Assembly (NCBI GenBank): GCA_002699585.1
Contig: PABP01000021.1
Location: 558,001-622,000, forward strand
Reading direction: 5' to 3'
Length of the DNA stretch: 64,000 bases
Origin: Anaerolineaceae bacterium
Lineage (GTDB): Bacteria; Chloroflexota; Anaerolineae; Aggregatilineales; Phototrophicaceae
Notes under the pieces: model-generated
What the model saw: the letters and a program-made list of their open reading frames with translations, nothing else
Databases searched by the model: none
Told to the model about the DNA's origin: nothing
Shown: in pieces, positions 1-64,000 of the stretch
Numbering within the stretch: position 1 is the first letter of the stretch
Layout: the number at the start of each line of letters is the position of its first letter
Made by a program: the position numbers and the translations under genes

Positions 1-116
1 ACATCATAGAGATAACCATCCATAAATATCATCCGGCCATCTTCAATCATCAGATCCCGGTCATACTCTGGCTGTTCGCTGTCTCTCGCCTCAATTAGTT
101 TCACTAAAAGTCCCAT
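1..116 (-). CDS. Partial small protein at the window edge, function unknown
   Basis: A reading frame opens with ATG at 116-114 and stays open to the window start, giving 38 visible residues that begin MGLLVKLIEARDSEQPEYDR. A Shine-Dalgarno GAGG lies six bases upstream, just past the stop codon of the methylase gene (125-127), so the gene continues the same operon. The visible part is acidic and hydrophilic. The family is not recognised. The gene is cut by the window and its length is unknown. Confidence 0.6.
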   Translation of the reverse strand, partial: MGLLVKLIEARDSEQPEYDRDLMIEDGRMIFMDGYLYD

Positions 117-124
117 ATCACACC

Positions 125-979
125 TCACAATAATTGGATCTGCTTCGGTACGACCAAGCCTCGACGACACGCATTATTCATCCAGATAATTTCCTCGCGC
201 TGTGCCCCACCGTCTGCGGCAGCTTGCCGCGACACCACATGCCAGTCGTTATATAGTTCGTCGTACAGCTCGCACGGATAGCCGCTAATCAACGCCATGC
301 CTTTGATGTCATGTAGAGCTGCAGCAAGTTTGGTGTGCTGTTCGTCTGACATTTCATGCCGATACACTTTGCGGTATGACCTGGTAGCCATTGGATAAGG
401 CGGGTCGATGTAAAAGATAGTGTGTGCAGCATCCCATTGTTTGATGACGCCCAGCGCGTCTTTATTCTCGATGCATACACCTAGCATACGATCACAGATC
501 TGATGTGATACTTCGATCATCTGCCGCCAATCCATTGGTGGTGCTCCCCGTGTCTGGAATCTGTGACCAGTACGAAAGCCCGTGTTTGAAAAAGTACCGC
601 GACTGGCAAACCCCTGCCAGCTCCGAACCAATAGCATTCTGGCTCGTTCGATGTTGTCAGCGTCATCATAGCGCTTGTAGGCTTCGTCGAACTCAGATCT
701 GGCAAATGGTGTAAACCGCAGGCGATATATCAACTCATGGCGATGATCCCGCATGACTTCAAAGAGGTTTACAACTTCCTTATCCAAGTCGTTATAGCAT
801 TCTGACCGCGATCGAGGCTTAGAAAGCAGCACAGATCCACCGCCACCGAACGGCTCAACATAAACCTCATGCGCCGGGATGTGTTTGATGATCCAGTCAG
901 CAAGGCGATACTTGCCGCCAAAATAGCGAAGTATGGGCTTTGATGGCCTTTCGTATGGGATTGCTGCTAAAGTCGTCAT
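125..979 (-). CDS. DNA adenine N6-methyltransferase, Dam/D12 class
   Basis: Transfers a methyl group from S-adenosylmethionine to adenine in DNA. Counting from the chosen start, the LRYFGGK segment (residues 17-23) and YVEPFGGGGS (40-49) form the SAM-binding part, and DPPY (192-195) is the catalytic motif, all in the order usual for the D12 class. The length of 284 residues is normal. The ATG at 979 is preferred over one 33 bases upstream because GAGG sits seven bases before it and the preceding gene ends at 987. It is the next-to-last visible gene of the replication operon. No restriction endonuclease is adjacent, so it looks like an orphan methylase, perhaps marking element DNA or timing its replication. 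Its recognition sequence cannot be told. Confidence 0.9.
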   Translation of the reverse strand: MTTLAAIPYERPSKPILRYFGGKYRLADWIIKHIPAHEVYVEPFGGGGSVLLSKPRSRSECYNDLDKEVVNLFEVMRDHRHELIYRLRFTPFARSEFDEAYKRYDDADNIERARMLLVRSWQGFASRGTFSNTGFRTGHRFQTRGAPPMDWRQMIEVSHQICDRMLGVCIENKDALGVIKQWDAAHTIFYIDPPYPMATRSYRKVYRHEMSDEQHTKLAAALHDIKGMALISGYPCELYDELYNDWHVVSRQAAADGGAQREEIIWMNNACRRGLVVPKQIQLL

Positions 980-986
980 CACATCC

Positions 987-1211
987 TCATTTCTGCTTTT
1001 GCAGCATCTCACTAGCCGTTACATACATCAGTGAGCGCATTTTTATCAGGCTCAACCTAATGTTGTTCAACTGGTCAACCACATCATTTCTCAATTTTAG
1101 GTCATCTGCGGCGTGTATCGTTTTTTGTGCCTCAAGCAAAATGGCGTCAGCCGCACTTACCATGCTGCCAGTCTTGTTTAAGATTAATGCTTCTGTGATC
1201 TCTTTTTCCAT
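987..1211 (-). CDS. Small helical protein, function unknown
   Basis: Seventy-four residues, predicted almost wholly helical and possibly coiled coil, with no cysteine and no membrane segment. GAGG lies six bases before the ATG at 1211. The stop lies eight bases before the methylase start, so the two are probably co-translated. The family is not recognised. Its place between the helicase loader and the methylase suggests an accessory of the element's replication operon, but that rests on position only. Confidence 0.65.
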   Translation of the reverse strand: MEKEITEALILNKTGSMVSAADAILLEAQKTIHAADDLKLRNDVVDQLNNIRLSLIKMRSLMYVTASEMLQKQK

Positions 1212-1271
1212 GTCATCCTCGCTTCATTGCATATACTGTCGATTCTCTATAGTGATATTTATTCACTACCC

Positions 1272-1595
1272 TCAGCCCGCATCCGGCGGGATCACATCCG
1301 CAGGCGTCACAACCAGGTAGACATCATCCTTCGCCTTGTCGTAAAACGTCTGCATGCCGATCTCATTGAACCGCGCGTTGATCCGGGCCACCAGCTCGTA
1401 ATCGCTTTTGCGATACGCTTCGTGCACCAAATCATTCAGCCTGACGCAGTGGGCAGCAGGGATCGGCCCCGTGCCCATCAGCATCGTCTCGTCTTTCCCC
1501 GTCAGCGCGATCATTCTTGACCATCCGGCAGTAGTTTCCGTTCCTGGATGACATGGCGACAGATCCCGCCGCACGTAATGCGTCTTAATTGCCAT
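1272..1595 (-). CDS. Hypothetical protein of the element's replication operon
   Basis: A soluble protein of 107 residues with no recognised domain. Its ATG overlaps the stop codon of the upstream helicase-loader gene by one base (TGATG at 1593-1597), so translation is probably coupled to it. The N-terminal third has several His and Cys residues (HYVRR, PCHPG) without a clear metal-site spacing, and the C-terminal half is amphipathic helix followed by a short strand region. The function is not identified. Confidence 0.6.
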   Translation of the reverse strand: MAIKTHYVRRDLSPCHPGTETTAGWSRMIALTGKDETMLMGTGPIPAAHCVRLNDLVHEAYRKSDYELVARINARFNEIGMQTFYDKAKDDVYLVVTPADVIPPDAG

Positions 1596-2731
1596 CAGCC
1601 GGCTTTAATCGCCGTATTAAAATGTCTCAGGCGCAGCCCCCCCAGGTTGATCCAGTGCGCCCGCTCAAAGACCCGCGTCGCAATCCGGTTCCCCCAGTGG
1701 AAGGCGAAGTCCACGTCGCGGCCTTCCCGACGCGCCTGGTCCCGCTCACGGGCGTCCATCAGCTGCGCCAGATTGGTCGTTAAAATCGTTGGTTTGTCAT
1801 AACCGGCACTGTGCCGCGGCGATACGATGTAATCCATGAACAGCGATTCGCGGTCCTGGCTGGCACGGCCCCAGGCATCGGCCTGCACGTTGGCCTCATC
1901 GACGATCAGCAGATCCGCGTCGATCAGCGGTTGCGTCAGCCGCTCTTTGTCAGCCTGCGCGCGTTCCCGCCCCCCTGCGTCCGATGCATACCCATAGGTC
2001 GCCTGGATGTCTCGCAGCAGGTCCGGCAGCCGCACGTACACCACGAACCAATCCTTGGCCAGCATGGCGTTAGCGATGCTCATCGCCAGCCCGGTCTTGC
2101 CCGTGCCATAATCACCCGCCAGCACCAGCCAGTTCCCGTGCGAATTGGGCACCATCACCGTCTCATCGTTGATGCGCACGTCATAGATGCCCGCTGTCGC
2201 GCTCGGCGTCGTAGACCACCCGGCAGCCTTGGCCATCGTCAGCAGGTCGAACGGGGTACAGTCCCGCAGCGCCAAAAACTCAGCGTAGTAGGCCGCCAGT
2301 TGTTTGCCCGCCAGCGCCGTATCCGATACCTGATCGCGCCAGCTATCGAACGTGTAGTCCTTGTGCGCCTCGTCGAAAAACGTCTGGTGCTTCTCGATCA
2401 GTCGGGCAGCCCTGGCGCGCTTGGCTTCCCGTCGCGATTCGCAGTTGGCAGGGCAGGGGACCAGCTTCCCGAAGTCCGGGTGGCCCAGCGGCAGATCATG
2501 CTTGATGACGCCCATGCCTTTGCACACCGGGCAGCGTTCGTCGCTGAACGCATCGACTTCCAGCAGCGATACATCGGCTGTTGTGGCGAAGCGCCCCGCG
2601 TCAGATCGTGGCACAACCGGGTCCGGCCCCACCACACGATTCGTCAGTTGGTCCACCAACGTTTTCCAGTCTTGCAAGCTGCGCTCTTTTTTCGCGCTCG
2701 TAATCATTTGGGGTTGCATATGGGTTTGCAT
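1595..2731 (-). CDS. DnaC/IstB-like helicase-loader ATPase with N-terminal zinc motif
   Basis: Likely loads the replicative helicase at the element's origin, as DnaC or lambda P does. The AAA+ core shows Walker A GDYGTGKT at residues 206-213, Walker B LLIVDEA at 274-280 and a sensor-1 TILTTN at 315-320. Upstream of it Cys67, Cys70, Cys93 and Cys97 form a probable zinc site. At 378 residues it is longer than DnaC because of the N-terminal region. The start is set by AAGGAG nine bases before ATG 2731. It follows the initiator gene directly (36-base gap), the same initiator-then-loader order as lambda O-P. The ATPase family is clear; the loader role is inferred from family and context. Confidence 0.85.
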   Translation of the reverse strand: MQTHMQPQMITSAKKERSLQDWKTLVDQLTNRVVGPDPVVPRSDAGRFATTADVSLLEVDAFSDERCPVCKGMGVIKHDLPLGHPDFGKLVPCPANCESRREAKRARAARLIEKHQTFFDEAHKDYTFDSWRDQVSDTALAGKQLAAYYAEFLALRDCTPFDLLTMAKAAGWSTTPSATAGIYDVRINDETVMVPNSHGNWLVLAGDYGTGKTGLAMSIANAMLAKDWFVVYVRLPDLLRDIQATYGYASDAGGRERAQADKERLTQPLIDADLLIVDEANVQADAWGRASQDRESLFMDYIVSPRHSAGYDKPTILTTNLAQLMDARERDQARREGRDVDFAFHWGNRIATRVFERAHWINLGGLRLRHFNTAIKAG

Positions 2732-2766
2732 GGCTAAAGCTCCTTCTGCTGCCCGTTCCTGCGGGC

Positions 2767-4071
2767 CTAGTTGTACAGGTGCGCGAATGGCGACTTGGGC
2801 ATTGTCTGCCTTTGCGGCTCATTGTGACGATCCGGCCCCAGCGGCAGCTTAATCACGCGATCATCGGCCAGCTTGGTCGCCTGCATCGCCCGGAACTCAG
2901 AAAAATATTCGGCGAATTTTGTGCTGTCTTTGAGCTCCAGCGGCAGGCCATCACGCCCGCGGTAGTTATCCCCCCACCATCCCCAGAACGCTCTCAGCTC
3001 GGAGATGTACGGCGCCGGGGTAAAAGCCATCAGCGCTTTGACCGTTTTGTTGATCCGGCCACGGGCGTCTTTTGTCAGATCGAGGGTTTCGAGTTCGGTT
3101 TTGGTCAACCGCGGGAAGTAGAACGCTTTGACGGCATCAAACAGCCCAGCTCGCACGATGATCTGCGCCTGCTTCTCAAGCTGCTCACAGTCAACAGTGG
3201 TCGAGGCGTTTTCGTCGCCTTTGGGATAATAAACTTTCTCATCATCGCCAGAGGTGCCCACGCGCGCACGCGCGTTAGTATTTATATCTATATCTGGTTC
3301 TTTAGAATCTAATCTTTTTATCTTATGAGTATTGGCCTGTTCAATTTGGACAGGTTTAGCGCCCTTTACCTGTTCATTTTGAGCACCTTTAGCGTCATTC
3401 GTGTTCAATTTGGACAGGTATTCGGGGGATTCCTGCTGCTCTTCCTTATATACGTGTTCATTTTGAACAGGTTTAGGCTCGTCAGATACCCGCTTTTTCG
3501 CCCCGTCTTGGGCCTCGGTGGATGCCTGCTCAGGTGCTTCGACAGCCGTGTCGCGTGCCATGTCAGCAGTCGCATCCACCCCGTAGATTTCCACAGCCAG
3601 CCGACCAGCCAGCCGATACGTATTGGCCTTGCTCCGACCGCCCCCGGTAGTGATATGCAGGTGCCCAGCCTTGGCCAACGCCTTGGTATACCGCCGCACA
3701 GAAGACACCGGGACGCCCGTCATCTCCGCCAGCTCCTCGTAGTTGCACGCGAGTAAATTGCGCTTCCACGGCAGATGACGCATGATCTTGGCCAGCATCC
3801 CTAGCAGCGCCACATCCAGCTCGTCGATGACGGCCCGTGGCAGCTTGGCGAAGTAATACCAGGCATCCCGCACGGGCGCTTCTGCTGCAGCGTTTTCAGC
3901 CTCAGAATCGCTCTGAGCGCCGTTTTCCGCTGACGGGGTATCATCCGCCGCAAGCACCACAGCAGGCAGCGCAGACAGCGCTTCTCCCGCGTCAGGGGTG
4001 GCTTCTAGGTCGATGTCTTCCAGGGTGCTGGCAGCCTGCCAGGCGTCTCTCGGTATCATACTCGGATCCAT
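2767..4071 (-). CDS. Replication-initiator-like protein with winged helix, origin inside the gene
   Basis: A protein of 434 residues. An acidic N-terminus (1-65) is followed by a winged-helix domain at about 75-155 (YEELAEMTGVPVSSVRRYTK is the recognition region), a low-complexity linker (165-285) and a helical C-terminal domain with aromatic stretch AFWGWWGDNYRGR. The architecture fits phage and plasmid replication initiators that bind the origin with the first domain and recruit the loader with the last. The linker DNA carries four iteron-like repeats and an AT-rich tract. The start is uncertain: ATG 4071 has no clear Shine-Dalgarno, and ATG 4059 is slightly better placed. The initiator role is inferred from architecture, context and embedded repeats, not from a specific family match. 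Confidence 0.7.
   Translation of the reverse strand: MDPSMIPRDAWQAASTLEDIDLEATPDAGEALSALPAVVLAADDTPSAENGAQSDSEAENAAAEAPVRDAWYYFAKLPRAVIDELDVALLGMLAKIMRHLPWKRNLLACNYEELAEMTGVPVSSVRRYTKALAKAGHLHITTGGGRSKANTYRLAGRLAVEIYGVDATADMARDTAVEAPEQASTEAQDGAKKRVSDEPKPVQNEHVYKEEQQESPEYLSKLNTNDAKGAQNEQVKGAKPVQIEQANTHKIKRLDSKEPDIDINTNARARVGTSGDDEKVYYPKGDENASTTVDCEQLEKQAQIIVRAGLFDAVKAFYFPRLTKTELETLDLTKDARGRINKTVKALMAFTPAPYISELRAFWGWWGDNYRGRDGLPLELKDSTKFAEYFSEFRAMQATKLADDRVIKLPLGPDRHNEPQRQTMPKSPFAHLYN
3278..3476. other. Candidate replication origin inside the initiator gene
   Basis: Four iteron-like repeats (3336-3476) lie beside an AT-rich tract (3278-3335, about three quarters A+T) and then an alternating purine-pyrimidine CGCGCGCACGCGCG at 3261-3274. 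This is the arrangement of the lambda origin, where iterons and an unwinding region sit inside gene O. One repeat is out of reading frame with the others, which argues for selection on DNA rather than on protein. The claim is inference from architecture and neighbouring genes. Confidence 0.7.
3336..3476. repeat. Four 21-bp iteron-like direct repeats
   Basis: Copies begin at TGTTC 3338, 3371, 3402 and 3455. The consensus core is TGTTCAWTTTGRRCAGGTTT, and copies 1 and 3 share 17 identical bases (TGTTCAATTTGGACAGG). Each copy has internal dyad symmetry (TGTTC against GRACA), weakest in copy 2. The spacings of 33, 31 and 53 bases are close to three, three and five turns of the helix, so all copies face the same side. 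Copies 1, 2 and 4 are in frame and encode related peptides (PVQNEHV, GAQNEQV, PVQIEQA), but copy 3 is shifted and encodes YLSKLNTN. Confidence 0.85.
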
Positions 4072-4096
4072 TCAGTCGTTGTCGTCTGTCGTTGGC

Positions 4097-4423
4097 TCAG
4101 CTCGCCAGTAACACGTCGTCCAGGTCAATCCACAGCCGAATGCTGCGCGGGACCAATCGTCCACGTCGCGAGCGGTTCACCGTGATATACCCCAACACTT
4201 CCAGCACCGGGATCACCAGGTACACGTAGCTCGTGCTCACCCCGGCCAGCGATGCCAGCTCGCGCAGCGTCGGACCGCTCGGGTGCTCATCGAACCACGC
4301 ATCCAGCGCCCGCAGGATCTTCTTCTGGCCATTTGTCAGGCCCCACCGCCGCGTGCGGTACACCAGCAGGTCGATGTATCGCCGTTGTTTATTCTGTCGA
4401 TTCATAATCGGTCTACTCATCAT
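4097..4423 (-). CDS. LexA-type winged-helix DNA-binding protein without peptidase domain
   Basis: The segment from LTNGQKKILRALDAWF (about residue 29) to RRGRLVPRSIRL (about 95) follows the pattern of the LexA N-terminal DNA-binding domain: two helices, the TLRELASLAGVSTSYVYLVI helix-turn-helix and a short wing. The protein ends there, at 108 residues, with no Ser-Lys autopeptidase domain, so it would not self-cleave. It may be the operon's regulator or an accessory of the initiator encoded 26 bases downstream. GAGG stands six bases before ATG 4423. It overlaps the upstream gene by 11 bases. The fold assignment is fairly secure; the regulatory target is unknown. Confidence 0.7.
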   Translation of the reverse strand: MMSRPIMNRQNKQRRYIDLLVYRTRRWGLTNGQKKILRALDAWFDEHPSGPTLRELASLAGVSTSYVYLVIPVLEVLGYITVNRSRRGRLVPRSIRLWIDLDDVLLAS

Positions 4424-4697
4424 CGATGACCTCGAATTGATTCACGTTCGTCACTTCGTACTGCCAGCGCGCCTTGGGCTTGTACCAGTAGCGGTTGACC
4501 TTGCCCCGCAGCCGAACCTGGCAGCCGCGTTCCATCTCCAGCCGCCGGAACCGTTTGCCATATGGCATCCACAGATGCTCTCGGAAGCGAGCGCCGTTCT
4601 CCGTGCGCACATTCACCAGCAGCATATGGCTGTCGTTGCTGCCATTGAACCTGGCGACCAGCGTCACCCGCTTCCCGATCAGCGCACGCTTGTTCAT
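4413..4697 (-). CDS. Small basic protein, possible OB-fold nucleic-acid binder
   Basis: A basic protein of 94 residues with an alternating strand pattern (KRVTLVARFNG, HMLLVNVRT, CQVRLRGKVNRYWY, YEVTNVNQFEVI) that would suit a single OB-fold, as in small single-strand-binding proteins. No family is recognised by motif and the fold is a guess from the strand pattern. Its ATG overlaps the stop of the upstream zinc-ribbon gene by four bases (ATGA), and its own 3' end overlaps the LexA-like gene, so it is translated as part of the chain. Confidence 0.6.
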   Translation of the reverse strand: MNKRALIGKRVTLVARFNGSNDSHMLLVNVRTENGARFREHLWMPYGKRFRRLEMERGCQVRLRGKVNRYWYKPKARWQYEVTNVNQFEVIDDE

Positions 4698-5383
4698 GCG
4701 TCTGCCTGCAGCATCCGCCGCTGGCGCTTATAGGATTGACTGCATTCGAAGCAATAATCCTGCAGCGTATGACCTGTCAGCCAGCGAGGTCGTTTATGGC
4801 ACCGATAGCACAGCAGCACCTCGCCTGCCATCACCCGCGCATATTCGCGCTTGTACTTCTCCTCGCGATACTGCTTGGCGTGTTTACGACGACAGGGTTT
4901 GCAATAGCTGCGCACTTGCCCACTCGCCATCACATGCTTCTGCCGGATGCCACAAGCTGGGCACAGTCCAGGGTTCTTCTGATACCCGAACAGGTCATGC
5001 CTGCGCTTAGCGATCTTCTTCAGGCAGGCATCGCAATACGGTTTACGCCGACCCGTGGCATAGGTGCCGCGCTCATGTTCACCGCACCGACAGCATATGT
5101 TGTCCCATCGCCGCTGGTCATACTCTCCCGGCGGAACCTCATAAATCGAGCAGGCTTTTAACCCGCGGCCTGTGATGCTGTACACCACATTCGCACGGTC
5201 GCCTTTGACACCCAGGCTGCGCACGATCCAGTCCCGCTTTTGCAATGCCCGCAGGCAGTTGCCATGCACATCATCCAGGCTGATAAATGGCCGCTCAGCT
5301 TCTTTGGCAGCCCGCAGCCGCTTTAGTACATCCAGCATCTGATCGGTACACAGGGGTAGGTTGGCCCGTTTCCAGGAAATCAT
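4694..5383 (-). CDS. Protein with winged-helix-like N-terminus and three tandem zinc ribbons
   Basis: A protein of 229 residues. The N-terminal 85 residues (MLDVLKRLRAAKEAERPFIS, then DWIVRSLGVKGDRANVVYSI) resemble a winged helix. After them come three Cys-pair units: CCRCG with YCDAC, LCPACG with YCKPC, and LCYRCH with YCFEC, spaced about 45 residues apart and linked by Lys/Arg-rich helices. The repeating CxxC ... CxxC layout indicates three bound zinc ions and probable nucleic-acid contact. It might be a transcription or recombination accessory; no catalytic motif such as HNH is seen. The ATG overlaps the upstream stop by one base. Confidence 0.65.
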   Translation of the reverse strand: MISWKRANLPLCTDQMLDVLKRLRAAKEAERPFISLDDVHGNCLRALQKRDWIVRSLGVKGDRANVVYSITGRGLKACSIYEVPPGEYDQRRWDNICCRCGEHERGTYATGRRKPYCDACLKKIAKRRHDLFGYQKNPGLCPACGIRQKHVMASGQVRSYCKPCRRKHAKQYREEKYKREYARVMAGEVLLCYRCHKRPRWLTGHTLQDYCFECSQSYKRQRRMLQADA

Positions 5384-5763
5384 CAGCCACCCTCCTTCTT
5401 CATGCGGAACAGGCGACTATGCAGATCAGCAAACCGTTCGTATTCGTCCAGACTCCACAGTTTTGACATCAGGGTAACAGTCTGAAGGATTCGCTCAGGC
5501 GTCGCATCCGGCAGGCCCTTGCTCGTATAGATCTCAGAGATCTCGGCTGCCAGCGCCTCCGCACCCAGGTCGACCATCATCTCGTCCGGCGTCATCCACC
5601 TGAGTGACGTTCGTGCTGCACCCAGGCCCACCGCAGCGCCCACCCGCACCATCTTGTCAGCGTGTCGCTGGCAGTAGTACAGGGGGCCATCGACCCACAT
5701 CACATGATGCGTTGCGGGCAGATCGCAGTCCTCTGCATGGCACTTGCGCACGGTCTCAGCCAT
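5383..5763 (-). CDS. Small zinc-binding protein, second of a tandem pair
   Basis: A protein of 126 residues. The N-terminus has Cys and His residues (CHAEDCDLPATHH, YCQRHADK) fit for one zinc. The C-terminal 60 residues are helical and match the C-terminus of the neighbour encoded at 5763-6119 (AEALAAEISEIYTSKG against AENIALEIAEFLNSKG, then WSLDEYERFADLHSRLF against WTADEFERFKDLQVRLF). The two are therefore diverged tandem duplicates. The ATG at 5763 overlaps the stop of the upstream gene by one base; a GTG codon three bases earlier is an alternative. Function unknown. Confidence 0.7.
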   Translation of the reverse strand: MAETVRKCHAEDCDLPATHHVMWVDGPLYYCQRHADKMVRVGAAVGLGAARTSLRWMTPDEMMVDLGAEALAAEISEIYTSKGLPDATPERILQTVTLMSKLWSLDEYERFADLHSRLFRMKKEGG

Positions 5764-6119
5764 CACGCACCGCCTTTCAGCAGATGGAACAGGCGCACTT
5801 GCAAGTCCTTGAACCGCTCGAACTCGTCCGCAGTCCAGCTTGTGGACAACCCGCGGTAGTTAGCCAGGACAGACGCCTTTGTAACCCCATTACCCTTGCT
5901 ATTCAGGAACTCGGCAATCTCCAGCGCGATGTTCTCCGCCTCGACCTCGTGTTGTTCCGCCTCCGTCAGCTCAGGCAGCCACCGGCAGGGCAAGTCCATA
6001 CCCGACCCCGCCGCGGGCAGGGGGGCATGCTCGTCGCAGTACCCCCACTCGATGCCCATCTCCTCAATCGCCACCGTCGCCCGCTTTCCACAGCGACAGT
6101 ACAGTTTTTCAGCAACCAT
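5763..6119 (-). CDS. Small zinc-binding protein, first of a tandem pair
   Basis: A protein of 118 residues from ATG 6119, which overlaps the parB stop by one base (TGATG). The N-terminus MVAEKLYCRCGKRATVAIEE, then YCDEHAP, supplies a CxC ... CxxH zinc site. The helical C-terminus is shared with the next gene. Upstream in-frame codons reach 6164 but lie inside parB and lack a ribosome site. The same GGTGCGTGATGG string spans the start of both paralogues, supporting a local duplication of gene and junction. It may act with ParB or as a small regulator, but that is only positional. Confidence 0.7.
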   Translation of the reverse strand: MVAEKLYCRCGKRATVAIEEMGIEWGYCDEHAPLPAAGSGMDLPCRWLPELTEAEQHEVEAENIALEIAEFLNSKGNGVTKASVLANYRGLSTSWTADEFERFKDLQVRLFHLLKGGA

Positions 6120-7972
6120 CACGCACCATCCTCTCGCAGCTCGTCCACTGCTGCGCCAATCCACTCCAGGTAGCTCTCGAAGGTCTGCTGCGCGTTCTCC
6201 AGCAGGTGCGCGATGTCGTTGGCATAGTCCGTCAGCGTGGCCTGGGTCACATCTGCGGTCATGCCTGCCTCAGAATCCAGGTCAACGTTGGTCATGGCGA
6301 TCAGCTGGTCGATGTGCTTCTGCACTCGCCGCTCGCCCAGGCCGATGGCCAGCCCGCGTAGGTTGTACACCAGCTGCCGAATATGCTCTGGTTGGTCGTC
6401 CAGCAGCGGCACAGCGCGAGCCTGAGAAGATGCGTTATCCGGTACGCGCTCGTCTTCCGTCCGCAGGTCCATCTCCGGCGATTCAATCACGATCACATCA
6501 CTGGGCAGCACGTTATACGAGCGGCCATCGTCCGCACGGCAGATTAGCCGCGACCCCGTGACCTCTGTCACCTCAGCTTCCCAACTGGAATACCTGTGCC
6601 GCACCCGCTTCCCGACCCACTGCTGCAGCATGGCTTCCTGCGCCCCCACTGACGGGGTGGATTTGCTGTGCTGCACCGACTCTTGTACGTGCTCCGGTTC
6701 TTCAGTCCGTTCCAGCGAATGCTGGTCATGTTGCTGAATGCGGTTTTTGTCCTGCACATTGGCATAGCGCCCGCTGATGCCCACCACCTTGCCAACCCGG
6801 CCCGTGCGCGTCTGCACCCAGTCGCCAACCTGCCACTTGTTCGTCTGCATCGGCGGCAGCGGTCGCGACCGCACCGGTGCCTCCACCCGCTTTGTCGGCT
6901 CATCATGCGGCCATTCCGCCCGATCTGCACTCGGCATCGCCCGATCAACCTGGCTCGTCGCCGCGGTCGGTTTCAGCTGCTTATGTGCCGCAATCGCCTG
7001 CCTCAGCGCCTTCTCCAGGTCCCATACCGTTACAGTTGTAACGGTATAGAGCACTTTTTGTAGGCTTTCGAGATCTTCTGTACCCAATTGGCCAATGTCA
7101 CGCATGAATCCTTCAGCCCAGTCGTTGTCATCGCCCAGGGTCCAGATCAGGTCATTGACTTCGTCGTCGTCTGTCAATCGCAGCAGCCCACGATACTGGC
7201 GCATCTGCCCCGTGCTGATGTTCAGCGTGTTCTCAAACGAGGCCCCCATGTTGCGTGGTATCTGGTGTTGTGGACCATCTGCCACCTGGGCATAGTACGC
7301 CCGGTCACTGTCGAAATCGGTGTAATGCAGATAGTCGTCATCACGTGCCGCCATCAGCAGCTTGGCGAACTGCCGTGCCTTGCTGATTGCGTTCAGATCG
7401 CTGCGGACCATATTCTCGCTGGCCTGCATATCCGCCAGCCCGAATTCATCATTCTCGATGATCCGTGCTGCGATGCGCTGGTACTTATCATCCGGGTACA
7501 CCATATTCAGCAGATGGTAGGCCAGCCAGCGCCGCTCACCGAACACGATCAGGTAGCTGCCATCCTCGCGTTGCGTCACCCCAATCGGGTGGCTGAGCTG
7601 CGATTCATGGATATTCGCTGCCAGTTGCACGACCTTCTTGAATTTGTCGGTGGTCGGCGGATAGCTGTCCTCACTGAAGGGGTTCTCATCACCGTCGAGA
7701 ATGCCCTTCACGCTAAATAGACCCACATCCTCAAACACAGGGTTCGTCCATCGAGCGAAGAGGGCAGGCACAGCAGCCGGATCACCATCCCAATCACCGC
7801 GCACGCTCGTCGGCACACTTCGCCGTGGCTGCGTCACATCCGCCCAGATCGCGTCAATGCGGATCGGCTGCGCCACCACCCGGCCTGTGTCCAGCTTGCT
7901 GTTGCCAGACAGTCCATAGATCTCGTTCGTGACGGTTGTCACATCGGCGTCCGATTGATCGAATGGATTCAT
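6119..7972 (-). CDS. parB: ParB-like partition protein, large, with C-terminal SH3-like repeats
   Basis: A protein of 617 residues. The ParB/Srx-like domain is seen at about 125-205: IGVTQREDGSYLIVFGERRW supplies the GERR motif, followed by the ENMVRSDLNAISKARQFAKL segment typical of ParB. A long helical middle (about 205-335) should hold the DNA-binding helix-turn-helix. Two basic strand-rich units follow (WVQTRTGRVGKVVGISGRYA and WVGKRVRHRYSSWEAEVTEV), like SH3 or KOW barrels. It is about twice the usual ParB length. ATG 7972 is preferred because GAGGGAA precedes it and it lies after the parA stop. With ParA it should partition the element. A 24-bp inverted repeat inside the gene is a candidate binding site. 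Confidence 0.8.
   Translation of the reverse strand: MNPFDQSDADVTTVTNEIYGLSGNSKLDTGRVVAQPIRIDAIWADVTQPRRSVPTSVRGDWDGDPAAVPALFARWTNPVFEDVGLFSVKGILDGDENPFSEDSYPPTTDKFKKVVQLAANIHESQLSHPIGVTQREDGSYLIVFGERRWLAYHLLNMVYPDDKYQRIAARIIENDEFGLADMQASENMVRSDLNAISKARQFAKLLMAARDDDYLHYTDFDSDRAYYAQVADGPQHQIPRNMGASFENTLNISTGQMRQYRGLLRLTDDDEVNDLIWTLGDDNDWAEGFMRDIGQLGTEDLESLQKVLYTVTTVTVWDLEKALRQAIAAHKQLKPTAATSQVDRAMPSADRAEWPHDEPTKRVEAPVRSRPLPPMQTNKWQVGDWVQTRTGRVGKVVGISGRYANVQDKNRIQQHDQHSLERTEEPEHVQESVQHSKSTPSVGAQEAMLQQWVGKRVRHRYSSWEAEVTEVTGSRLICRADDGRSYNVLPSDVIVIESPEMDLRTEDERVPDNASSQARAVPLLDDQPEHIRQLVYNLRGLAIGLGERRVQKHIDQLIAMTNVDLDSEAGMTADVTQATLTDYANDIAHLLENAQQTFESYLEWIGAAVDELREDGA
7024..7047. repeat. Inverted repeat with 11-bp arms in parB, candidate parS
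   Basis: Arms ATACCGTTACA (7024-7034) and TGTAACGGTAT (7037-7047) are perfectly complementary around a two-base GT centre. Sites of this size and symmetry near or inside parB are the usual form of parS, the centromere bound by ParB. The sequence is unlike the chromosomal Spo0J-type parS, so it would be specific to this element. No second copy was noticed, but a full search was not possible. Confidence 0.55.
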
Positions 7973-7985
7973 CTTCGGAATTCCC

Positions 7986-8810
7986 TCATGCTTGGACATA
8001 GGTCTCGCTTTCTACTCGTTTCATGTCCTGCTCAACGCGGTCGATCAGCCCAAAGGCTTCTGCCACGACATCGCTGTACGGGTCCAGGCTCCACGGGGCC
8101 AGCATCCGGCTCTCGGCTTCGGTCCACAACGTGCGCAGGCTGATCGGCGACCACACCCGCTCACCGAACTGAGCCTTCAATGCTTTCAGGTTTTCTTCCT
8201 GCTCGTTCACCCCCCTGCGGAATTTCATGGGGATGATGCCTGCCACGTGGATCGCGGGCAGTTGCCACCGGCTTTGCCGCACCCGGCTGGCGGCATCACG
8301 TGCAATGATGCTCTGCGCCAGACCGTCCATGCTGCTGAACGCCAGCTCAGTCGGGTACAAAATCGAATGCGCCGCCGTGTAGAAGAAGCTGTGAAGCTGT
8401 GAAGCTGTCGGCGAGGTATCAATCACCACCACGTCGATTTTGTCCTGCATCTCTTCCAGCCGTATGGCCAGCGTCTCAGGCCTATCCGTCAGCAGCGGAA
8501 TGCTGATGGTCTCATGATCGCCCGGTAAAACGTGCAATTCACCGGTGACTTTACGCAGGCTCTCGCCGGGTAGGGCATAGCGTTCTGGTTTCAGTTCAAC
8601 CGTCAGGTCATTCCAATTGGCTTCGCGGATCAGCAGGTCGTGCAGCGCCGGGGCTTTCTTCCCCGCCAGCCGCAGCGATAAATGCCCTTGTGGGTCACCA
8701 TCGATGGCCAGCACGCGCCAGCCGCGCAGCGCCAGTCCCCTGGCGATAAAGTCAGACAGGGTCGTCTTTCCAATTCCGCCCTTATGGTTTGTCAAAACTA
8801 CGATATACAT
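7986..8810 (-). CDS. parA: ParA-family partition ATPase
   Basis: Drives partition of the element by ATP-dependent dimerisation on nucleoid DNA with ParB. The deviant Walker A motif KGGIGKTT is at residues 10-17, the A' strand VVVIDTSPTAS lies near 135, and the length of 274 residues fits the short, plasmid type Ia/Ib-like ParA without an N-terminal repressor domain. ATG 8810 is chosen because AAGGA stands nine bases before it; the GTG 18 bases further up would include that ribosome site. It begins the long operon that runs to the window start. Confidence 0.9.
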   Translation of the reverse strand: MYIVVLTNHKGGIGKTTLSDFIARGLALRGWRVLAIDGDPQGHLSLRLAGKKAPALHDLLIREANWNDLTVELKPERYALPGESLRKVTGELHVLPGDHETISIPLLTDRPETLAIRLEEMQDKIDVVVIDTSPTASQLHSFFYTAAHSILYPTELAFSSMDGLAQSIIARDAASRVRQSRWQLPAIHVAGIIPMKFRRGVNEQEENLKALKAQFGERVWSPISLRTLWTEAESRMLAPWSLDPYSDVVAEAFGLIDRVEQDMKRVESETYVQA

Positions 8811-8938
8811 TTGGCTTGTCCTTCTCACTTGTCGAATGTCTGTGTATTGCTACCACCTTCTTGAAGTCTTAACTCGCCTCTTAGCGACCAATGCGATACA
8901 GTCCTTTTGAGTTCGATGCCTTCTCGGTATTTGACTCT

Positions 8939-8974
8939 GAGGCCAGGGGCGGGCGTATAAAAGCCCCTGGCCTC
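8939..8974. terminator. Perfect 12-bp hairpin between the two element operons
   Basis: Arms GAGGCCAGGGGC (8939-8950) and GCCCCTGGCCTC (8963-8974) enclose a 12-base loop. It lies 35 bases after the stop of the small-gene operon and 129 bases before parA. No T-run follows on the minus strand, so it may be a weak or Rho-assisted terminator, or an operator or partition site for ParA/ParB. The symmetry is certain, the role is not. Confidence 0.5.
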
Positions 8975-9009
8975 GCTCACATAGTCGCGTTTCGGATAAA
9001 CGATCTTCT

Positions 9010-9420
9010 CTAGGTCGCCCGCCAGAACCTCGGCACGGGTATTTCCTGCGTCGCATCCGGGTCAAACGGCCTGATCGCATTCAGGTAGTCCCGATGCCCC
9101 TGCAGCACCGCCAGTCGCAGCTCACTCAGCAGCACGCTGATGTCTACCCCGGCCCGCCGTTTCTCATGCACCATGTGGTACACATATTTCGTCAGCGCCA
9201 GTCGCCGCATCCAGTAGCTGGTCACGGGTGCCCGGCTGCTAAAAGCGCCCATGTCACCCATCTGCGCTGCCATGAAAACCTTCGATTCCAGCAGCCCGTA
9301 CGGTTGGCCACTCTCGCAAGCGTCTTTCACCAGCCTGCGCACCGTCCGGTTGACCTCTGGCAGCGTCGCATCTTCAGCAATCGGCACCGTCATATCCCTG
9401 GTTGAAGTCGATTGAGTCAT
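9010..9420 (-). CDS. Hypothetical protein of the small element operon
   Basis: A protein of 136 residues from ATG 9420, which is preceded by GAGGGGG; upstream in-frame codons overlap the previous gene and lack a ribosome site. A polar N-terminus is followed by a helical body (TVRRLVKDACESGQPYGLLE, MRRLALTKYVYHMVHEKRRA) and ends in a proline-rich tail. No domain is recognised. It overlaps nothing downstream and is followed by the 8939-8974 hairpin, so it closes its operon. Confidence 0.6.
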   Translation of the reverse strand: MTQSTSTRDMTVPIAEDATLPEVNRTVRRLVKDACESGQPYGLLESKVFMAAQMGDMGAFSSRAPVTSYWMRRLALTKYVYHMVHEKRRAGVDISVLLSELRLAVLQGHRDYLNAIRPFDPDATQEIPVPRFWRAT

Positions 9421-9430
9421 CTCAACCCCC

Positions 9431-9676
9431 TCAACCTGCATCGCCGAAATACTCGGCAGGCTCTTCAAACTGATGGCGGAAGATCTCGACATCGACCAGT
9501 GTCTTAAATGATTTCGCCATCAACTCGTCGGGGATCGTCCCCGTATTCAGCGTGTCGATCAGGTGCGTCCGTAAATTACCAATACAGACCAGCGCCTCAT
9601 CGACCAGCACATCCATCGTCACCAGGTCCGCATCATGCGGCTCTGGGTCTTGCTTTGGCAGAGGTATAATCGTCAT
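9431..9676 (-). CDS. Small acidic protein, function unknown
   Basis: A mostly helical acidic protein of 81 residues, without cysteine clusters or membrane segments. Its ATG overlaps the upstream stop by four bases (ATGA), and its stop lies ten bases before the next start, so it is the middle gene of a three-gene unit that precedes parA. The family is not recognised. Confidence 0.6.
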   Translation of the reverse strand: MTIIPLPKQDPEPHDADLVTMDVLVDEALVCIGNLRTHLIDTLNTGTIPDELMAKSFKTLVDVEIFRHQFEEPAEYFGDAG

Positions 9677-9957
9677 TGGTCGAACGGCCTTCCGTTGCTG
9701 TCCACATCGAATTCCCAGTGCCAGCCCTTCTCAATGATTTCAGCGGATTCAGGATGCGACTCAACGAGGCGATCCTGAAATTGGCGTCCGATATCTTCCA
9801 TCGCACGTTTCATATGGCTACTGATGCCCGGATGCCGTGTCACTAGTTGTAGACCGCTCACTAGCAACCAGGCCGATTGCGTGCTGATGATGACCTCTAT
9901 GGGGTCCTCATCTTGCATCACTTCAGCTACCACCTTCATGTCGTCTTGCTCACTCAT
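9673..9957 (-). CDS. Small acidic protein, first gene of the three-gene unit
   Basis: A protein of 94 residues from ATG 9957, set by AAAGGA nine bases before it. Upstream in-frame codons up to 10092 code an Arg/Gly-rich stretch unlike the rest and are rejected as leader. Sequence MSEQDDMKVVAEVMQDEDPI then a hydrophobic helix (SAWLLVSGLQLV) and an amphipathic C-terminus. No domain is recognised. It is transcribed away from the integrase terminator. Confidence 0.6.
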   Translation of the reverse strand: MSEQDDMKVVAEVMQDEDPIEVIISTQSAWLLVSGLQLVTRHPGISSHMKRAMEDIGRQFQDRLVESHPESAEIIEKGWHWEFDVDSNGRPFDQ

Positions 9958-10097
9958 AACAAAAATCCTTTCTCGTAAACATTGACACTCACCTCCGTGC
10001 CCACCTCTCGACCGGCTTCTGGCCGGATCACTCCCACACACCCCCTCCATATCCCCGCGTTTATCCCCGCGGTCGGGTACGCCCGCGCTCATGGAAT

Positions 10098-10133
10098 AAA
10101 AAAGCGCGTAGGGTCTGCCTACGCGCTTTTATC
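10098..10133 (-). terminator. Rho-independent terminator after the integrase gene
   Basis: An inverted repeat built on AAGCGCGTAGG and CCTACGCGCTT with a four-base loop, followed on the minus strand by a T-run. It lies 20 bases after the integrase stop and can also end transcription from the other side because A-runs flank both arms. Confidence 0.85.
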
Positions 10134-10152
10134 AACTCACCGAATCGAATTG

Positions 10153-11061
10153 CTATGGGGTCTTTCTTTTTGGAAACTGGATAATGTTTTCTTGATCTCC
10201 GGTCTCATTATCGTCTGTGGCCAGCCGATTAACTGCATCGCTGGCACGATCCCAGTCCTCTGGGAAGTAATATTCCACTGTGACCGATGACTTCGAGTGG
10301 CCCAATACGGTCTTTACTACAGATGGCGATACACCAGCGTCTGACATTCGATGGCCCAGGCGATGTCTCAAGCTGTGTGGTCCGTGACCAATATGCTCGA
10401 TGCCTGCCCGGATCAACGTCCGCTTGAGAATCTGGTAGATGCTTGAGGGTAGAATCGGCTCATTCTTGATCGAGAAGACATATTCACCGGCTGTCTCTGG
10501 CCGTTCAGCTTTCCATCGCTTCAGCGCTGCCGCGCACATCTCACCAAACCACACAGGCCGCTTCTTCTCACCTTTACCATGGTGGATGAATGCCTGGCGA
10601 TTCTCCAGATCAACATCAGACCATTTCAGTTCGCTCGCGTCTCGCCGCCTGCACCCACTGTCTGCCAAAAACAACACCAATGCGTGTTCCTTTGGTCGGA
10701 ACTGCGTGTAAGTTAGCAATTTTCTCAGATCTTCCTCCGGGAATGCCCGGTCTTTCGGGACTAGGTTGTCAGTTCGCCTAGTCTTCAAGGCCGTAGCAGG
10801 GGAGGTCTTGATAAGACCAATATCGACACAATAGTTGAAGAAGGCTCTGACAGTTTTCACATGCTTATTCCATGTGAAGTCGGATTTCCATTTCCGGGAC
10901 TTCATATCGTCGCTGTATTTGGTCATAGCCTCATGATCGATGGCTTCAATGTGCCAATCGCCCACGACACGCACCAGGTCACGCAGGATATACATGTAAG
11001 ATCGCTCGGTGGTTTCGCGTTTCTGCGACAGAAATAAGGCTACTGCTTCTGATAATCTCAT
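10153..11061 (-). CDS. int: Tyrosine recombinase, integrase of the element
   Basis: Catalyses site-specific integration and excision between the element and a tRNA gene. A SAM-like core-binding domain (about 1-95) is followed by the catalytic domain with box-I Arg in DSGCRRRDASELKW (about 138-140), Lys164 in HHGKGEKKR, HSLRH at 229-233, LGHS at 253-256 and the nucleophile Tyr264 or Tyr265. All residues of the R-K-H-R-H-Y set are present, so it should be active. It has no arm-binding N-terminal domain and is XerD-sized at 302 residues. GAAAGGTG precedes ATG 11061. It sits 100 bases from the tRNA-derived att site. Confidence 0.95.
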   Translation of the reverse strand: MRLSEAVALFLSQKRETTERSYMYILRDLVRVVGDWHIEAIDHEAMTKYSDDMKSRKWKSDFTWNKHVKTVRAFFNYCVDIGLIKTSPATALKTRRTDNLVPKDRAFPEEDLRKLLTYTQFRPKEHALVLFLADSGCRRRDASELKWSDVDLENRQAFIHHGKGEKKRPVWFGEMCAAALKRWKAERPETAGEYVFSIKNEPILPSSIYQILKRTLIRAGIEHIGHGPHSLRHRLGHRMSDAGVSPSVVKTVLGHSKSSVTVEYYFPEDWDRASDAVNRLATDDNETGDQENIIQFPKRKTP

Positions 11062-11081
11062 ATGGCTACACCTTTCAGATA

Positions 11082-11108
11082 GTAGTATGTAAGACTATAC
11101 AATACTAC
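11082..11108. repeat. Inverted repeat upstream of the integrase
   Basis: Arms GTAGTAT (11082-11088) and ATACTAC (11102-11108) are separated by 13 bases in the 5' leader of the integrase gene. The place suggests a binding site for the recombinase or a repressor of it. The arms are short and could be chance. Confidence 0.35.
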
Positions 11109-11164
11109 CTTCCGACCGGTGAGTATTTGTGACACCCTAAATAGGTTCAAAAACTGAATGTAGA

Positions 11165-11199
11165 ACAGGCGGTTGTGGGTTCAAATCCCATCATCCACC
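11165..11199 (+). other. Attachment site: truncated tRNA 3' end, probably tRNA-His
   Basis: A T-stem GTGGG (11175-11179), T-loop TTCAAAT and CCCAT (11187-11191) are followed by an acceptor strand CATCCAC and C73 (11199). The complementary GGTGGATG is absent about 73 bases upstream, so only the 3' part of a tRNA is present. C at position 73 and similarity to bacterial tRNA-His 3' ends point to tRNA-His. The fragment points to the chromosome and the integrase is on its other side, as expected when integration into a tRNA leaves the displaced original 3' end here and rebuilds the whole tRNA at the far, left end of the element. Confidence 0.75.
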
Positions 11200-11200
11200 C

Positions 11201-11231
11201 AAAAAAACGACTCATAACGTGTCGTTTTTTT
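11201..11231 (+). terminator. Rho-independent terminator of the original tRNA gene
   Basis: Arms of A-run plus ACGAC (11201-11211) and GTCG plus T-run (11221-11231) enclose a nine-base loop directly after the tRNA fragment. It is most simply the native terminator of the tRNA gene that was split by integration, which places the element border before it. Confidence 0.8.
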
Positions 11232-11273
11232 ATTTCTGACGCGATTTGAGGGTGTCAGTTATTCAATGGTGCT

Positions 11274-12611
11274 TCAGTGTGGGAATTTTAACTTAACCGA
11301 TTGCTTCCGTAGACGGATTCTGATCCCCTCGCCCCGGTCGACAGGTTCGTATGTCACCTCTTCTGTGGCGGCTTCAAGCTCATCGAGCGCCGCCAGCTGT
11401 GCATCCTGAATGGCGCGCATTTCCTGTGTTTCACTTGGCTTCTGCAGTCCAAACAGCTCAAAGACACTCAGTTGCGACGTGTCGTCAGACACACTATCTG
11501 GTGATGGCGTTGGCGCTGTGACATCGCTTGCAGACTTTGACCGCGCTTCGAGCTTATCCAGCCGTGTCGGAACCGTGGCGCTGTCTTCTTCATCATCAAC
11601 GGGTGCATCCACAGTCGCCTGATGCTCGTCCGTTGCGCGCTTTTCTTCCTCAACAACATCTGATGGCTCAAAGGGCGGTCTTGGGATCACATATTGTTCA
11701 GTTGATGCCTTGTCTTCTTCGGTAGGCGCGGATGGCGGTGCCGGAATCGATGTTTCCGGTGTCGCTGGATAGTCAGCAGGTAATTCTTGCTGAACGTTTT
11801 CTGCGCTGGGTGCAATATCCGCGTCCTGAACAACGGGATTAGGCTGCGTATCCATGTCTGATAGGGGCGGCTCAATGATTTGAATACCACCACTCATAGG
11901 TTCGCTGTCGCGTTCCTCTGGTCGCATAAACATCACATCCGATTGTGGCGCTTCGACGTCCGTAGCTTCATCTGGTGATGGCGTACTTGCAGGCTCATCG
12001 AAATCGGCCATTGGTGTGACGGAGGGCGCTTCTTGCGTCTGATAGGCTCTCCCAGAGGGGTATTCCTCGCCATCTTCCAGTGCCGACGGATACTTAGGCT
12101 GATAATTTGCCCGGTCGCTGGCGTCGGGTGCATCCCTCATCGTAGACTTGATGAGGTTGCTATCGGGTTTCTCCGCAACTTGCCCGATATATTGATACAG
12201 CGCTTGCAGATTTCTTATGACCTCATTATTCAGACGCCGCTTCAAACTCAGAGAGTTGCTCAATCCGCCGACTAAGCCGGACGTCTCATAGCTAAAGGTC
12301 CACTGGACAACAGTACCTTCTGCGACTTCTTGCAAACGGATACGTCCCCGGTTAGGGTGCGCAAAACCATCAGCAATGATGTATTCGTAGCCAAGCCCAG
12401 GGTACCATGCCGTAATCTCAACGACGCTTTCTCGGTTTCCTCTGCCAAATGACCTGTAACGAATACCTTTCTGATCACGTACACTATTCAGGTACGCGAT
12501 GCGTTCACAGTCGGCTTGCCACGCAGGGTTTTCCTCTACGTTGCTCAAATGCTGCCAGACTGTTTTAGTATAGGCTGGTATCAAAATGGCGTGGTCGATT
12601 GTATTGTTCAT
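11274..12611 (-). CDS. SRPBCC-domain protein with long disordered acidic linker
   Basis: Residues 1 to about 145 form an SRPBCC/polyketide-cyclase-like domain (NNTIDHAILIPAYTKTVWQH, WYPGLGYEYIIADG, GTVVQWTFSYE, with a final amphipathic helix), a hydrophobic-pocket fold that binds lipids or other small ligands. Residues 150-375 are Pro, Ser, Asp and Glu rich and probably unstructured. A short ordered C-terminus (about 385-445) holds helix and a basic strand (EGIRIRLRKQSVKLKFPH). The ligand is unknown. It is the first chromosomal gene beyond the element and is divergent from the small membrane-protein genes. Confidence 0.75.
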   Translation of the reverse strand: MNNTIDHAILIPAYTKTVWQHLSNVEENPAWQADCERIAYLNSVRDQKGIRYRSFGRGNRESVVEITAWYPGLGYEYIIADGFAHPNRGRIRLQEVAEGTVVQWTFSYETSGLVGGLSNSLSLKRRLNNEVIRNLQALYQYIGQVAEKPDSNLIKSTMRDAPDASDRANYQPKYPSALEDGEEYPSGRAYQTQEAPSVTPMADFDEPASTPSPDEATDVEAPQSDVMFMRPEERDSEPMSGGIQIIEPPLSDMDTQPNPVVQDADIAPSAENVQQELPADYPATPETSIPAPPSAPTEEDKASTEQYVIPRPPFEPSDVVEEEKRATDEHQATVDAPVDDEEDSATVPTRLDKLEARSKSASDVTAPTPSPDSVSDDTSQLSVFELFGLQKPSETQEMRAIQDAQLAALDELEAATEEVTYEPVDRGEGIRIRLRKQSVKLKFPH

Positions 12612-12734
12612 AGCGCGTATTTTATTTCGAGACTTTGGTTAGTATATCGTGACCAACATGACAGCTTATGTTATAGTGAACTAGCTAGTGCTACTAGCAT
12701 TGTACACTGCGCTACGGATGAATCGCAACAGCAC

Positions 12735-13010
12735 ATGCCAGGACCGAGTTTTATATTCGCATTCATGGTTGCTACGCTTTATGGCTCAGCCTTCCACCTG
12801 ATTGTCGGTGGTGGGGCGCGTCATCTGGCGCTATATCTGCTGAGTGGCTGGATTGGCTTCACGCTGGGGCAGTCATTGGGTGGTTTGCTTGGGATTTCTG
12901 TATTGCGCATGGGGCAGATTAATTTCGTGGCAGCATCGCTTGGCGCACTTCTCGCGCTGATCGCTGCCCGTATTTTCTCAAGTGAACGTCCTTCGTCAGC
13001 ACGGCGCTGA
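12735..13010 (+). CDS. Small membrane protein, three helices
   Basis: A protein of 91 residues from ATG 12735. Three hydrophobic segments cover most of it (about 3-20, 30-52 and 58-78), with a short basic tail inside. In-frame codons reach further upstream but encode no membrane-like sequence and overlap the divergent gene. No catalytic residues are seen. It leads a plus-strand group of three small membrane genes. Confidence 0.7.
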   Translation: MPGPSFIFAFMVATLYGSAFHLIVGGGARHLALYLLSGWIGFTLGQSLGGLLGISVLRMGQINFVAASLGALLALIAARIFSSERPSSARR

Positions 13011-13079
13011 TTGTATGTGAATAGGACGTTGTCACGTAGAACGTTATCAACCTGAACGTTTTCAACAACTGGGGTAGGA

Positions 13080-13583
13080 ATGGTGAAGACACCCGACACG
13101 ACACTAACAGACGATGCAGCAACGACACAAACAGAAGAAGAATCCTCTAGCCGCTGGACATTAAAACGCATTGTGATGTTGGCTGCTGGTGTGCCGATTG
13201 CCTTGCTGGTTGGTTTATTTCTTATCGCGCTAGGTATTGTCTTTTTTGGTGATCCGGGTTGGTGGGCCATCAGAATGCAGTACTTCCGTGATCTGGGCCT
13301 GATTGTGCTGACGCTGCAAGGCATTTTGATTATCACGGGGCTGGCAATCCTCGTATTGCAGGTTGCCCGTTTTGTGAACCTGTTGCGCAGCGAAGTCAAA
13401 CCCATCACCGAGGATGCCCGCTCGACCATCAGTGAAGTGCGCGCAACAACCGCCTTTGTTGGCAAAAACACCGTGCAGCCGCTGGTGCGTATCCAGGCAT
13501 TTTTCGTAGGGGCGCTCGCTTTCCTACGCGAACTGCTCAATCTGCGTCGTTTAGCCAAGCCTACGAGCAAGAAAGAGGATTAA
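13080..13583 (+). CDS. Membrane protein with two transmembrane helices
   Basis: A protein of 167 residues with a polar N-terminus (1-30), two hydrophobic helices (about 31-55 and 70-97) and a C-terminal amphipathic part (RSEVKPITEDARSTISEVRA) reminiscent of DUF948-type proteins. The family is not certain. It is followed five bases later by a YtxH-like gene; DUF948 and YtxH proteins often pair, which supports the reading. Confidence 0.65.
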   Translation: MVKTPDTTLTDDAATTQTEEESSSRWTLKRIVMLAAGVPIALLVGLFLIALGIVFFGDPGWWAIRMQYFRDLGLIVLTLQGILIITGLAILVLQVARFVNLLRSEVKPITEDARSTISEVRATTAFVGKNTVQPLVRIQAFFVGALAFLRELLNLRRLAKPTSKKED

Positions 13584-13588
13584 CCGTC

Positions 13589-13807
13589 ATGAGTTCCTCG
13601 CCAAAAACAAAGCGCTGGTATGATGGCTATGTGTTCTTCGGGATTATGGTGGGCACGTTGATTGGTGGATTCACGCGCGTATGGACGTCGCGCCGTTCTG
13701 GTTCAGAGTTACGCCAGCAGCTCAAAGATCAGGTGACGCCCAGCGATACCATCGACACCAGCCTGGAAGAGGGGAAGGCGGCAGCGCGCCGCCTCCAACA
13801 AACTTAA
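13589..13807 (+). CDS. YtxH-like small membrane protein
   Basis: A protein of 72 residues with one N-terminal transmembrane helix (YVFFGIMVGTLIGGFTRVW) and a charged tail (SRRSGSELRQQLKDQ) like the YtxH family, in which a glycine-rich helix is followed by a basic residue cluster and an extended helix. The cellular role of the family is poorly known, with a stress link in Bacillus. It ends the three-gene group, facing the convergent nnr gene. Confidence 0.6.
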   Translation: MSSSPKTKRWYDGYVFFGIMVGTLIGGFTRVWTSRRSGSELRQQLKDQVTPSDTIDTSLEEGKAAARRLQQT

Positions 13808-13825
13808 GCTATCGACCTAGCGTAT

Positions 13826-15535
13826 TTAGCCCGTAATCGCTGTGAGGGCTGCGCTAATGTGGTTGACGACATCACTGGCAATCACGCTGCGCGGATGCAA
13901 GTCTTGTGCCGCGTATTCGCCAGCCATCCCATGTATATACCCCCCGACGCAAGCCGCATCATAGGGCTTCAGGCCTTGCGCCAGCAGTCCCACGATAATG
14001 CCTGATAGCACATCACCCGTGCCAGCAGTTGCCAGTGCATCGTTCTTAAAGGGCAGTACGGTTACAGTACCATCTACATCAGCGATCAATGTATGCGCGC
14101 CTTTGAGCAGGACAATTGCTTTCCACTTCTTGGCATGCTTACTCACCGCATCCAGTCGATCCGCTTCGATGTCATTAATCTCCATGCCCGTCAATCGCGA
14201 CATTTCGCCGATATGGGGCGTTAGGATGGTGTTTTCTGGCAGACGCTCCCACCATTTTTCATCTTTACTGAGCACATTGAGGCCGTCTGCATCGATAATC
14301 AGAGGCGGCAAGTTGGATGCATCATCTTCGCCGTTATCAGCCTCTTCGGAAGTGGCCATAAATCCCAGGTGGCGCTTCTTGCTATCAGATTTGCCCTTAT
14401 CCTGCCCAAGCAGATCGTAAACAAACTGGCGGGTTGTCTCTTCTTGACCCAATCCAGGACCGATCAACATACCAGAATAGCGATCGCCCATTTCTTCGAG
14501 GACGATAGGTGCGGCCTCTTTAGAGATAACTCCCATGTCATGTGGCAGGAGTAACCATGTGGCTTCTGGTGTAGTTGATGCCAGCAAGCTAGTGACAGGT
14601 CGCGCCGTTGCAATAGACACGAGTCCCGCGCCTGTACGGTAAGCTGCCGAAGCTGAAAAGTGTACAGCCCCCACAAAATTAATCGACCCGGCAACGACCA
14701 TTGCTCGGCCAAAGGATCGTTTGCTCGAGTTGAGAGGGCGTTCTGGCATGCGTTCTTTTACTGTCTGCATATCCAGCAAGGTATTTGTGACGGACTTTAG
14801 GGGCTTGACCTTATCCGTGATACCCAGGTTGGCGACTGTCAACTTGCCCACTGCGTCTGCCCCTGGGAACCGGATAAGTCCCGGCTTGGCCCCAATGAAC
14901 GTCACAGTTTCATCAGCGAATAAGGCTGCACTATCGAGTTCGCCGCTGTCGAAGTCCAGCCCGCTGGGGCCGTCGATGGCCAGTACAAACGGTTTTTGAG
15001 GCTTAGCGGATGGAGTCGCAATGGGATTGATGGCCCATTGGTCATCGGACTGTTCCGTACTTTCATTTAGCCCACGTTTGACAGCCCGTAGCATCTGCGC
15101 GGCTTCATCCCGTAATGGCAGCTTAATGCCGATGCCAAACAATGCGTCGATGACCATATCCGATTGCGCGACCATATTGCGCAGCAGCCGCTTATCTTTA
15201 TCATTCTCACTGAGTGCTATGAATATCTCGGCTTCTTTAGCGACCTGGATATAGGGGTCATCCTCAGCGCGCTCTTTCAACAAATAAAACCGAACTTCGG
15301 CTCTTTCATTGGCCTGCTTGATGAGCAGTCCCGTGACCAACCCATCACCGCCATTATTCCCTGGTCCTACTAGGATCGTCACGAAGGGGCTTTCGATTCC
15401 ATTCAGCATAGCTAGAGCGCGGTTAGCGGCTGCTTGGCCTGCGCGCTCCATCATCTCTTTATAGCTGATACCTGCCTTATCGGCAGCTTCTTCAATCGCT
15501 CGTGTTTCCTTTGTGGTCGCCAATTTGATGACCAT
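13826..15535 (-). CDS. nnr: Bifunctional NAD(P)H-hydrate epimerase/dehydratase
   Basis: Repairs NADHX and NADPHX, damaged hydrates of the cofactors. The N-terminal epimerase half shows GPGNNGGDGLVTGLLIKQ, DALFGIGIKL and AIDGPSGLDFDSGE. The C-terminal ATP/ADP-dependent dehydratase half shows VVAGSINFVGAVHFSASAAY and the catalytic region AGTGDVLSGIIVGLLAQG. At 569 residues it is longer than usual because of polar insertions near 165-190 and 375-405 (KSDSKKRHLG, EEADNGEDDASN). GAAAGGC precedes ATG 15535. It is convergent with the YtxH-like gene. Confidence 0.95.
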   Translation of the reverse strand: MVIKLATTKETRAIEEAADKAGISYKEMMERAGQAAANRALAMLNGIESPFVTILVGPGNNGGDGLVTGLLIKQANERAEVRFYLLKERAEDDPYIQVAKEAEIFIALSENDKDKRLLRNMVAQSDMVIDALFGIGIKLPLRDEAAQMLRAVKRGLNESTEQSDDQWAINPIATPSAKPQKPFVLAIDGPSGLDFDSGELDSAALFADETVTFIGAKPGLIRFPGADAVGKLTVANLGITDKVKPLKSVTNTLLDMQTVKERMPERPLNSSKRSFGRAMVVAGSINFVGAVHFSASAAYRTGAGLVSIATARPVTSLLASTTPEATWLLLPHDMGVISKEAAPIVLEEMGDRYSGMLIGPGLGQEETTRQFVYDLLGQDKGKSDSKKRHLGFMATSEEADNGEDDASNLPPLIIDADGLNVLSKDEKWWERLPENTILTPHIGEMSRLTGMEINDIEADRLDAVSKHAKKWKAIVLLKGAHTLIADVDGTVTVLPFKNDALATAGTGDVLSGIIVGLLAQGLKPYDAACVGGYIHGMAGEYAAQDLHPRSVIASDVVNHISAALTAITG

Positions 15536-15594
15536 AAGATGCCTTTCTATGTATGCCTGATACCGATTTTAGCTTAAGAGGGGCAGCCTTGCGA

Positions 15595-15621
15595 AACAAA
15601 AACGCAGGCCGTAGCCTGCGT
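15595..15621 (-). terminator. Rho-independent terminator after the polyprenyl synthase gene
   Basis: Arms ACGCAGGC (15602-15609) and GCCTGCGT (15614-15621) with a four-base loop, followed on the minus strand by TTTTTGTTT. It lies 24 bases past the stop of the gene at 15645-16598. Confidence 0.85.
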
Positions 15622-15644
15622 CAGAGTGTGTCGTGATGTATTGC

Positions 15645-16598
15645 TTAAAAGTCTCGATCAACGACTTGATTTGCCAATTCGATCAAGGCACTTCTAGCAT
15701 GCGACTCTGGCAGCGTATTGATCTGCATGATCGCCATTTCAACCAGGCCTTTGGCCTGCATCCGTGCTTCTTCCAGGTAGTCGCCCTGCATCAGCTTGGA
15801 CTTGACGCTTTCAATCGCATCGGCACCACTACCATTCTTGTGACCATTGGTCTGGGCGCTGACAAAGCCGCGTCCTTGTTCAATGTCGATGCCAGCCGTT
15901 TTACCCAGCTGAGCTTCGTCACCGACAATATCCAGAATGTCATCGACAATTTGGAATGCCAGCCCAATGTTATAGCTGGCGGATTGAACGGCTTCGATTT
16001 GTTGCGTGGTGGCATCTGCTAGGCGTGCGCCCAATTCGCCTGCTGCCTGGAATAGAGCAGCTGTCTTGAGCGCGATAATCTCAGCGTACTTAGAACGGGT
16101 AAAATCGCTGTTTTTAACCGCTTCAGCCTGTAGCGTTTCACCTTCTACCAGGGCAGTCGCAGCATCCGCTAAAATCTGGTTGAGCGTACCATAAGGGGCC
16201 ATCAACTGATATACAGCCGTGAACAGAAAATCACCCGTCAGCAAGGCAAAGGTGCGTCCCCATTTTGCATTGACAGAAGGGCGACCCCGTCGCAGCACAC
16301 CATGATCGTTGATGTCGTCATGAACGACACTGGCGGTATGCATTAGCTCGATAGCAGCAGCAGCCGGGGCTGCATAGTCATAATCAGTGCCACCCAGGGC
16401 CATATAACTGAGCATTGCTAAACGCGGGCGTATTCGCTTGCCACCTGCACTCAGGATATGCTGACTTGCTTCTCTCAACACAGTTACTTTGCTGTTGACG
16501 ACGTTGAGCATAACGCGCTCAACGGCTTGTACGGCTGCGTCGATATCGGATGCCACCGGGTCAGTTGATAGGCGTTCTTGTGCCATTTGTGAAGTCAT
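15645..16598 (-). CDS. Trans-isoprenyl diphosphate synthase, polyprenyl type
   Basis: Condenses isopentenyl diphosphate units onto an allylic primer, giving long-chain prenyl diphosphate, probably for menaquinone side chains. The first Asp-rich motif is DDIND within VHDDINDHGVLRRGRPSVNA, and the second is DDILD within AFQIVDDILDIVGDE. The KRIRP segment binds the homoallylic substrate. The first motif lacks two extra residues seen in bacterial FPP synthases (DDxxxxD), which fits a longer-chain enzyme. Length 317 is normal. The chain length of the product cannot be stated. Confidence 0.9.
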   Translation of the reverse strand: MTSQMAQERLSTDPVASDIDAAVQAVERVMLNVVNSKVTVLREASQHILSAGGKRIRPRLAMLSYMALGGTDYDYAAPAAAAIELMHTASVVHDDINDHGVLRRGRPSVNAKWGRTFALLTGDFLFTAVYQLMAPYGTLNQILADAATALVEGETLQAEAVKNSDFTRSKYAEIIALKTAALFQAAGELGARLADATTQQIEAVQSASYNIGLAFQIVDDILDIVGDEAQLGKTAGIDIEQGRGFVSAQTNGHKNGSGADAIESVKSKLMQGDYLEEARMQAKGLVEMAIMQINTLPESHARSALIELANQVVDRDF

Positions 16599-16779
16599 GC
16601 GCGATCACTGTACTCATTCAGTGTTAATTTGTTACGTTTAGAACTATCTAAACGTTATTCTACTTCATTTTCAGCCTAAGTCAACGAATGGGCGATACTG
16701 CTCATTACGCATTTAACTATAAGCGCAATTTTGCCGAACGTAAAAGAAAATGGGTGTTTTTATTCTGAGTGTAACGACT

Positions 16780-17859
16780 TCAGGAGATTAACTTATTTGG
16801 GTCGGCAATTTCAAGGAAGAAGTAGAAAATGCTTCCTTTTCCAGGCTCACTTTCCACGAATATCTCGGTATTGTGATGCTCCAGGATTAGCTTGACCAGG
16901 GCCAGCCCGGTTCCCATCCCGCCGTACTGGCGCGTCGTGGAGCCATCGACCTGGAAAAATAGCTCAAAAATGTCTTGTAGGCGCGCTTCCTCGATCCCAA
17001 TGCCATAGTCTTTCACGCCGACATAGACATACTTATCTTCCCTGTGGGCGATGACATCGACATCATCTTTGCTGAACTTTAGGGCGTTATCGATCAACAA
17101 GCGCAGAACTGTCGCAAGTCCATTTTTCTGTGCAAGCACTGCTGGCAGATGGTCTTCGATCAGCAGCTTAACCCGCTCGGTTTCTTCCTTTGGTTTGGTC
17201 CGTGCCAGGTTCTTGACCGCAGCGTTGAGTGCACTATGCAAAATCATAGGGGCAAGCTCAATGTCCAGGCTGCTTCCCAACATCGTAATATTTTGCACAA
17301 TGCTTTCCAGGCGTGACATGGCATTGGTAGCCATTTCTGCCAGCCGCTCATTGTCGCCTTTCATCTCTTCTGTGATGAGCGATACCGCCGCCTTTACCTG
17401 TAGGAGGGGAGTCTTCATTTCGTGGGAGACATTGCGAACAATAGCATTCTTCAGTAATTCGATTTCTTCCCCACGTTGTAGCTGTTGATCTAGCTTAGGC
17501 CGTAGCTCGTTTAGCTCGGCTCGCATAGCCAACATCTTTTTTAACTGCTGCTCAATATAGATAGGATGATTAGGGAGAACTGTGTCTGCATAGTGCTGGT
17601 TGGATTCAAGGAACTCATCCAGGTGGTCCGTTACCCAGACGAGCAAGGGGCGGTTCTTCAGCGCATGTAGTTGTTGATAGAGTTGCGTGGTCTGTGTATT
17701 GGGCACGCTGATAATGGCATCGAACACATCCCAGTCATTCACTGGGTTGACATCCTCAACCACCAGCACGTCAAATCCGTGCTTTTGCAAAAAGCTAACA
17801 ATGTGTTCAGCTTGATGAATCGCTTCTGAGGCCAGAAGGATTTGTGAAAGTAAAGCCAC
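16780..17859 (-). CDS. Sensor histidine kinase, soluble, no adjacent response regulator
   Basis: Residues 1 to about 115 look like a degenerate receiver or receiver-like sensing fold (HGFDVLVVEDVNPVNDWDVF, DAIISVPNTQTTQL). A coiled-coil stretch with HisKA follows: VRNVSHEMKTPLLQVKAAV carries the phospho-accepting His. The ATPase domain has N-box LRLLIDNALKFS, G1 VKDYGIGIEEA and G2 GGMGTGLALVKLI. No transmembrane segment is seen, so it would sense a cytoplasmic signal or be itself partnered. The start is GTG 17859 with AAGGGC nearby. No response-regulator gene is adjacent. Confidence 0.85.
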   Translation of the reverse strand: MALLSQILLASEAIHQAEHIVSFLQKHGFDVLVVEDVNPVNDWDVFDAIISVPNTQTTQLYQQLHALKNRPLLVWVTDHLDEFLESNQHYADTVLPNHPIYIEQQLKKMLAMRAELNELRPKLDQQLQRGEEIELLKNAIVRNVSHEMKTPLLQVKAAVSLITEEMKGDNERLAEMATNAMSRLESIVQNITMLGSSLDIELAPMILHSALNAAVKNLARTKPKEETERVKLLIEDHLPAVLAQKNGLATVLRLLIDNALKFSKDDVDVIAHREDKYVYVGVKDYGIGIEEARLQDIFELFFQVDGSTTRQYGGMGTGLALVKLILEHHNTEIFVESEPGKGSIFYFFLEIADPNKLIS

Positions 17860-18113
17860 TATAAGCCCTTAATACACTACGCCCACGCCAGCTTGTGAGA
17901 AGCTAACTAGTGTCATATTAGCACATGCTTCGATCAGATAAAAATCAGGCTTACTTAAGAAATGAGAGGATTTCTATCACATCTGATAGATGGCTCATTG
18001 TTGTATATATGCAGCCCTAACTTTTCCCCACTAATGTAAAGAATGTCATGAGAAGATTAACCATATATCTTACGAATATACCAGAACAGACTGTCACGCT
18101 GTTCGATGACAAC

Positions 18114-18467
18114 TTACTCGTCATCGTCCTCAAGCGCTCGCCTGAATATCTCCAGACCGGGGTTATTTTCTCGGTTGATGTTACCGACATAAGGGTCTTC
18201 GATGGGTTTACCCGTTCGTTTGTCTTCGGCTGTGACCTCTATCTTTCGTGTCAGGCCCAGGAAACCTTTTTTGATCGTTAGCGTTAGCTCCATGTTGGGG
18301 TCTGCATTGGCCAGCAGAATATCCGGCACCGGGCAGCGGCTACAATCATTCGGATGCCAGCGTTCGCTGTCAGGGTTTTCTTTTGCCAGGCGACACTCTT
18401 GAATCTCTCTGCCGCGATGGAAGTCTTGATAATAGTGACGGCATTCTTTACCAGCCGGGGTACGCAT
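18114..18467 (-). CDS. Cysteine-rich small protein downstream of DinG-like helicase
   Basis: A protein of 117 residues. The N-terminal half carries Cys residues in a pattern (KECRHYYQDF, ECRLA, DCSRCPVPD) that could bind zinc or an iron-sulfur cluster. The C-terminal half is a strand pair (LTLTIKKGFLGLTRKIEVTA) and an acidic tail. AAGGA precedes ATG 18467. It lies 18 bases after the helicase stop and is probably co-transcribed with it. The family is not recognised with certainty. Confidence 0.65.
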   Translation of the reverse strand: MRTPAGKECRHYYQDFHRGREIQECRLAKENPDSERWHPNDCSRCPVPDILLANADPNMELTLTIKKGFLGLTRKIEVTAEDKRTGKPIEDPYVGNINRENNPGLEIFRRALEDDDE

Positions 18468-18485
18468 CGTAAATCCTTAAACGTT

Positions 18486-21269
18486 TCAACTATCTGATGT
18501 ATCCAGGGACTCGTCCAGCCATTTCTGTGTGATGCTTGCCAGATTATCCAATGGCCCCTGTTCGACCCTACAGTCTGGCAAAGCCTCCAGAAATTGTCTA
18601 CCGTACTTCTTATGAATAATTCGGCTGTCGAATATGGCAACAATTCCGCGATCATCTCGCGTGCGGATCAAGCGGCCAAAACCCTGCCGGAAGCGCAGAA
18701 CAGCATTTGGGACAGCAAAATTATTGAAGGCATCACTGTACGTATCAGAACGTGCAGCAAAAATGGGGTCTGTTGGGACGGCAAAGGGCAGTCGTGTGAT
18801 GATCAGGGCGCTTAAGTCATCGCCCGGTATATCAACCCCGTCCCAGTAACTCCTTGTCCCCAGCAGGACAGCTTTTTCAGAAGACTTAAAGCGGTCCAGC
18901 AATGATTCTTGACTGTTGCCGGTGGCCTGGTCATAAACCACGATGCCACCTAGTGCTAGCCTGGGCGCGATACTGGCTGCTGTTTCCCGCAGTTGATTAT
19001 AGCTTGTGAACAAGACCATTACTCGGCCTTGTAGCGCCGCCGCCAACGATATAATGCCGCGTTCCAGCGCTTTCTGGTAGTGGGGCTGGTTGGGTTCAGG
19101 AATATCTGTAGGTACGTAAACCAACGCAGACTTCTTATAGTCAAATACCGAACCCGTTGATTCCATCAACATGTGGTTTGCATGTAGACGCTCACTCATA
19201 TAATCAAAACCGTTACCAGTCTTTAATGTCGCGCTCGTTAGTACAACAGTCTTTTTCTTATTCCAGAGATCATCTTCCAGGTATCGACCCACATTATGTG
19301 GTGCCATCTGGATAGCCACATAGCCCGTGTCACCCCGATAGTGTATCCAGTAAGCCCAGGCATCATTGGGTTGTAGGGCAAATTCATCCAACTGCTGTCG
19401 ACGATCCGACAAGAATCGTGATGTCGCCGCCAGACTTGTGACATATTCGTTCAATAGGACCGATTCGTTCAGGCTCCCCAGGATGCCCAGAATATGCTTC
19501 ATTGCATCGGCAATGACGTCAAAAAACTCAGCCAATTGCTGCCATTTGGCTTGCAATAGCTGGAATTCAGCGACTTTTCGTTGTGCAGGTGTGACGCGTA
19601 TTTGTGACTTGTTCTGTTGACCCGTATCCTGCACATAATTGGCCAGCGATTCAAAATAGCGGGTGACTTGCTGCTGCATCGCCCGGATAGCCAGTTCAAC
19701 ATCCTGCACAAAAATTTCCAGCCGACTGCGCTCTTTGTCCGATGTATGCTCGCGCATATAGCGCAGAATGTCACCCAACAGCCCTTTGTTCATGCCGCCT
19801 AACTCAGCCAGACGTTGGGTCAACCGAATCTCATCAATCCGAACCATCGACCCGCTGGTGATGGCCCCTTCTAACTGGTGTGCCTCATCAATGATGATGT
19901 GCTCATACGCAGGCAGTGTATGGCTTTCATTTTTGGCATCTGCAACCAATAGGGCATGGTTAACGATGAGAATCCGCGCTTTTTCTGCTGCCACTTTGGC
20001 TTGATGATACGGGCAGGTTCCTCGCATTGTGACGGTACAGCGCTGGCTGGTGCAATCTTCATCTTGTGCGCTCAGTCGGCTCCAGATGTAATTTTCATTG
20101 CCACGTAGATTGAGTTCGCCTCGGTCGCCATTAGGGCGGCCATTAAGCCAGATCAGCAGTTTGATGACTGTCCTTAGCTCATCAATGCTGGTAGGCTGCC
20201 GTCGACGCATCGTTTCCAGTCGTCGCGGGCACAGGTAATTGGCACGGCCCTTCATGACGGCTGGTGTAAATGGCTCGTCGAGTGCGTCTTGCAGCAGTGG
20301 AATATCGTGCTCAATAAGTTGATCCTGAAGCGTAATCGTATTCGTGGAAACTACGACGCGCGACTGGTTTTTTGTGGCCCACAACACGGCAGGAGTCAGG
20401 TAGGCCAGTGATTTGCCAATGCCTGTTCCGGCTTCGATGATGACTTGTTGCTGCTCGTTAAAGGCGCGTCCGACAGTTTCAGCCATCGCAACCTGTTGCT
20501 CACGATGCTCATAATTAGCGATGGACTGTGCCAATTGACCGTCTGGACCCAACACGCTATTAATCTCGGCCAGGTCAATAGCTGCCAGATCGACGGGCAG
20601 CGTAGGTGTGGCCTCTGGTAGGTCAAAAGCTTCTTTGGCATCGGCGTCTATTGTGACCTGAGGTGTGTCAGCATCGTCACTGGCAATCTCTAGCAGCGAT
20701 TCAAAGAAAATGCGCAGCGGCCAGTCCACGCCTTGGCTATAGCGAACGATTTCCTGTACCAGCGACTTCGGCAGTGTCTTGGCAGTTTCCCACATCTTGA
20801 TATACAGACGCGCAGTTGCACGGGCATCATCCAACGCGCGATGGGCATTCTCTAGCTCAATATTCAACTGCTCAACCAGCGATCCCAGACTGTAACTGGG
20901 CAAGGTCGGGTTGATAATCGAAGTGACTTCGATAGTGTCGATAGCCAGATTACCACTCAGCAGACCAAAGCGTTTTAAGAAGCTCACATCGAAAATGGCA
21001 TTGTGGGCGATAACGGGGGCATCCCCAATGAAATGCGCGATGTCTGGCAAAATCGTCGCTAAAGTGGGGGCACCTCGCAGATCTTTTTGTTCGATGCCGG
21101 TGATGTAGGTTGTTTCTTGAGGGATAGCGAAACCGGGGTTTACCAGGGTGCTGTATTCGTCGGTAATCACGCCATCGACGATGCGTACAGCACCTATTTC
21201 AATTATTGAATCGGTTTCTACATCGAGGCCAGTAGTTTCCAAATCAAATGCGACGAGTTCGCCTCGCAT
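18486..21269 (-). CDS. dinG: DnaQ-like exonuclease fused to DinG-family iron-sulfur helicase
   Basis: A protein of 927 residues. The N-terminus is a DEDDh 3'-5' exonuclease (AFDLETTG with Asp9 and Glu11, AIFDVSF near 91, HRALDDA at 143-149). Then an XPD/DinG superfamily-2 helicase has Walker A GTGIGKS (281-287), DEAH box (461-464) and motif VI GRLIRTRDDRG near the end. Cys347, Cys406, Cys411 and Cys419 lie where the Fe-S cluster of this family sits. The domain order is that of the Gram-positive DinG proteins. The exonuclease residues look intact. It probably works in repair of structured or R-loop DNA. GGAG precedes ATG 21269. Confidence 0.92.
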   Translation of the reverse strand: MRGELVAFDLETTGLDVETDSIIEIGAVRIVDGVITDEYSTLVNPGFAIPQETTYITGIEQKDLRGAPTLATILPDIAHFIGDAPVIAHNAIFDVSFLKRFGLLSGNLAIDTIEVTSIINPTLPSYSLGSLVEQLNIELENAHRALDDARATARLYIKMWETAKTLPKSLVQEIVRYSQGVDWPLRIFFESLLEIASDDADTPQVTIDADAKEAFDLPEATPTLPVDLAAIDLAEINSVLGPDGQLAQSIANYEHREQQVAMAETVGRAFNEQQQVIIEAGTGIGKSLAYLTPAVLWATKNQSRVVVSTNTITLQDQLIEHDIPLLQDALDEPFTPAVMKGRANYLCPRRLETMRRRQPTSIDELRTVIKLLIWLNGRPNGDRGELNLRGNENYIWSRLSAQDEDCTSQRCTVTMRGTCPYHQAKVAAEKARILIVNHALLVADAKNESHTLPAYEHIIIDEAHQLEGAITSGSMVRIDEIRLTQRLAELGGMNKGLLGDILRYMREHTSDKERSRLEIFVQDVELAIRAMQQQVTRYFESLANYVQDTGQQNKSQIRVTPAQRKVAEFQLLQAKWQQLAEFFDVIADAMKHILGILGSLNESVLLNEYVTSLAATSRFLSDRRQQLDEFALQPNDAWAYWIHYRGDTGYVAIQMAPHNVGRYLEDDLWNKKKTVVLTSATLKTGNGFDYMSERLHANHMLMESTGSVFDYKKSALVYVPTDIPEPNQPHYQKALERGIISLAAALQGRVMVLFTSYNQLRETAASIAPRLALGGIVVYDQATGNSQESLLDRFKSSEKAVLLGTRSYWDGVDIPGDDLSALIITRLPFAVPTDPIFAARSDTYSDAFNNFAVPNAVLRFRQGFGRLIRTRDDRGIVAIFDSRIIHKKYGRQFLEALPDCRVEQGPLDNLASITQKWLDESLDTSDS

Positions 21270-21324
21270 GTAGGGCTCCAGTCATTGGCGAAAGGCTTAA
21301 ATAATCATCTTCTGAGTATAACAT

Positions 21325-21353
21325 AACACCCCTGCGTGGATAGCAGGGGTGTT
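21325..21353 (-). terminator. Hairpin terminator after the phosphate-binding-like gene
   Basis: Arms AACACCCCTGC (21325-21335) and GCAGGGGTGTT (21343-21353) with a seven-base loop lie between the stop at 21389 and the dinG start. The T-content after it is modest on the minus strand. Confidence 0.7.
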
Positions 21354-21388
21354 GATGAATTACAGTGCGTGCTCAAGACGAGCGTTGT

Positions 21389-23428
21389 TTATTCGCTGCT
21401 TGTTTCTGTTGCTTCTTCGGTAGTAGCATCATCGGCTGTATTTGCTTCGGCATCGTCAGAACTTTCCTCATCGGAGCTTTGTTCGTCATCCGTAGCGCCT
21501 TCTTCGGTTGATGCCTCATCGGTTTCGTCGGATACAGCTTCGTCGCTGGTATCAGTCGCTGGGGCTGCTGCCATTTCGGATGCTTCCACGAATTGGCGCT
21601 CCAGGTCCTGGCGAATGCTGGGTAGCTGGTTCAGATTGATGCCGACAAGCCCACTGCCTTGTAGCATGGCTGCATTGGCATCGTCAAACAGCGTCCAGAT
21701 AGCGGACTGCACGTTGACATTTGCCAGTGAGGATTGTGCCACGATCAATTGGGCCGATTCTGTCAGGGGGTAGCTGCTATCTTCGATGGTAGCTTCTGAT
21801 GGTGTGACGCAGCCACTACCGGCATCAACCGCCACAAGCTGAATGCCTGTTTGGCCATTGTTGACGACGCGCTGGTAGTCTGTCCAACCCATGTAGGTGA
21901 TGCCGCCTTCGACATTGGCCGTAGCCGCTGCGCGATACAGGGTATCCGCGAAGACATTTGCATCATCACGCAAAGGTGGGATGGGCTGCGCAGATTCCAC
22001 CAATAGATCGCCGTAGACATTGCCAAGCGACGGTGCAAACAGCGTCACGTCTTGGTCGGGGAAGTCACCGGGTAGGGTGCTCCAGTTGCTGATGTTCTCA
22101 CCCTCTGCATTGACCGACCACAGGGTTGTGATGTCTTCAGTTGTCAGGCATGCTGCAAAATCATCATTCGCATTCGATACCAGCACTGCCGCACGGGTGC
22201 CCATTGGAATCGTAACAGGGACGATTTCATTGGCATCACAAGCTGCTGCTTGTTCATCCGTCAAACCGACTGAGGCCAGTATGAAGTCGACTTCACCGTT
22301 ACAGAGGCGTCGAACGCCAGCGTCGTTGCCTTCAATCTGGTATTGAACGCTGAGTTCTGGCTGGGCGGCTGTCAACTGTGATAGGGCATTGTTCACATAA
22401 TCGTAGCCGACACCTGTACCACCAACGGCAATTTCACCGCTCAAAGCTGCCGGTATAGCGAATGTTGTTTCGGCAGTCGTGAATTGGCGACCATCGGTTG
22501 TTTCCCCAGCTAGGACAGATGCATTGATAGCCATTGCATTTTCAGAGATGGCGACAAATTCATCAGATGTCGCGACAGTTTCGTTATCGGCAGTCAGCGT
22601 CGTCAAGAAGCCTTCTGAGGCATCTTGAGCGCTGGCTTCTACGTAGAGCAGGACAGGCGTCCCAAGCGTGTAATTCGATGCTTCAAAAGCTTCTGCTGTG
22701 GGTGTATAGCAGCCTGTGCCTGCAGTCAGGTCATTGAGCTGCAAAACGCGCACACCCTCTGCTGCCTGGGCAACGGGCAGCGATACCAGACCGAGCGCAC
22801 CTGTTGTTTCACTCACAGCCGCGACGATCTCGTCTTCGCTGGTTAGGGTTGCATCCGCACGGAAACCATCGCCACTGACGAATGCGTCTGCAATCGCGTA
22901 TTGCCGGGTCATCATTTCTGGCAAATAAACAGAGAGTTCAGGGGCCGGGGTCGCTTCTTCGCTTGCGTCTGCATTGACTTCAACAAATGTTGACCAATCC
23001 ATGACGCTGCCTGTTGCCGACGGCGCCAGCATGATGTCTAGCTCGGCGGTTGTCAGGCAGGTTGGCATTGCGTCGTCTTCTTTGACAATCGCGGCGGCGA
23101 CATCGTTCGCAACCAGTAGTTCGATGTAGCTAATGCCATTTTCCGCACAGAGTGTGTCTTCCATGCTGTTGATCGCCCGTATAGATGCGACCATGCTGGC
23201 CTCGCCTGCACAAAACTGCTGGAAGCCCGCATCGGTACCCGTAACCTCAACATTGAGCGATTGTTCCGCCGCTGTGGCCAAATCTTCTAAGAGCGGGAGC
23301 GCAATGCCACTGCCAACAAGACGTTGGGCATCGTCCTGTGCTGTAAGCGTAAATGTCGTTAAGAGCGCCAGGATCACAACGCAGATAATGGCCATTATCT
23401 GGCGGGCGCTTTGTGGCCATCGTGCCAT
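21389..23428 (-). CDS. Secreted tandem PstS-like substrate-binding protein with acidic tail
   Basis: A signal peptide (IMAIICVVILALLTTFTLTA, cleavage about 31) leads into two PBP-like domains of the phosphate-binding PstS type. The first (about 35-320) contains GTDAGFQQFCAGEASMVAS and the second (about 330-610) GNDAGVRRLCNGEVDFILAS at equal relative positions, so it is an internal duplication. The last 65 residues are almost only Asp, Glu, Ser and Thr. AAGGAGA lies eight bases before ATG 23428. There is no lipobox and no pstCAB nearby, so the protein may be a free or surface-bound binder. Phosphate as ligand is inferred from fold similarity only. Confidence 0.8.
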   Translation of the reverse strand: MARWPQSARQIMAIICVVILALLTTFTLTAQDDAQRLVGSGIALPLLEDLATAAEQSLNVEVTGTDAGFQQFCAGEASMVASIRAINSMEDTLCAENGISYIELLVANDVAAAIVKEDDAMPTCLTTAELDIMLAPSATGSVMDWSTFVEVNADASEEATPAPELSVYLPEMMTRQYAIADAFVSGDGFRADATLTSEDEIVAAVSETTGALGLVSLPVAQAAEGVRVLQLNDLTAGTGCYTPTAEAFEASNYTLGTPVLLYVEASAQDASEGFLTTLTADNETVATSDEFVAISENAMAINASVLAGETTDGRQFTTAETTFAIPAALSGEIAVGGTGVGYDYVNNALSQLTAAQPELSVQYQIEGNDAGVRRLCNGEVDFILASVGLTDEQAAACDANEIVPVTIPMGTRAAVLVSNANDDFAACLTTEDITTLWSVNAEGENISNWSTLPGDFPDQDVTLFAPSLGNVYGDLLVESAQPIPPLRDDANVFADTLYRAAATANVEGGITYMGWTDYQRVVNNGQTGIQLVAVDAGSGCVTPSEATIEDSSYPLTESAQLIVAQSSLANVNVQSAIWTLFDDANAAMLQGSGLVGINLNQLPSIRQDLERQFVEASEMAAAPATDTSDEAVSDETDEASTEEGATDDEQSSDEESSDDAEANTADDATTEEATETSSE

Positions 23429-23568
23429 TTACTAATTCTCCTTAAGCGGCATAGTATAATAGAGTTCTATCAGACGTTTGATTGTACTGCGAGCATCAGG
23501 AATGTAAAGCCGCACTTGTCCGGGCTTCTACTTCCTGGTGGCGCATCTGCTGACATATTAGGGAGCTT

Positions 23569-23973
23569 ATGGACAATACACAACCGAGTGTGTTCGATAT
23601 GGTCGGTGGTGAACCCACTTTTCGCAAACTCGTGGATCTTTTCTACGCCAAAGTAGAGGCTGATCCCGATCTCAGGCCGCTATTCCCGGATGATCTCGAA
23701 CCGGGCAAGCACTGGCAGTATCTGTTCCTGATGCAATATTGGGGTGGTCCAGGGCAATATGCCGCCGAACGTGGCCATCCACGCCTACGTATGCGCCACG
23801 CCCCCTTCGCCATTGATGCTAGCGCGCGTGATGCCTGGGTGCGTCACATGCACACTGCGATTGACGAAGTGGGTATCCAAGAACCTGCGCGTTCCATGAT
23901 GCGAGATTACTTTGATCGCGGTGCGACCTTCATGATTAACCACGATGGCCCTCCAGGTGAAAACCAGTCATGA
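23569..23973 (+). CDS. Truncated hemoglobin, group II (GlbO-like)
   Basis: A heme protein of 134 residues that binds O2 or NO. FDMVGGEPTFRKLVDLFYAK and the HPRLRMRHAPFAI region with the proximal His follow the group II pattern, and the Trp in RDAWVRHMHTAI is the group II TrpG8 position. A second feature, QYWGGPGQYAAERGHP, is the usual loop. GGGAGC is the ribosome site before ATG 23569. It overlaps the next gene by four bases (ATGA). Its exact role, NO detoxification or O2 handling, cannot be told. Confidence 0.92.
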   Translation: MDNTQPSVFDMVGGEPTFRKLVDLFYAKVEADPDLRPLFPDDLEPGKHWQYLFLMQYWGGPGQYAAERGHPRLRMRHAPFAIDASARDAWVRHMHTAIDEVGIQEPARSMMRDYFDRGATFMINHDGPPGENQS

Positions 23974-24419
23974 CCAAGACACGTCGCCAACGATTGGCCG
24001 AAGCCGAAGCACAGGCCAGCGAACCACAGCAAAGGATAGGGCCTTTTGCTTCCATGTCGAACGCATTGGCAAATTTGGCTTCCCGATTCATCCAACGCCC
24101 ACGCTTGCTGCGGATCATATTGGTTGCGCTCATCGCCCTGAGCTGGGTAATGCTCGTCTTCCCGCTGGTGGACCTGGTTTATTTCAACTACTTTTTTGAT
24201 GTCGAGACACGCGCTGTGCCTGCCTACGTCACGGCGGGCATTGGCTTGCTGATTTATATGCTGGGTTGGTATTGGCTGGTTGGCACAGTAGGACTCAGAG
24301 ATCGTATGCGGGCGCGGCCCGTCGCTGGGCTGTACTTGCTATTGGGATTGCTGGTTTTTGTAGTTGATGTATGCTTAGTGATCTATGGGCTTGTGTCCCA
24401 GTACTACGTGGCTCAATAA
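23970..24419 (+). CDS. Membrane protein with three transmembrane helices
   Basis: A protein of 149 residues with a polar basic N-terminus (1-45) and three hydrophobic helices (about 47-70, 83-104 and 120-142). No motif is recognised. It is coupled to the hemoglobin gene through ATGA at 23970-23973 and followed by a lipoprotein gene 12 bases later, which makes a three-gene operon. A role as a membrane partner of the globin is conceivable but not shown. Confidence 0.65.
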   Translation: MTKTRRQRLAEAEAQASEPQQRIGPFASMSNALANLASRFIQRPRLLRIILVALIALSWVMLVFPLVDLVYFNYFFDVETRAVPAYVTAGIGLLIYMLGWYWLVGTVGLRDRMRARPVAGLYLLLGLLVFVVDVCLVIYGLVSQYYVAQ

Positions 24420-24431
24420 GGAGTAATCCAC

Positions 24432-25073
24432 ATGGCACGACAGATAGGTAGAGTGGCCCTGGTCGTTATCTTGTTGTTTACAGCAGCGTGTACCCCAAAT
24501 GATGGCGATACATTGCCGACGAGCGCCGCCTTGCCAACGGATGACCCTGCAACGGAAGTGCCTGTAGAAGAAGAGGCCACGCCAACCGCGGAAGTTCTGC
24601 TCGCGACTGCCGAGAATCTGCGCCCCACATTGCCGCCAACCTTCACGCCTACCGTAGAAGGCGATAGCCAGGAAATAGATGACACGGACGATGCATCTGC
24701 ATCACAGCCCAGTAATCCGACCAGTACACCGTCCTCGGAGACTTCTAATCCGCCACCCGTCACCAGTGGCGAACGCCCAGCCTGTGTTGACTTTGAAGTT
24801 GACTTGCAAGAATCGACTTCAACGTTCGCATTAGGTACACAGCCTGTCGCTGCCTGGACGTCAATTGACGGTGCCGAGTCCTACTTTCTTGAACTGAGCA
24901 ATCAGTCCGGCTTCGTCATCCTCACGGACATCTACATTGCTGAAACAACCTACACATTTGATGCCGACCTGTTCGAGGATGCCCAGGCCTACGGCTGGAG
25001 TGTCTATCCGCTGGATGCCAACGGCGATCAAATGTGCTTCACGCGCGGCTCAGAAATGGTCGTTCAGGACTAG
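24432..25073 (+). CDS. Lipoprotein with disordered spacer and ligand-binding-like C-terminus
   Basis: A signal peptide with lipobox FTAAC (Cys20) indicates lipid anchoring. A Pro/Thr/Glu-rich spacer (25-115) follows. The C-terminal 95 residues (RPACVDFEVDLQESTSTFAL, VAAWTSIDGAESYFLELSNQ) have the shape of a fibronectin-like or Ig-like domain (AWTSIDGAESYFLELS). Substrate unknown. It ends convergently with thyX, with no gap. Confidence 0.7.
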   Translation: MARQIGRVALVVILLFTAACTPNDGDTLPTSAALPTDDPATEVPVEEEATPTAEVLLATAENLRPTLPPTFTPTVEGDSQEIDDTDDASASQPSNPTSTPSSETSNPPPVTSGERPACVDFEVDLQESTSTFALGTQPVAAWTSIDGAESYFLELSNQSGFVILTDIYIAETTYTFDADLFEDAQAYGWSVYPLDANGDQMCFTRGSEMVVQD

Positions 25074-25799
25074 CTACTCTTGTTTTGGGTTCAAGATATA
25101 TTGATTGAATGCTTCCGCTGTCCAGGGTAGGGCCTGCTGGAAGAAGTGATCGTAAATGGCCTGGGCATACACGCGGATTTCATATTGTGCATCCTGGGCC
25201 ATGCGTAGACGCAAAAAGTGCATCAAATTGTGGGCATCAATCTTAGTGACCCACGTATAGTAGACACTGAACCCTGGCAAAAATAGCCGTGCCATTTCTT
25301 TTGAAACTCCCTTGTCCAGCGCATTCTGATAATGCTGGAAACCCGCTTCGTAGTGGGCGATCAGATCAGCCGTCAGCGCTTCGCCATCAACATCTTCTAA
25401 CTGGCCCTCACTGGCTTGCTTATTATCTTTCGACTGCCGCCGCCAGATATCTGGTACATAAAAATCAGATTCTTCAAAGGGCGTGTAGCGCCCGGATTGG
25501 GCGTTCATGTTCCAGGTGCGATGCCGGACCCACTGCCACCATGTCACCAGGGGCGCTCGTACTCGGAACTTGAATTCAACCATTTCAAAAGGTGAGGTAT
25601 GCCGATGGCGTAGGAGATAAAAGAGCAGCTTCTTGTCGCGCGTATCGCCTTTGCTTTCTCCCAGAAAGCTAACGCGAGCTGCGTTCACAATGGCCAGATC
25701 TCCTGAAATATCGGTGCTGGGGTGGGGCATCAGGTCGACAAGCTCAATCCAACCTTTGTCGAGCACATCCACACGTTTGCCGATGATAGTTTCACTCAC
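25074..25799 (-). CDS. thyX: Flavin-dependent thymidylate synthase
   Basis: Makes dTMP from dUMP with methylene-tetrahydrofolate, FAD and NADPH. The ThyX motif is present as RHRTWNMNAQSGRY, which keeps RHR, N, S and RY but has Asn for the first Ser and Ala for Glu of the common RHRxxSxNExSxRY form. HTSPFEMVEFKFRVRAPLVT precedes it. GTG 25799 is chosen because GGAG lies seven bases before it; further upstream codons, including TTG 25823, would cover that site. No thyA is in the window; a thymidine kinase lies at 53603. It ends against the convergent lipoprotein gene. Confidence 0.92.
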   Translation of the reverse strand: MSETIIGKRVDVLDKGWIELVDLMPHPSTDISGDLAIVNAARVSFLGESKGDTRDKKLLFYLLRHRHTSPFEMVEFKFRVRAPLVTWWQWVRHRTWNMNAQSGRYTPFEESDFYVPDIWRRQSKDNKQASEGQLEDVDGEALTADLIAHYEAGFQHYQNALDKGVSKEMARLFLPGFSVYYTWVTKIDAHNLMHFLRLRMAQDAQYEIRVYAQAIYDHFFQQALPWTAEAFNQYILNPKQE

Positions 25800-25853
25800 A
25801 AGTTTCTCCACTGTATGTAGCAAGGATAAGTAGAAACGAGAAACGGTGCAATC

Positions 25854-26432
25854 CTAGTTACTGAGCATTTGTAGCGCCATGCGTAAGCGTTCTTGTTCGT
25901 CGTCAGGGGCATCATTCGGCAGCGATTGAATAGCCGTTTGTGCTTCCACTACGCTAAAGCCTAAGGCAATTAGCGCATCCATGACATCGCTGTTGACATC
26001 GCTGACGCCCGATTCTGGCACAGCATCCAGTCCAACGGGTATCTTGTCTTTGAGTTCAAACAGAATCTTCTGGGCCGTTTTCTTGCCGATGCCCGGTACG
26101 CGCGTTAGGATTTCTGAGCGCTCACTGATGATGGCCTGCCGTAAGTTGTCGATATTCAGGCTGCTGAGGATGGTGACGCCCAACTTAGGCCCGACGCCGT
26201 TGATTTTGATGAGCGTATCGAATAGATCGCGTTCCTGCGGTGTGGCGAAACCAAACAACGTCAGGGAGTCCTCACGTACGATGAGGCGCGTCTGTAAGCT
26301 CACTTGCTGCCCGATCTGACACTTCTCCAGGGCAGACCGTGTCGCAATCACTTCAATACCGATGCCACCCACTGTGATGACGGCAAGTTGTGCATCTTTG
26401 TAATCCACATAGCCGCTGATACTCGCAATCAA
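25854..26432 (-). CDS. ruvA: Holliday junction DNA helicase subunit RuvA
   Basis: Binds four-way junctions as tetramers and positions RuvB. The N-terminal OB domain begins MIASISGYVDYKD, followed by the two helix-hairpin-helix motifs (LIKINGVGPKLGVTILSSLN and LTRVPGIGKKTAQKILFELK) and a C-terminal UBA-like domain (DALIALGFSVVEAQTAIQSL). Length 192 is normal. The start is TTG 26432, with GAGGG eight bases before it, twelve bases after the ruvC stop. ruvB is not here but at 57351, so the complex is split between loci. Confidence 0.95.
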   Translation of the reverse strand: MIASISGYVDYKDAQLAVITVGGIGIEVIATRSALEKCQIGQQVSLQTRLIVREDSLTLFGFATPQERDLFDTLIKINGVGPKLGVTILSSLNIDNLRQAIISERSEILTRVPGIGKKTAQKILFELKDKIPVGLDAVPESGVSDVNSDVMDALIALGFSVVEAQTAIQSLPNDAPDDEQERLRMALQMLSN

Positions 26433-26443
26433 AAGCTTGCCCT

Positions 26444-26944
26444 CTAAGTCAGGTCGTCGTAAGCACTAGGATAATGGCTTGTATGAATATCCGTGATGGC
26501 AACAGCCAACGCATCGGCTGCATCATCAGGCTTCGGAATCTTCTCTAGATTGAGCAGCAGGCGCACCATCTCCTGCATCTGCGCTTTATCCGCACCACCA
26601 TAACCGGAAATTGACTGTTTAATCTGGTTTGGCTTGTATTCATTAATTCGGATTTGCGCTTGTTGCAGGGCCAACAAAATGCATCCTCGGCTTTGGGCAA
26701 CGGTTATAGCTGTCGTCACGTTCCTGGCGAAGAACAACTCTTCCACGCCTGCGCTTTGTGGCTGGTAGGTCTCGATGAGATCGCTCAACTCATTGAAAAT
26801 CGTTTCCAGCCGTTCGGGCATTGGTGTCTTGGCCGGGGTACGGATAACGCCATAATGAATGGCTTCCAACGAGCCATCATTGTGTTCTTCGACGAACCCA
26901 TACCCGACGATGGCTGTTCCCGGATCAATCCCTAATGAGAGCAT
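26444..26944 (-). CDS. ruvC: Holliday junction resolvase RuvC
   Basis: Cuts Holliday junctions together with RuvAB. The RNase H-like fold is marked by LGIDPGTAIVGYG (first Asp), the GVEELFFARNV Glu, and the DDAADALAVAI pair of Asp near the C-terminus. Length 166 is normal. ATG 26944 follows the yebC stop by nine bases. Operon order yebC-ruvC-ruvA is the common bacterial one. Confidence 0.95.
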   Translation of the reverse strand: MLSLGIDPGTAIVGYGFVEEHNDGSLEAIHYGVIRTPAKTPMPERLETIFNELSDLIETYQPQSAGVEELFFARNVTTAITVAQSRGCILLALQQAQIRINEYKPNQIKQSISGYGGADKAQMQEMVRLLLNLEKIPKPDDAADALAVAITDIHTSHYPSAYDDLT

Positions 26945-26953
26945 ACAAAGCGC

Positions 26954-27706
26954 TTACTCACTATCAAAGGCCATGGCGACTTCGTCAGTAATATCGAGGT
27001 TTGACGAAACGCTCTGCACGTCATCCAACTCTTCGAGTTTATCTAGCAGGCGCATATTTTGTACAGCTTTGGCAACAGGCAGCGATGATTCATTCTGTGC
27101 GAACCAGCGCAGCTCGCCATCCTCGACATCGTATTTGGCTTCGCGCAGGGCACCTTCCACGGCACCATAAGCATCACGCGGTGTATAGACGATGATGACT
27201 TCATCTTCTGGCACGACGTCTTCTGCACCGGCATCGGCGGCGATAAGGAACAGCTCGTCGAAATCGACATCATCAGCTTTTACGGTGATGTAGCCCTTCT
27301 GCTCGAACTGCCACGCCACTGAACCATTGCTGGCCAAGCTACCGCCATTCTTATTGAAAGCGTTCTTGACTTCTGCCAGCGCGCGGTTCTTATTGTCCGT
27401 TAGCACCTCGACAATGAAAGCGATACCGTCAATTCCATAACCTTCGTAGGTAAACTCTTCGAGCTGCCCACCCTCTAGTTCGCCCGTGCCTTTCTTAATC
27501 GCACGTTCGATGTTGTCTTTTGGCATGTTGGCTGCTTTGGCTTTTTCAACAGCCAGGGATAACCGTGGATTACTATCTTCATCGCCGCCACCTTCGCGTG
27601 CTGTGATGGTCAACTCTTTTGCAAGCCGTGTGAAGATCTTGCCGCGTTTAGCGTCAACGGCTCCCTTTTTGCGCTTAATAGTCGACCATTTACTATGACC
27701 AGACAT
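26954..27706 (-). CDS. yebC: YebC/PmpR family protein
   Basis: A TACO1/YebC-type protein of 250 residues, conserved from bacteria to mitochondria and linked to transcription control and to translation of proline stretches. The start MSGHSKWSTIKRKKGAVDAK and the NPRLSLAVEKAKAANMPKDN region are diagnostic. GGAG precedes ATG 27706. It heads the operon with ruvC and ruvA, the usual arrangement. Confidence 0.95.
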   Translation of the reverse strand: MSGHSKWSTIKRKKGAVDAKRGKIFTRLAKELTITAREGGGDEDSNPRLSLAVEKAKAANMPKDNIERAIKKGTGELEGGQLEEFTYEGYGIDGIAFIVEVLTDNKNRALAEVKNAFNKNGGSLASNGSVAWQFEQKGYITVKADDVDFDELFLIAADAGAEDVVPEDEVIIVYTPRDAYGAVEGALREAKYDVEDGELRWFAQNESSLPVAKAVQNMRLLDKLEELDDVQSVSSNLDITDEVAMAFDSE

Positions 27707-27757
27707 ATAGATTGCTCCGTGATTTTGTTGCAGGAATTAACTGTGGTTTCGCTTCTG

Positions 27758-27763
27758 ATTATA
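27758..27763 (-). promoter_or_regulatory. Possible -10 box for the yebC-ruvC-ruvA operon
   Basis: The minus strand reads TATAAT at 27763-27758, 52 bases upstream of the yebC start, in a region that holds divergent promoters. A clear -35 hexamer was not found. Confidence 0.4.
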
Positions 27764-27796
27764 CAACAAAATGGCACAGTGATTAGGGGGAGGCTG

Positions 27797-27805
27797 TGCT
27801 ATAAT
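27797..27805 (+). promoter_or_regulatory. Extended -10 promoter element upstream of the anchored FecR-like gene
   Basis: TGCTATAAT at 27797-27805 is an exact extended -10 element, 38 bases before the ATG at 27843. The longest frame would start with the ATG at 27804, inside this box, which shows that the true start is further down. Confidence 0.65.
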
Positions 27806-27842
27806 GTCGGCCCTGAGTGTACGATTAGCATCGAATGAATTT

Positions 27843-29216
27843 ATGACCGAGCAACAGACTATGACCGATACGACGAACGAAAACGAAGTTGGAATTCCAA
27901 TGGGGCGTATTACCTGGGGGGTTCTGGTGACGGCTTTTGTCGTCTTCTGCATGATCTGTCTGGCAAGTACCATCGGTCTCTATGGATTTATTTTTCGTAG
28001 TACTGTGCCCATGTCTGCAACGCTTCAGATTAGCCGAGGGACAGCTCTCGTCACTAATGCCGATGTCACTGAACGCGGCTATCGTGCGGAAACAACTTTG
28101 CCGACGCGCCCGGTTGTCATCAACAACAGTGCCCAAACCCAGAGCGTGCTGGTTTTTGGAAGCGCCGACCCAGAGCGCGGTCCGTTAGCCTTGTTGACCT
28201 TGCAGGACAATAGCGAAATTCGGCTGCTCAGTGCGGAGCATCCGCGTTTCTCATGGTCCGTTCTCAGATCAGAAATAATCCTCGATTCGTTTGACGGTGA
28301 ACTAGACATCTTTGTTTTTGACAGAGGCAATGAATTAAGTGATATTCGCATTATTGATGTTGCTGGGAACCGTGTCGATATTCTTGACACAGGGCGTTAT
28401 GTGATAAGCAGCGTCAATAATCGCATGTATGTTGATACCCGTGAAGGTAACGCGATTATCTTCGCCACTGACGAGCGCTCTGCCGTTTCTGTGACGTCGG
28501 GTCAACAGTATCGTGTCGGTGGTGACCTCAATAATCCCTCCCGTGTAACGACATATCGTGAGAACCTCATTGACAAAGGGCTTTTCGCCTTTATCCAACC
28601 CAGTGTTGTGGATGATGCTCAGTATCTACCTTATCCCTGGGGTTGTGAAGTTCGTCAGGACAATCTGCCGAGCAGTACCTATACGATGGATTACTGGGAA
28701 GGGCGGCGTGCAGTCCGCTATACCCGTGGCAATGGGGCAGAGTCCCACGGTGAAACCAATTGTTCACAGAGCTTTGGTCCTGATGGTGTCTCGCTACAAG
28801 GCTATACCTTCCTGGAGATAGAGACAACGGTTCTGATTAATTACCAGTCGCTCAGCAAATGTGGCCAGGAAGGCAGTGAGTGTCCCCTCATGCTGCGCCT
28901 GCGCTTCGAGACTGAAGATGGCGGCACTTTTGAATGGATTCAGGGCCTTTACTATGCTGATGACCCCAACCGCGACTACCCAAACCAGTGTAGTGGCTGC
29001 TTGCAAGCCAATCTCCAGATGAATCAAAAGGTCTGGTATACTTATCGATCCGATAATTTGATCGCGACATTGTCAGCCGCAGGTTATCCGCCCTTAACGA
29101 GCATCAAGGACATCAAATTCTATGCATCCGGCCACGATTATGATGTTTTTGTCAGTGAGTTGGGCCTATATCGAGGTTGGGTAGACGTTGTTCCTCAGGT
29201 GAGTCAAGCCGAGTAG
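27843..29216 (+). CDS. Membrane-anchored extracellular protein, FecR-like with C-terminal sandwich domain
   Basis: From ATG 27843 the protein has 457 residues: a short cytoplasmic start, one transmembrane helix (ITWGVLVTAFVVFCMICLAS), a strand-rich middle (about 80-235) with FecR-like features (DTGRYVISSVNNRMYVDTRE, VDTREGNAIIFATDERSAVS) and a C-terminal domain from about 265 with paired Cys (CGQEGSECP, CSGC) that looks like a carbohydrate-binding-type jelly roll. No sigma factor is adjacent. Start 27861 is an alternative. Its ligand is unknown. It is divergent from yebC and convergent with radC. Confidence 0.65.
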   Translation: MTEQQTMTDTTNENEVGIPMGRITWGVLVTAFVVFCMICLASTIGLYGFIFRSTVPMSATLQISRGTALVTNADVTERGYRAETTLPTRPVVINNSAQTQSVLVFGSADPERGPLALLTLQDNSEIRLLSAEHPRFSWSVLRSEIILDSFDGELDIFVFDRGNELSDIRIIDVAGNRVDILDTGRYVISSVNNRMYVDTREGNAIIFATDERSAVSVTSGQQYRVGGDLNNPSRVTTYRENLIDKGLFAFIQPSVVDDAQYLPYPWGCEVRQDNLPSSTYTMDYWEGRRAVRYTRGNGAESHGETNCSQSFGPDGVSLQGYTFLEIETTVLINYQSLSKCGQEGSECPLMLRLRFETEDGGTFEWIQGLYYADDPNRDYPNQCSGCLQANLQMNQKVWYTYRSDNLIATLSAAGYPPLTSIKDIKFYASGHDYDVFVSELGLYRGWVDVVPQVSQAE

Positions 29217-29223
29217 CGACCGC

Positions 29224-29916
29224 CTATCTCAGTCGACCCGCTTCTCGGAACGAATACCATGTGCTATGGCCAATGATAATGTGATCAACCACATCAATAT
29301 CGAGCATATCACCTGCGCCAACAACCGCTTTCGTAATGTTCCTATCATCGGCTGATGGGGACGGATCGCCCGATGGGTGGTTGTGCAGCAATATTATCGC
29401 TGGACACTGCTCAACAATGGGCAACCTGAACAATTCAGCAATGCGAATAAGCGAGGCATTGACGGTGCCCGTTGTCACAGTACGGATCGCCTTGACGTGC
29501 TGTGCCGTATCCAACAGCATAATGCGCACTTGTTCCTGTTTAAGTTTCTGCATATCCTCCACGAGTTTCACAGCTTGTGCGGCATTACGAACTTGAGGCT
29601 GCTCATGCGGCATATGCGCGTTAAGTCGTCTAGCCAGTTCAACGGTCGCCAGGATTTGTGCGGACTTGGCATCACCCAATCCACTGATTTCTTTGAGTTG
29701 TGTCGCAGAGGCTTGCGCCATTCCTGCTAACCCATCGAAGCGCGCTAGTAAGCGTGTTGCCAGTTGGATTACATTCTCATTCGGTGTGCCTGTTCGCAAC
29801 AGAATCGCCAGCAACTCACTATTGCTGAGCCGATCTGCTCCCTGATGAAGTAATCGCTCCCGTGGCCGTTCGTGATCCGGTAATTCGCGTATGCGTAACG
29901 AATCGTGTTGTGTCAT
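29224..29916 (-). CDS. radC: RadC/JAMM-domain protein
   Basis: A protein of 230 residues from ATG 29916. The helix-hairpin-helix part (LKEISGLGDAKSAQILATVE) is followed by the JAMM metalloprotease-like domain with the metal motif HNHPSGDPSPSADD, all three metal ligands present. RadC's biochemical role is unsettled; the old repair assignment is doubtful. In-frame codons upstream of 29916 are not supported by a ribosome site. It is convergent with the FecR-like gene. Confidence 0.92.
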   Translation of the reverse strand: MTQHDSLRIRELPDHERPRERLLHQGADRLSNSELLAILLRTGTPNENVIQLATRLLARFDGLAGMAQASATQLKEISGLGDAKSAQILATVELARRLNAHMPHEQPQVRNAAQAVKLVEDMQKLKQEQVRIMLLDTAQHVKAIRTVTTGTVNASLIRIAELFRLPIVEQCPAIILLHNHPSGDPSPSADDRNITKAVVGAGDMLDIDVVDHIIIGHSTWYSFREAGRLR

Positions 29917-30082
29917 GAGTATGTGCTCATAAGCAGTCAATGCGTTCAGTGTAGCATACAAGAGCAGCGCGTTGCGTGCACAATATGTCACTGCTATACT
30001 GCACACATCACTTTACGTATCACTTTCAACCAGTGTCAGTCAAATTGGCTGTTTGCAATAAGCAATAGGGCATTAGGCAACT

Positions 30083-30664
30083 ATGGAAAATCTTGATTCG
30101 GGGCTGTTGATTGCACTTGTCTATGGCGGTGTTGTTCTCGCAGCATTCTGGTTAGCAATGATTATCTGGGCATATCGCGATATGCGGTCGCGCTCCCGCG
30201 ATGGGATCGCCAGCATTCTCGTTGGCATTATGGTCGCTATCCTGACGATACCCGGCCTGTTTATCTATATCATGCTGCGCCCCAGGGAAACCCTGTCAGA
30301 AGCCTATGAGCGGTCTTTGGAAGAGGAAGCGTTGTTACAGGAAATTGAGGAGAAGCCCCACTGCCCCGGTTGCGCTCAGCGTGTCGACCCGGATTGGCAA
30401 GCTTGCCCAACCTGCCACACACGTTTAAAGCGGCCTTGTGCGGTTTGTAATCATCTACTGGAACTTTCCTGGGAGATTTGCCCGTACTGTGCGGCCTCCC
30501 AGAATCAGTACATGCCCGATGACACAGTGATTAACACCTCACGTCACATCAGTCGGCGCGCACCAGAGCCGCCTGCCATCTCCAATAAGTGGCTGGCTAA
30601 CGATCCAACTGCATCCGCAGATAGCGCGTCCGATATGCCCCAATATGTTGATGACAATTACTAA
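30083..30664 (+). CDS. Membrane protein with double zinc ribbon
   Basis: A protein of 193 residues. Two transmembrane helices (about 8-30 and 44-64) are followed by a charged helix and then a double zinc ribbon: CPGCAQRVDPDWQACPTC and CAVCNHLLELSWEICPYC. A polar tail ends it. This combination is common in Chloroflexota and Actinobacteria, function unknown. It faces the convergent pyruvate kinase gene. Confidence 0.75.
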   Translation: MENLDSGLLIALVYGGVVLAAFWLAMIIWAYRDMRSRSRDGIASILVGIMVAILTIPGLFIYIMLRPRETLSEAYERSLEEEALLQEIEEKPHCPGCAQRVDPDWQACPTCHTRLKRPCAVCNHLLELSWEICPYCAASQNQYMPDDTVINTSRHISRRAPEPPAISNKWLANDPTASADSASDMPQYVDDNY

Positions 30665-30679
30665 GTAGGGGTAGTGCGT

Positions 30680-32146
30680 TTAGATTTCGCCCTGTTCACC
30701 CACACGATGAACTTTTAAGAAGTTTGTTTGGCCGGCGATGCCGAACGGCACCCCTGCAATGATAACTAACAGGTCGCCGCGATGCACATGTTCGGCATCG
30801 TGGGCTGCACGCACCGTCACGATGATCATTTCATCGACAGTGTTGAATGAGGCCACATGGAAAGCATGTACACCCCATACCAAAGCCATACGTCGATAGG
30901 TACGTTCGACAGGCGTCATACATAAGATGGGGGTCGTTGGACGTTCGCGGGCGACTCTGCGGGCAGTATAGCCCGATAGTGTCGTGGTGATGATTGCTGT
31001 AGGATGCAGTGCCTCGGAAATATGGAAGGTTGCTTCGCCTATGGCATTCGATACCGTTTCATGATTGACTGTCGTTGTTTCTGCGACATCAAAAACGTAG
31101 CGGTCGTTTCGCTGGTTCCCAATTTCTTTCTCCGCAGTAATGGCAATATTCGCCATCACTTCCACAGCGCGCACCGGGAATTTGCCTGCGGCACTTTCGG
31201 CGCTCAGCATGACGGCATCTGTTCCGTCGAGGATCGCGTTGTACACATCGCTGGCTTCCGCACGGGTTGGTCGTGGGTTGCTCTTCATGGATTCCAGCAT
31301 TTGTGTGGCGGTGATGACAGGTTTTGCTGCCGCGTTACACAGTTGGATGATCCGTTTCTGTTCCAGCGGGACACGCTCTGCCGGGGTTTCGACGCCCAGG
31401 TCACCACGGGCGACCATAATGCCATCGCATAAGGCGATGATCTCTTCGATATTCTCCAGAGCTTCGCGCATCTCGATTTTGGCGATGATAGCCGCGTCAC
31501 CGTTGAAGAAATTCATCAACCATTTGAGCTGCCGAATGTCATCGGCCTTACGCACAAACGACATGGCGATGTAGTCTGTATCCTGGCTCAATGCGAATTC
31601 GATATCCGCGCGATCTTTTTCAGTGATCGCTGACAGCGTCAACGTGGCATCGGGGGCGGAAACACCCTTGCGTGATGTCAATGGCCCACCAATGACGACC
31701 TCACAGCGGACCTGCCTTGCACTCGTTTCTGTGACAGTCATCTGGAGATTGCCGTCGTCGAGCAGCAATGTCGAACCAGCACTCAAGTCCTGCATGAATT
31801 CTGGGTGAGGTAGCGAGATAAGACCATCTTCGCCGGGGACATCATCCAACGTAAACGTGATGGTGTCCCCGGTTTTTATCATTAGGGGTTCGTTGGCAAC
31901 CGTACCTATTCGGATTTTCGGGCCTTGGATGTCGCACAAAATAGCGACATTGATGCCTTCTTCGGCAGCGATTTTCCGAACGGCCTCAATTGCTTTGCCA
32001 TGCGTTTCATGGTCGCCATGAGAGAAGTTGATGCGTGCCACATCCATACCGGCGCGCAGCATCTGCCGGATAATCTCTGGATCACGCGATGCGGGTCCCA
32101 GAGTGGCGACTATTTTCGTACTTTTGCTGTTTAACGGACGCGGCAC
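30680..32146 (-). CDS. pyk: Pyruvate kinase
   Basis: Converts phosphoenolpyruvate and ADP to pyruvate and ATP in glycolysis. The barrel motifs are clear: NFSHGDHETHGKAIEAVRKI, CDIQGPKIRIG, IIAKIE with the catalytic Lys, GIMVARGDLGVE and the ATQMLESM loop. A GTG start at 32146 has AAGGGA ahead of it. Length 488 covers the usual A, B and C domains, the last from about 350. It lies 45 bases after the enolase stop and is likely co-transcribed, pairing consecutive steps of the pathway. Confidence 0.96.
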   Translation of the reverse strand: MPRPLNSKSTKIVATLGPASRDPEIIRQMLRAGMDVARINFSHGDHETHGKAIEAVRKIAAEEGINVAILCDIQGPKIRIGTVANEPLMIKTGDTITFTLDDVPGEDGLISLPHPEFMQDLSAGSTLLLDDGNLQMTVTETSARQVRCEVVIGGPLTSRKGVSAPDATLTLSAITEKDRADIEFALSQDTDYIAMSFVRKADDIRQLKWLMNFFNGDAAIIAKIEMREALENIEEIIALCDGIMVARGDLGVETPAERVPLEQKRIIQLCNAAAKPVITATQMLESMKSNPRPTRAEASDVYNAILDGTDAVMLSAESAAGKFPVRAVEVMANIAITAEKEIGNQRNDRYVFDVAETTTVNHETVSNAIGEATFHISEALHPTAIITTTLSGYTARRVARERPTTPILCMTPVERTYRRMALVWGVHAFHVASFNTVDEMIIVTVRAAHDAEHVHRGDLLVIIAGVPFGIAGQTNFLKVHRVGEQGEI

Positions 32147-32191
32147 GGAATTCCCTTTCTTGTATGACGACTTCGCCTGATAGCGATAGAT

Positions 32192-33496
<1,305 letters not shown>

Positions 33497-33668
33497 CTAT
33501 GGTTTTATTGGATGTTGGATTCTGTGCCAACAGGTCCCTCCCAATATTGCTCGTATCATAATACATAATTCCAGCCGGATTCACCACCACGGGGAGTGCA
33601 TCCTGACAAAGCCATAAACGTTTATTAAAATACAAGGACCAGTTGGTGCTAAAGGACACCCTTTAACC

Positions 33669-34847
33669 GTGACCAAACGCAACGTATATCTTGACCATTC
33701 CGCGACAACGCCCACCGACCCGCGCGTCGTCGAAGCCATGCTGCCGTACTTTTCCGAGCATTTCGGTAATGCATCGTCCATCCATCAGTTTGGCCGTCAG
33801 GCTGAACGCGCCATAGAAGATGCCCGACAAACCATTACCAACATACTGAACTGCCAACCCAATGAAATTGTTTTTACCAGCGGTGGCTCTGAGAGTGACA
33901 ATTTAGCCATACGTGGCTTTGCCACTGTCGCCAGGGCTGCTGGTAAAGGCAATCATATCATCACATCGCCAGTAGAGCATCCGGCAGTGACGCGCACCAT
34001 CCAACAATTAGTAGACTACGCTGGGTTCACCAGTACCATTCTGCCTGTTGATGAACTAGGTCAGGTGAGCATTATCTCACTTGAGGATGCCATTCGTGAT
34101 GATACCATCTTGACGAGTATCGTGTATGCCAATAACGAAATTGGTACGCTTTCTCCTCTGACACAGCTTGCTGAGATCACGCAGAAGCACCATGTCGCTT
34201 TTCATACCGATGCCGTGCAAGCTGGCGGCCAGATGACGCTCGATGTTGAGGAGCTCGGCGTGGATATGCTGAGCCTGTCCGCCCATAAATTCTATGGTCC
34301 CAAAGGTGTTGGCTTGCTTTATGTCCGCGATGGCATTGACCTGATCCCCAGTCAGAGTGGGGGCAGCCATGAGCGCGGTCGTCGCGCTGGGACGCAGAAT
34401 ACCCCCGGTATCGTCGGTATGGCCAAAGCCCTGGAACTTGCCTATTCAGACCGGGATGCACGCATACAGCATCTGGCCCAAATGCGCGATCAATTGATCG
34501 ATGGTATTCTTTCGGGTTTTTCGCATAGTCATTTATCAGGTCATCCAACCGAACGCCTGCCTTCCCATGCCAGTTTTGTCTTTGACGGGGTAGACGGCAA
34601 TAAACTGCTTATGCATCTCGATATGAAGGGGGTAGCTGGCAGCAGCGGCAGCGCTTGCAAAACGGGCAATCCAGAGCCATCTGGCGTACTGCTTGCCCTG
34701 GGCTATGATCGCCAAAAGGCGCTCAGCAGCCTGCGTCTAACTGTTGGCCTACATACCACCCAGGAAGACGTAGAATACGCCATTAGGGCCGTTTCAGAGT
34801 CCGTTACCACACTCCGCAAATTGAATTCGACTGTGAAATCATCATGA
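33669..34847 (+). CDS. Cysteine desulfurase, NifS/IscS type
   Basis: Takes sulfur from cysteine for thiolation and Fe-S assembly using PLP. The PLP Lys lies in SAHKFYGPKGVGLLYV, the persulfide Cys in the GSSGSACKTGNPEPSG loop, and N-terminal YLDHSATTPTDP is typical. Length 392 is normal. The start is GTG 33669. It overlaps mnmA by four bases, so it is most likely the sulfur donor for tRNA 2-thiouridine formation, as in other bacteria with a dedicated desulfurase. Confidence 0.93.
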   Translation: MTKRNVYLDHSATTPTDPRVVEAMLPYFSEHFGNASSIHQFGRQAERAIEDARQTITNILNCQPNEIVFTSGGSESDNLAIRGFATVARAAGKGNHIITSPVEHPAVTRTIQQLVDYAGFTSTILPVDELGQVSIISLEDAIRDDTILTSIVYANNEIGTLSPLTQLAEITQKHHVAFHTDAVQAGGQMTLDVEELGVDMLSLSAHKFYGPKGVGLLYVRDGIDLIPSQSGGSHERGRRAGTQNTPGIVGMAKALELAYSDRDARIQHLAQMRDQLIDGILSGFSHSHLSGHPTERLPSHASFVFDGVDGNKLLMHLDMKGVAGSSGSACKTGNPEPSGVLLALGYDRQKALSSLRLTVGLHTTQEDVEYAIRAVSESVTTLRKLNSTVKSS

Positions 34848-35944
34848 CATCTGTAGATAAGCGCGTCGTCGTCGCCATGAGTGGCGGCGTTGATAGCTCC
34901 GTTGCCGCTGCATTGCTAGTAGAGCAGGGCTATGAAGTCATTGGCATGATGATGCGCCTGTGGTCGGACGAAGCGATGGGTGGGGCAGATCACAACCGCT
35001 GCTGCACCCCGGAGCAAATGGCCGATGCTGAGCGCATCGCCAATCATCTCGGCATTCCTTTTTATGTTCTGGATACCAAAGACGTATTCCGCGCAACTGT
35101 CGTTGAGTACTTCATCAACGGACATCGCCAGGGCATTACGCCGAACCCCTGTATGGAGTGCAATCGGCATATTCGCTTTGATTACCTGCTAAACAATGCA
35201 CTTGCTCTCGATGCTGATTATTTGGCGACGGGCCACTATGCCCGTATCCATCAAGCAGAAAGTGGCAAATTCGTGCTCAAAAGTGGTATCGATGACAACA
35301 AAGACCAGAGTTATGTCCTCAGCGTGATGGGGCAGGAACAACTCTCGCAGACACTATTCCCAGTAGGTGAGTATCCCAAGCACGAAGTACGCGCCCTCGC
35401 AGCCAAATTTGGATTGCGTGTGGAGAGCAAAAAAGATAGCCAGGATTTGTGCTTCCTCGGCAAGAATGACTATCGTGATTTTCTGGAGGTGCATGCACCG
35501 GAGATCATGCAGCCCGGTCCGATTGTCTTCCGCGATGGCACGCAAATCGGTGAGCATCATGGACTGGCGAATTACACCATTGGCCAGCGTAAAGGCTTGG
35601 GACTCAGTTACAAGGACCCACTGTACGTCATTGCCATGAACCCTTACCGAAATGCCTTGATCGTAGGCACGCGCGATCAACTCGGCAAAGATGAATTGGT
35701 CGCTACGCGCTTCAATTGGGTTAGCGATGAGGCACCTGTTGGCGAGAGTTTTGCTGCTCAGGTCAAGATTCGCTACAAAGCAAAAGCACAGCCCGCAAAC
35801 GTGACTGTGCGCTCAGAGTCGGAAATTCATGTGCGCTTTGATGAGCTTCAGCGTGATATTACCCCTGGGCAGGGCGCCGTCGTCTACGATGGCGAAATTT
35901 GCTTGGGCGGCGGCATCATCCAGTCGGCAGATGTTGCCAACTAG
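34844..35944 (+). CDS. mnmA: tRNA-specific 2-thiouridylase MnmA
   Basis: Adds sulfur to U34 of Lys, Glu and Gln tRNAs. The PP-loop is MSGGVDSSVAAALL, the two catalytic Cys lie in TPNPCMECNRHIRFD and SQDLCFLGKNDYRDF, and the DDNKDQSYVL segment and the C-terminal barrel (RYKAKAQPANVTV) are normal. ATG 34844 overlaps the desulfurase stop, giving coupled synthesis of donor and thiolase. Length 366. Confidence 0.96.
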   Translation: MTSVDKRVVVAMSGGVDSSVAAALLVEQGYEVIGMMMRLWSDEAMGGADHNRCCTPEQMADAERIANHLGIPFYVLDTKDVFRATVVEYFINGHRQGITPNPCMECNRHIRFDYLLNNALALDADYLATGHYARIHQAESGKFVLKSGIDDNKDQSYVLSVMGQEQLSQTLFPVGEYPKHEVRALAAKFGLRVESKKDSQDLCFLGKNDYRDFLEVHAPEIMQPGPIVFRDGTQIGEHHGLANYTIGQRKGLGLSYKDPLYVIAMNPYRNALIVGTRDQLGKDELVATRFNWVSDEAPVGESFAAQVKIRYKAKAQPANVTVRSESEIHVRFDELQRDITPGQGAVVYDGEICLGGGIIQSADVAN

Positions 35945-35959
35945 CAGATGTCGCTATGG

Positions 35960-36814
35960 TTAAACACCCATCATGGCCATTCGGATCGGTTCGCCAAACA
36001 GAAGCATCAGAATAGTTGCCAGCACGATATACGGGCCATAGGGGAGTGCCGTAAACGCCGAGTACCGACTTCCCAATAGTGACCGCGCGACGATATATAC
36101 CAACGCGCCAATCGCGCCGAAAATGACTGTCAGGAACAGCGCCACGATGACATGGGCCGCGCCGACCATCAATCCGGTCAGTGTGATCATCATGACATCG
36201 CCATAACCGAAGGCGACCGTGTTGATTTCCTCTCCGCGCATTTTGCCCATCAAATAGGTGAACAAAAAGCCACCTTTGTAAAACAGATAGAACGTCACAA
36301 AGCCAATCAGTCCACCAATCAGAGCATTAGGTAGGCTCGGCTGCGGCACAGGCAGTAAAACAGCATCAATCAGCGCGATGATTGCTGAGGGTATGATGAC
36401 CACAAATAGGATCAACTTGTGCTCAATGTCGATCACGATGATCAATGCCATGATCGCCATATAAATGTACCAGAAGACCTGCTGCGCAAAGGGCACATCG
36501 TATTGCTGTGCGGCCATGTACGCGATCAACATCAAAATAATCGTCAGGAATTCGGTCGCTGGGTAGCGCCAGGATAGCTCGTTCGACGGATCATATTCAC
36601 GGTTACGCTTCGTGTTAGGTTTGCCACCCTCAGGGGCACGCTGGTTAAGCACATAAGCCAATATGCCTGACCAGGCCGTAACCGGACGCGGGCTGCCATC
36701 AGCATAAACAGGCAGCGCTGGGTTACGCCGATAGGGGAGTTCATCGGCCAAGGCGTTGACAAGAATGCCGGCTACCCAGCCGACCAAAATGATGATGACG
36801 ATTTCAAATAGCAT
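35960..36814 (-). CDS. Prepilin peptidase (A24), Cys-less N-terminal region
   Basis: A polytopic aspartyl peptidase that trims prepilins. The two catalytic Asp are in IVIDIEHKLILF and FGYGDVMMI (GxGD). About seven transmembrane helices follow a cytoplasmic loop where the usual four Cys of the methyltransferase part should be; that loop (DELPYRRNPALPVYADG, NELSWRYPATEFLTII) keeps the layout but has no Cys. Such Cys-less members are known in this family. No other pilus gene is nearby. GGAG precedes ATG 36814. Confidence 0.88.
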   Translation of the reverse strand: MLFEIVIIILVGWVAGILVNALADELPYRRNPALPVYADGSPRPVTAWSGILAYVLNQRAPEGGKPNTKRNREYDPSNELSWRYPATEFLTIILMLIAYMAAQQYDVPFAQQVFWYIYMAIMALIIVIDIEHKLILFVVIIPSAIIALIDAVLLPVPQPSLPNALIGGLIGFVTFYLFYKGGFLFTYLMGKMRGEEINTVAFGYGDVMMITLTGLMVGAAHVIVALFLTVIFGAIGALVYIVARSLLGSRYSAFTALPYGPYIVLATILMLLFGEPIRMAMMGV

Positions 36815-36833
36815 GTTGTGTGCTCCGTGCGAA

Positions 36834-37421
36834 TCACCGGAACGGATTGGTCAGATCCGGTGGCGGGGGCAGTAATGTCACTGCCAGGGCAATCAGAATC
36901 ATGATAGTGATTACTGCTGCTAGTATAATGGCAACCTGCTGTGCTTTGGATAAACGTTGAGGATCGTCAAAACGGACTTTCCGCTTATCCACCAGGATGG
37001 GCACGGAGCTGATGTCTTGATTCTGGATAGTCCAGGCTTTCATCAATAGCGCGCCAGCTTGTCGACCTACGACGACATGACAAACATGAGGCCAGTTCTG
37101 GCCAAGCGCGGTGATATCCTGCTTGGATACTATCAATTTGCCATTCGGATGGCTGTGATACGTCGCAATGATGTCGTTTTCGCTGAGGTCAATTTGCTTC
37201 AGCACTCGTAACAGCTCAGCCGCATTCATCTGGAAAGAGCTGCTTTTCACTGGCGCGTCGTTTGCGATAGGGAACACTTGTGTGATGTTCTGTGTGTTAC
37301 CTGCTAGCAAACCACAGACTTCTTCATTGGGGTGCGCATCAGCCTGTTTCGCGATTTGAACAGCAACCTCACGAGAAATGTAAAGCGCTCTCGGTGGGGG
37401 AGCATCAATGTTGTTAGGCAT
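36834..37421 (-). CDS. JAMM/MPN metalloprotease-like protein with C-terminal membrane helix
   Basis: The N-terminal JAMM domain shows the conserved Glu in EEVCGLLAGN and the metal motif TYHSHPNGKLIVSKQDI (HxHP ... S ... D), so metal-dependent isopeptidase or protease activity is possible. Residues 165-187 form one transmembrane helix near the end. Length 195. It overlaps the upstream gene by eight bases. Prokaryotic JAMM proteins act on ubiquitin-like or sulfur-carrier proteins, but no such partner is seen here. Confidence 0.82.
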   Translation of the reverse strand: MPNNIDAPPPRALYISREVAVQIAKQADAHPNEEVCGLLAGNTQNITQVFPIANDAPVKSSSFQMNAAELLRVLKQIDLSENDIIATYHSHPNGKLIVSKQDITALGQNWPHVCHVVVGRQAGALLMKAWTIQNQDISSVPILVDKRKVRFDDPQRLSKAQQVAIILAAVITIMILIALAVTLLPPPPDLTNPFR

Positions 37422-37776
37422 CAGCAGTGGGGATGTCTACAGAAACACTGGCTTGATCCTGAGGGGGGTTCCGAGTTTCGTAAAAGAGTTCAACTGCAAT
37501 CTGGTACGTTCCTGCCGGATCAGCTTTTCCGCGGATATGCAGTGTGAATTCCATCTTGGTATGCATCGTCTCGATGACGCTCAGCTCATTGATGTTGTTC
37601 CCAGCTTCATCCAGCATGACAATCAGTAGATTGGGCCGCTCCCTGAACGGGGTCACGTCAATCTCGACGTGTACCCGGAATCCATCCGGGTAGGGAGTCG
37701 CCTCCACCCGTTCGATCTTGATCTTATCTTTGGGTTGGGGCACGTCATTCGGATCGTTGAAGATATTGATTTCCAT
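37414..37776 (-). CDS. Small beta-rich protein coupled to the JAMM gene
   Basis: A protein of 120 residues whose strand pattern (KIKIERVEATPYPDGFRVHV, RPNLLIVMLDEAG, KMEFTLHIRGKADPAGTYQI) suggests an Ig-like sandwich. No Cys and no signal peptide. It does not end in GlyGly and so is not a plain ubiquitin-like protein. Its stop overlaps the JAMM gene start by eight bases (ATGCCTAA), which implies a tight link. Family unknown; possibly the partner or substrate-recognising subunit of the JAMM protein. Confidence 0.65.
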   Translation of the reverse strand: MEINIFNDPNDVPQPKDKIKIERVEATPYPDGFRVHVEIDVTPFRERPNLLIVMLDEAGNNINELSVIETMHTKMEFTLHIRGKADPAGTYQIAVELFYETRNPPQDQASVSVDIPTADA

Positions 37777-37794
37777 AGCGGTTGGTTTTCTGGC

Positions 37795-38235
37795 TCAACT
37801 CGTGAAATTGGATTTTAAGGTATTTAGTGTGGCGATAGCGTCGTCAATTCGCTCGGCAGGCACCAGAATATGATCGCGCGAATAGGCGGCTAGCGGCAGT
37901 ATGCTGATGCCTGCATCGGCCAGTGCCTTACTCACAGTAGCCATAAAGCCCAGCAAATCGCTCTCTAGCTCCATGTCAAAGGTAATCAGCCGCCACAAAC
38001 CCATCTCTGCTTGGTGCCCATGCAGGCGCTTTTTGTATTCTTCATAGGCCTCGACATCTAGGATCAGGGTGACCTCGTCTTTATCGACAATCAGCCCCGA
38101 AAAGGGATCGCCGACTTCTGCCAATACGCTCGCCGCAGACGTAATCGCCCGCGCAGGCAAGTGAATCATGATGTAGTCAGCCTCATCTGTATACAATTCG
38201 GCCTGGGCCAATACGTCAGCTACGGTTTGTGCCAT
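37795..38235 (-). CDS. ACT-domain protein
   Basis: A protein of 146 residues with a pair of ACT-like folds. The second carries WRLITFDMELESDLLGFMAT and VSKALADAGISILPLAAYSR, the usual helix and strand signature of amino-acid-binding ACT domains. The family (ACT_7-type, DUF-like) lacks a catalytic part. Likely a small amino-acid sensor. Same direction as the JAMM operon, 18 bases upstream of it. Confidence 0.75.
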   Translation of the reverse strand: MAQTVADVLAQAELYTDEADYIMIHLPARAITSAASVLAEVGDPFSGLIVDKDEVTLILDVEAYEEYKKRLHGHQAEMGLWRLITFDMELESDLLGFMATVSKALADAGISILPLAAYSRDHILVPAERIDDAIATLNTLKSNFTS

Positions 38236-38253
38236 GATGTCGCCTTATATGTC

Positions 38254-39072
38254 TTATTCGTCAAACTGATAGGTACTCTCAGCATAATAGCGAACAGCTC
38301 GTGTTTCTACCTTGTCTTGCAGCCAGTCGCGGAGCGCGGCATTGGCTTCTTCAAGCGGCATCGTATCGTCTTTGAGCAGTGACAGCGGGTAGTTTACACG
38401 CAAAGCTCGACCATGAATAATATGCCGACTGATTCCTGGTGGCAGCAGCCCGCCATGTTCTGGTGCAGCCAAAATATCATTTGGCTGATACAGTGGGAAC
38501 CGAACATATGCTGTCGCATCCGGGAAGGCACGCCATACTTCTTTGGGATCATCCGATGGCGTCCGATGCAAAATGCCATTCTTTTGATACACATCCACTA
38601 CATCGCGCAAGACTCGACTTAACTCTTTTTTCGTTTCCACATTCGCCTGGATTGTCAGATAGATGCCATCACGCAGGATGATACTTGCGACCTCATTATC
38701 TGCCCAACCGCGCGTCACGGTGACGTCCGGGATTTTCTCAATCTCAGAGATTAGCAGATGGTCATTGATATGGCTGACAGCGTGATGCCAGATGGCAAGA
38801 TCCACATCCTCAGATTCATAGGAAACAACCTGTGCCAAGATGCGCGAGTACCCCAATGAAGAGAACGAATGATAGCGATTCGACCCGTCCAGCACGACGT
38901 AATGGCCATCTTGGTGGCCAGGTGCGACCATGATCGGATTGGTGAGATATTCAGCTTTTTTCAAGCGCTCAATCAGCGGCCTTGAACGCTGTGGATCATG
39001 TACCTCATGAGGATGAACCTGTTCCAATGGAATAATTTTTAAAATAGGTGGGGATGTATAATCACCTGCCAT
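38254..39072 (-). CDS. ParB-fold serine-kinase-like protein (SbnI/SerK-type)
   Basis: From ATG 39072, preceded by AAAGG, 272 residues. The fold is that of ParB/Srx: LKIIPLEQVHPHEVHDPQRS, then PIMVAPGHQDGHYVVLDGSNR with the DGSNR motif and a following VDLAIWHHAVSHI segment, closest in layout to the SbnI/SerK group that phosphorylates free serine. It is not the chromosomal partition ParB. The serine kinase role is inferred from the layout and needs checking, as the family also includes regulators. Confidence 0.65.
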   Translation of the reverse strand: MAGDYTSPPILKIIPLEQVHPHEVHDPQRSRPLIERLKKAEYLTNPIMVAPGHQDGHYVVLDGSNRYHSFSSLGYSRILAQVVSYESEDVDLAIWHHAVSHINDHLLISEIEKIPDVTVTRGWADNEVASIILRDGIYLTIQANVETKKELSRVLRDVVDVYQKNGILHRTPSDDPKEVWRAFPDATAYVRFPLYQPNDILAAPEHGGLLPPGISRHIIHGRALRVNYPLSLLKDDTMPLEEANAALRDWLQDKVETRAVRYYAESTYQFDE

Positions 39073-39231
39073 TAGTTTAGCCTTTTCGGAGAGACGCACC
39101 ACGATAAACGTAACATGTGACCTGACGATACGCAATAGCCTGTGATAGAAAAATATCGCTCTCGTCTTGGCTGCGCACCCATGATATATATGGCCATCAT
39201 GTTATAGTATTCAGGAAGAGGAGAGCAACTC

Positions 39232-39771
39232 ATGGGAGCTTCCCAACAAGGTGCTGATGCGACATCAGGACGATGGTTAACAATCCCGCGTACACTATGC
39301 TTTGTGCTCAATGGCGATGATGTCTTGCTCATGAAGCGCAGCCCCACTCGGCGCGTCTTCCCTAACCAGTACAATGGGCTGGGTGGCCACATAGAAGCTG
39401 ACGAAGACCCTTATACCGCCGCTATACGCGAAATCAAAGAAGAGAGTGGCCTCACAGTGCGCGATGTCCGCTTGCGATCCGTACACAATATCAATGCGGG
39501 TGAAGAATCGGGCATCATGCTGTTTGTATTTACCGCGTATAGCGACAGCCGCCAGGTGGTTGCTGATGAACGCGAGGGCACGCTTCATTGGGTAGATGTA
39601 GCCACGCTCAATGACTATGACCTTGTCGAAGACTTGCCCTTACTTCTGCCAAAAATCCTGTCGATGGCCGATGATGAGCCTCCCTATTTTGGTCTTGTAT
39701 CCTATGACGCGAATGACGATATACACATCCAATATGCCAACGTAATATCCACGAATGAGAGTCATAAATGA
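39232..39771 (+). CDS. Nudix hydrolase, MutT-like
   Basis: The Nudix box is complete: GHIEADEDPYTAAIREIKEE followed by SGL, matching GX5EX7REUXEEXGU. N-terminal RTLCFVLNGDDVLLMKRSPT is typical of MutT-like enzymes. Length 179. It may clean oxidised nucleotides or other nucleoside diphosphate derivatives; the substrate is not told by the sequence. It overlaps the next gene by four bases. Confidence 0.93.
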   Translation: MGASQQGADATSGRWLTIPRTLCFVLNGDDVLLMKRSPTRRVFPNQYNGLGGHIEADEDPYTAAIREIKEESGLTVRDVRLRSVHNINAGEESGIMLFVFTAYSDSRQVVADEREGTLHWVDVATLNDYDLVEDLPLLLPKILSMADDEPPYFGLVSYDANDDIHIQYANVISTNESHK

Positions 39772-40217
39772 ACGAACAAGATCGTCTTCGTCAGGAAGCT
39801 GGCCAGCCTTTGCGGCGACCCAGTATCATCCGCCGTTTGGGTTGCAGCCTGTTGCTCGTTTTCTGGTTAGTGATATTGCTAGCCCCCTGCACATTTTTCT
39901 ATTTGGCAGTCAACGGCCAGATCATGCTTCAGCATGCCGATGTGCCTGACCCGGCCATGCATCCGCTACTGAGTATCCAGACCATCATGGAAATCGAAGA
40001 TCGCGGTGTTGCCATTACCCGTAGTCTCATAACGCAGCAAACCGACGACCAAATGTGCCTGGAAACACATGTAAATTATGTCTTTTGGCAGTCAAGCCAT
40101 AACGAATCCCAGGATAGTGTGTTCTGTGATTGTTATACGCGCCAGCCGGGTAGTGATTGGGCACTAGAAACACAATTGACAGGTGTGTGCCAGCCGCAAG
40201 GTGAAGATATTAGGTGA
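39768..40217 (+). CDS. Single-span membrane protein, function unknown
   Basis: A protein of 149 residues. A transmembrane helix at about 24-48 (GCSLLLVFWLVILLAPCTFF) follows a basic N-terminus, so the 100-residue rest is probably outside. That part contains five Cys (QMCLETHVN, FCDCYTR, GVCQPQ). ATG 39768 overlaps the Nudix stop (ATGA). The family is not recognised. Confidence 0.65.
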   Translation: MNEQDRLRQEAGQPLRRPSIIRRLGCSLLLVFWLVILLAPCTFFYLAVNGQIMLQHADVPDPAMHPLLSIQTIMEIEDRGVAITRSLITQQTDDQMCLETHVNYVFWQSSHNESQDSVFCDCYTRQPGSDWALETQLTGVCQPQGEDIR

Positions 40218-40227
40218 GATAAACCCC

Positions 40228-40554
40228 ATGGAATCGGTCATTCAGCTTCTACAAAACCTGAATATTGACCTGGGTTCAAGCCCATTGGTTTTGGTACTGT
40301 GCTGTGGGATCTGCATCGTTGGCGTGTTTCTTGTATTTGGCCTGCAATTCATTGGCATTCTTCTGGAGGGTGTCGGCCATTTTCTTGAGTTGTTCCTGGG
40401 CATTCTGGGCGGAGGTCCATTCGCTTGGTGCGGATGCCTTGTGGGGTTAGGTATTTTGGCGATATGTGGCCTGATTGCCGTGGCTTTTTTCAATGTTTTA
40501 GGGACGTGCGGTACCGCTAATCAGGTGAACCTGTGCCGATTATTTGGTTACTAA
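40228..40554 (+). CDS. Small hydrophobic Cys-rich membrane protein
   Basis: A protein of 108 residues from ATG 40228, with GGTGAG nine bases upstream. Two to three hydrophobic segments (SPLVLVLCCGICIVGVFLVF, FLGILGGGPFAWCGCLVGLG, ILAICGLIAVAFFNVL) with many Cys. No function is recognised. It ends the plus-strand group that starts with the Nudix gene. Confidence 0.6.
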   Translation: MESVIQLLQNLNIDLGSSPLVLVLCCGICIVGVFLVFGLQFIGILLEGVGHFLELFLGILGGGPFAWCGCLVGLGILAICGLIAVAFFNVLGTCGTANQVNLCRLFGY

Positions 40555-40601
40555 TTGACCCGTCGTTTGACACCAATTCTCCTACTCAGATTAAAAATAC
40601 T

Positions 40602-40629
40602 TTGCGAGGCTAAATAAATTGTTTATAAT
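40602..40629 (+). promoter_or_regulatory. Sigma-70-type promoter of the histidine-rich membrane protein
   Basis: TTGCGA (40602-40607), 16-base spacer and TATAAT (40624-40629). The start codon of the gene lies 63 bases further on. Confidence 0.65.
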
Positions 40630-40691
40630 ACGTTCGACGCTGGCAATTCTCAGTTAGTTCTCAAAATTCGAAGGTGTTGAAAGGGCATACT

Positions 40692-41825
40692 ATGGCTGCC
40701 GTTGCTTCCGCAGGGACTGTTGCGCGCGAAAATGAGAGTAAAAATTCATTTTGGTTGCGTGATCGCAAGTGGGACTTGCTGTTTATCACATTCAGTGTGA
40801 TCGTGGTTCCCCTCCCGTATCTGTTCTATCTTGCCGGACGCGATATTTTTGGTATCAATGATGATGTCGCCCGTAATGTCGTCAATGGTTTTGTTGCCAT
40901 CGCTATTGGCGGCCCACACATGATGTCGACCTTCCTGCGCACGGGGTTGGATAATAGCTTCAGCAAACGTTATCCGATGCTCATTCGCTCGTCGATTATT
41001 ATTCCGATCATCGTGATTGCCCTCGCATTCCTCAATTTGACGCTGCTGCTGACCGTCTTCTTCTTCTGGGCATCCATTCACGTTTTGCATCAGGTGACGT
41101 ACATCGTTGAGCTTTACAATCACAAAGAGAGCAAATACGTTCGCCATAGTGCAGTTAGCATGCCGGCACGCTTGATTGATTACGCCGTTATTTTGACCTG
41201 CTTGTTCCCGATTGCGGCCTACAAGATCAGCCAGGGAACATTCGAGATTGGTACAAATGACCTCGGTTCAGCCATTCCGGATTTCTTCGAGCAACCCTGG
41301 TTCTTTGTGGCCATGAGTGCTGTGTTCTTCGTTGCATTTGCTGCCTATGTGATTAAAACTGTGCGTGAGTACCGCCAGGGAATCATCAACTGGCCCAAGA
41401 CGGCTTTCATGGTCATTACGGTTATCGTTGCTTTCTTCACCCCCTTGCTTCCGAACCTCGACACTGCTTTCCAGGGGTTGAACACATGGCATTCGTTCCA
41501 GTACCTGGCCATTACGTTCTACATCATCAAAATTCGCCAGGAATATGGTCAGCTCGATAAAGAATCCCCCTTGGTGGCGCGTTTCAGCCGCAGCAGCAAG
41601 GACTCTCGTGGTTTGTACATTCTCAGCACGCTGCTGTTGGGTGGCTCCCTGGTGATCTTCTTCCTGGTTTATGTCATTGCTGGTATCGTCTCCCCAGGTA
41701 TTGATCCCAACGCGCACTTCGATACAGCCTACTACACAGCGATTCTCTCATTCTTGTGGATTCACTACTATCACGATCACTTCCTGTTCACCGACTTTGA
41801 ATCACTCGATGAAGCCTACGGCTAA
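40692..41825 (+). CDS. Polytopic membrane protein with histidine motifs
   Basis: From ATG 40692, with GAAAGGGC ahead, 377 residues and about eight transmembrane helices. His residues sit at helix ends: GGPHMMSTFLR, FWASIHVLHQVTY, NTWHSFQYLAITFYIIK, and near the end FLWIHYYHDHFLF. This spacing could hold metal or heme, in a manner reminiscent of the Brp/Blh carotenoid dioxygenase or other membrane di-iron proteins, but no family is recognised. Own promoter and terminator make it a single-gene unit. Confidence 0.75.
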   Translation: MAAVASAGTVARENESKNSFWLRDRKWDLLFITFSVIVVPLPYLFYLAGRDIFGINDDVARNVVNGFVAIAIGGPHMMSTFLRTGLDNSFSKRYPMLIRSSIIIPIIVIALAFLNLTLLLTVFFFWASIHVLHQVTYIVELYNHKESKYVRHSAVSMPARLIDYAVILTCLFPIAAYKISQGTFEIGTNDLGSAIPDFFEQPWFFVAMSAVFFVAFAAYVIKTVREYRQGIINWPKTAFMVITVIVAFFTPLLPNLDTAFQGLNTWHSFQYLAITFYIIKIRQEYGQLDKESPLVARFSRSSKDSRGLYILSTLLLGGSLVIFFLVYVIAGIVSPGIDPNAHFDTAYYTAILSFLWIHYYHDHFLFTDFESLDEAYG

Positions 41826-41846
41826 GAGATCGTAACAACACAAATA

Positions 41847-41879
41847 AAAAACGGGTTCAGCAGTAGCTGGCCCGTTTTT
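41847..41879 (+). terminator. Rho-independent terminator after the histidine-rich membrane protein
   Basis: Arms AAAAACGGG (41847-41855) and CCCGTTTTT (41871-41879), with an inner CAGC/GCTG pair, followed by T-rich DNA. It may serve both strands, since the LysM gene on the other strand ends at 41898. Confidence 0.85.
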
Positions 41880-41897
41880 GTTTCTCAGGTTTGCTGT

Positions 41898-43454
41898 TTA
41901 TGGTAGGGCAGTTTGCAACCAGGGTAATGGATTGACAGGCACGCCATTGACCCATACTTCCCAATGTAGATGCGGCCCTGTGCTGCGACCTGTAGATCCT
42001 GCTAGCCCGATGACCTGCCCAGTTTGCACAGTCTCACCAATGCTAACTAGTAAACTCGACATGTGCGCATAAGCTGTAAATACGCCCTCGCCGTGGTCAA
42101 TCACCACTGCGTTTCCTCGGATATTCAGCGTATCCGCCAGCACGACTTTGCCGGGAGCCGCTGCCAATACATTGGTTCCTGGGGGCGATGCAAAATCAGC
42201 GCCGGAGTGATAGCGATCAAATCCGCCCCCATTAATCGAGCGACTTGCACCATATGGTGCATTCATAGCGGCTGCTGCGGGTAAACTCAGGTTTGAACCA
42301 TATAACCTTGGCTCAGTGAACTCGCTGGTGATGCGGTTTAGCAGATTGAGTTCTGTTTCATCGACAACTGGATCATAAAGAGGGGCTTGGTCTGCGCCCA
42401 GGGTGATATACTGCGCCCCATAGTTGCCAGCGATAACGCGCACATTGAAGGTGTATGTTGTCGAAGCCCCGACGAATAGCTGTACAGGGTAGATGCCTGC
42501 AACGGTATACATCGGGATACCGACAATGGCCATATGCTGCAACCCGTCCTGGCTGATAATCCGTAAGTCAGACCCCAGGAAAGTTCCCGTAAGCGTTATT
42601 GGCGTAGATGTCGTAATGACAAAGGAGCCTGCTTCGCCCTCTTTGAAGAGAATCGGATTGACTTGCACATAAGACAGTGGTTCAGGCAGGTTCACAACCG
42701 CTTCTGGAATTTCTAGGTTCGGGATAATCAACTGCTGCCCGCTGTAAATGCGTGTAGGGTCAGCAATGGAATTGGCTGTCACCAGATCATTGACGGTCAG
42801 GCCATAGCGTGTGGCGATCTTGAATAATGTTTCGCCACTTTGGACAGTATGCAGGAACGGAATCCCGGTGACGGAAGGCTCTGCCGGGGTGGCCACAATA
42901 CCTAACCCAGGCTCAGTTTCAGCTTCATTTGGCACGGTGTCCGTTGCCGGGACATCTGTCGCTGGCTCTTGGCTGGGTTCGTTGGAAGGTGTCGGTTCTG
43001 GCGTCGGTGTTGTAACGGCTTCTGGCACAAGTGCGATGACCTGCCCGGGATAGATCCGATTCGCATTAGCCAGTTGATTGAGATCTAGCAAATACTGCCA
43101 ATCCAGATCGTACAAATCAGCGATATTTGCCAGTGTTTCCCCGGCCTGTACCGTATGCGTCGCGGGTATCGACGTATCTTCGCCGGCGGGGACAAGCAAA
43201 CGCTGGCCGACGAAGATGCTGCTCACATTGGTAATACCATTGAGTTCAGCCAGCGTATCAATTGTCGTGTCATAGGCCAGGGCGATACGATACAGATTCT
43301 CCCCCCGCTGGACCACATGCAGCGTCAAGCCTTCGGCAGGCTCCGTATTGTCAACAGCTTCTGATTGGGCGATGAGAGGATTTTGCGTTATCAGGAGGCC
43401 GATGACGAGCATTATGATGCCCGTCACCTGGATAAGTCGTTGAGTGTGTTTCAT
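41898..43454 (-). CDS. LysM-domain M23 peptidase, probable cell-wall endopeptidase
   Basis: From ATG 43454, which overlaps the DUF192 stop (TAATG), 518 residues. A signal peptide (IIMLVIGLLITQNPLIAQS) precedes three LysM domains (RGENLYRIALAYDTTIDTLA, AGETLANIADLYDLDWQYLL, SGETLFKIATRYGLTVNDLV), a Pro/Thr spacer between the second and third, an Ig-like stretch and a C-terminal M23 domain: HSGADFASPPGTNVLAAAPG, VVIDHGEGVFTAYAHMSSLL and GPHLHWEVWVNG with the metal ligands. It should bind and cut peptidoglycan outside the membrane. Confidence 0.92.
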   Translation of the reverse strand: MKHTQRLIQVTGIIMLVIGLLITQNPLIAQSEAVDNTEPAEGLTLHVVQRGENLYRIALAYDTTIDTLAELNGITNVSSIFVGQRLLVPAGEDTSIPATHTVQAGETLANIADLYDLDWQYLLDLNQLANANRIYPGQVIALVPEAVTTPTPEPTPSNEPSQEPATDVPATDTVPNEAETEPGLGIVATPAEPSVTGIPFLHTVQSGETLFKIATRYGLTVNDLVTANSIADPTRIYSGQQLIIPNLEIPEAVVNLPEPLSYVQVNPILFKEGEAGSFVITTSTPITLTGTFLGSDLRIISQDGLQHMAIVGIPMYTVAGIYPVQLFVGASTTYTFNVRVIAGNYGAQYITLGADQAPLYDPVVDETELNLLNRITSEFTEPRLYGSNLSLPAAAAMNAPYGASRSINGGGFDRYHSGADFASPPGTNVLAAAPGKVVLADTLNIRGNAVVIDHGEGVFTAYAHMSSLLVSIGETVQTGQVIGLAGSTGRSTGPHLHWEVWVNGVPVNPLPWLQTALP

Positions 43455-43828
43455 TATTTTACCGATTTGAACGTGAGTTTGTCTCCGATAGAAACGCGCT
43501 CTAAGATGCTTGTATTGGCTTCGATAAAGTACTTGGCTGGTTTGGCAGGCACATAGGCCAGCCGCCAGGGTTTTGCCAGTTTCTTGTCCACCACAATGCC
43601 TTCGGCATTTACCCAAATCACACCGATGGACATAAACATAAAGAGCATGTGGATCGTCGTGTCGGACTTACTGTCGTGGTCAGACACAAACAGAAGTCCC
43701 TGGTTTTCCGGCAGACGGGTTACGAACTGGAGCCCGCGAAAGCGGCACCAGAAACTGATGCACCACTTCGCGCGCTCCAGAACGACGCTATTGTGTGTTA
43801 CGTTAACGATACGCCGATATTCGCTCAT
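43454..43828 (-). CDS. DUF192 family protein
   Basis: A protein of 124 residues of the DUF192 beta-barrel family: LPENQGLLFVSDHDSKSDTT then IHMLFMFMSIGVIWVNAEG and LEANTS-like ending (YFIEANTSILERVSIGDKLT). No signal peptide is clear. It is tied by overlaps to both LysM genes: ATGA at 43825-43828 and TAATG at 43452-43456. Its role is unknown, but the sandwich between two envelope proteins suggests an envelope function. Confidence 0.85.
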   Translation of the reverse strand: MSEYRRIVNVTHNSVVLERAKWCISFWCRFRGLQFVTRLPENQGLLFVSDHDSKSDTTIHMLFMFMSIGVIWVNAEGIVVDKKLAKPWRLAYVPAKPAKYFIEANTSILERVSIGDKLTFKSVK

Positions 43829-45528
43829 GATTGCGGAATTGTCAGCACCTGTCCTGGGAAGATGCGATTGATATTGCTGATGCCATTGGCTTCTGCTAGT
43901 TCTGTCAGGCTGATTCCGTATCGGATTGCAATCCGCAGCAAGTAATCACCGTATTGGACGGTGTAGGTAACAGGTGCAGCCTCTTGGGCTTCTTGCGCAC
44001 CGGGTACAGGCACGACCAACCGTTGGCCGTAGTAAATCCGGTTCGGGTTCGCAATACCATTGAGTTGGACCAGCGTGGCGACTGTGGTGTTATAGCTCCG
44101 TGCGATCCTTAGTAGGGTATCACCAGGCCGCACAATATAAATCTGTGTGCCTGTAGCCGGGGTACTGCCACCATCATCACCGTTGCTACCACCTGTGGAG
44201 CCACTCTCCGTGACGACAGTTGCGACCGGGGTCGGCGATGGTATGGTCGTTGCCGGAATAATACGTACTGGGACGATTAGCGCTTGGTCGACAAATATCA
44301 GCGTGTTGTCTTCGAGACCATTAGCATTGGTGATGGCTTCAATCGTGCTGCCATAGAGGGTGGCGATTTCAACAACTGTGTCGCCGCGCCGCACGACATG
44401 GATAATCTGGCCCGGGAACTCATCGGAAATGGGGCTGCTAGGTTCGTCAGTACCATCATCAGGAACAGGCGTTGCCGTCGGTTCAGAGACTGACGTCGAT
44501 GTGGGCACGAGGCCGCTGCTGTCTTCCTGGGTTGGCGTCGGATCAACTGGCTCAGTCGGTTCCTCAGTTGCCGTTGGCTCATCTGTAGCCGTGGGTTCTT
44601 CGGTGGCCGTGGGTTCTTCGGTGGCCGTCGGTTCCTCAGTGACTTCTTCCGTAGGTTCACTGCTTTCGAGCGTCGGTGTTGGATCTTCAGCAGTGGGTTC
44701 CTCAGTTGGTTCTTCGGTCGGCTCTTCAGTTGCTGTTGGCTCATCTGTCGCCGTGGGTTCTTCGGTGGCCGTCGGCTCCTCGACTGTCGGTTCTTCAGTG
44801 ACTTCTTCGGTCGGTTCCTCAGTAACCTCACCACCGGATTCCGGCGTGACTTCCAGTACCGCATCGTCCAGATAGACGACCGTATTGCGAACCACTTCGG
44901 CAATGGTGCTACGCACAAATACCGTGACCGTATCGCTTTCTGCGGTAGCAATTACCGAGTACTGGCGGAACGTGTCGTAGAAGATGCCCGGTGTCGAATA
45001 AACAACCGAGGCAGCATCCGGGTCGGTACCACCCAGCGGGTCAATGCCGACGCGCAGCGCGACACTGCCGTCCTGATCGCTAATGTTGAAGTCGCTGAAG
45101 GCCGACGACCAGACGTGCGCGTAAATGCTGAAGCGCAGTTCAGTGCCTGGTGTAATGCCGCTGACCTGCTGCAAAATGCCGCCATCATGCGTCTCAAAGA
45201 ACGAATAGTAGATCTGTGACTGGCTACCAGAGCGCACACGCGGCAAGATGCCACTCGCATTGGCTGTTGTAGAGCCAATATAATAGGGGCGGGCGTTCTG
45301 GAATGTTGGCATGTCATCGGAACGTGGAATGTGCCAGGGTTGCCAATCAGCCGCCACGGTACGGAGTTCATCACTGCCTTCTGTGATAAACTCGCCTTCA
45401 AAACCTGGGTTTGCCAGTAAGTTTTCGTCTTGTGCCACGCTAACGGGCATGATGAATACAAAAGCAAGCAAGAGGAGCAAACCGATTTTGAATGCATGTG
45501 CGGCTTGCTTCCTGGTCAAGGGCTTCAT
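43825..45528 (-). CDS. Secreted LysM protein with Thr/Pro/Glu repeat spacer
   Basis: From ATG 45528 (AGGAG six bases before; upstream codons rejected) 567 residues. A signal peptide is followed by a strand-rich carbohydrate-binding-like domain (about 35-215), then a repeat spacer of TEEPTATEEPTATDEPT units (about 220-350), and three LysM domains (RRGDTVVEIATLYGSTIEAI, RPGDTLLRIARSYNTTVATL, QYGDYLLRIAIRYGISLTEL) at the C-terminus. It is likely held on the cell wall through LysM. No catalytic domain is seen. First gene of the LysM-DUF192-LysM operon. Confidence 0.85.
   Translation of the reverse strand: MKPLTRKQAAHAFKIGLLLLLAFVFIMPVSVAQDENLLANPGFEGEFITEGSDELRTVAADWQPWHIPRSDDMPTFQNARPYYIGSTTANASGILPRVRSGSQSQIYYSFFETHDGGILQQVSGITPGTELRFSIYAHVWSSAFSDFNISDQDGSVALRVGIDPLGGTDPDAASVVYSTPGIFYDTFRQYSVIATAESDTVTVFVRSTIAEVVRNTVVYLDDAVLEVTPESGGEVTEEPTEEVTEEPTVEEPTATEEPTATDEPTATEEPTEEPTEEPTAEDPTPTLESSEPTEEVTEEPTATEEPTATEEPTATDEPTATEEPTEPVDPTPTQEDSSGLVPTSTSVSEPTATPVPDDGTDEPSSPISDEFPGQIIHVVRRGDTVVEIATLYGSTIEAITNANGLEDNTLIFVDQALIVPVRIIPATTIPSPTPVATVVTESGSTGGSNGDDGGSTPATGTQIYIVRPGDTLLRIARSYNTTVATLVQLNGIANPNRIYYGQRLVVPVPGAQEAQEAAPVTYTVQYGDYLLRIAIRYGISLTELAEANGISNINRIFPGQVLTIPQS
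44560..44840. repeat. Coding tandem repeats for the Thr-Pro-Glu spacer
   Basis: Near-identical units around GGTTCTTCGGTGGCCGT recur at irregular 12- to 18-base spacing. They translate to TATEEPT-type peptides on the minus strand. The repeats are long enough to vary in copy number by slippage. Confidence 0.8.
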
Positions 45529-45660
45529 AGGGTCTCCTGACAGTAGGCGCGAAATCTTCATGATTAGTATAGTTTTATCTACGAATTATACAACCAAACT
45601 TTTTTCTTGCGTAACCTTATCTTAACCATAACCATTCGCCTGAACTAGCAGGCAGTCCTT

Positions 45661-45954
45661 ATGTCCAAAACAATAATCGGTTTATGCGAACTTGAACTCT
45701 ACATCAGCCATGCGATTTCTCTTAAAGATAAACGTATGGTAGTGAAGTCACTTCTCAAACGCCTACATAATCAATTTAACGTTGGCGCATCTGAAATTGA
45801 TTTGCTTGATTCACCCCAATCGTCGCTGATTGCCATTGTCTGCGTGAGCAATTCTACCCGCCATGCACACAGTGTTTTACAAAAAACTATCAAGTGGATC
45901 GAATCAAATTATCCTGAAGCGATGATCGCCAACGAATCGATTGAGATGCTTTAG
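45661..45954 (+). CDS. DUF503 family protein (YlxP-like)
   Basis: A protein of 97 residues: MSKTIIGLCELELYISHAIS, then LKDKRMVVKSLLKRLHNQFN and NVGASEIDLLDSPQSSLIAI are the family signature. In other bacteria the gene often lies by rbfA and is poorly understood. Here it stands alone between the LysM and Bat operons and overlaps the end of batE by four bases on the other strand. Confidence 0.88.
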   Translation: MSKTIIGLCELELYISHAISLKDKRMVVKSLLKRLHNQFNVGASEIDLLDSPQSSLIAIVCVSNSTRHAHSVLQKTIKWIESNYPEAMIANESIEML

Positions 45955-46688
45955 TTTATCTTCTCGATAGCTGCATCCTGCATCCATCCGATTCTGCCGT
46001 CCTCGGCTTGGAATTGAATCCATTGTTCTTGCTGTCCGGTGATGGCAATTTCGGACGCATCATCAATGACAAACAGCGTAGGGTAGTCGGCGCTGGGCCC
46101 GCTCCTGACGATGCTGGATTGCAGCACAATGGCTGCTGGTTGCCCCAATGTCGTGTATAAACGCACGCTAAACAACAATCCAATTGCCAAAAACGCCATA
46201 ATCAGGGGGATAATGGCCTGATAGGGCAGGTTGATTTGAGCATTTTTTAGCTTATGGCGGATAAGAATACCCCATATGGCCAGCCATAGCACCAGCGAAG
46301 CTAACCCCAGTTCATTAACCGTGAAGCTGTTGGCAATGGCGAGGATACTTTTGCCAAGATTGTCTTGGTCGGATTGGCGGGGGAGTGTGTTGGCACGGGC
46401 TTTTACCAGCGTGATTTGCTCGTTGATACCTGCGTAGCGTGGTTGCAACATTTGTGCTCGGCGGTAGTTGAGCAAAGCCGCTGCATTGTTTCCTTGCATG
46501 TAGTAAGCATTTGCCAGGTTGATGTACGTTGAAAAGTTAGGTGCTGGCTCCGATTCAAGTAAATTTATAGATTTCGCATAGTCATTAGATAAATATGATT
46601 CACGAGACACTTCATAAAAACTAGTTTGTGCCACAACCACCGCAAAAACAGCCAGTAGCAACACAAAAACCCCAGCAAACAGTCTCAT
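45951..46688 (-). CDS. BatE-like protein, TPR and SH3b domains
   Basis: From ATG 46688, two bases after the batD stop, 245 residues. A transmembrane N-terminus (LFAGVFVLLLAVFAVVVAQT), a TPR-like region (YINLANAYYMQGNNAAALLN), two more helices (ELGLASLVLWLAIWGILIR, AIIPLIMAFLAIGLLFSVRL) and a bacterial SH3 domain (IVRSGPSADYPTLFVIDDAS, then GRIGWMQDAAIEKI). The order and context fit BatE, the last gene of the Bat aerotolerance-type operon. Confidence 0.8.
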   Translation of the reverse strand: MRLFAGVFVLLLAVFAVVVAQTSFYEVSRESYLSNDYAKSINLLESEPAPNFSTYINLANAYYMQGNNAAALLNYRRAQMLQPRYAGINEQITLVKARANTLPRQSDQDNLGKSILAIANSFTVNELGLASLVLWLAIWGILIRHKLKNAQINLPYQAIIPLIMAFLAIGLLFSVRLYTTLGQPAAIVLQSSIVRSGPSADYPTLFVIDDASEIAITGQQEQWIQFQAEDGRIGWMQDAAIEKIN

Positions 46689-46689
46689 A

Positions 46690-47910
46690 TCATCTGACCA
46701 AACCCAAGAATCGCTGACGCAAAATCTCACCAAGCCCATCATCAGGCGCATATCGAGCTTGCTCTAGATCACGACGAAAACTAAACCAAGGCTCTTCATC
46801 TAAGGATAAATCAGAGCCATTCAACAAAGTAATCATCTGCTCAACCAGTGTTTGCCCTCTACCATCAAGTCGATTAATAGACCGCCGCAAGCCTCGTTTA
46901 CCAACTTTACGACCGGACCAGGATGTTCGCCTCCCAAACCCTCGAACTCGAACAACAAGCCACATAACAACAAACAGAATAATTGGCACAAACCACAGTA
47001 TCCAGAACGATACTGTGGTCGCAAAACCAGCCCCACCTAACCAATAGTCACTTTGGTACTCAACCCATGATGGAACATCCTGCTTAGCAGGGGAGGTTGG
47101 AAACTGACTCTCAACAATGTCACTCCCAGAACCAACAGAGACCTGCACAGACGATGTATTTACAGACAAATATGACGTTGTTTCTGGGTCAAAGTAACTC
47201 AATGAGAACGACTCAACGACATAATTTCCTGCTTGCATCGGGACAATCCGCCATCGGAACGTCCTACGATTGACAGTCCCAGAAACATTCTCATACTCTG
47301 GCTGATCCTGAATAACCTGCCATTCAGATGGAAATTCGATCTCAGGTGACACAACCTGCTGCAATCCACCAGATCCCACAAGTTCCATCTCGTAATAGAA
47401 GGGCATACCCACTTCAGACGTTTCCGTGCTGACACGCGTATCAACCGTAAATGGCCCCACAGTACCCGTAAAATCATCAGGAATGGGTTGTGGTAAATCT
47501 TGAACCAGCACAGTAAACGCCGCACTTTTTACGGAATAAGGCTCATCCAGAGTGAACTGTGAAGTTCGAAATTCAAGAGGCTCAATAGACAACGTGCCAC
47601 GACGTATCGGAACCAGCCACACATCAATGATGACAACACTGTATAAAATGTCATTGCGACGTTCTACTGTGCTGGTATACGTCTCCGATACCCGACCTAA
47701 TCCCTCAAACGTGGGCCAAATCGGCGCGACTTTGTCCAGAACATCCGAAGCTTCCGCACTATACCATCGCGCGGAATAGAGAAATGGCTCGCCAATGTAG
47801 GGATTCAGGTTGCTAACTTCAACTTCAACGAAGTCATTTGCGCCATCTTGCGCATGGACAACGCCCACGAATATGAAGATTGTCAAAGCAACCACAATGA
47901 ACGTACGCAA
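46690..47910 (-). CDS. BatD-like protein
   Basis: A protein of 406 residues with a signal peptide (VVALTIFIFVGVVHA). Its outer part is a series of Ig-like modules (VEVEVSNLNPYIGEPFLYSA, PFTVDTRVSTETSEVGMPFY) typical of the BatD (oxygen tolerance) family. Late in the chain a transmembrane helix (FATTVSFWILWFVPIILFVV) and a cytoplasmic basic tail follow. Between batC (9-base gap) and batE. Likely part of a membrane complex with the VWA proteins. Confidence 0.85.
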   Translation of the reverse strand: MRTFIVVALTIFIFVGVVHAQDGANDFVEVEVSNLNPYIGEPFLYSARWYSAEASDVLDKVAPIWPTFEGLGRVSETYTSTVERRNDILYSVVIIDVWLVPIRRGTLSIEPLEFRTSQFTLDEPYSVKSAAFTVLVQDLPQPIPDDFTGTVGPFTVDTRVSTETSEVGMPFYYEMELVGSGGLQQVVSPEIEFPSEWQVIQDQPEYENVSGTVNRRTFRWRIVPMQAGNYVVESFSLSYFDPETTSYLSVNTSSVQVSVGSGSDIVESQFPTSPAKQDVPSWVEYQSDYWLGGAGFATTVSFWILWFVPIILFVVMWLVVRVRGFGRRTSWSGRKVGKRGLRRSINRLDGRGQTLVEQMITLLNGSDLSLDEEPWFSFRRDLEQARYAPDDGLGEILRQRFLGLVR

Positions 47911-47919
47911 ATTCAGACC

Positions 47920-48690
47920 TTACCAATCTCGTTCAGAAGATACGGCTGGGGGAGTGGCCATCTCCTGCCGAAAATCACCCAGCGCATCGGCATCCAGCCT
48001 AATTTGGTCAAGGATGCGTTCCGCTTGATCGATTGCCAATTCTCCATCAACCTCTGGCAGTGGAGTAGACCGCATATCATCAGCTTCTTGGCCATCACTA
48101 CCACCTTCATCAGGCGTCGGACCGATGCGTGTGCCTTCTGGTAGGGGGCTGGGTGTTGGCGTCAATTGGGATTCATCGCCTGATGCCGGGGTTGGTGTCG
48201 CATCCTGATCGACGGGGCTGTCCTCTGGTTCGACCTGCATTTCCATAGCCGTTGGCGTCGGCGAAATGATAGTTCCAAGTGCCAATTCCAGGTTAAAGCG
48301 CGCATCACTATGATTTGGGTTCTGACGCAATGCTGCCTGGAATTGCTCAATCGCCAGTTGGAAGTCCTCTTGTAAATAGTAAATGCGCCCCAAATTGTAA
48401 TGGGCATCAGCAATGATTGTTGAATCACCTGCTTCTATTGCAAATTCTAGCGCTTCAATTGCTGCCGGGACATTATCAGCCTGGGCAAGGGCATCTGCTG
48501 CATTGTAATAGAAAATCGGGTTATCTGGCTCTAATACCTGAGCTTCTTGATAAGCGCGGATGGCAACTTCAAGGTCGCCTTCCTGCGATGCTCGGTTAGC
48601 CGTGTTGTTTCTCTCAGCAGCGTTCGCCATGCATCCAGCCAACACAATAGCCAACACAAGCACTACGCCATACGCCATACGTAATCTCAT
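47920..48690 (-). CDS. BatC-like TPR lipoprotein
   Basis: A lipoprotein signal (VLVLAIVLAGCMANA; Cys20) followed by three TPR units (FYYNAADALAQADNVPAAIE, HYNLGRIYYLQEDFQLAIEQ) and a Pro/Asp-rich spacer, then a short C-terminal motif (DQAERILDQIRLDADALGDF) usual in BatC. 256 residues. ATG 48690 overlaps batB by four bases. Confidence 0.82.
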   Translation of the reverse strand: MRLRMAYGVVLVLAIVLAGCMANAAERNNTANRASQEGDLEVAIRAYQEAQVLEPDNPIFYYNAADALAQADNVPAAIEALEFAIEAGDSTIIADAHYNLGRIYYLQEDFQLAIEQFQAALRQNPNHSDARFNLELALGTIISPTPTAMEMQVEPEDSPVDQDATPTPASGDESQLTPTPSPLPEGTRIGPTPDEGGSDGQEADDMRSTPLPEVDGELAIDQAERILDQIRLDADALGDFRQEMATPPAVSSERDW

Positions 48691-49691
48691 CGAAAAATTC
48701 GCCCTAATACAGGTAGCAACAGTTCCAGGCTTAATGCCAGCATCGCAATCCCTACAAACACAAAGCCTTGTTCAATCGGTCGGCTGATGACACGCGGCCC
48801 CAATTGCCCCGGTGTCAAAGCCAGAATCGCATCTGCAAGCTGCATCATATCTACGCCGCTACCTGTCTGCAAATAAGTACCTTGTGCGGCCTCAGCAAAC
48901 TGATTCAGCAGGTCCGCATTGAGTCGTGTCTCGACCACAGCGCCGAAATTATCTGTCTTATAGTCGATGAGGTTACCATTTGCATCATACACAGGAATCA
49001 AGCCACCGTCTTCTGAACCATACCCCACGACATACAGGTTTGTCTCTGATTCGATCAGGCTATTCGCCAGCGTCAGAATATTCCCTTCGTGATTTTCACC
49101 ATCAGTCATCAGTACAATGATCTTTTCCGCATTGCTGTCGCCGCTGAAAGATAACTGTGCTCGGTTGATTGCTGCTGATAGATTCGTTCCCTGGTTACTG
49201 AGCGAATCGGTCGTCACCGCATCCAGAAACGAGTTGATAAGCTGACTGTCATAGGTCAGGGGCACGTAGGTGATGGCATCGGCAGCGAACAGCACAATCG
49301 CAATATCATTGCCTTCAATCGACTGTGTAAGCGTCTTGATGTCCAGCATCGCCCGCTGCAATCGGCTAGGTACAGTATCCTGTGCATCCATGCTGCGGCT
49401 GACGTCCAATACGAAAACCACCTGCACGCCGCTGCTATCGATCACCTCGGTAGACATGCCCCAGGTGGGGCATGCCGCCGCGAAAATCAACGCAGTAAAA
49501 GCCACAAACCACAACATCATCTGGATCACTCGCCGCTGTGGATGCGTGCTGGCGATCAGTTGCGCGACGACTTCAGGGCTACCGATTCGGTTGAGAATGC
49601 GCTGCTTCGCCCGATTCCGCCAGATCAAGAACACAATCACAAGCGGAAGTAGCAACAGCAGTAACAGGTAAAGGGGCTGAAGAAAACTCAT
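48687..49691 (-). CDS. BatB-like VWA protein
   Basis: A protein of 334 residues with two transmembrane helices at the N-terminus and one at the end, and a von Willebrand A domain whose MIDAS motif is FVLDVSRSMDAQD with the second Asp in LMTDGENHEG. The domain order is that of BatA/BatB (membrane-anchored, VWA facing the periplasm or outside). Gap of nine bases to batA. Confidence 0.9.
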   Translation of the reverse strand: MSFLQPLYLLLLLLLPLVIVFLIWRNRAKQRILNRIGSPEVVAQLIASTHPQRRVIQMMLWFVAFTALIFAAACPTWGMSTEVIDSSGVQVVFVLDVSRSMDAQDTVPSRLQRAMLDIKTLTQSIEGNDIAIVLFAADAITYVPLTYDSQLINSFLDAVTTDSLSNQGTNLSAAINRAQLSFSGDSNAEKIIVLMTDGENHEGNILTLANSLIESETNLYVVGYGSEDGGLIPVYDANGNLIDYKTDNFGAVVETRLNADLLNQFAEAAQGTYLQTGSGVDMMQLADAILALTPGQLGPRVISRPIEQGFVFVGIAMLALSLELLLPVLGRIFR

Positions 49692-49700
49692 ATTGGCGCT

Positions 49701-50660
49701 CTATGGAATCGTCTGGAAAACAGTGTGTCGCAAGATACGTTCGATGAGCAGCACCGCCAACGCAACCAGCACCAGTGGCCAGCCTATATCTTGCCACAGT
49801 AAGCGAAACTGGTTTGTGCGTTCCACAGCTTCCAGGCTGCTGATCTCGTCATAAATATTGAACAGGTCCTCGCGGTCCAGGGCCACATAGTGCTGGCCCT
49901 GGCCGATACTGGCTATGCGCTGTAATGTAGAAAAATCAACTTCACTGCTCACCCCGGAACTTAGACCAATCCCAATCGTATAAATGCGGATTCCCAAAGC
50001 ACTGGCGGCCTCCGCTGCTGTAATGGGGTCGATTTGGCCCGCATTATTCTCACCATCCGTCAGTAATATGATGACACGGCTGGGCGCATCGCTCGCCCGC
50101 AGCATATTGGCAGCGGTAGCAATACCCATCCCGACTGCTGTGCGATCACCTAGACCCAGTTCATGAGCAAACGGGGTCGATTCAACCAGGCTCAACAGCA
50201 CATTGTAGTCGGTCGTGGGTGGCGCTTGATAAAAAGCTTGTTCCGCAAAGACGACCAAGCCAATTCGATCGTAACGCCGCTGTGACACAAAATCAGCGAC
50301 TACCGCCTTAGCCGCTTCCAATCGATTTGGTGAAAAATCATCGTTGGCCATGCTATCGCTGATATCCAGTGCTAGTACTATGTCGATGCCCGCGCCGGAA
50401 GTGCTAATTTCGGCATCAGCGACTTGCGGTCGCGCCAGCAGCACAATGAGCAGAATCCACGTCAACACACTCAACATATCAGGCAAACGCCGCAACCGCA
50501 TGCGTGTTGTCGCACTGAAAGCACTCAATAGCGAGGTATCGCTGTAGCGCAGTACAGGCGATGTCGTCGCCCACCGATTGCGCCATACCAGGGCAATCAA
50601 CAGAAGGGCAGGCACTAGCAAAATGAATACTTCTAGGTTCGCAAACCGAAAATCACTCAT
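49701..50660 (-). CDS. BatA-like VWA protein
   Basis: A protein of 319 residues with the same build as its neighbour: two N-terminal helices (VFILLVPALLLIALVW, LSVLTWILLIVLLARP), a VWA domain with MIDAS ALDISDSMANDD and LLTDGENNAG, and a C-terminal helix. BatA and BatB are paralogues, each with intact metal site. Overlaps the upstream gene by eight bases. Confidence 0.9.
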   Translation of the reverse strand: MSDFRFANLEVFILLVPALLLIALVWRNRWATTSPVLRYSDTSLLSAFSATTRMRLRRLPDMLSVLTWILLIVLLARPQVADAEISTSGAGIDIVLALDISDSMANDDFSPNRLEAAKAVVADFVSQRRYDRIGLVVFAEQAFYQAPPTTDYNVLLSLVESTPFAHELGLGDRTAVGMGIATAANMLRASDAPSRVIILLTDGENNAGQIDPITAAEAASALGIRIYTIGIGLSSGVSSEVDFSTLQRIASIGQGQHYVALDREDLFNIYDEISSLEAVERTNQFRLLWQDIGWPLVLVALAVLLIERILRHTVFQTIP

Positions 50661-51642
50661 TTTCTGTGACCTCCATATTTGAGGTCAGGCCATCGATAGC
50701 TCGCAACCACTTGATCGCAAAACCCGTTACTTTGGTCGTCAGATCGCTCTCTGGTGCGTGTTGCGCGAACTTGGCTAAATCCGCTTGATTCAATAGTTGC
50801 CCAAGCTGCCGCTGACGCTGGCTGGGCATCCACTCAGAGACCGATTGCAGCAATTCGGCAGTGGTTTGTTCCGTCGCAGGGATTTCAAATCGCTCCGCCA
50901 AGTATCGCCTGAGGATGTCAGCCGCCAGCGGTAAGGCTGCAACAGGAGGTAAATTCTGCTGCTCAATATCGGCCAAGCCCGCTACAGCCCGTTGTAAGGG
51001 TGTCGTTTGTGTGACAAAGCGTATCTGACGCAATCCACCACCTAGCATGCGCAGTACCAGCCAGAACGCTGTCGCCACCACCACAACCAGAATGCCATAT
51101 ACAATCGGAGGAATATAGGGCGTGTCAATCGGTGGGGCAGCCGGACGTAGACTGGGGTCAACGGCGTTAACGAGCACACTTTCCACATTTATAGACGCCG
51201 ACTGCAAGGGAACAGCCCCGATCTGGCCGTTGTCTCGTACATACTCGACTGCGATTTCTGGCGTCAGATATAGTCCTGGTTGCCACAATGTCACAATCAA
51301 CTCTTGCTGATACTCAACATGCCCATCGGTTTGTGTCTCCTCTACATCTGCCGCGTCTAGCACTTCAAATACTAGTGGATCACTGGGCAGTTCGGGCCAG
51401 TTGTCTATAGCGATTCCGGGAACAGTGGAAACCGTCAACGTCAAAGTAAATGGCTCACCAATGAGCACACTATCACCATCAACAGCCAATTGCGCCACGA
51501 CATCATCGGTTAACTGCACTTGCAAGCCTGTTTGTGTGGCCGTAGGCGTAACATCGTCAGGCGTCATCGTAGACTCTGTTTGTGCCTGTAGTCCGAGGCT
51601 CCATATCAGGCTCATGACAATCAAAACGATAATGCGCTTCAT
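50653..51642 (-). CDS. BatD/DUF4381-like membrane protein
   Basis: A protein of 329 residues: a signal peptide, an Ig-like outer domain (LAVDGDSVLIGEPFTLTLTV), a transmembrane helix at about 188-208 (IPPIVYGILVVVVATAFWLV) and a cytoplasmic helical domain (ADILRRYLAERFEIPATEQT). The pattern is that of the DUF4381-type subunit found between DUF58 and BatA in many Bat operons. It overlaps DUF58 by four bases. Confidence 0.75.
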   Translation of the reverse strand: MKRIIVLIVMSLIWSLGLQAQTESTMTPDDVTPTATQTGLQVQLTDDVVAQLAVDGDSVLIGEPFTLTLTVSTVPGIAIDNWPELPSDPLVFEVLDAADVEETQTDGHVEYQQELIVTLWQPGLYLTPEIAVEYVRDNGQIGAVPLQSASINVESVLVNAVDPSLRPAAPPIDTPYIPPIVYGILVVVVATAFWLVLRMLGGGLRQIRFVTQTTPLQRAVAGLADIEQQNLPPVAALPLAADILRRYLAERFEIPATEQTTAELLQSVSEWMPSQRQRQLGQLLNQADLAKFAQHAPESDLTTKVTGFAIKWLRAIDGLTSNMEVTENE

Positions 51643-52523
51643 GAGCGAATATCGGCTTTCTGTGCAAAGAACTGCGCAATCACCGGAATATAGTCTTCAT
51701 CCTGGGAAAGTATGACATCGGCCACACGCCCCTTCGTAAAGACGCGCTGTCGCTCTGCCTCAAGTGTACGCCGCTGCTCCTGGAAAGCCCGCTGCCACTT
51801 GGTTGAGGCCGTATCTACCACATGCACGGTGCCCGTTTCGCTGTCTTTGACCCGCAGCAACCCCACATCAGGAATATGCTCCTCAAGCGGGTCTTTGAGC
51901 ACGATTGCCGAAACATCATGCTGGCGTCCCAACATCACCAATTGTGACTCATAGTTCGCAGCGGGCAGCAAAAAATCCGATAGCAAAATAACGATGGAAT
52001 GCTTGGGTACGATGCGGTTTGCCATGCGCAGTACACCGCCGAGGTCCGTGCCTATGCCTGTGGGTTGATAAGTCAACAGGTCCCGAATCAGGCGCAAAAT
52101 ATGCTTGCGACCCTTTGCAGGCGGCACATAATGCTCAATCTTATCGGTGAAGATCAGTAGGCCAACTTTATCGTTGTTGAAGATGGCGCTGTATGCTAGG
52201 ACAGCCCCTAATTCAGCGGCATATTCCCGTTTTTGCTGCTCTTGTGACCCAAAAATCAACGACCCGCTGCCATCGATCACGAGCAGGAGTGTGAGTTCAC
52301 GTTCAGCAACGAATTGGCGCACATGCGGCACCGAGGTCCGCGCGGTGATTTTCCAGTCAATCGCACGAATATCATCGCCAGGGATATACGGTCGCACACT
52401 GACAAACGACATGCCCTGGCCCCGAAATCGTGACTTGTAAGCGCCACTGAATGACGAAGCTACCAGGCGTCGAGTTCGTATTTCAATGCGGCGTATCGTG
52501 CGCAGGAGTTGAGGCGTTAACAC
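51639..52523 (-). CDS. DUF58 domain protein
   Basis: A protein of 294 residues with a VWA-like fold: GAYKSRFRGQGMSFVSVRPY and DDIRAIDWKITARTSVPHVR are the DUF58 signatures, followed by LLLVIDGSGSLIFG. Usually soluble and co-transcribed with MoxR ATPase. It lies 17 bases after the moxR stop. A GTG start at 52523. Confidence 0.9.
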   Translation of the reverse strand: MLTPQLLRTIRRIEIRTRRLVASSFSGAYKSRFRGQGMSFVSVRPYIPGDDIRAIDWKITARTSVPHVRQFVAERELTLLLVIDGSGSLIFGSQEQQKREYAAELGAVLAYSAIFNNDKVGLLIFTDKIEHYVPPAKGRKHILRLIRDLLTYQPTGIGTDLGGVLRMANRIVPKHSIVILLSDFLLPAANYESQLVMLGRQHDVSAIVLKDPLEEHIPDVGLLRVKDSETGTVHVVDTASTKWQRAFQEQRRTLEAERQRVFTKGRVADVILSQDEDYIPVIAQFFAQKADIRS

Positions 52524-52540
52524 GGGGCAATCATCCGACT

Positions 52541-53527
52541 TTACGGGACTTCCACACGTTTAAGCAGGTGCTCAATGATTTGCTGTGAAGTCACTGCTTC
52601 GGCTTGGGCTTCAAAGCTCAGGACCAGACGGTGACGCATAATGGCTGGCGTGATGAACTTGATGTCCTCTGGCGTGACATAGCCGCGACCTTCTAGGAAG
52701 GCATGGGCTTTTGCGCCTTTCACCAGGAACAGCGTCGCTCGTGGCGATACCCCATATTCGATCATTGAAGCCAGCTTCTTCGAACCCAGTTCCGCCGGAT
52801 CGCGGGTCATAAACACCAGATCGAGGATGTACTCTTTCAGGCGATCATCGACATAAATATCATCGACCACTCCCCGCGCATGGACGATTGCCTCTGGTTC
52901 GACCACGGCTTCGGCTTCTTCAATGGTATGCGTCGACATGCGCTCGATAATCTGGCGTTCCTCGCTTCGATTCGGGTAATCGACGACGATCTTCAGCATG
53001 AAACGGTCGAGCTGCGCCTCTGGCAGGGCATACGTGCCTTCCTGCTCAATCGGATTTTGCGTGGCTAACACCAGATAGGGGTCTTTGAGTGCGAATGTCT
53101 CTTCGCCCAGTGTAACCTGGCGTTCTTCCATTGCTTCCAGTAGGGCAGACTGCACCTTCGCCGGGGCGCGATTGATTTCGTCTGCCAGCACGATATTGCT
53201 GAAAATGGGTCCAGGCCGCGGGACAAAAGTATGATTGCCAGGATTATATATCTGGGTGCCGATGATGTCGGATGGCAGCAAATCCGGTGTAAACTGAATG
53301 CGCTTAAAATCTGCATTGAGGGATGATGCCAGCGTGCGAACAGCCAGCGTCTTGGCTAAGCCCGGAACACCTTCAATCAGGGCATGGCCATCGGCCAGCA
53401 ACGCCACCAGCATATGCCGAACCAGATCATCCTGGCCGACAATGATGCGCTGCATCTGCCTCAGAATATCTTTTAGAAAGGCAGATTCATCTTGGATGCG
53501 TTTGTTGAGTGCTTGTACGGATGCCAT
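52541..53527 (-). CDS. MoxR-type AAA+ ATPase
   Basis: From ATG 53527, 328 residues. A TTG codon 12 bases upstream is an alternative start. Walker A EGVPGLAKTLAVRTLA (GxxGxxKT), Walker B VLADEINRAPAKVQSALLEA and the sensor LATQNPIEQEGTYALPEAQL are typical of MoxR. MoxR ATPases act as chaperones that assemble metal-containing or multi-subunit complexes together with VWA proteins. It heads the Bat operon, which runs unbroken to 45951. Confidence 0.93.
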   Translation of the reverse strand: MASVQALNKRIQDESAFLKDILRQMQRIIVGQDDLVRHMLVALLADGHALIEGVPGLAKTLAVRTLASSLNADFKRIQFTPDLLPSDIIGTQIYNPGNHTFVPRPGPIFSNIVLADEINRAPAKVQSALLEAMEERQVTLGEETFALKDPYLVLATQNPIEQEGTYALPEAQLDRFMLKIVVDYPNRSEERQIIERMSTHTIEEAEAVVEPEAIVHARGVVDDIYVDDRLKEYILDLVFMTRDPAELGSKKLASMIEYGVSPRATLFLVKGAKAHAFLEGRGYVTPEDIKFITPAIMRHRLVLSFEAQAEAVTSQQIIEHLLKRVEVP

Positions 53528-53602
53528 AGTTGTACTCAAACGTCTTCTACAAATTCAGTCTACAGCCAGACGGGCATCAGGACAATTGAAACTGGCGATA
53601 TT

Positions 53603-54193
53603 TTACGTTTCCGTAGCATGATCCAGATGCGGGACGCGATGGCAGGTCCGACAGCGCGCTTCATAACTTTCCTGCGCACCGACCATGATAATGGGATCTT
53701 CGTAATGGGCAGGCTTGTTATTGACCAAACGTTGTGTCCTGCTGGCTAGATCACCACATACTACGCAGATTGCATGTAGCTTGGTGACTTCCTCTGCGAC
53801 GGCCAGCAGTTGTGGCATGGCACCAAACGGCTCACCACGGAAATCCATATCCAGCCCAGCCGCGATGACGCGAATCCCGCGTTCAGCTAGGCGGTCAATA
53901 ACTTCGATAATGCCTAGCTCAAAAAATTGAATTTCATCAATGGCGACAACGGTCGTCTTTTCTTCAAGATGGTCCATGATGGCTTCTGGTTCAGCGACAG
54001 GCACGGCTTCAATGTTCTGGCCATCGTGGCTTTTGACCACTTGAATGCCATAGCGATCATCAATCTGGGGCTTGAATACCTGGATATCTTGCTTGGCAAT
54101 CACAGCACGCCGAACGCGCCGAATCAGTTCTTCCGTTTTTCCAGAAAACATACTGCCGCAAATAATCTCAAAGCGGCCCGCATGATGCTTCAT
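53603..54193 (-). CDS. tdk: Thymidine kinase, TK1 type
   Basis: Phosphorylates thymidine in the salvage route. From ATG 54193 (AAAGG nine bases before) 196 residues. Walker A GSMFSGKT is at 13-20, the [10 protein letters not shown] segment supplies the lid Asp/Glu, and the zinc-binding Cys are in [16 protein letters not shown] and RCRTCHRVP. Codons further upstream are not supported. Independent of the neighbouring MoxR operon. Confidence 0.95.
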
Positions 54194-54310
54194 CGTGGCG
54201 CCTTTCTGATGACGTGCAAAGACGAATGTCAAGCACAATGAGGATAATGAGTTTGAGTTCGTGCGAAATTATAGCGAAAAGTAAAGCAACATGGATGGTT
54301 GCTTCAATAA

Positions 54311-54342
54311 AACAGATGTGCCAAGTCCTTGGCACATCTGTT
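54311..54342 (-). terminator. Strong terminator after the bL31 gene
   Basis: Perfect arms of 15 bases (54311-54325 and 54328-54342, reading AACAGATGTGCCAAG and its complement) round a two-base centre, followed on the minus strand by TTTTA. It lies 24 bases after the bL31 stop. Confidence 0.9.
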
Positions 54343-54366
54343 AACTAGCGGATCGTGTAGTACGAT

Positions 54367-54852
54367 CTATTCGGCTTCGCCTTCAGCCTCGTCGGCCGTT
54401 GGTAATTCATAGCCCCGATTGCGCAGGCTCTTCTTGATGTCACTGAGTGCCTGACGACCAATGCCTGAGAGGCTCAACAAGGCTTCTTCACCTTCTTCAG
54501 CCAGCTTATCAAGGATATGCTGAACGATGGTGATGCCATTTTCTTCAAGGATGTTCAGGTGGCGCTTACCCAGTCCCAGTTCTTTCAAGGGCAGGTCGGG
54601 TGGCGTCAATGCCTGGGCTGCGGCTTCACGTTCGGCCTGCATTTCATCGCGCAAACGCAGACGCTTCATGAAGGTATCAACACGGCCTTCGGTATCAACG
54701 ATACGCTGCTGGCCAGTGTAGAAGGGGTGGCAGTTGGAGCAAATTTCAGTCTGCATGGTTTCAACTGTTGCCCCAGTGCGCCATTCTGTGCCGCAGGACA
54801 TACAAGTCACAACAGCATCAGAGAACCACTGTGGGTGAATTTCTTTCTTCAT
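54367..54852 (-). CDS. rpmE: Ribosomal protein bL31 fused to an alpha-CTD-like helix-hairpin-helix domain
   Basis: Residues 1-70 are bL31 of the zinc-binding type: MKKEIHPQWF, with Cys17, Cys20, Cys38 and Cys41, and HPFYTGQQRIVDTEGRVDTF. Instead of ending there, the protein continues over a short linker into residues 88-150, which match the C-terminal domain of the RNA polymerase alpha subunit (LKELGLGKRHLNILEENGIT, LLSLSGIGRQALSDIKKSLR), keeping Arg97 and Asn100 at the positions of DNA-contacting Arg265 and Asn268. Total 161 residues, about twice normal. Read through without frameshift; a GAGGAG site precedes ATG 54852. A small hairpin at 54873-54892 precedes the gene. Confidence 0.85.
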   Translation of the reverse strand: MKKEIHPQWFSDAVVTCMSCGTEWRTGATVETMQTEICSNCHPFYTGQQRIVDTEGRVDTFMKRLRLRDEMQAEREAAAQALTPPDLPLKELGLGKRHLNILEENGITIVQHILDKLAEEGEEALLSLSGIGRQALSDIKKSLRNRGYELPTADEAEGEAE

Positions 54853-54930
54853 TTTGTCTCCTCACAACACGGCTCTGCTCACATTAGCAGAGTGGCGTGA
54901 TGCACATTTGGATGATAAAGCGACAGAATG

Positions 54931-55203
54931 CTACTGTTGCGGTAGCTCTGCGACAACGCTAATTTGTTTTTGGCCACTGCGATTGCGCATACGCTCGAAG
55001 ATGACATAGCCTTCCGTCGTTGCGAAGATCGTGTGGTCTTTGCCGATACTCACATTCTCACCGGGGTGGAATTTCGTACCGCGCTGGCGAACGATGATAT
55101 TGCCAGGAATGACATACTCACCGCCGAATTTCTTGATACCAAGTCGCTTCGAATTACTATCGCGACCATTGCGGGTTGAACCGCCACCTTTTTTGTGGGC
55201 CAT
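54931..55203 (-). CDS. rpmA: Ribosomal protein bL27
   Basis: A protein of 90 residues: [20 protein letters not shown] is diagnostic, and the [18 protein letters not shown] segment is conserved. The N-terminus starts directly at MAHKKG with no cleaved leader as in Firmicutes. It follows the bL21 gene by 32 bases, in the usual order bL21-bL27. Confidence 0.97.
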
Positions 55204-55235
55204 GAGGGCCGCCTTTCTGCTTTAACAGGACGATG

Positions 55236-55547
55236 CTAGTTTGAAATTTCACCGATGCGCAAGCGAGTGTGATACTGGCGATGCCCACGCTTTACACGGT
55301 AATTGGTACGTTGACGGTACTTAAACACGATAACCTTCTCGCCACGGAACTGTTCTTCGACAGTTGCAGTGACGCTAGCACCATCCACAGTGGGGGTGCC
55401 AATGACTGAGTTCTCACCATCGCCAATCATCAAGACCTCATCAAATGTAATGGTCTCGCCGACTTCCTGGGGCAGACGTTCAACGTCAATGACAGCACCC
55501 GCTTCAGCGCGATATTGGCGTCCAGCAATTTTTACAATAGCATACAT
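55236..55547 (-). CDS. rplU: Ribosomal protein bL21
   Basis: A protein of 103 residues: MYAIVKIAGRQYRAEAGAVI, and the C-terminal KYRQRTNYRVKRGHRQYHTR that packs on 23S rRNA. GGAG lies upstream of ATG 55547. The gene leads the bL21-bL27-bL31 group, with a strong promoter at 55703-55731. Confidence 0.97.
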   Translation of the reverse strand: MYAIVKIAGRQYRAEAGAVIDVERLPQEVGETITFDEVLMIGDGENSVIGTPTVDGASVTATVEEQFRGEKVIVFKYRQRTNYRVKRGHRQYHTRLRIGEISN

Positions 55548-55865
55548 AACGTTTGGGCTCCAACCTTCACTTAATCTCCGCTGTCGAGTACCTCAAAGGG
55601 GTCAACAAACGAGGAAAATTGGTGATTTTGAATTTTCAGCGTGCATCACAGTCGTGATAGTCGCTAGACGAACAAAAAGCCCCGCTTGTGCGAAGCTTTG
55701 GTATTATACGGGCCGGACAATCTTGCGTCAACGCTGATTTGTCTGCCGAAGTGACGGTCAGGCTGATCTCGATGAGCCGATTGATTATGTCCTATGCTCT
55801 CTGGCAGATTTCTCTATAATCTGTATAGTAGTATTCCTATTCGTTAGCATATCGGATTTGGTCAT
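55548..55865. other. 318-base intergenic region with divergent promoters and rplU leader
   Basis: The region contains no reading frame that looks real. It holds the promoter and about 150-base leader of the bL21 gene on the minus strand and a possible -10 box (TATAAT, 55815-55820) for the cupin gene on the plus strand. A ten-pair stem (AAAGCTTCGC with GCGGGGCTTT on the minus strand, 55698-55674) followed by TTTTTG begins at the expected transcription start of the leader. Confidence 0.6.
55703..55731 (-). promoter_or_regulatory. Sigma-70-type promoter of rplU-rpmA
   Basis: On the minus strand TTGACG (55731-55726), a 17-base spacer and TATAAT (55708-55703). This is the closest match to the consensus seen in the window and suits a ribosomal protein operon. 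Confidence 0.85.
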
Positions 55866-56255
55866 ATGTCATTTGTGACGAAACATGTTGCCGAAGAATG
55901 CGATGTTATTGCCCCGGATGGCTCAGAGATCCGGTTGCTCCCAATACTCAGTGCAGGTAGCATGGTGCATGTCACGCTGCGACCAAATCAGGTTTCACTG
56001 GCCATCACACATAAAACTGTGGAAGAAATCTGGTATGTACTGTCGGGTAAAGGGGAAATGTGGCGCAAGGATGGTGATAATGAAACTATCACGACGCTGG
56101 AACCGGGTTGCTCATTGACGATTCCACTCGGCACCCATTTCCAATTCAGGAACTTACTCAGCGAGCCTCTACAACTCATCCTGGTCACTATGCCACCCTG
56201 GCCAGGTAACGACGAAGCTATTTCTGTACCAGGACGTTGGCCCACTGAAGATTAG
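55866..56255 (+). CDS. Cupin-domain protein
   Basis: A protein of 129 residues with one cupin fold: VSLAITHKTVEEIWYVLSGK, GEMWRKDGDNETITTLEPGC and LTIPLGTHFQFRN. The first metal motif has only part of the His set (ITHKTVEEIWYVLSGKG), so the metal site may be altered. Substrate unknown. A -10 box lies about 45 bases upstream. Confidence 0.8.
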   Translation: MSFVTKHVAEECDVIAPDGSEIRLLPILSAGSMVHVTLRPNQVSLAITHKTVEEIWYVLSGKGEMWRKDGDNETITTLEPGCSLTIPLGTHFQFRNLLSEPLQLILVTMPPWPGNDEAISVPGRWPTED

Positions 56256-56284
56256 GACCTCAGCAGGCCACCTCAAACTTTGTG

Positions 56285-57349
56285 CTAGCTAATGAACATC
56301 GCATCGCCAAAGGAAAAGAAACGATAATGCTCTTGCTTGGCCGTTTCATAGGCATGAAGCACATTGTCTTTCCCTGCAAACGCGCTAATCATCATGAGTA
56401 GCGTAGACTTCGGCAAATGGAAGTTAGTAATCATGGCATCGACCACGCGCCATTTATAGCTGGGATAGATAAACAACCGCGTATCCTGCTCAAACGCGAT
56501 CACAGGTCGCCAGGGGCACATATTTTCTGAAGCTGCCGGGTTTGCTGGATCACCCCCCGCACTTAAGATGCCCGCTGTTTCTAACGTCCGCGCTGATGTC
56601 GTGCCAACAGCGATGATGCGTCCCCCTGCCAGCTTGGCGTCATTGATAATCTTCGCATTAGTCGCATCTAGCGTCGCGTATTCACTGTGAATCACATGCT
56701 CCGTGATGTCATCGACCTTTACCGGTTGGAAGGTATCCAGCCCAATATGCAGCGTGCAGTACGCCATCTGGACACCCTTATCGCGCAGGGCAATCAACAG
56801 ATCAGGTGTGAAGTGCAGCCCTGCTGTGGGTGCCGCCGCTGAGCCTTCGATCCGACTGTATATAGTCTGGTAGCGTTCAGAATCTTCAAGTGTCTCGTGG
56901 ATATAGGGAGGCAGGGGGATTTGCCCATTGGAATAGACCAGGTCATCAATCGCCTGATCAAATTGCAGGATACGCTGCGGGCCTTCACGCTCTGTGATGA
57001 CGGTTGCTGTAATGCCATCTTCAAAATCAAGTACACGGCCTTCAGTGACGCCCTTACCCCCTACGATGACCAGCCATTTCAGACTACCCAGGTCACGCAA
57101 CAGCAAAACTTCTACCTTGCCGCCTGTGTCCTGTTTAGTCGCATAAAGCCGACCAGGGATCACGCGGGTATTGTTCATAACCAGCACATCACCTGGGTAC
57201 AGCATGTCCAAAATGTCAGAAAAAGCATGGTGGTCCACAGCACCCGTTTCTCGGTCAAGGGTCATCAACTTTGAGCTATCGCGTGGTTCGACAGGGTGTT
57301 GTGCGATGTAGGATTCCGGCAGATCGTAGTCAAATTCTTGGAGTTTCAA
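56285..57349 (-). CDS. queA: S-adenosylmethionine:tRNA ribosyltransferase-isomerase QueA
   Basis: Forms epoxyqueuosine on tRNA with the ribosyl part of SAM. The start is TTG 57349, one base past the ruvB stop, with GAGG about nine bases before; the protein then begins KLQEFDYDLPESYIAQHPVE, the family's usual N-terminus, while longer forms would carry an odd extension. Motifs RDSSKLMTLDRETG, GRLYATKQDTGGKVEVLLLR and TNFHLPKSTLLMMISAFAG are typical. 354 residues. No tgt or queC is in the window. Confidence 0.94.
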   Translation of the reverse strand: MKLQEFDYDLPESYIAQHPVEPRDSSKLMTLDRETGAVDHHAFSDILDMLYPGDVLVMNNTRVIPGRLYATKQDTGGKVEVLLLRDLGSLKWLVIVGGKGVTEGRVLDFEDGITATVITEREGPQRILQFDQAIDDLVYSNGQIPLPPYIHETLEDSERYQTIYSRIEGSAAAPTAGLHFTPDLLIALRDKGVQMAYCTLHIGLDTFQPVKVDDITEHVIHSEYATLDATNAKIINDAKLAGGRIIAVGTTSARTLETAGILSAGGDPANPAASENMCPWRPVIAFEQDTRLFIYPSYKWRVVDAMITNFHLPKSTLLMMISAFAGKDNVLHAYETAKQEHYRFFSFGDAMFIS

Positions 57350-57350
57350 T

Positions 57351-58385
57351 TTAGAACAACCTCGGTTGATTATCCCCGCTTTCATCGTCATCCAGCGGGA
57401 TATTTAGATGGTTATATGCATGTTTCGTGGCGGTACGTCCGCGTGGCGTGCGGTCGATAAAGCCGAGTTGGATGAGATACGGTTCGTAAACATCCATAAT
57501 CGTCGAGCTATCTTCACTGATAGCCGCTGCGATTGTTTCCAGCCCAACAGGCCCACCACTGAACTTTTCAATGATCGTGCGCAAAATACGCCGATCAATT
57601 TCATCAAGGCCCAACTCGTCAATATGCATCAGCGCCAGGGCCTCTTGTGTAACTTCCTCAGTGATGATGCCATCCGCCCGTGTTTGGGCATAGTCACGGA
57701 CTCTTCGCAGTAGCCGCAAACCAATTCGCGGTGTGCCCCTGGACCGTCGGGCAATCTCGGTAGCGCCATCTGGGTCGATTTCGATTTTTAACAATCCTGC
57801 TGCCCGGACCACTATGTCTTCCATTGCCTCCTGGCTATAAAAATCCAGCCGGAAGCGTGCGCCGAAGCGATCCCGTAATGGGCCTGCCAGCAACGCCAAG
57901 CGTGTTGTCGCCCCAATCACCGTAAAACGTGGCAGGTTCAGGCGGACTGTTTTCGCTGCCGGGCCTTTGCCAATCACAATATCCAGCACGAAATCTTCCA
58001 TCGCCGGATACAAGATTTCTTCGACAGCTTTACCCAGGCGGTGTACTTCATCAATAAAGAGAATGTCACCCTTTTTAAGATGCGTCAGAATAGCAGCCAG
58101 ATCGCCCGCTCGCTCGATAGAAGGTCCGGCAGTAATCCGAATGTTTGCTTGCATCTCATTCGAGATGACATGAGCCAGCGAGGTCTTACCAAGTCCAGGC
58201 GGCCCATAAAAGAGTAGATGGTCAATCGGCTCATTGCGCATGCGCGCGGCATCAATGATGATCGAGAGATTTTCCCGCACGCGGTCCTGTCCGATCATTT
58301 CGCTGAGGTCTTTGGGTCGCAAAGCGATGTTGCGGCGGTCGTCGCGCTGCACTTGACCACCCATCATGCGTCCATCTTCGGACAT
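57351..58385 (-). CDS. ruvB: Holliday junction branch-migration ATPase RuvB
   Basis: Motor of the RuvAB complex. From ATG 58385, with GGAG eight bases before, 344 residues. Walker [15 protein letters not shown], Walker [13 protein letters not shown], sensor [20 protein letters not shown] and the C-terminal winged helix with [19 protein letters not shown]. The gene is 31 kb from ruvC-ruvA, but lies directly before queA, an order seen in many bacteria. Confidence 0.97.
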
Positions 58386-58571
58386 GCACGGCACTCCATA
58401 TTTTTCGGTGTATTTGTTCTAGCATTGTAGCGGATAGACTGTACGGCGCAAAGCCAGGATGTCACTGTTCAGATAGCGATGGTTACTCTTTCCATACGAT
58501 CTCATTCAGTCCTTTGACAACCGACGATCAGCGACTTACACTTGAGCCGCTATCTGCCAGAAGGGACAATC

Positions 58572-59195
58572 ATGAAACAGCTTTTTGAATCCCAGCATCC
58601 ACTCGTCAAGCACAAGCTGACGGCCCTCCGTGACAAGAATACCGATCATCGCACATTCCGCGAACTCGTCCGGGAACTGTCCTTACTCTTATGCTACGAA
58701 GCCACCCTCGATATGGAAACCACTCAAAAACCAGTCGAGACACCCATGGGGGAGACTGTCGGCACGACCGCTAAAGAAACGATAGGGCTTGTCCCGATCA
58801 TGCGTGCAGGCATCGGCATGACCGATGGCATCATGCAACTCTTGCCGAATGTGCAAGTCTGGCATATCGGCCTGTACCGCGACGAAGAGACCTTGCGGCC
58901 CGTATCCTACTACAATAAGCTGCCTAAAGAGCCTACTGTGCAAATCTGCCTCATTCTCGACCCGATGCTAGCCACAGGTGGTTCAGCGATTGCAACGGCT
59001 AACATTATTAAAGAGTGGGGCGTATCACGAATTAAGTATGTTGGTCTTCTAGCCGCGCCGGAAGGCGTCGAAGCCTTATCAACGGCCCACCCGGATATTC
59101 CCATCCACGTTGCCCATCTGGACGAGCGCTTGAATGAGATCGGCTTCATTGTCCCAGGCCTGGGCGATGCTGGTGATCGCATGTTTGGCACCTAG
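58572..59195 (+). CDS. upp: Uracil phosphoribosyltransferase
   Basis: Makes UMP from uracil and PRPP. From ATG 58572 with AAGGG eight bases before, 207 residues. The PRPP-binding loop is ILDPMLATGGSAIATANIIK, the uracil-binding tail DERLNEIGFIVPGLGDAGDR is complete. Codons upstream are excluded by the ribosome site. Followed 14 bases later by the TagO/WecA-like gene. Confidence 0.97.
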   Translation: MKQLFESQHPLVKHKLTALRDKNTDHRTFRELVRELSLLLCYEATLDMETTQKPVETPMGETVGTTAKETIGLVPIMRAGIGMTDGIMQLLPNVQVWHIGLYRDEETLRPVSYYNKLPKEPTVQICLILDPMLATGGSAIATANIIKEWGVSRIKYVGLLAAPEGVEALSTAHPDIPIHVAHLDERLNEIGFIVPGLGDAGDRMFGT

Positions 59196-59209
59196 GAACT
59201 CATCCACGA

Positions 59210-60319
59210 ATGACTCTCTTAGAAATTGGTGCCTTTGCGACCGTTTTTTTACTATCGCTGATCATCAGCGTAGCCGTGATGCCTTTGGCGATTCACCTCA
59301 GTCATAAATGGGGTATCGTTAGCCAACCCGGTGGCCGCCGCCATGAAACGACACCTGTACCGAAGCTCGGTGGTCTGGCCATTTTCTTAGGCTTTACGGT
59401 TGCCGTCATTGCGGCGCAGTTCTTACCTGTGGAGCGTTTTGATTCCCTGGAGATCATACGCCTATTGGGTCTGCTGCTTGGTGGGGCAATGATCTTCTTA
59501 GTCGGCCTATTGGATGATCTCTATGAATTGAGTTACTTCTGGTTGTTCCTGGGCCAGATCGTCGCATCAGCGATTGCCATTGCCTTCCAGGTCATCATTG
59601 AATATTTCAATAACCCTCTGACAGGCAGCCAGACCGAAGCATGGCCCTATCTGGTGACGGTTGCATTAACGATGTTCTGGCTCGTCCTCATGATGAACAC
59701 AGTCAATTTCCTGGATGGACTTGATGGTCTGACGTCAGGCATCGCCATCATCGCCGGGTTGCTATTATTCATCAACAGCGCCTTCCGACTTGTTCCCGCC
59801 CAGACCAGCGTGAGCCTGCTGCCACTGGCGATGGTTGGGGCCTGCCTCGGCTTCTTGATATTCAATTTCTATCCATCACGGGTATATCTAGGCGGGTCTG
59901 CGGTTTACCTGGGCTATCTGATTGGGGCACTCAGCATTATCGGCGGCGCCAAAATGGCGACTATTTTGCTCGTCATGGGCTTGCCCCTCATGGACTTGAC
60001 GTGGCAGGCTTTTAGCCGCTTAGCACGTGGGCGTAATCCATTTCAAGGAGATCGCGGCCATTTGCATTTCCGTCTGCTGGATAGCAAACGTATGAGTCAC
60101 CGCCAGATTGTCCTCAGCTATTATGCTTTCTGCGCCTTCTTCGGTGGCCTGACGCTCGTATTGGAAAGCCAGCTCTACAAGTTCATCGCCTTTGGCGTCA
60201 TGCTGGTGCTGATTTCCATCGGTTTCTATATTGTTGCCCGCTGGCGCGGCAATCAAAATGGCTCATCGGGAACAGCATCGTCCTCGTCGACTTCGTCTTC
60301 TTCATCGTCTATTTCATAA
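59210..60319 (+). CDS. Undecaprenyl-phosphate sugar-1-phosphate transferase, TagO/WecA type
   Basis: Transfers a sugar phosphate, probably N-acetylglucosamine, to undecaprenyl phosphate and starts wall polymer synthesis. About ten transmembrane helices, Asp pair LLDDLYELS (102-103), catalytic NTVNFLDGLDGLTSG (163-177) and the cytoplasmic GRNPFQGDRGHLHFRLLDSK loop with HLHFRL are the MraY/WecA signatures. The last 20 residues are nearly all Ser and Thr; they overlap by 67 bases the acidic tail of the convergent gene. Confidence 0.92.
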   Translation: MTLLEIGAFATVFLLSLIISVAVMPLAIHLSHKWGIVSQPGGRRHETTPVPKLGGLAIFLGFTVAVIAAQFLPVERFDSLEIIRLLGLLLGGAMIFLVGLLDDLYELSYFWLFLGQIVASAIAIAFQVIIEYFNNPLTGSQTEAWPYLVTVALTMFWLVLMMNTVNFLDGLDGLTSGIAIIAGLLLFINSAFRLVPAQTSVSLLPLAMVGACLGFLIFNFYPSRVYLGGSAVYLGYLIGALSIIGGAKMATILLVMGLPLMDLTWQAFSRLARGRNPFQGDRGHLHFRLLDSKRMSHRQIVLSYYAFCAFFGGLTLVLESQLYKFIAFGVMLVLISIGFYIVARWRGNQNGSSGTASSSSTSSSSSSIS

Positions 60320-61725
60320 TCATCATCGATGTCTTCATAAACGAGTTCGTCATCTTCCTCAGCCTCGTCCTCATCAGGTGAAGCGGAGAAAATGGGTACA
60401 ACGGGACTGCTACCTGCCGTTGGGCGTCCTGCGGTTGGCCGTGTTGCAAATGGGTTCACAGGTTGTGTCGACGTGGGTGCTTTTTCATCTTCCTCATTGC
60501 CATCATCGGTATTGTCATCCTCATCATCTAAATCAGGCTCATCACTAACCGACGTCGTTAATGGCACCGCACGAGCACTCGTAGATTCTGGTACATCATC
60601 CTCGTCCTTGCCATCTTCCGCTGGCAAGGCATTTCGTCCACCTGGCAGCGATAGGGTCGAGGGTCGGGTTGTCCGTTGTGGCTGCTCCGACTGTCGCGAG
60701 ATCGTGCTTGCGCCTAGCCGCGGATTAACTTCACCGCTTTCTAGTTCATCAACATCTGTCTCGTCGTCGGGTTCGTCAATATCCAGCAGCCTTGGCTGTG
60801 CCCCAATTATCGGTTCGTCACCGGGCGCGCCGGGAACAGGCAAGGTGAGGTGATAGATGCTCGGGATAATGGCGTCTTGTTCGGCTTTCGCCCGCCGACG
60901 AGCCTGTGCCGCCCGCTGACGTTCGCGCTCCCGATCACGCGCTTCGATGGCTTCCACCCGTGTCATAGTAATCATCTTGCCACGCCGGAACGTTGCGCTG
61001 CGGCCCGTGACGCGCTCAACCACATACTCGATGCCGCCCAGTGCCAGCACCATCACCACGTTGACACCGATAATCAGTACCAATGTGCCTTCGATCACGC
61101 TCATGGATGTCGTAATTGGCATGGAAAGGGCAGCGAAAATGGCATTCCCAATACCCAGGATCACCAGAATAGCCGCCGCCACAGCAAGCGAAGCAATGAT
61201 CGCCCGCCAACCTTGAAGATCTTTGGGCAAATGCGGGAACATGGTATTGCTAATCGTGAAGAGGATATAGAACCACAACCAGAAATCGGGTGTGCCCAAC
61301 AACTGAGAAAACCCAGCACTGACGTCATTCAGGTCGCCACTGCTGATCGTCGTCATGAAGCCCGCTATATCGAAGATATGTGTGGCCATCAACCAGACGA
61401 TGACAAGGCCACTGATGAGGGGCGCAGCCGAGATAATGGCTTTTTGGATGCGACCTGTGCGACGGGCAAGCTGCACAAAATTCAAATGCAGTTCACCAAC
61501 TTCTTGCCTCTCAGGCCATTTGATTGACCTTTCTGCCCGGACATCCAGCAGGCCAGCTACCAACCAGTAGATGACCTCATGCAAGATGATGCCGGGCAGA
61601 AAGAACGTATAGTAGAGAATAGTCGTTGTTTCGTAGTTCTGGGTTAGCAGCCAGCCCACTTTAAAGATGTGCTGATGTAACCAACGCTCAATCCGCCGGA
61701 AAACAATGAATAGTCCCGCGATCAA
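60253..61725 (-). CDS. Multi-span membrane protein with long acidic cytoplasmic tail
   Basis: A protein of 490 residues if started at TTG 61725, with the tpiA stop 36 bases upstream in the same frame, so that a slightly earlier CTG start is possible. Five to six transmembrane helices cover 1-245; the first contains PGIILHEVIYWLVAG, a lone HE motif without a third zinc ligand visible in the HExxH spacing. A basic helix (RVEAIEARDRERERQRAAQA) and a 200-residue Asp/Glu-rich tail follow. The function is unknown. It is the last gene after the kinase and tpiA genes. Confidence 0.7.
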   Translation of the reverse strand: MIAGLFIVFRRIERWLHQHIFKVGWLLTQNYETTTILYYTFFLPGIILHEVIYWLVAGLLDVRAERSIKWPERQEVGELHLNFVQLARRTGRIQKAIISAAPLISGLVIVWLMATHIFDIAGFMTTISSGDLNDVSAGFSQLLGTPDFWLWFYILFTISNTMFPHLPKDLQGWRAIIASLAVAAAILVILGIGNAIFAALSMPITTSMSVIEGTLVLIIGVNVVMVLALGGIEYVVERVTGRSATFRRGKMITMTRVEAIEARDRERERQRAAQARRRAKAEQDAIIPSIYHLTLPVPGAPGDEPIIGAQPRLLDIDEPDDETDVDELESGEVNPRLGASTISRQSEQPQRTTRPSTLSLPGGRNALPAEDGKDEDDVPESTSARAVPLTTSVSDEPDLDDEDDNTDDGNEEDEKAPTSTQPVNPFATRPTAGRPTAGSSPVVPIFSASPDEDEAEEDDELVYEDIDDDYEIDDEEDEVDEDDAVPDEPF

Positions 61726-61760
61726 TGCGCCTTGCAGTAAGAGCGTTAAGCCTTCCAGGA

Positions 61761-62531
61761 CTAACTACCTTTTACCTCAGCGGCAATACGGACCAGATCA
61801 GTGAATGCATCCACTTTGAGGGAAGCACCACCCACCAGCGCGCCATCGACATCCGGCTGTGACATATATTCTTCCATGTTATTGGGTTTGACGCTGCCAC
61901 CATACTGGATACGTACCTGCTGGGCAACTGCATCGCCGTATAGGTCAATCAGTACTGAACGAATCGTGCCGCCGATGATATTCTGGGCAATTTCACCGCT
62001 GGCGCTTTTACCTGTACCAATTGCCCAGATCGGTTCATAGGCGATGACAACTTTGGGCATATCTTCCGCCGGAATGCCATCCAATGCAGCCCGAACCTGC
62101 CCACCAACGAATGAAGTGGTTTCACCAGCTTCATTTTGTTCCAGGCTTTCACCAACAGCGATGATAGGCTTGATACCATGTGCCAGGGCAGCTTTTGCCT
62201 TCTTGTTGACCTTCTCGTCGGTTTCATTCAAGTAAGCACGGCACTCAGAGTGGCCGATAATGGCATACTCGACCAAATCCTGGATCATCACCGGGGCGAC
62301 TTCTGACGTGTATGCGCCGCTATCTTCCCAATGCACATTTTGTGAACTCACGGCGATTTCGGTATTGGCCAGAACGCTGGATACGGCTGCCAGTGAAACA
62401 AACGTTGGGGCAACCACGCGTTCAACCGTTGAATAGGGAGCTAACGCCTTGGCTAGTTCCTCGACAAATGCAACTGATTCTGGCAACGTTTTGTTCATCT
62501 TCCAGTTACCAGCAATAATTGGTGTTCTCAT
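61761..62531 (-). CDS. tpiA: Triosephosphate isomerase
   Basis: Interconverts glyceraldehyde 3-phosphate and dihydroxyacetone phosphate. N-terminal RTPIIAGNWKMNKTL has the catalytic Lys, AIIGHSECRAYL the catalytic His, AYEPIWAIGTGKSASGE the catalytic Glu and phosphate loop. 256 residues. The ATG overlaps the Ser/Thr kinase stop by four bases (62528-62531). Confidence 0.97.
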   Translation of the reverse strand: MRTPIIAGNWKMNKTLPESVAFVEELAKALAPYSTVERVVAPTFVSLAAVSSVLANTEIAVSSQNVHWEDSGAYTSEVAPVMIQDLVEYAIIGHSECRAYLNETDEKVNKKAKAALAHGIKPIIAVGESLEQNEAGETTSFVGGQVRAALDGIPAEDMPKVVIAYEPIWAIGTGKSASGEIAQNIIGGTIRSVLIDLYGDAVAQQVRIQYGGSVKPNNMEEYMSQPDVDGALVGGASLKVDAFTDLVRIAAEVKGS

Positions 62532-64000
62532 GAGGTTACTTCTATCTCCTTAAGATGGGTCTCTGCCATCGTGCGCACCCATTGCGGCGCACGGACATCG
62601 TCTAGTATACCTTGCAAAACCGGAGTTGCCCGTTGGCTCTGGCCTCTCGCAATCAGTAAATCCGCTCGTAAAAGCTGTGCTTCCGCCAAATAACCTTCGC
62701 TACTGCTGAGCGATTCTATCGCGTTACCGGCCAATATATAATTACCCTCATCGATGAGCCGCAGCGCTTGTACATAATTCACCAATGGTGAATCAAGCGT
62801 TCCCCGGATATTGACCTGCCCATCCGTTAACTCTGTTGCCAGTGATAGCAGTTCCGATGCATCAATACGATCCGTCAGTGCCACATGCTCATAAATATAC
62901 TGCGTACTATAGGCATGGATAGACTGGGCAAAATCGTTATTCGGGCTAGGCTGCATCTGACTAAGCACAGCATACAACACGGCCGATGTTACATCATTAT
63001 ATTGATCAGCTAGTAGGGACGCATTCGCCAGATACACGCTCTCGTCGTCCGCCGCCGACAACCCATCGCTGATGCTATCTTGAGCCTCATTTATATCGCC
63101 TTGATGCCAATTAGAGGCTGCATAAACCAGATACGATACAAAACTATCATCATCCGCTAACTGTCCCTGTGGACTATCCAGGTCGAGTTCACGTAAATCG
63201 AGGGTAGGGAAGCCAAGATAGGTGTTCAGGCCAAAATAACTGGCTTCATTTCCACGGCTGACCACTGTTGCCCGGATGCTACCACTTTCCAGGTCAAGGT
63301 CACGTAGTTGGACCAGGTTATTCATTGCACGCAGCATCAGCATGGCGATAATCAGCATGCTGACCAATAAGCCAGCACATCCAAGTCCCTGCCAGAATCG
63401 GCGGCCATTTGATTTGCGATGCTGTTTAGTCGTGGCTGATGGCGAACCTTGGAAATCTTCTAACTCTGTAGAGACATCAACTGTCTTGGAACCTAGAGCA
63501 TGCCGTGCTGCCATTGAGCGACTGGTCTCCTCAACCGGCGCGGCTACCGCCGACACTTCCTCATATCTTGTAGCGGCTTTTTCAACTCGGCTGGGGTCAA
63601 GCGACTGCAAACTGTCTCTACGGATGGCCTGCGTCAAGTCAGCGATTAATTCATTGGCTGTGCTATAACGCTCATCACGATTCTTAGACAGTGCCTTTAC
63701 CAAAACTGTTTCGACTTCTTCTGGAATATCCGTATTGAGCGACGAGGGCAGGGGCAGCGGCGTATAGATGTGGTCATGGATGATCGCATAGGGCGTATCT
63801 CCTGTAAAAGGCACATGCCCAACCATCAACTCATACAGAACGACGCCAAACGCATACAGGTCGCTGCGCCCATCAAGGTCTTTTTCCCCACGTGCTTGTT
63901 CTGGGGAGATATAGTGTGGCGTCCCCAGCAGCATATCCACGCTCAGAGTTGACTCACCCAAATGCACCATACGCGCCAGACCAAAGTCTGTGACATAGGG
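62528..64000 (-). CDS. Ser/Thr protein kinase with membrane anchor, 5' part cut off
   Basis: The reading frame runs past the window end. From the edge it reads YVTDFGLAR (the DFG motif), then LLGTPHYISPEQARGEKDLD and SDLYAFGVVLYELMVGHVPF, so at least the C-lobe of a PknB-like Hanks-type kinase is present. A transmembrane helix (LGCAGLLVSMLIIAMLMLRA) follows a 100-residue linker, and an outer TPR-like domain (SVYLANASLLADQYNDVTSA, AEAQLLRADLLIARGQSQRA) ends the protein. ATG 63970 is only an internal codon. The outer part lacks PASTA domains. Confidence 0.9.
   Translation of the reverse strand, partial: PYVTDFGLARMVHLGESTLSVDMLLGTPHYISPEQARGEKDLDGRSDLYAFGVVLYELMVGHVPFTGDTPYAIIHDHIYTPLPLPSSLNTDIPEEVETVLVKALSKNRDERYSTANELIADLTQAIRRDSLQSLDPSRVEKAATRYEEVSAVAAPVEETSRSMAARHALGSKTVDVSTELEDFQGSPSATTKQHRKSNGRRFWQGLGCAGLLVSMLIIAMLMLRAMNNLVQLRDLDLESGSIRATVVSRGNEASYFGLNTYLGFPTLDLRELDLDSPQGQLADDDSFVSYLVYAASNWHQGDINEAQDSISDGLSAADDESVYLANASLLADQYNDVTSAVLYAVLSQMQPSPNNDFAQSIHAYSTQYIYEHVALTDRIDASELLSLATELTDGQVNIRGTLDSPLVNYVQALRLIDEGNYILAGNAIESLSSSEGYLAEAQLLRADLLIARGQSQRATPVLQGILDDVRAPQWVRTMAETHLKEIEVTS

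Follow-up and report, generated by a model that had tools for sequence, protein, structure and literature searches.

An RNA polymerase alpha-CTD-like domain at the C-terminus of ribosomal protein bL31 in an Anaerolineaceae bacterium and its relatives

The ribosomal proteins bL21 and bS16 occupy separate sites, on different ribosomal subunits. In the E. coli alpha-CTD, the residues R265, N268, G296, K298 and S299 belong to the DNA face, and NusA-AR2 contacts the alpha-CTD through residues of that face. Binding of NusA-AR2 to the alpha-CTD in E. coli is described in two papers (PMC4642336, PMC12297416). The ribosomal protein bL31 bridges the central protuberance, at uL5, and the head of the 30S subunit, where its C-terminal part lies at uS13; E. 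coli bL31 is also an autogenous translational repressor of its own mRNA, an activity carried out by its disordered N-terminal segment (part of PMC10931766). No description of a protein that joins bL31 to an alpha-CTD was found in the titles and abstract starts of the papers listed by full-text searches of an open-licence library, which is weak evidence of absence as subscription papers lie mostly outside it.

The window analyzed here, a stretch of 64,000 nucleotides from an Anaerolineaceae bacterium, contains an rpmE gene whose bL31 product carries, at its C-terminus, a domain of the RNA polymerase alpha-CTD family. The gene, its parts and its surroundings are as follows.

54367..54852, minus strand: rpmE fusion gene, bL31 plus alpha-CTD-like domain, 161 amino acids (open reading frame, Pfam, alignment with 53 homologues)
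54661..54852, minus strand: zinc-type bL31 part, residues 1-64 (Pfam Ribosomal_L31, alignment)
54601..54660, minus strand: linker, residues 65-84 (AlphaFold model; the predicted helix 55-82 enters the linker from bL31)
54403..54600, minus strand: alpha-CTD-like domain, residues 85-150 (Pfam RNA_pol_A_CTD, VIA-align, residue table)
54931..55203, minus strand: rpmA (bL27), the adjoining gene upstream of rpmE (open reading frame, gene order)
55236..55547, minus strand: rplU (bL21), the first gene of the cluster (open reading frame, gene order)
53603..54238, minus strand: tdk (thymidine kinase), the adjoining gene downstream of rpmE (open reading frame; named by eye from the sequence, start codon uncertain)
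54311..54342, minus strand: perfect 14-bp hairpin directly 3' of rpmE, then a T-rich stretch (sequence)
55703..55731, minus strand: sigma-70-like promoter match upstream of rplU (TTGACG-17-TATAAT, 11/12)

The rpmE frame opens with ATG and runs for 161 codons and a stop. Like E. coli L31 and other members of the zinc type (PF01197), it begins with 64 residues that hold four cysteines: Ribosomal_L31 matches residues 1-64 (E 2.9e-26, 91.9 bits against a cut-off of 27), and the zinc-binding C17, C20, C38 and C41, which make this a C+ type bL31, are invariant in an alignment of 54 rows. The original prediction had read bL31 and an alpha-CTD-like domain in a single frame at 54367-54852, as the open reading frame and Pfam confirm; it had also put the second domain at residues 85-151, and this extent was right, the Pfam match covering 85-144 and the domain being taken here as 85-150. 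The genome as a whole (6.7 Mb in 42 contigs) has a single bL31 match and two alpha-CTD domains over the Pfam cut-off, in rpoA (75.6 bits) and in the rpmE fusion; a search of the genome with a profile of alpha-CTD-like domains returned the same two, with all else at E 0.4 or worse. A separate, ordinary rpoA is thus kept, and the domain on rpmE is not part of the alpha subunit.

The gene order bL21-bL27-bL31 is intact in all 97 loci examined, that of the window included, and a Tdk gene lies beside the bL31 gene in 89 of them. The hairpin behind rpmE is likely the terminator of rplU-rpmA-rpmE, resembling an intrinsic terminator. The RNA of 54300-54350 folds at -24 kcal/mol (z -5.65); the terminator scan does not list 54311-54342. 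The promoter scan of the region gave 3 matches against 1.4 expected. Upstream of rplU, at 55676-55731 on the minus strand, a promoter-like site runs straight into a hairpin that resembles a terminator, and the two may form an attenuator leader. An RNA leader in this operon was rejected as a candidate, Rfam giving no match over 53500-56500 at E up to 1.

The domain that follows bL31 is firmly placed in the alpha-CTD family. In the window protein RNA_pol_A_CTD (PF03118) passes its curated cut-off of 23.8 narrowly, at 24.8 bits (E 1.8e-5, residues 85-144), and two other fusions score 59.0 (L164) and 35.8 bits (L166). NCBIfam models of rpoA match the tail, the best at 3.1e-8 (positions 235-317 of the 320 in the model). 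A phmmer search of PDB sequences puts the T. thermophilus alpha-CTD at the top (1.4e-6). A profile of such domains, built from 29 bL31 rows and 4 bS16 or bL21 rows with families f8, f97, f117 and f121 left out, finds alpha-CTD chains from 1.1e-14 among solved structures and the first other protein at 7.3e-5, in the best 60 of 84 rows. The AlphaFold2 model, of the monomer only and made with the alignment of 54 fusions (mean pLDDT 77.5, pTM 0.41), predicts a long helix at 55-82, which would link bL31 and the domain without a break, and tail helices at 89-92, 96-104, 110-120, 123-126 and 133-146. Foldseek with this model returns bL31 chains and RNA polymerase alpha subunits. The first 38 VIA-align rows are without exception RNA polymerase entries, aligned over the alpha-CTD (Z from 10.3 down to 8.6), and Dmc1 follows at Z 8.4, a small margin in a range, below about 13, where Z may reflect an arrangement common to helical folds. 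Because other helix-hairpin-helix folds trail so closely, the distinction between them and the alpha-CTD rests on the sequence profile. The N-terminal helix-hairpin-helix domain of RAD51/Dmc1 is similar in fold (Z 8.4 and below) but ranks below the 38 RNA polymerase rows and gives no sequence match among the profile matches listed.

The alpha-CTD relationship that had been proposed is therefore upheld by Pfam, NCBIfam, phmmer and the domain profile together. A different predicted fold and a closer similarity to a generic helix-hairpin-helix family, both named beforehand as findings that would speak against the proposal, were looked for and not seen: the predicted fold ranks alpha-CTD entries first, and HHH_5 (PF14520) stays below its cut-off of 27, with 14.9 bits for the whole protein and 17.0 for the domain alone. 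What bears on the third such finding, cleavage of mature bL31 before residue 85, is the predicted continuous helix of the linker and the purifying selection on the domain described below. A generic helix-hairpin-helix domain was rejected on this score and because the profile puts alpha-CTDs far ahead. A phage origin was rejected as well: among 50,697 phage records, a tblastn search with the domain gave no match at E up to 0.01.

The spread of the fusion, which the original prediction had left to be examined, proved wide within the host class. In the host family, bL31 is matched to residue 136 or beyond in 90 of the 98 genomes searched. A contig end truncates one further bL31 (G022) and also one among the 90 (G026). 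The other seven genomes, which are 63-85% complete, lack a bL31 match; six give a single weak match (E 3e-8 to 3e-5), the seventh gives none, and the two weak matches that are listed fall in RpoA-sized frames. Among the matches listed for the 98 genomes, no complete bL31 without the domain was found. A draw of 301 genomes from the phylum gave 28 of 38 genomes of the same class with a match to residue 146 or beyond, and none beyond residue 135 among the matches listed for the 263 genomes of other classes, one of which (G255) has a match up to residue 135 that reads through two stop codons.

The 396 genomes drawn from the class represent 60 families, and the fusion is found in many of them. Besides the family of the window, each of the remaining 59 was then searched in one or more genomes, 60 in all: 20 genomes of 19 families were picked as fusion-positive, and each of the other 40 families, with no fusion listed in either draw, was represented by its first listed genome. 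In these 40 fusion-negative genomes the bL31 match stops by model position 91, with one exception at 119, where the tail is an Ala/Lys-rich stretch. Of the 60 class families sampled, 20 contain the fusion in one genome or more, and family f105 is mixed, G467 having the bL31 fusion and G442 lacking it. The unfused bL31 tails inspected in full are varied and charged, range from about 15 to more than 200 residues, and lack the domain. It is also missing, unlike in the window protein, from 74 of the 75 bL31 loci taken from named genomes across many phyla; the one carrier (L060) is a 'Chloroflexi bacterium', from which the phylum is taken to be Chloroflexota, the class being probably Anaerolineae. 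Throughout the host family the fusion is the form that bL31 takes, and a third of the class families sampled include one or more genomes with it.

The domain evolves under purifying selection, which is weaker than on bL31 itself. The ratio of summed dN to summed dS is 0.037 for bL31 residues 1-66, 0.090 for the linker (28 pairs) and 0.120 for the domain, over 29 close, non-independent pairs among 32 fusions with whole-gene dS of 0.05-0.9. The fusion is more than chance because the same architecture is present in 53 homologues that are 37-76% identical to the window protein and in nine tenths of the host-family genomes, with a low dN/dS in the domain. A chance or mis-joined reading frame, or an assembly artefact, was rejected on its recurrence in that family.

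The bL31 domain shares with the RNA polymerase alpha-CTD (PF03118; E. coli RpoA 249-329, T. thermophilus 1doq) the profile, the fold, the GhG hairpin and the arginine at the R265 position. It differs in sitting on bL31 with no alpha N-terminal domain before it, in having mostly lost N268, N294 and S299, and in a basic helix 4 present in 50 of 54 fusions. These comparisons set 54 bL31 fusions and 36 RpoA proteins of the host class against E. coli RpoA (NC_000913.3); the 54 are the window protein and 53 of the 89 other fusion loci fetched, picked for diversity, and family f8 is absent because the selection motif missed L057, L168 and L169. Arginine and asparagine at DNA-contact positions had been part of the original prediction. 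Both align in the window protein, Arg97 with R265 and Asn100 with N268, and 53 of the 54 fusions retain the arginine; the asparagine, however, is kept in only 21. Gly132 corresponds to G296 (G in 52 of 54), Gln134 stands at the K298 position (K in 41 of 54) and Ala135 at that of S299 (S in 19, V in 19, A in 14). Only 3 of the 54 have all five DNA-face residues together, whereas each of the five is invariant in host-class RpoA (36/36). R293, N294, N268 and S299, invariant in that RpoA, are not kept in the bL31 copies.

A different set of residues has become conserved in helix 4. K304 (50/54), K305 (44/54) and R308 (49/54), which are Lys140, Lys141 and Arg144 in the window protein, are characteristic of the bL31 fusions and are not conserved in RpoA. 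The mean net charge of the stretch 297-314 is +3.74 in the 54 fusions, compared with -0.06 in the 36 RpoA proteins and +0.20 in 15 NusA copies. It rises to +3.98 in 50 of the fusions, and in the remaining four (L164-L167) the net charge is 0 in f105, 2 in f97, -1 in f121 and 2 in f117. The bS16 and NusA copies also lack the basic helix, so it fails to explain all carriers. The domain as a whole is not basic, with a mean net charge of -0.24, calculated from sequence alone. It appears that the hairpin face was partly kept and that a new basic helix arose in the main lineages only. The bL31 domain is an alpha-CTD homologue that need not have UP-element function. A three-residue insert after helix 2, absent in E. 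coli, is common to the bL31 (54/54), RpoA (36/36) and NusA (15/15) copies, and this points to an origin within the phylum.

Other proteins of the class carry the domain as well. PF03118 matches the C-terminal part of bS16 in L178:1615-2199 (minus strand, 43.0 bits) and L195:1047-1541 (plus strand, 45.0 bits), and falls under the cut-off, at 18.3 bits, in the bS16 of L226:1793-2761 (minus strand); these carriers come from families f90, f120 and f6. The structure predicted for the bS16 fusion of L178 from its single sequence has a mean pLDDT of 49.5 and is not relied on. The domain is C-terminal on bL21 in L176:2164-2757 (minus strand, 51.8 bits) and L177:1077-1613 (plus strand, 44.0 bits), and the bL31 of the cluster is unfused there. 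All seven genomes of f90 (four) and f120 (three) have a domain-bearing frame of 204-244 codons that is neither bL31 nor RpoA; only in G400 and G455 does Pfam confirm the carriers as bS16 or bL21. G478 and G545 each have one domain-bearing frame about 0.3 kb upstream of bL31, the bL21 position. The bL31 genes found in these two families (in G400, G478, G545 and G455) lack the domain. Because the order of rplU-rpmA-rpmE is intact in G400 and G455 and bL21 carries the domain, it sits there on another gene of the same cluster.

In NusA of the host class, 15 copies in 14 proteins were aligned. NusA_N is present in all 7 of the proteins scanned with Pfam, and PF03118 exceeds the cut-off in 6. These domains recall the acidic-repeat or helix-hairpin-helix domains at the C-terminus of NusA, in that host-class NusA ends in domains found by the same profile; they differ from the bL31 domain in their carrier and in lacking basic helix 4. 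The NusA of G467 (L189:1619-3637, minus strand) has two alpha-CTD-like domains in tandem, with 120 bits in all. In the window genome, the profile search found no such domain on NusA; that protein (L241) has 628 codons and a long acidic tail, before which a decayed alpha-CTD-like domain can be made out by eye. The beta' subunit of G418 (L193:232-4701, minus strand) has a domain of this type inside its chain, at residues 727-786 (25.1 bits). Further copies are found on a polyphosphate kinase 2, PPK2 (L187:557-1606, plus strand), on an HTH protein (L190:643-1137, plus strand) and at the N-terminus of two larger open reading frames, one of them with N_BRCA1_IG (L186:1100-3814 and 4063-5499, plus strand). 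A bactofilin-like protein (L188:1460-2737, minus strand) has a weak one, under the cut-off at 18.1 bits, and a frame of 1120 codons has three matches to the fusion profile (G497:C14:5304-5951, plus strand).

The domain may descend from the domains of alpha-CTD type that RpoA and NusA of the class already had, and then have been re-specialized. The bL31 domain of G467, from family f105, shares 80% identity with one of the NusA domains of its genome, whose gene lies on that contig too, against 63% with the closest RpoA and 51% with the closest bL31 copy from elsewhere, and it groups with both NusA copies of its genome (94/90, not starred). The sister genus represented by G442 has a bL31 without the domain, and no bL31 was found in G415, which was checked beside it. 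A separate origin of the fusion in G467 is likely, although not proven, from these sequence comparisons. The tree of 117 domains rests on 69 columns and its bootstrap is unsettled; in it, f97, f117 and f121 have bL31 copies that split off (98/89) with two long-branch NusA rows. A single clade of the 13 bL31 domains outside these three families is not rejected (p-AU 0.215, with 34 rows and few columns); the corresponding values are 0.042 when the bS16 copies from f90 and f120 are made a single clade and 0.073 for the bL21 copies. The tree of RpoA N-terminal parts, intended as a species tree, was poorly resolved.

What the domain does on bL31 can be approached from these observations. We tentatively favor, at somewhat short of an even chance, a nucleic-acid-binding domain that bL31 tethers to the ribosome. 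It would be translated as part of bL31, as the frame and its conservation indicate, and, as the genome has no other bL31 match, the fusion presumably reaches the ribosome. If bL31 is placed as in other species, it would anchor the domain at the subunit bridge between the central protuberance and the 30S head; the long helix 55-82 would hold it out, in an orientation that the monomer model (pTM 0.41) does not fix. The conserved residues suggest that the phosphate backbone could be gripped by the hairpin face with Arg97 and Gly132, together with basic helix 4. As a guess, the likeliest ligand would be RNA at or close to the ribosome, either mRNA or rRNA from the region of the head or bridge, promoter DNA being less likely because the promoter-DNA residues are relaxed and basic residues have been gained. 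Helix-hairpin-helix domains bind proteins too, which counts against a nucleic-acid ligand. The main rival, which we regard as rather unlikely, is that the domain mimics the alpha-CTD and docks on an AR-type domain of NusA, on sigma, on an activator or on upstream DNA; this would keep ribosomes or subunits under assembly close to RNA polymerase and so couple translation or ribosome assembly with transcription. The host class has the same type of domain on RpoA, NusA, one beta' and bL31, bL21 or bS16, and three ribosomal carriers at separate sites suit a shared partner more than a single rRNA site. The contact of NusA-AR2 with the alpha-CTD in E. coli provides a precedent (parts of PMC4642336, PMC12297416). 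Such docking sits poorly, however, with a NusA, in the genome of the window, whose decayed domain is visible only by eye and with the loss from bL31 of four residues that class RpoA keeps invariant. Nor is there a clear link with NusA, whose domain is found in 7 of 20 fusion genomes and 7 of 40 non-fusion genomes among the matches listed, frames of 550-755 codons being taken as NusA by size. A broader form of this idea, to which we give a lower probability still, is a hard-wired coupling specific to the class, in which alpha-CTD copies on bL31, or on bL21 and bS16, dock ribosomes or their precursors on the transcription apparatus, and the carrier changes while the function stays.

Two further explanations seem improbable to a similar degree, well below those above. 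Free bL31 fusion might act outside the ribosome, feeding back through its domain on its own operon or on ribosomal promoters. In its favor is the autogenous repression by E. coli bL31, which nevertheless comes from the disordered N-terminal segment (PMC10931766). The constant rplU-rpmA-rpmE order, with the domain on the bL21 of that cluster in f90 and f120, also speaks for it; the presence of the domain on bS16, from a different locus, and the empty Rfam search of the operon speak against it. The domain might instead be a passive, lineage-specific extension, an accidental join that folds and serves as a harmless spacer or bridge stabilizer with no ligand. The C-terminus of bL31 tolerates additions, since unfused tails vary so widely, and the domain evolves faster than the protein that bears it; but a dN/dS of 0.12 still means strong constraint, Arg97 hardly varies, and in two families it is bL21 and bS16, rather than bL31, that bear such domains. 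That the domain is useful rather than accidental is suggested by this purifying selection, and by the other ribosomal proteins that carry it in two families lacking it on bL31.

A small and otherwise standard ribosomal protein thus carries a domain of the RNA polymerase type in a third of the class families sampled. Should it bind RNA on the ribosome, as we tentatively favor, the domain would add a new element to the subunit bridge; binding to NusA, polymerase or DNA would make it a coupling device built into the ribosome. As the domain is a discrete, deletable C-terminal unit, either reading is directly testable, and families without it, or with it on bL21 and bS16, offer natural comparisons. 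The fusion, together with the change of ribosomal carrier among relatives, hints that, in this class, the ribosome may be linked with transcription or with nucleic acids.
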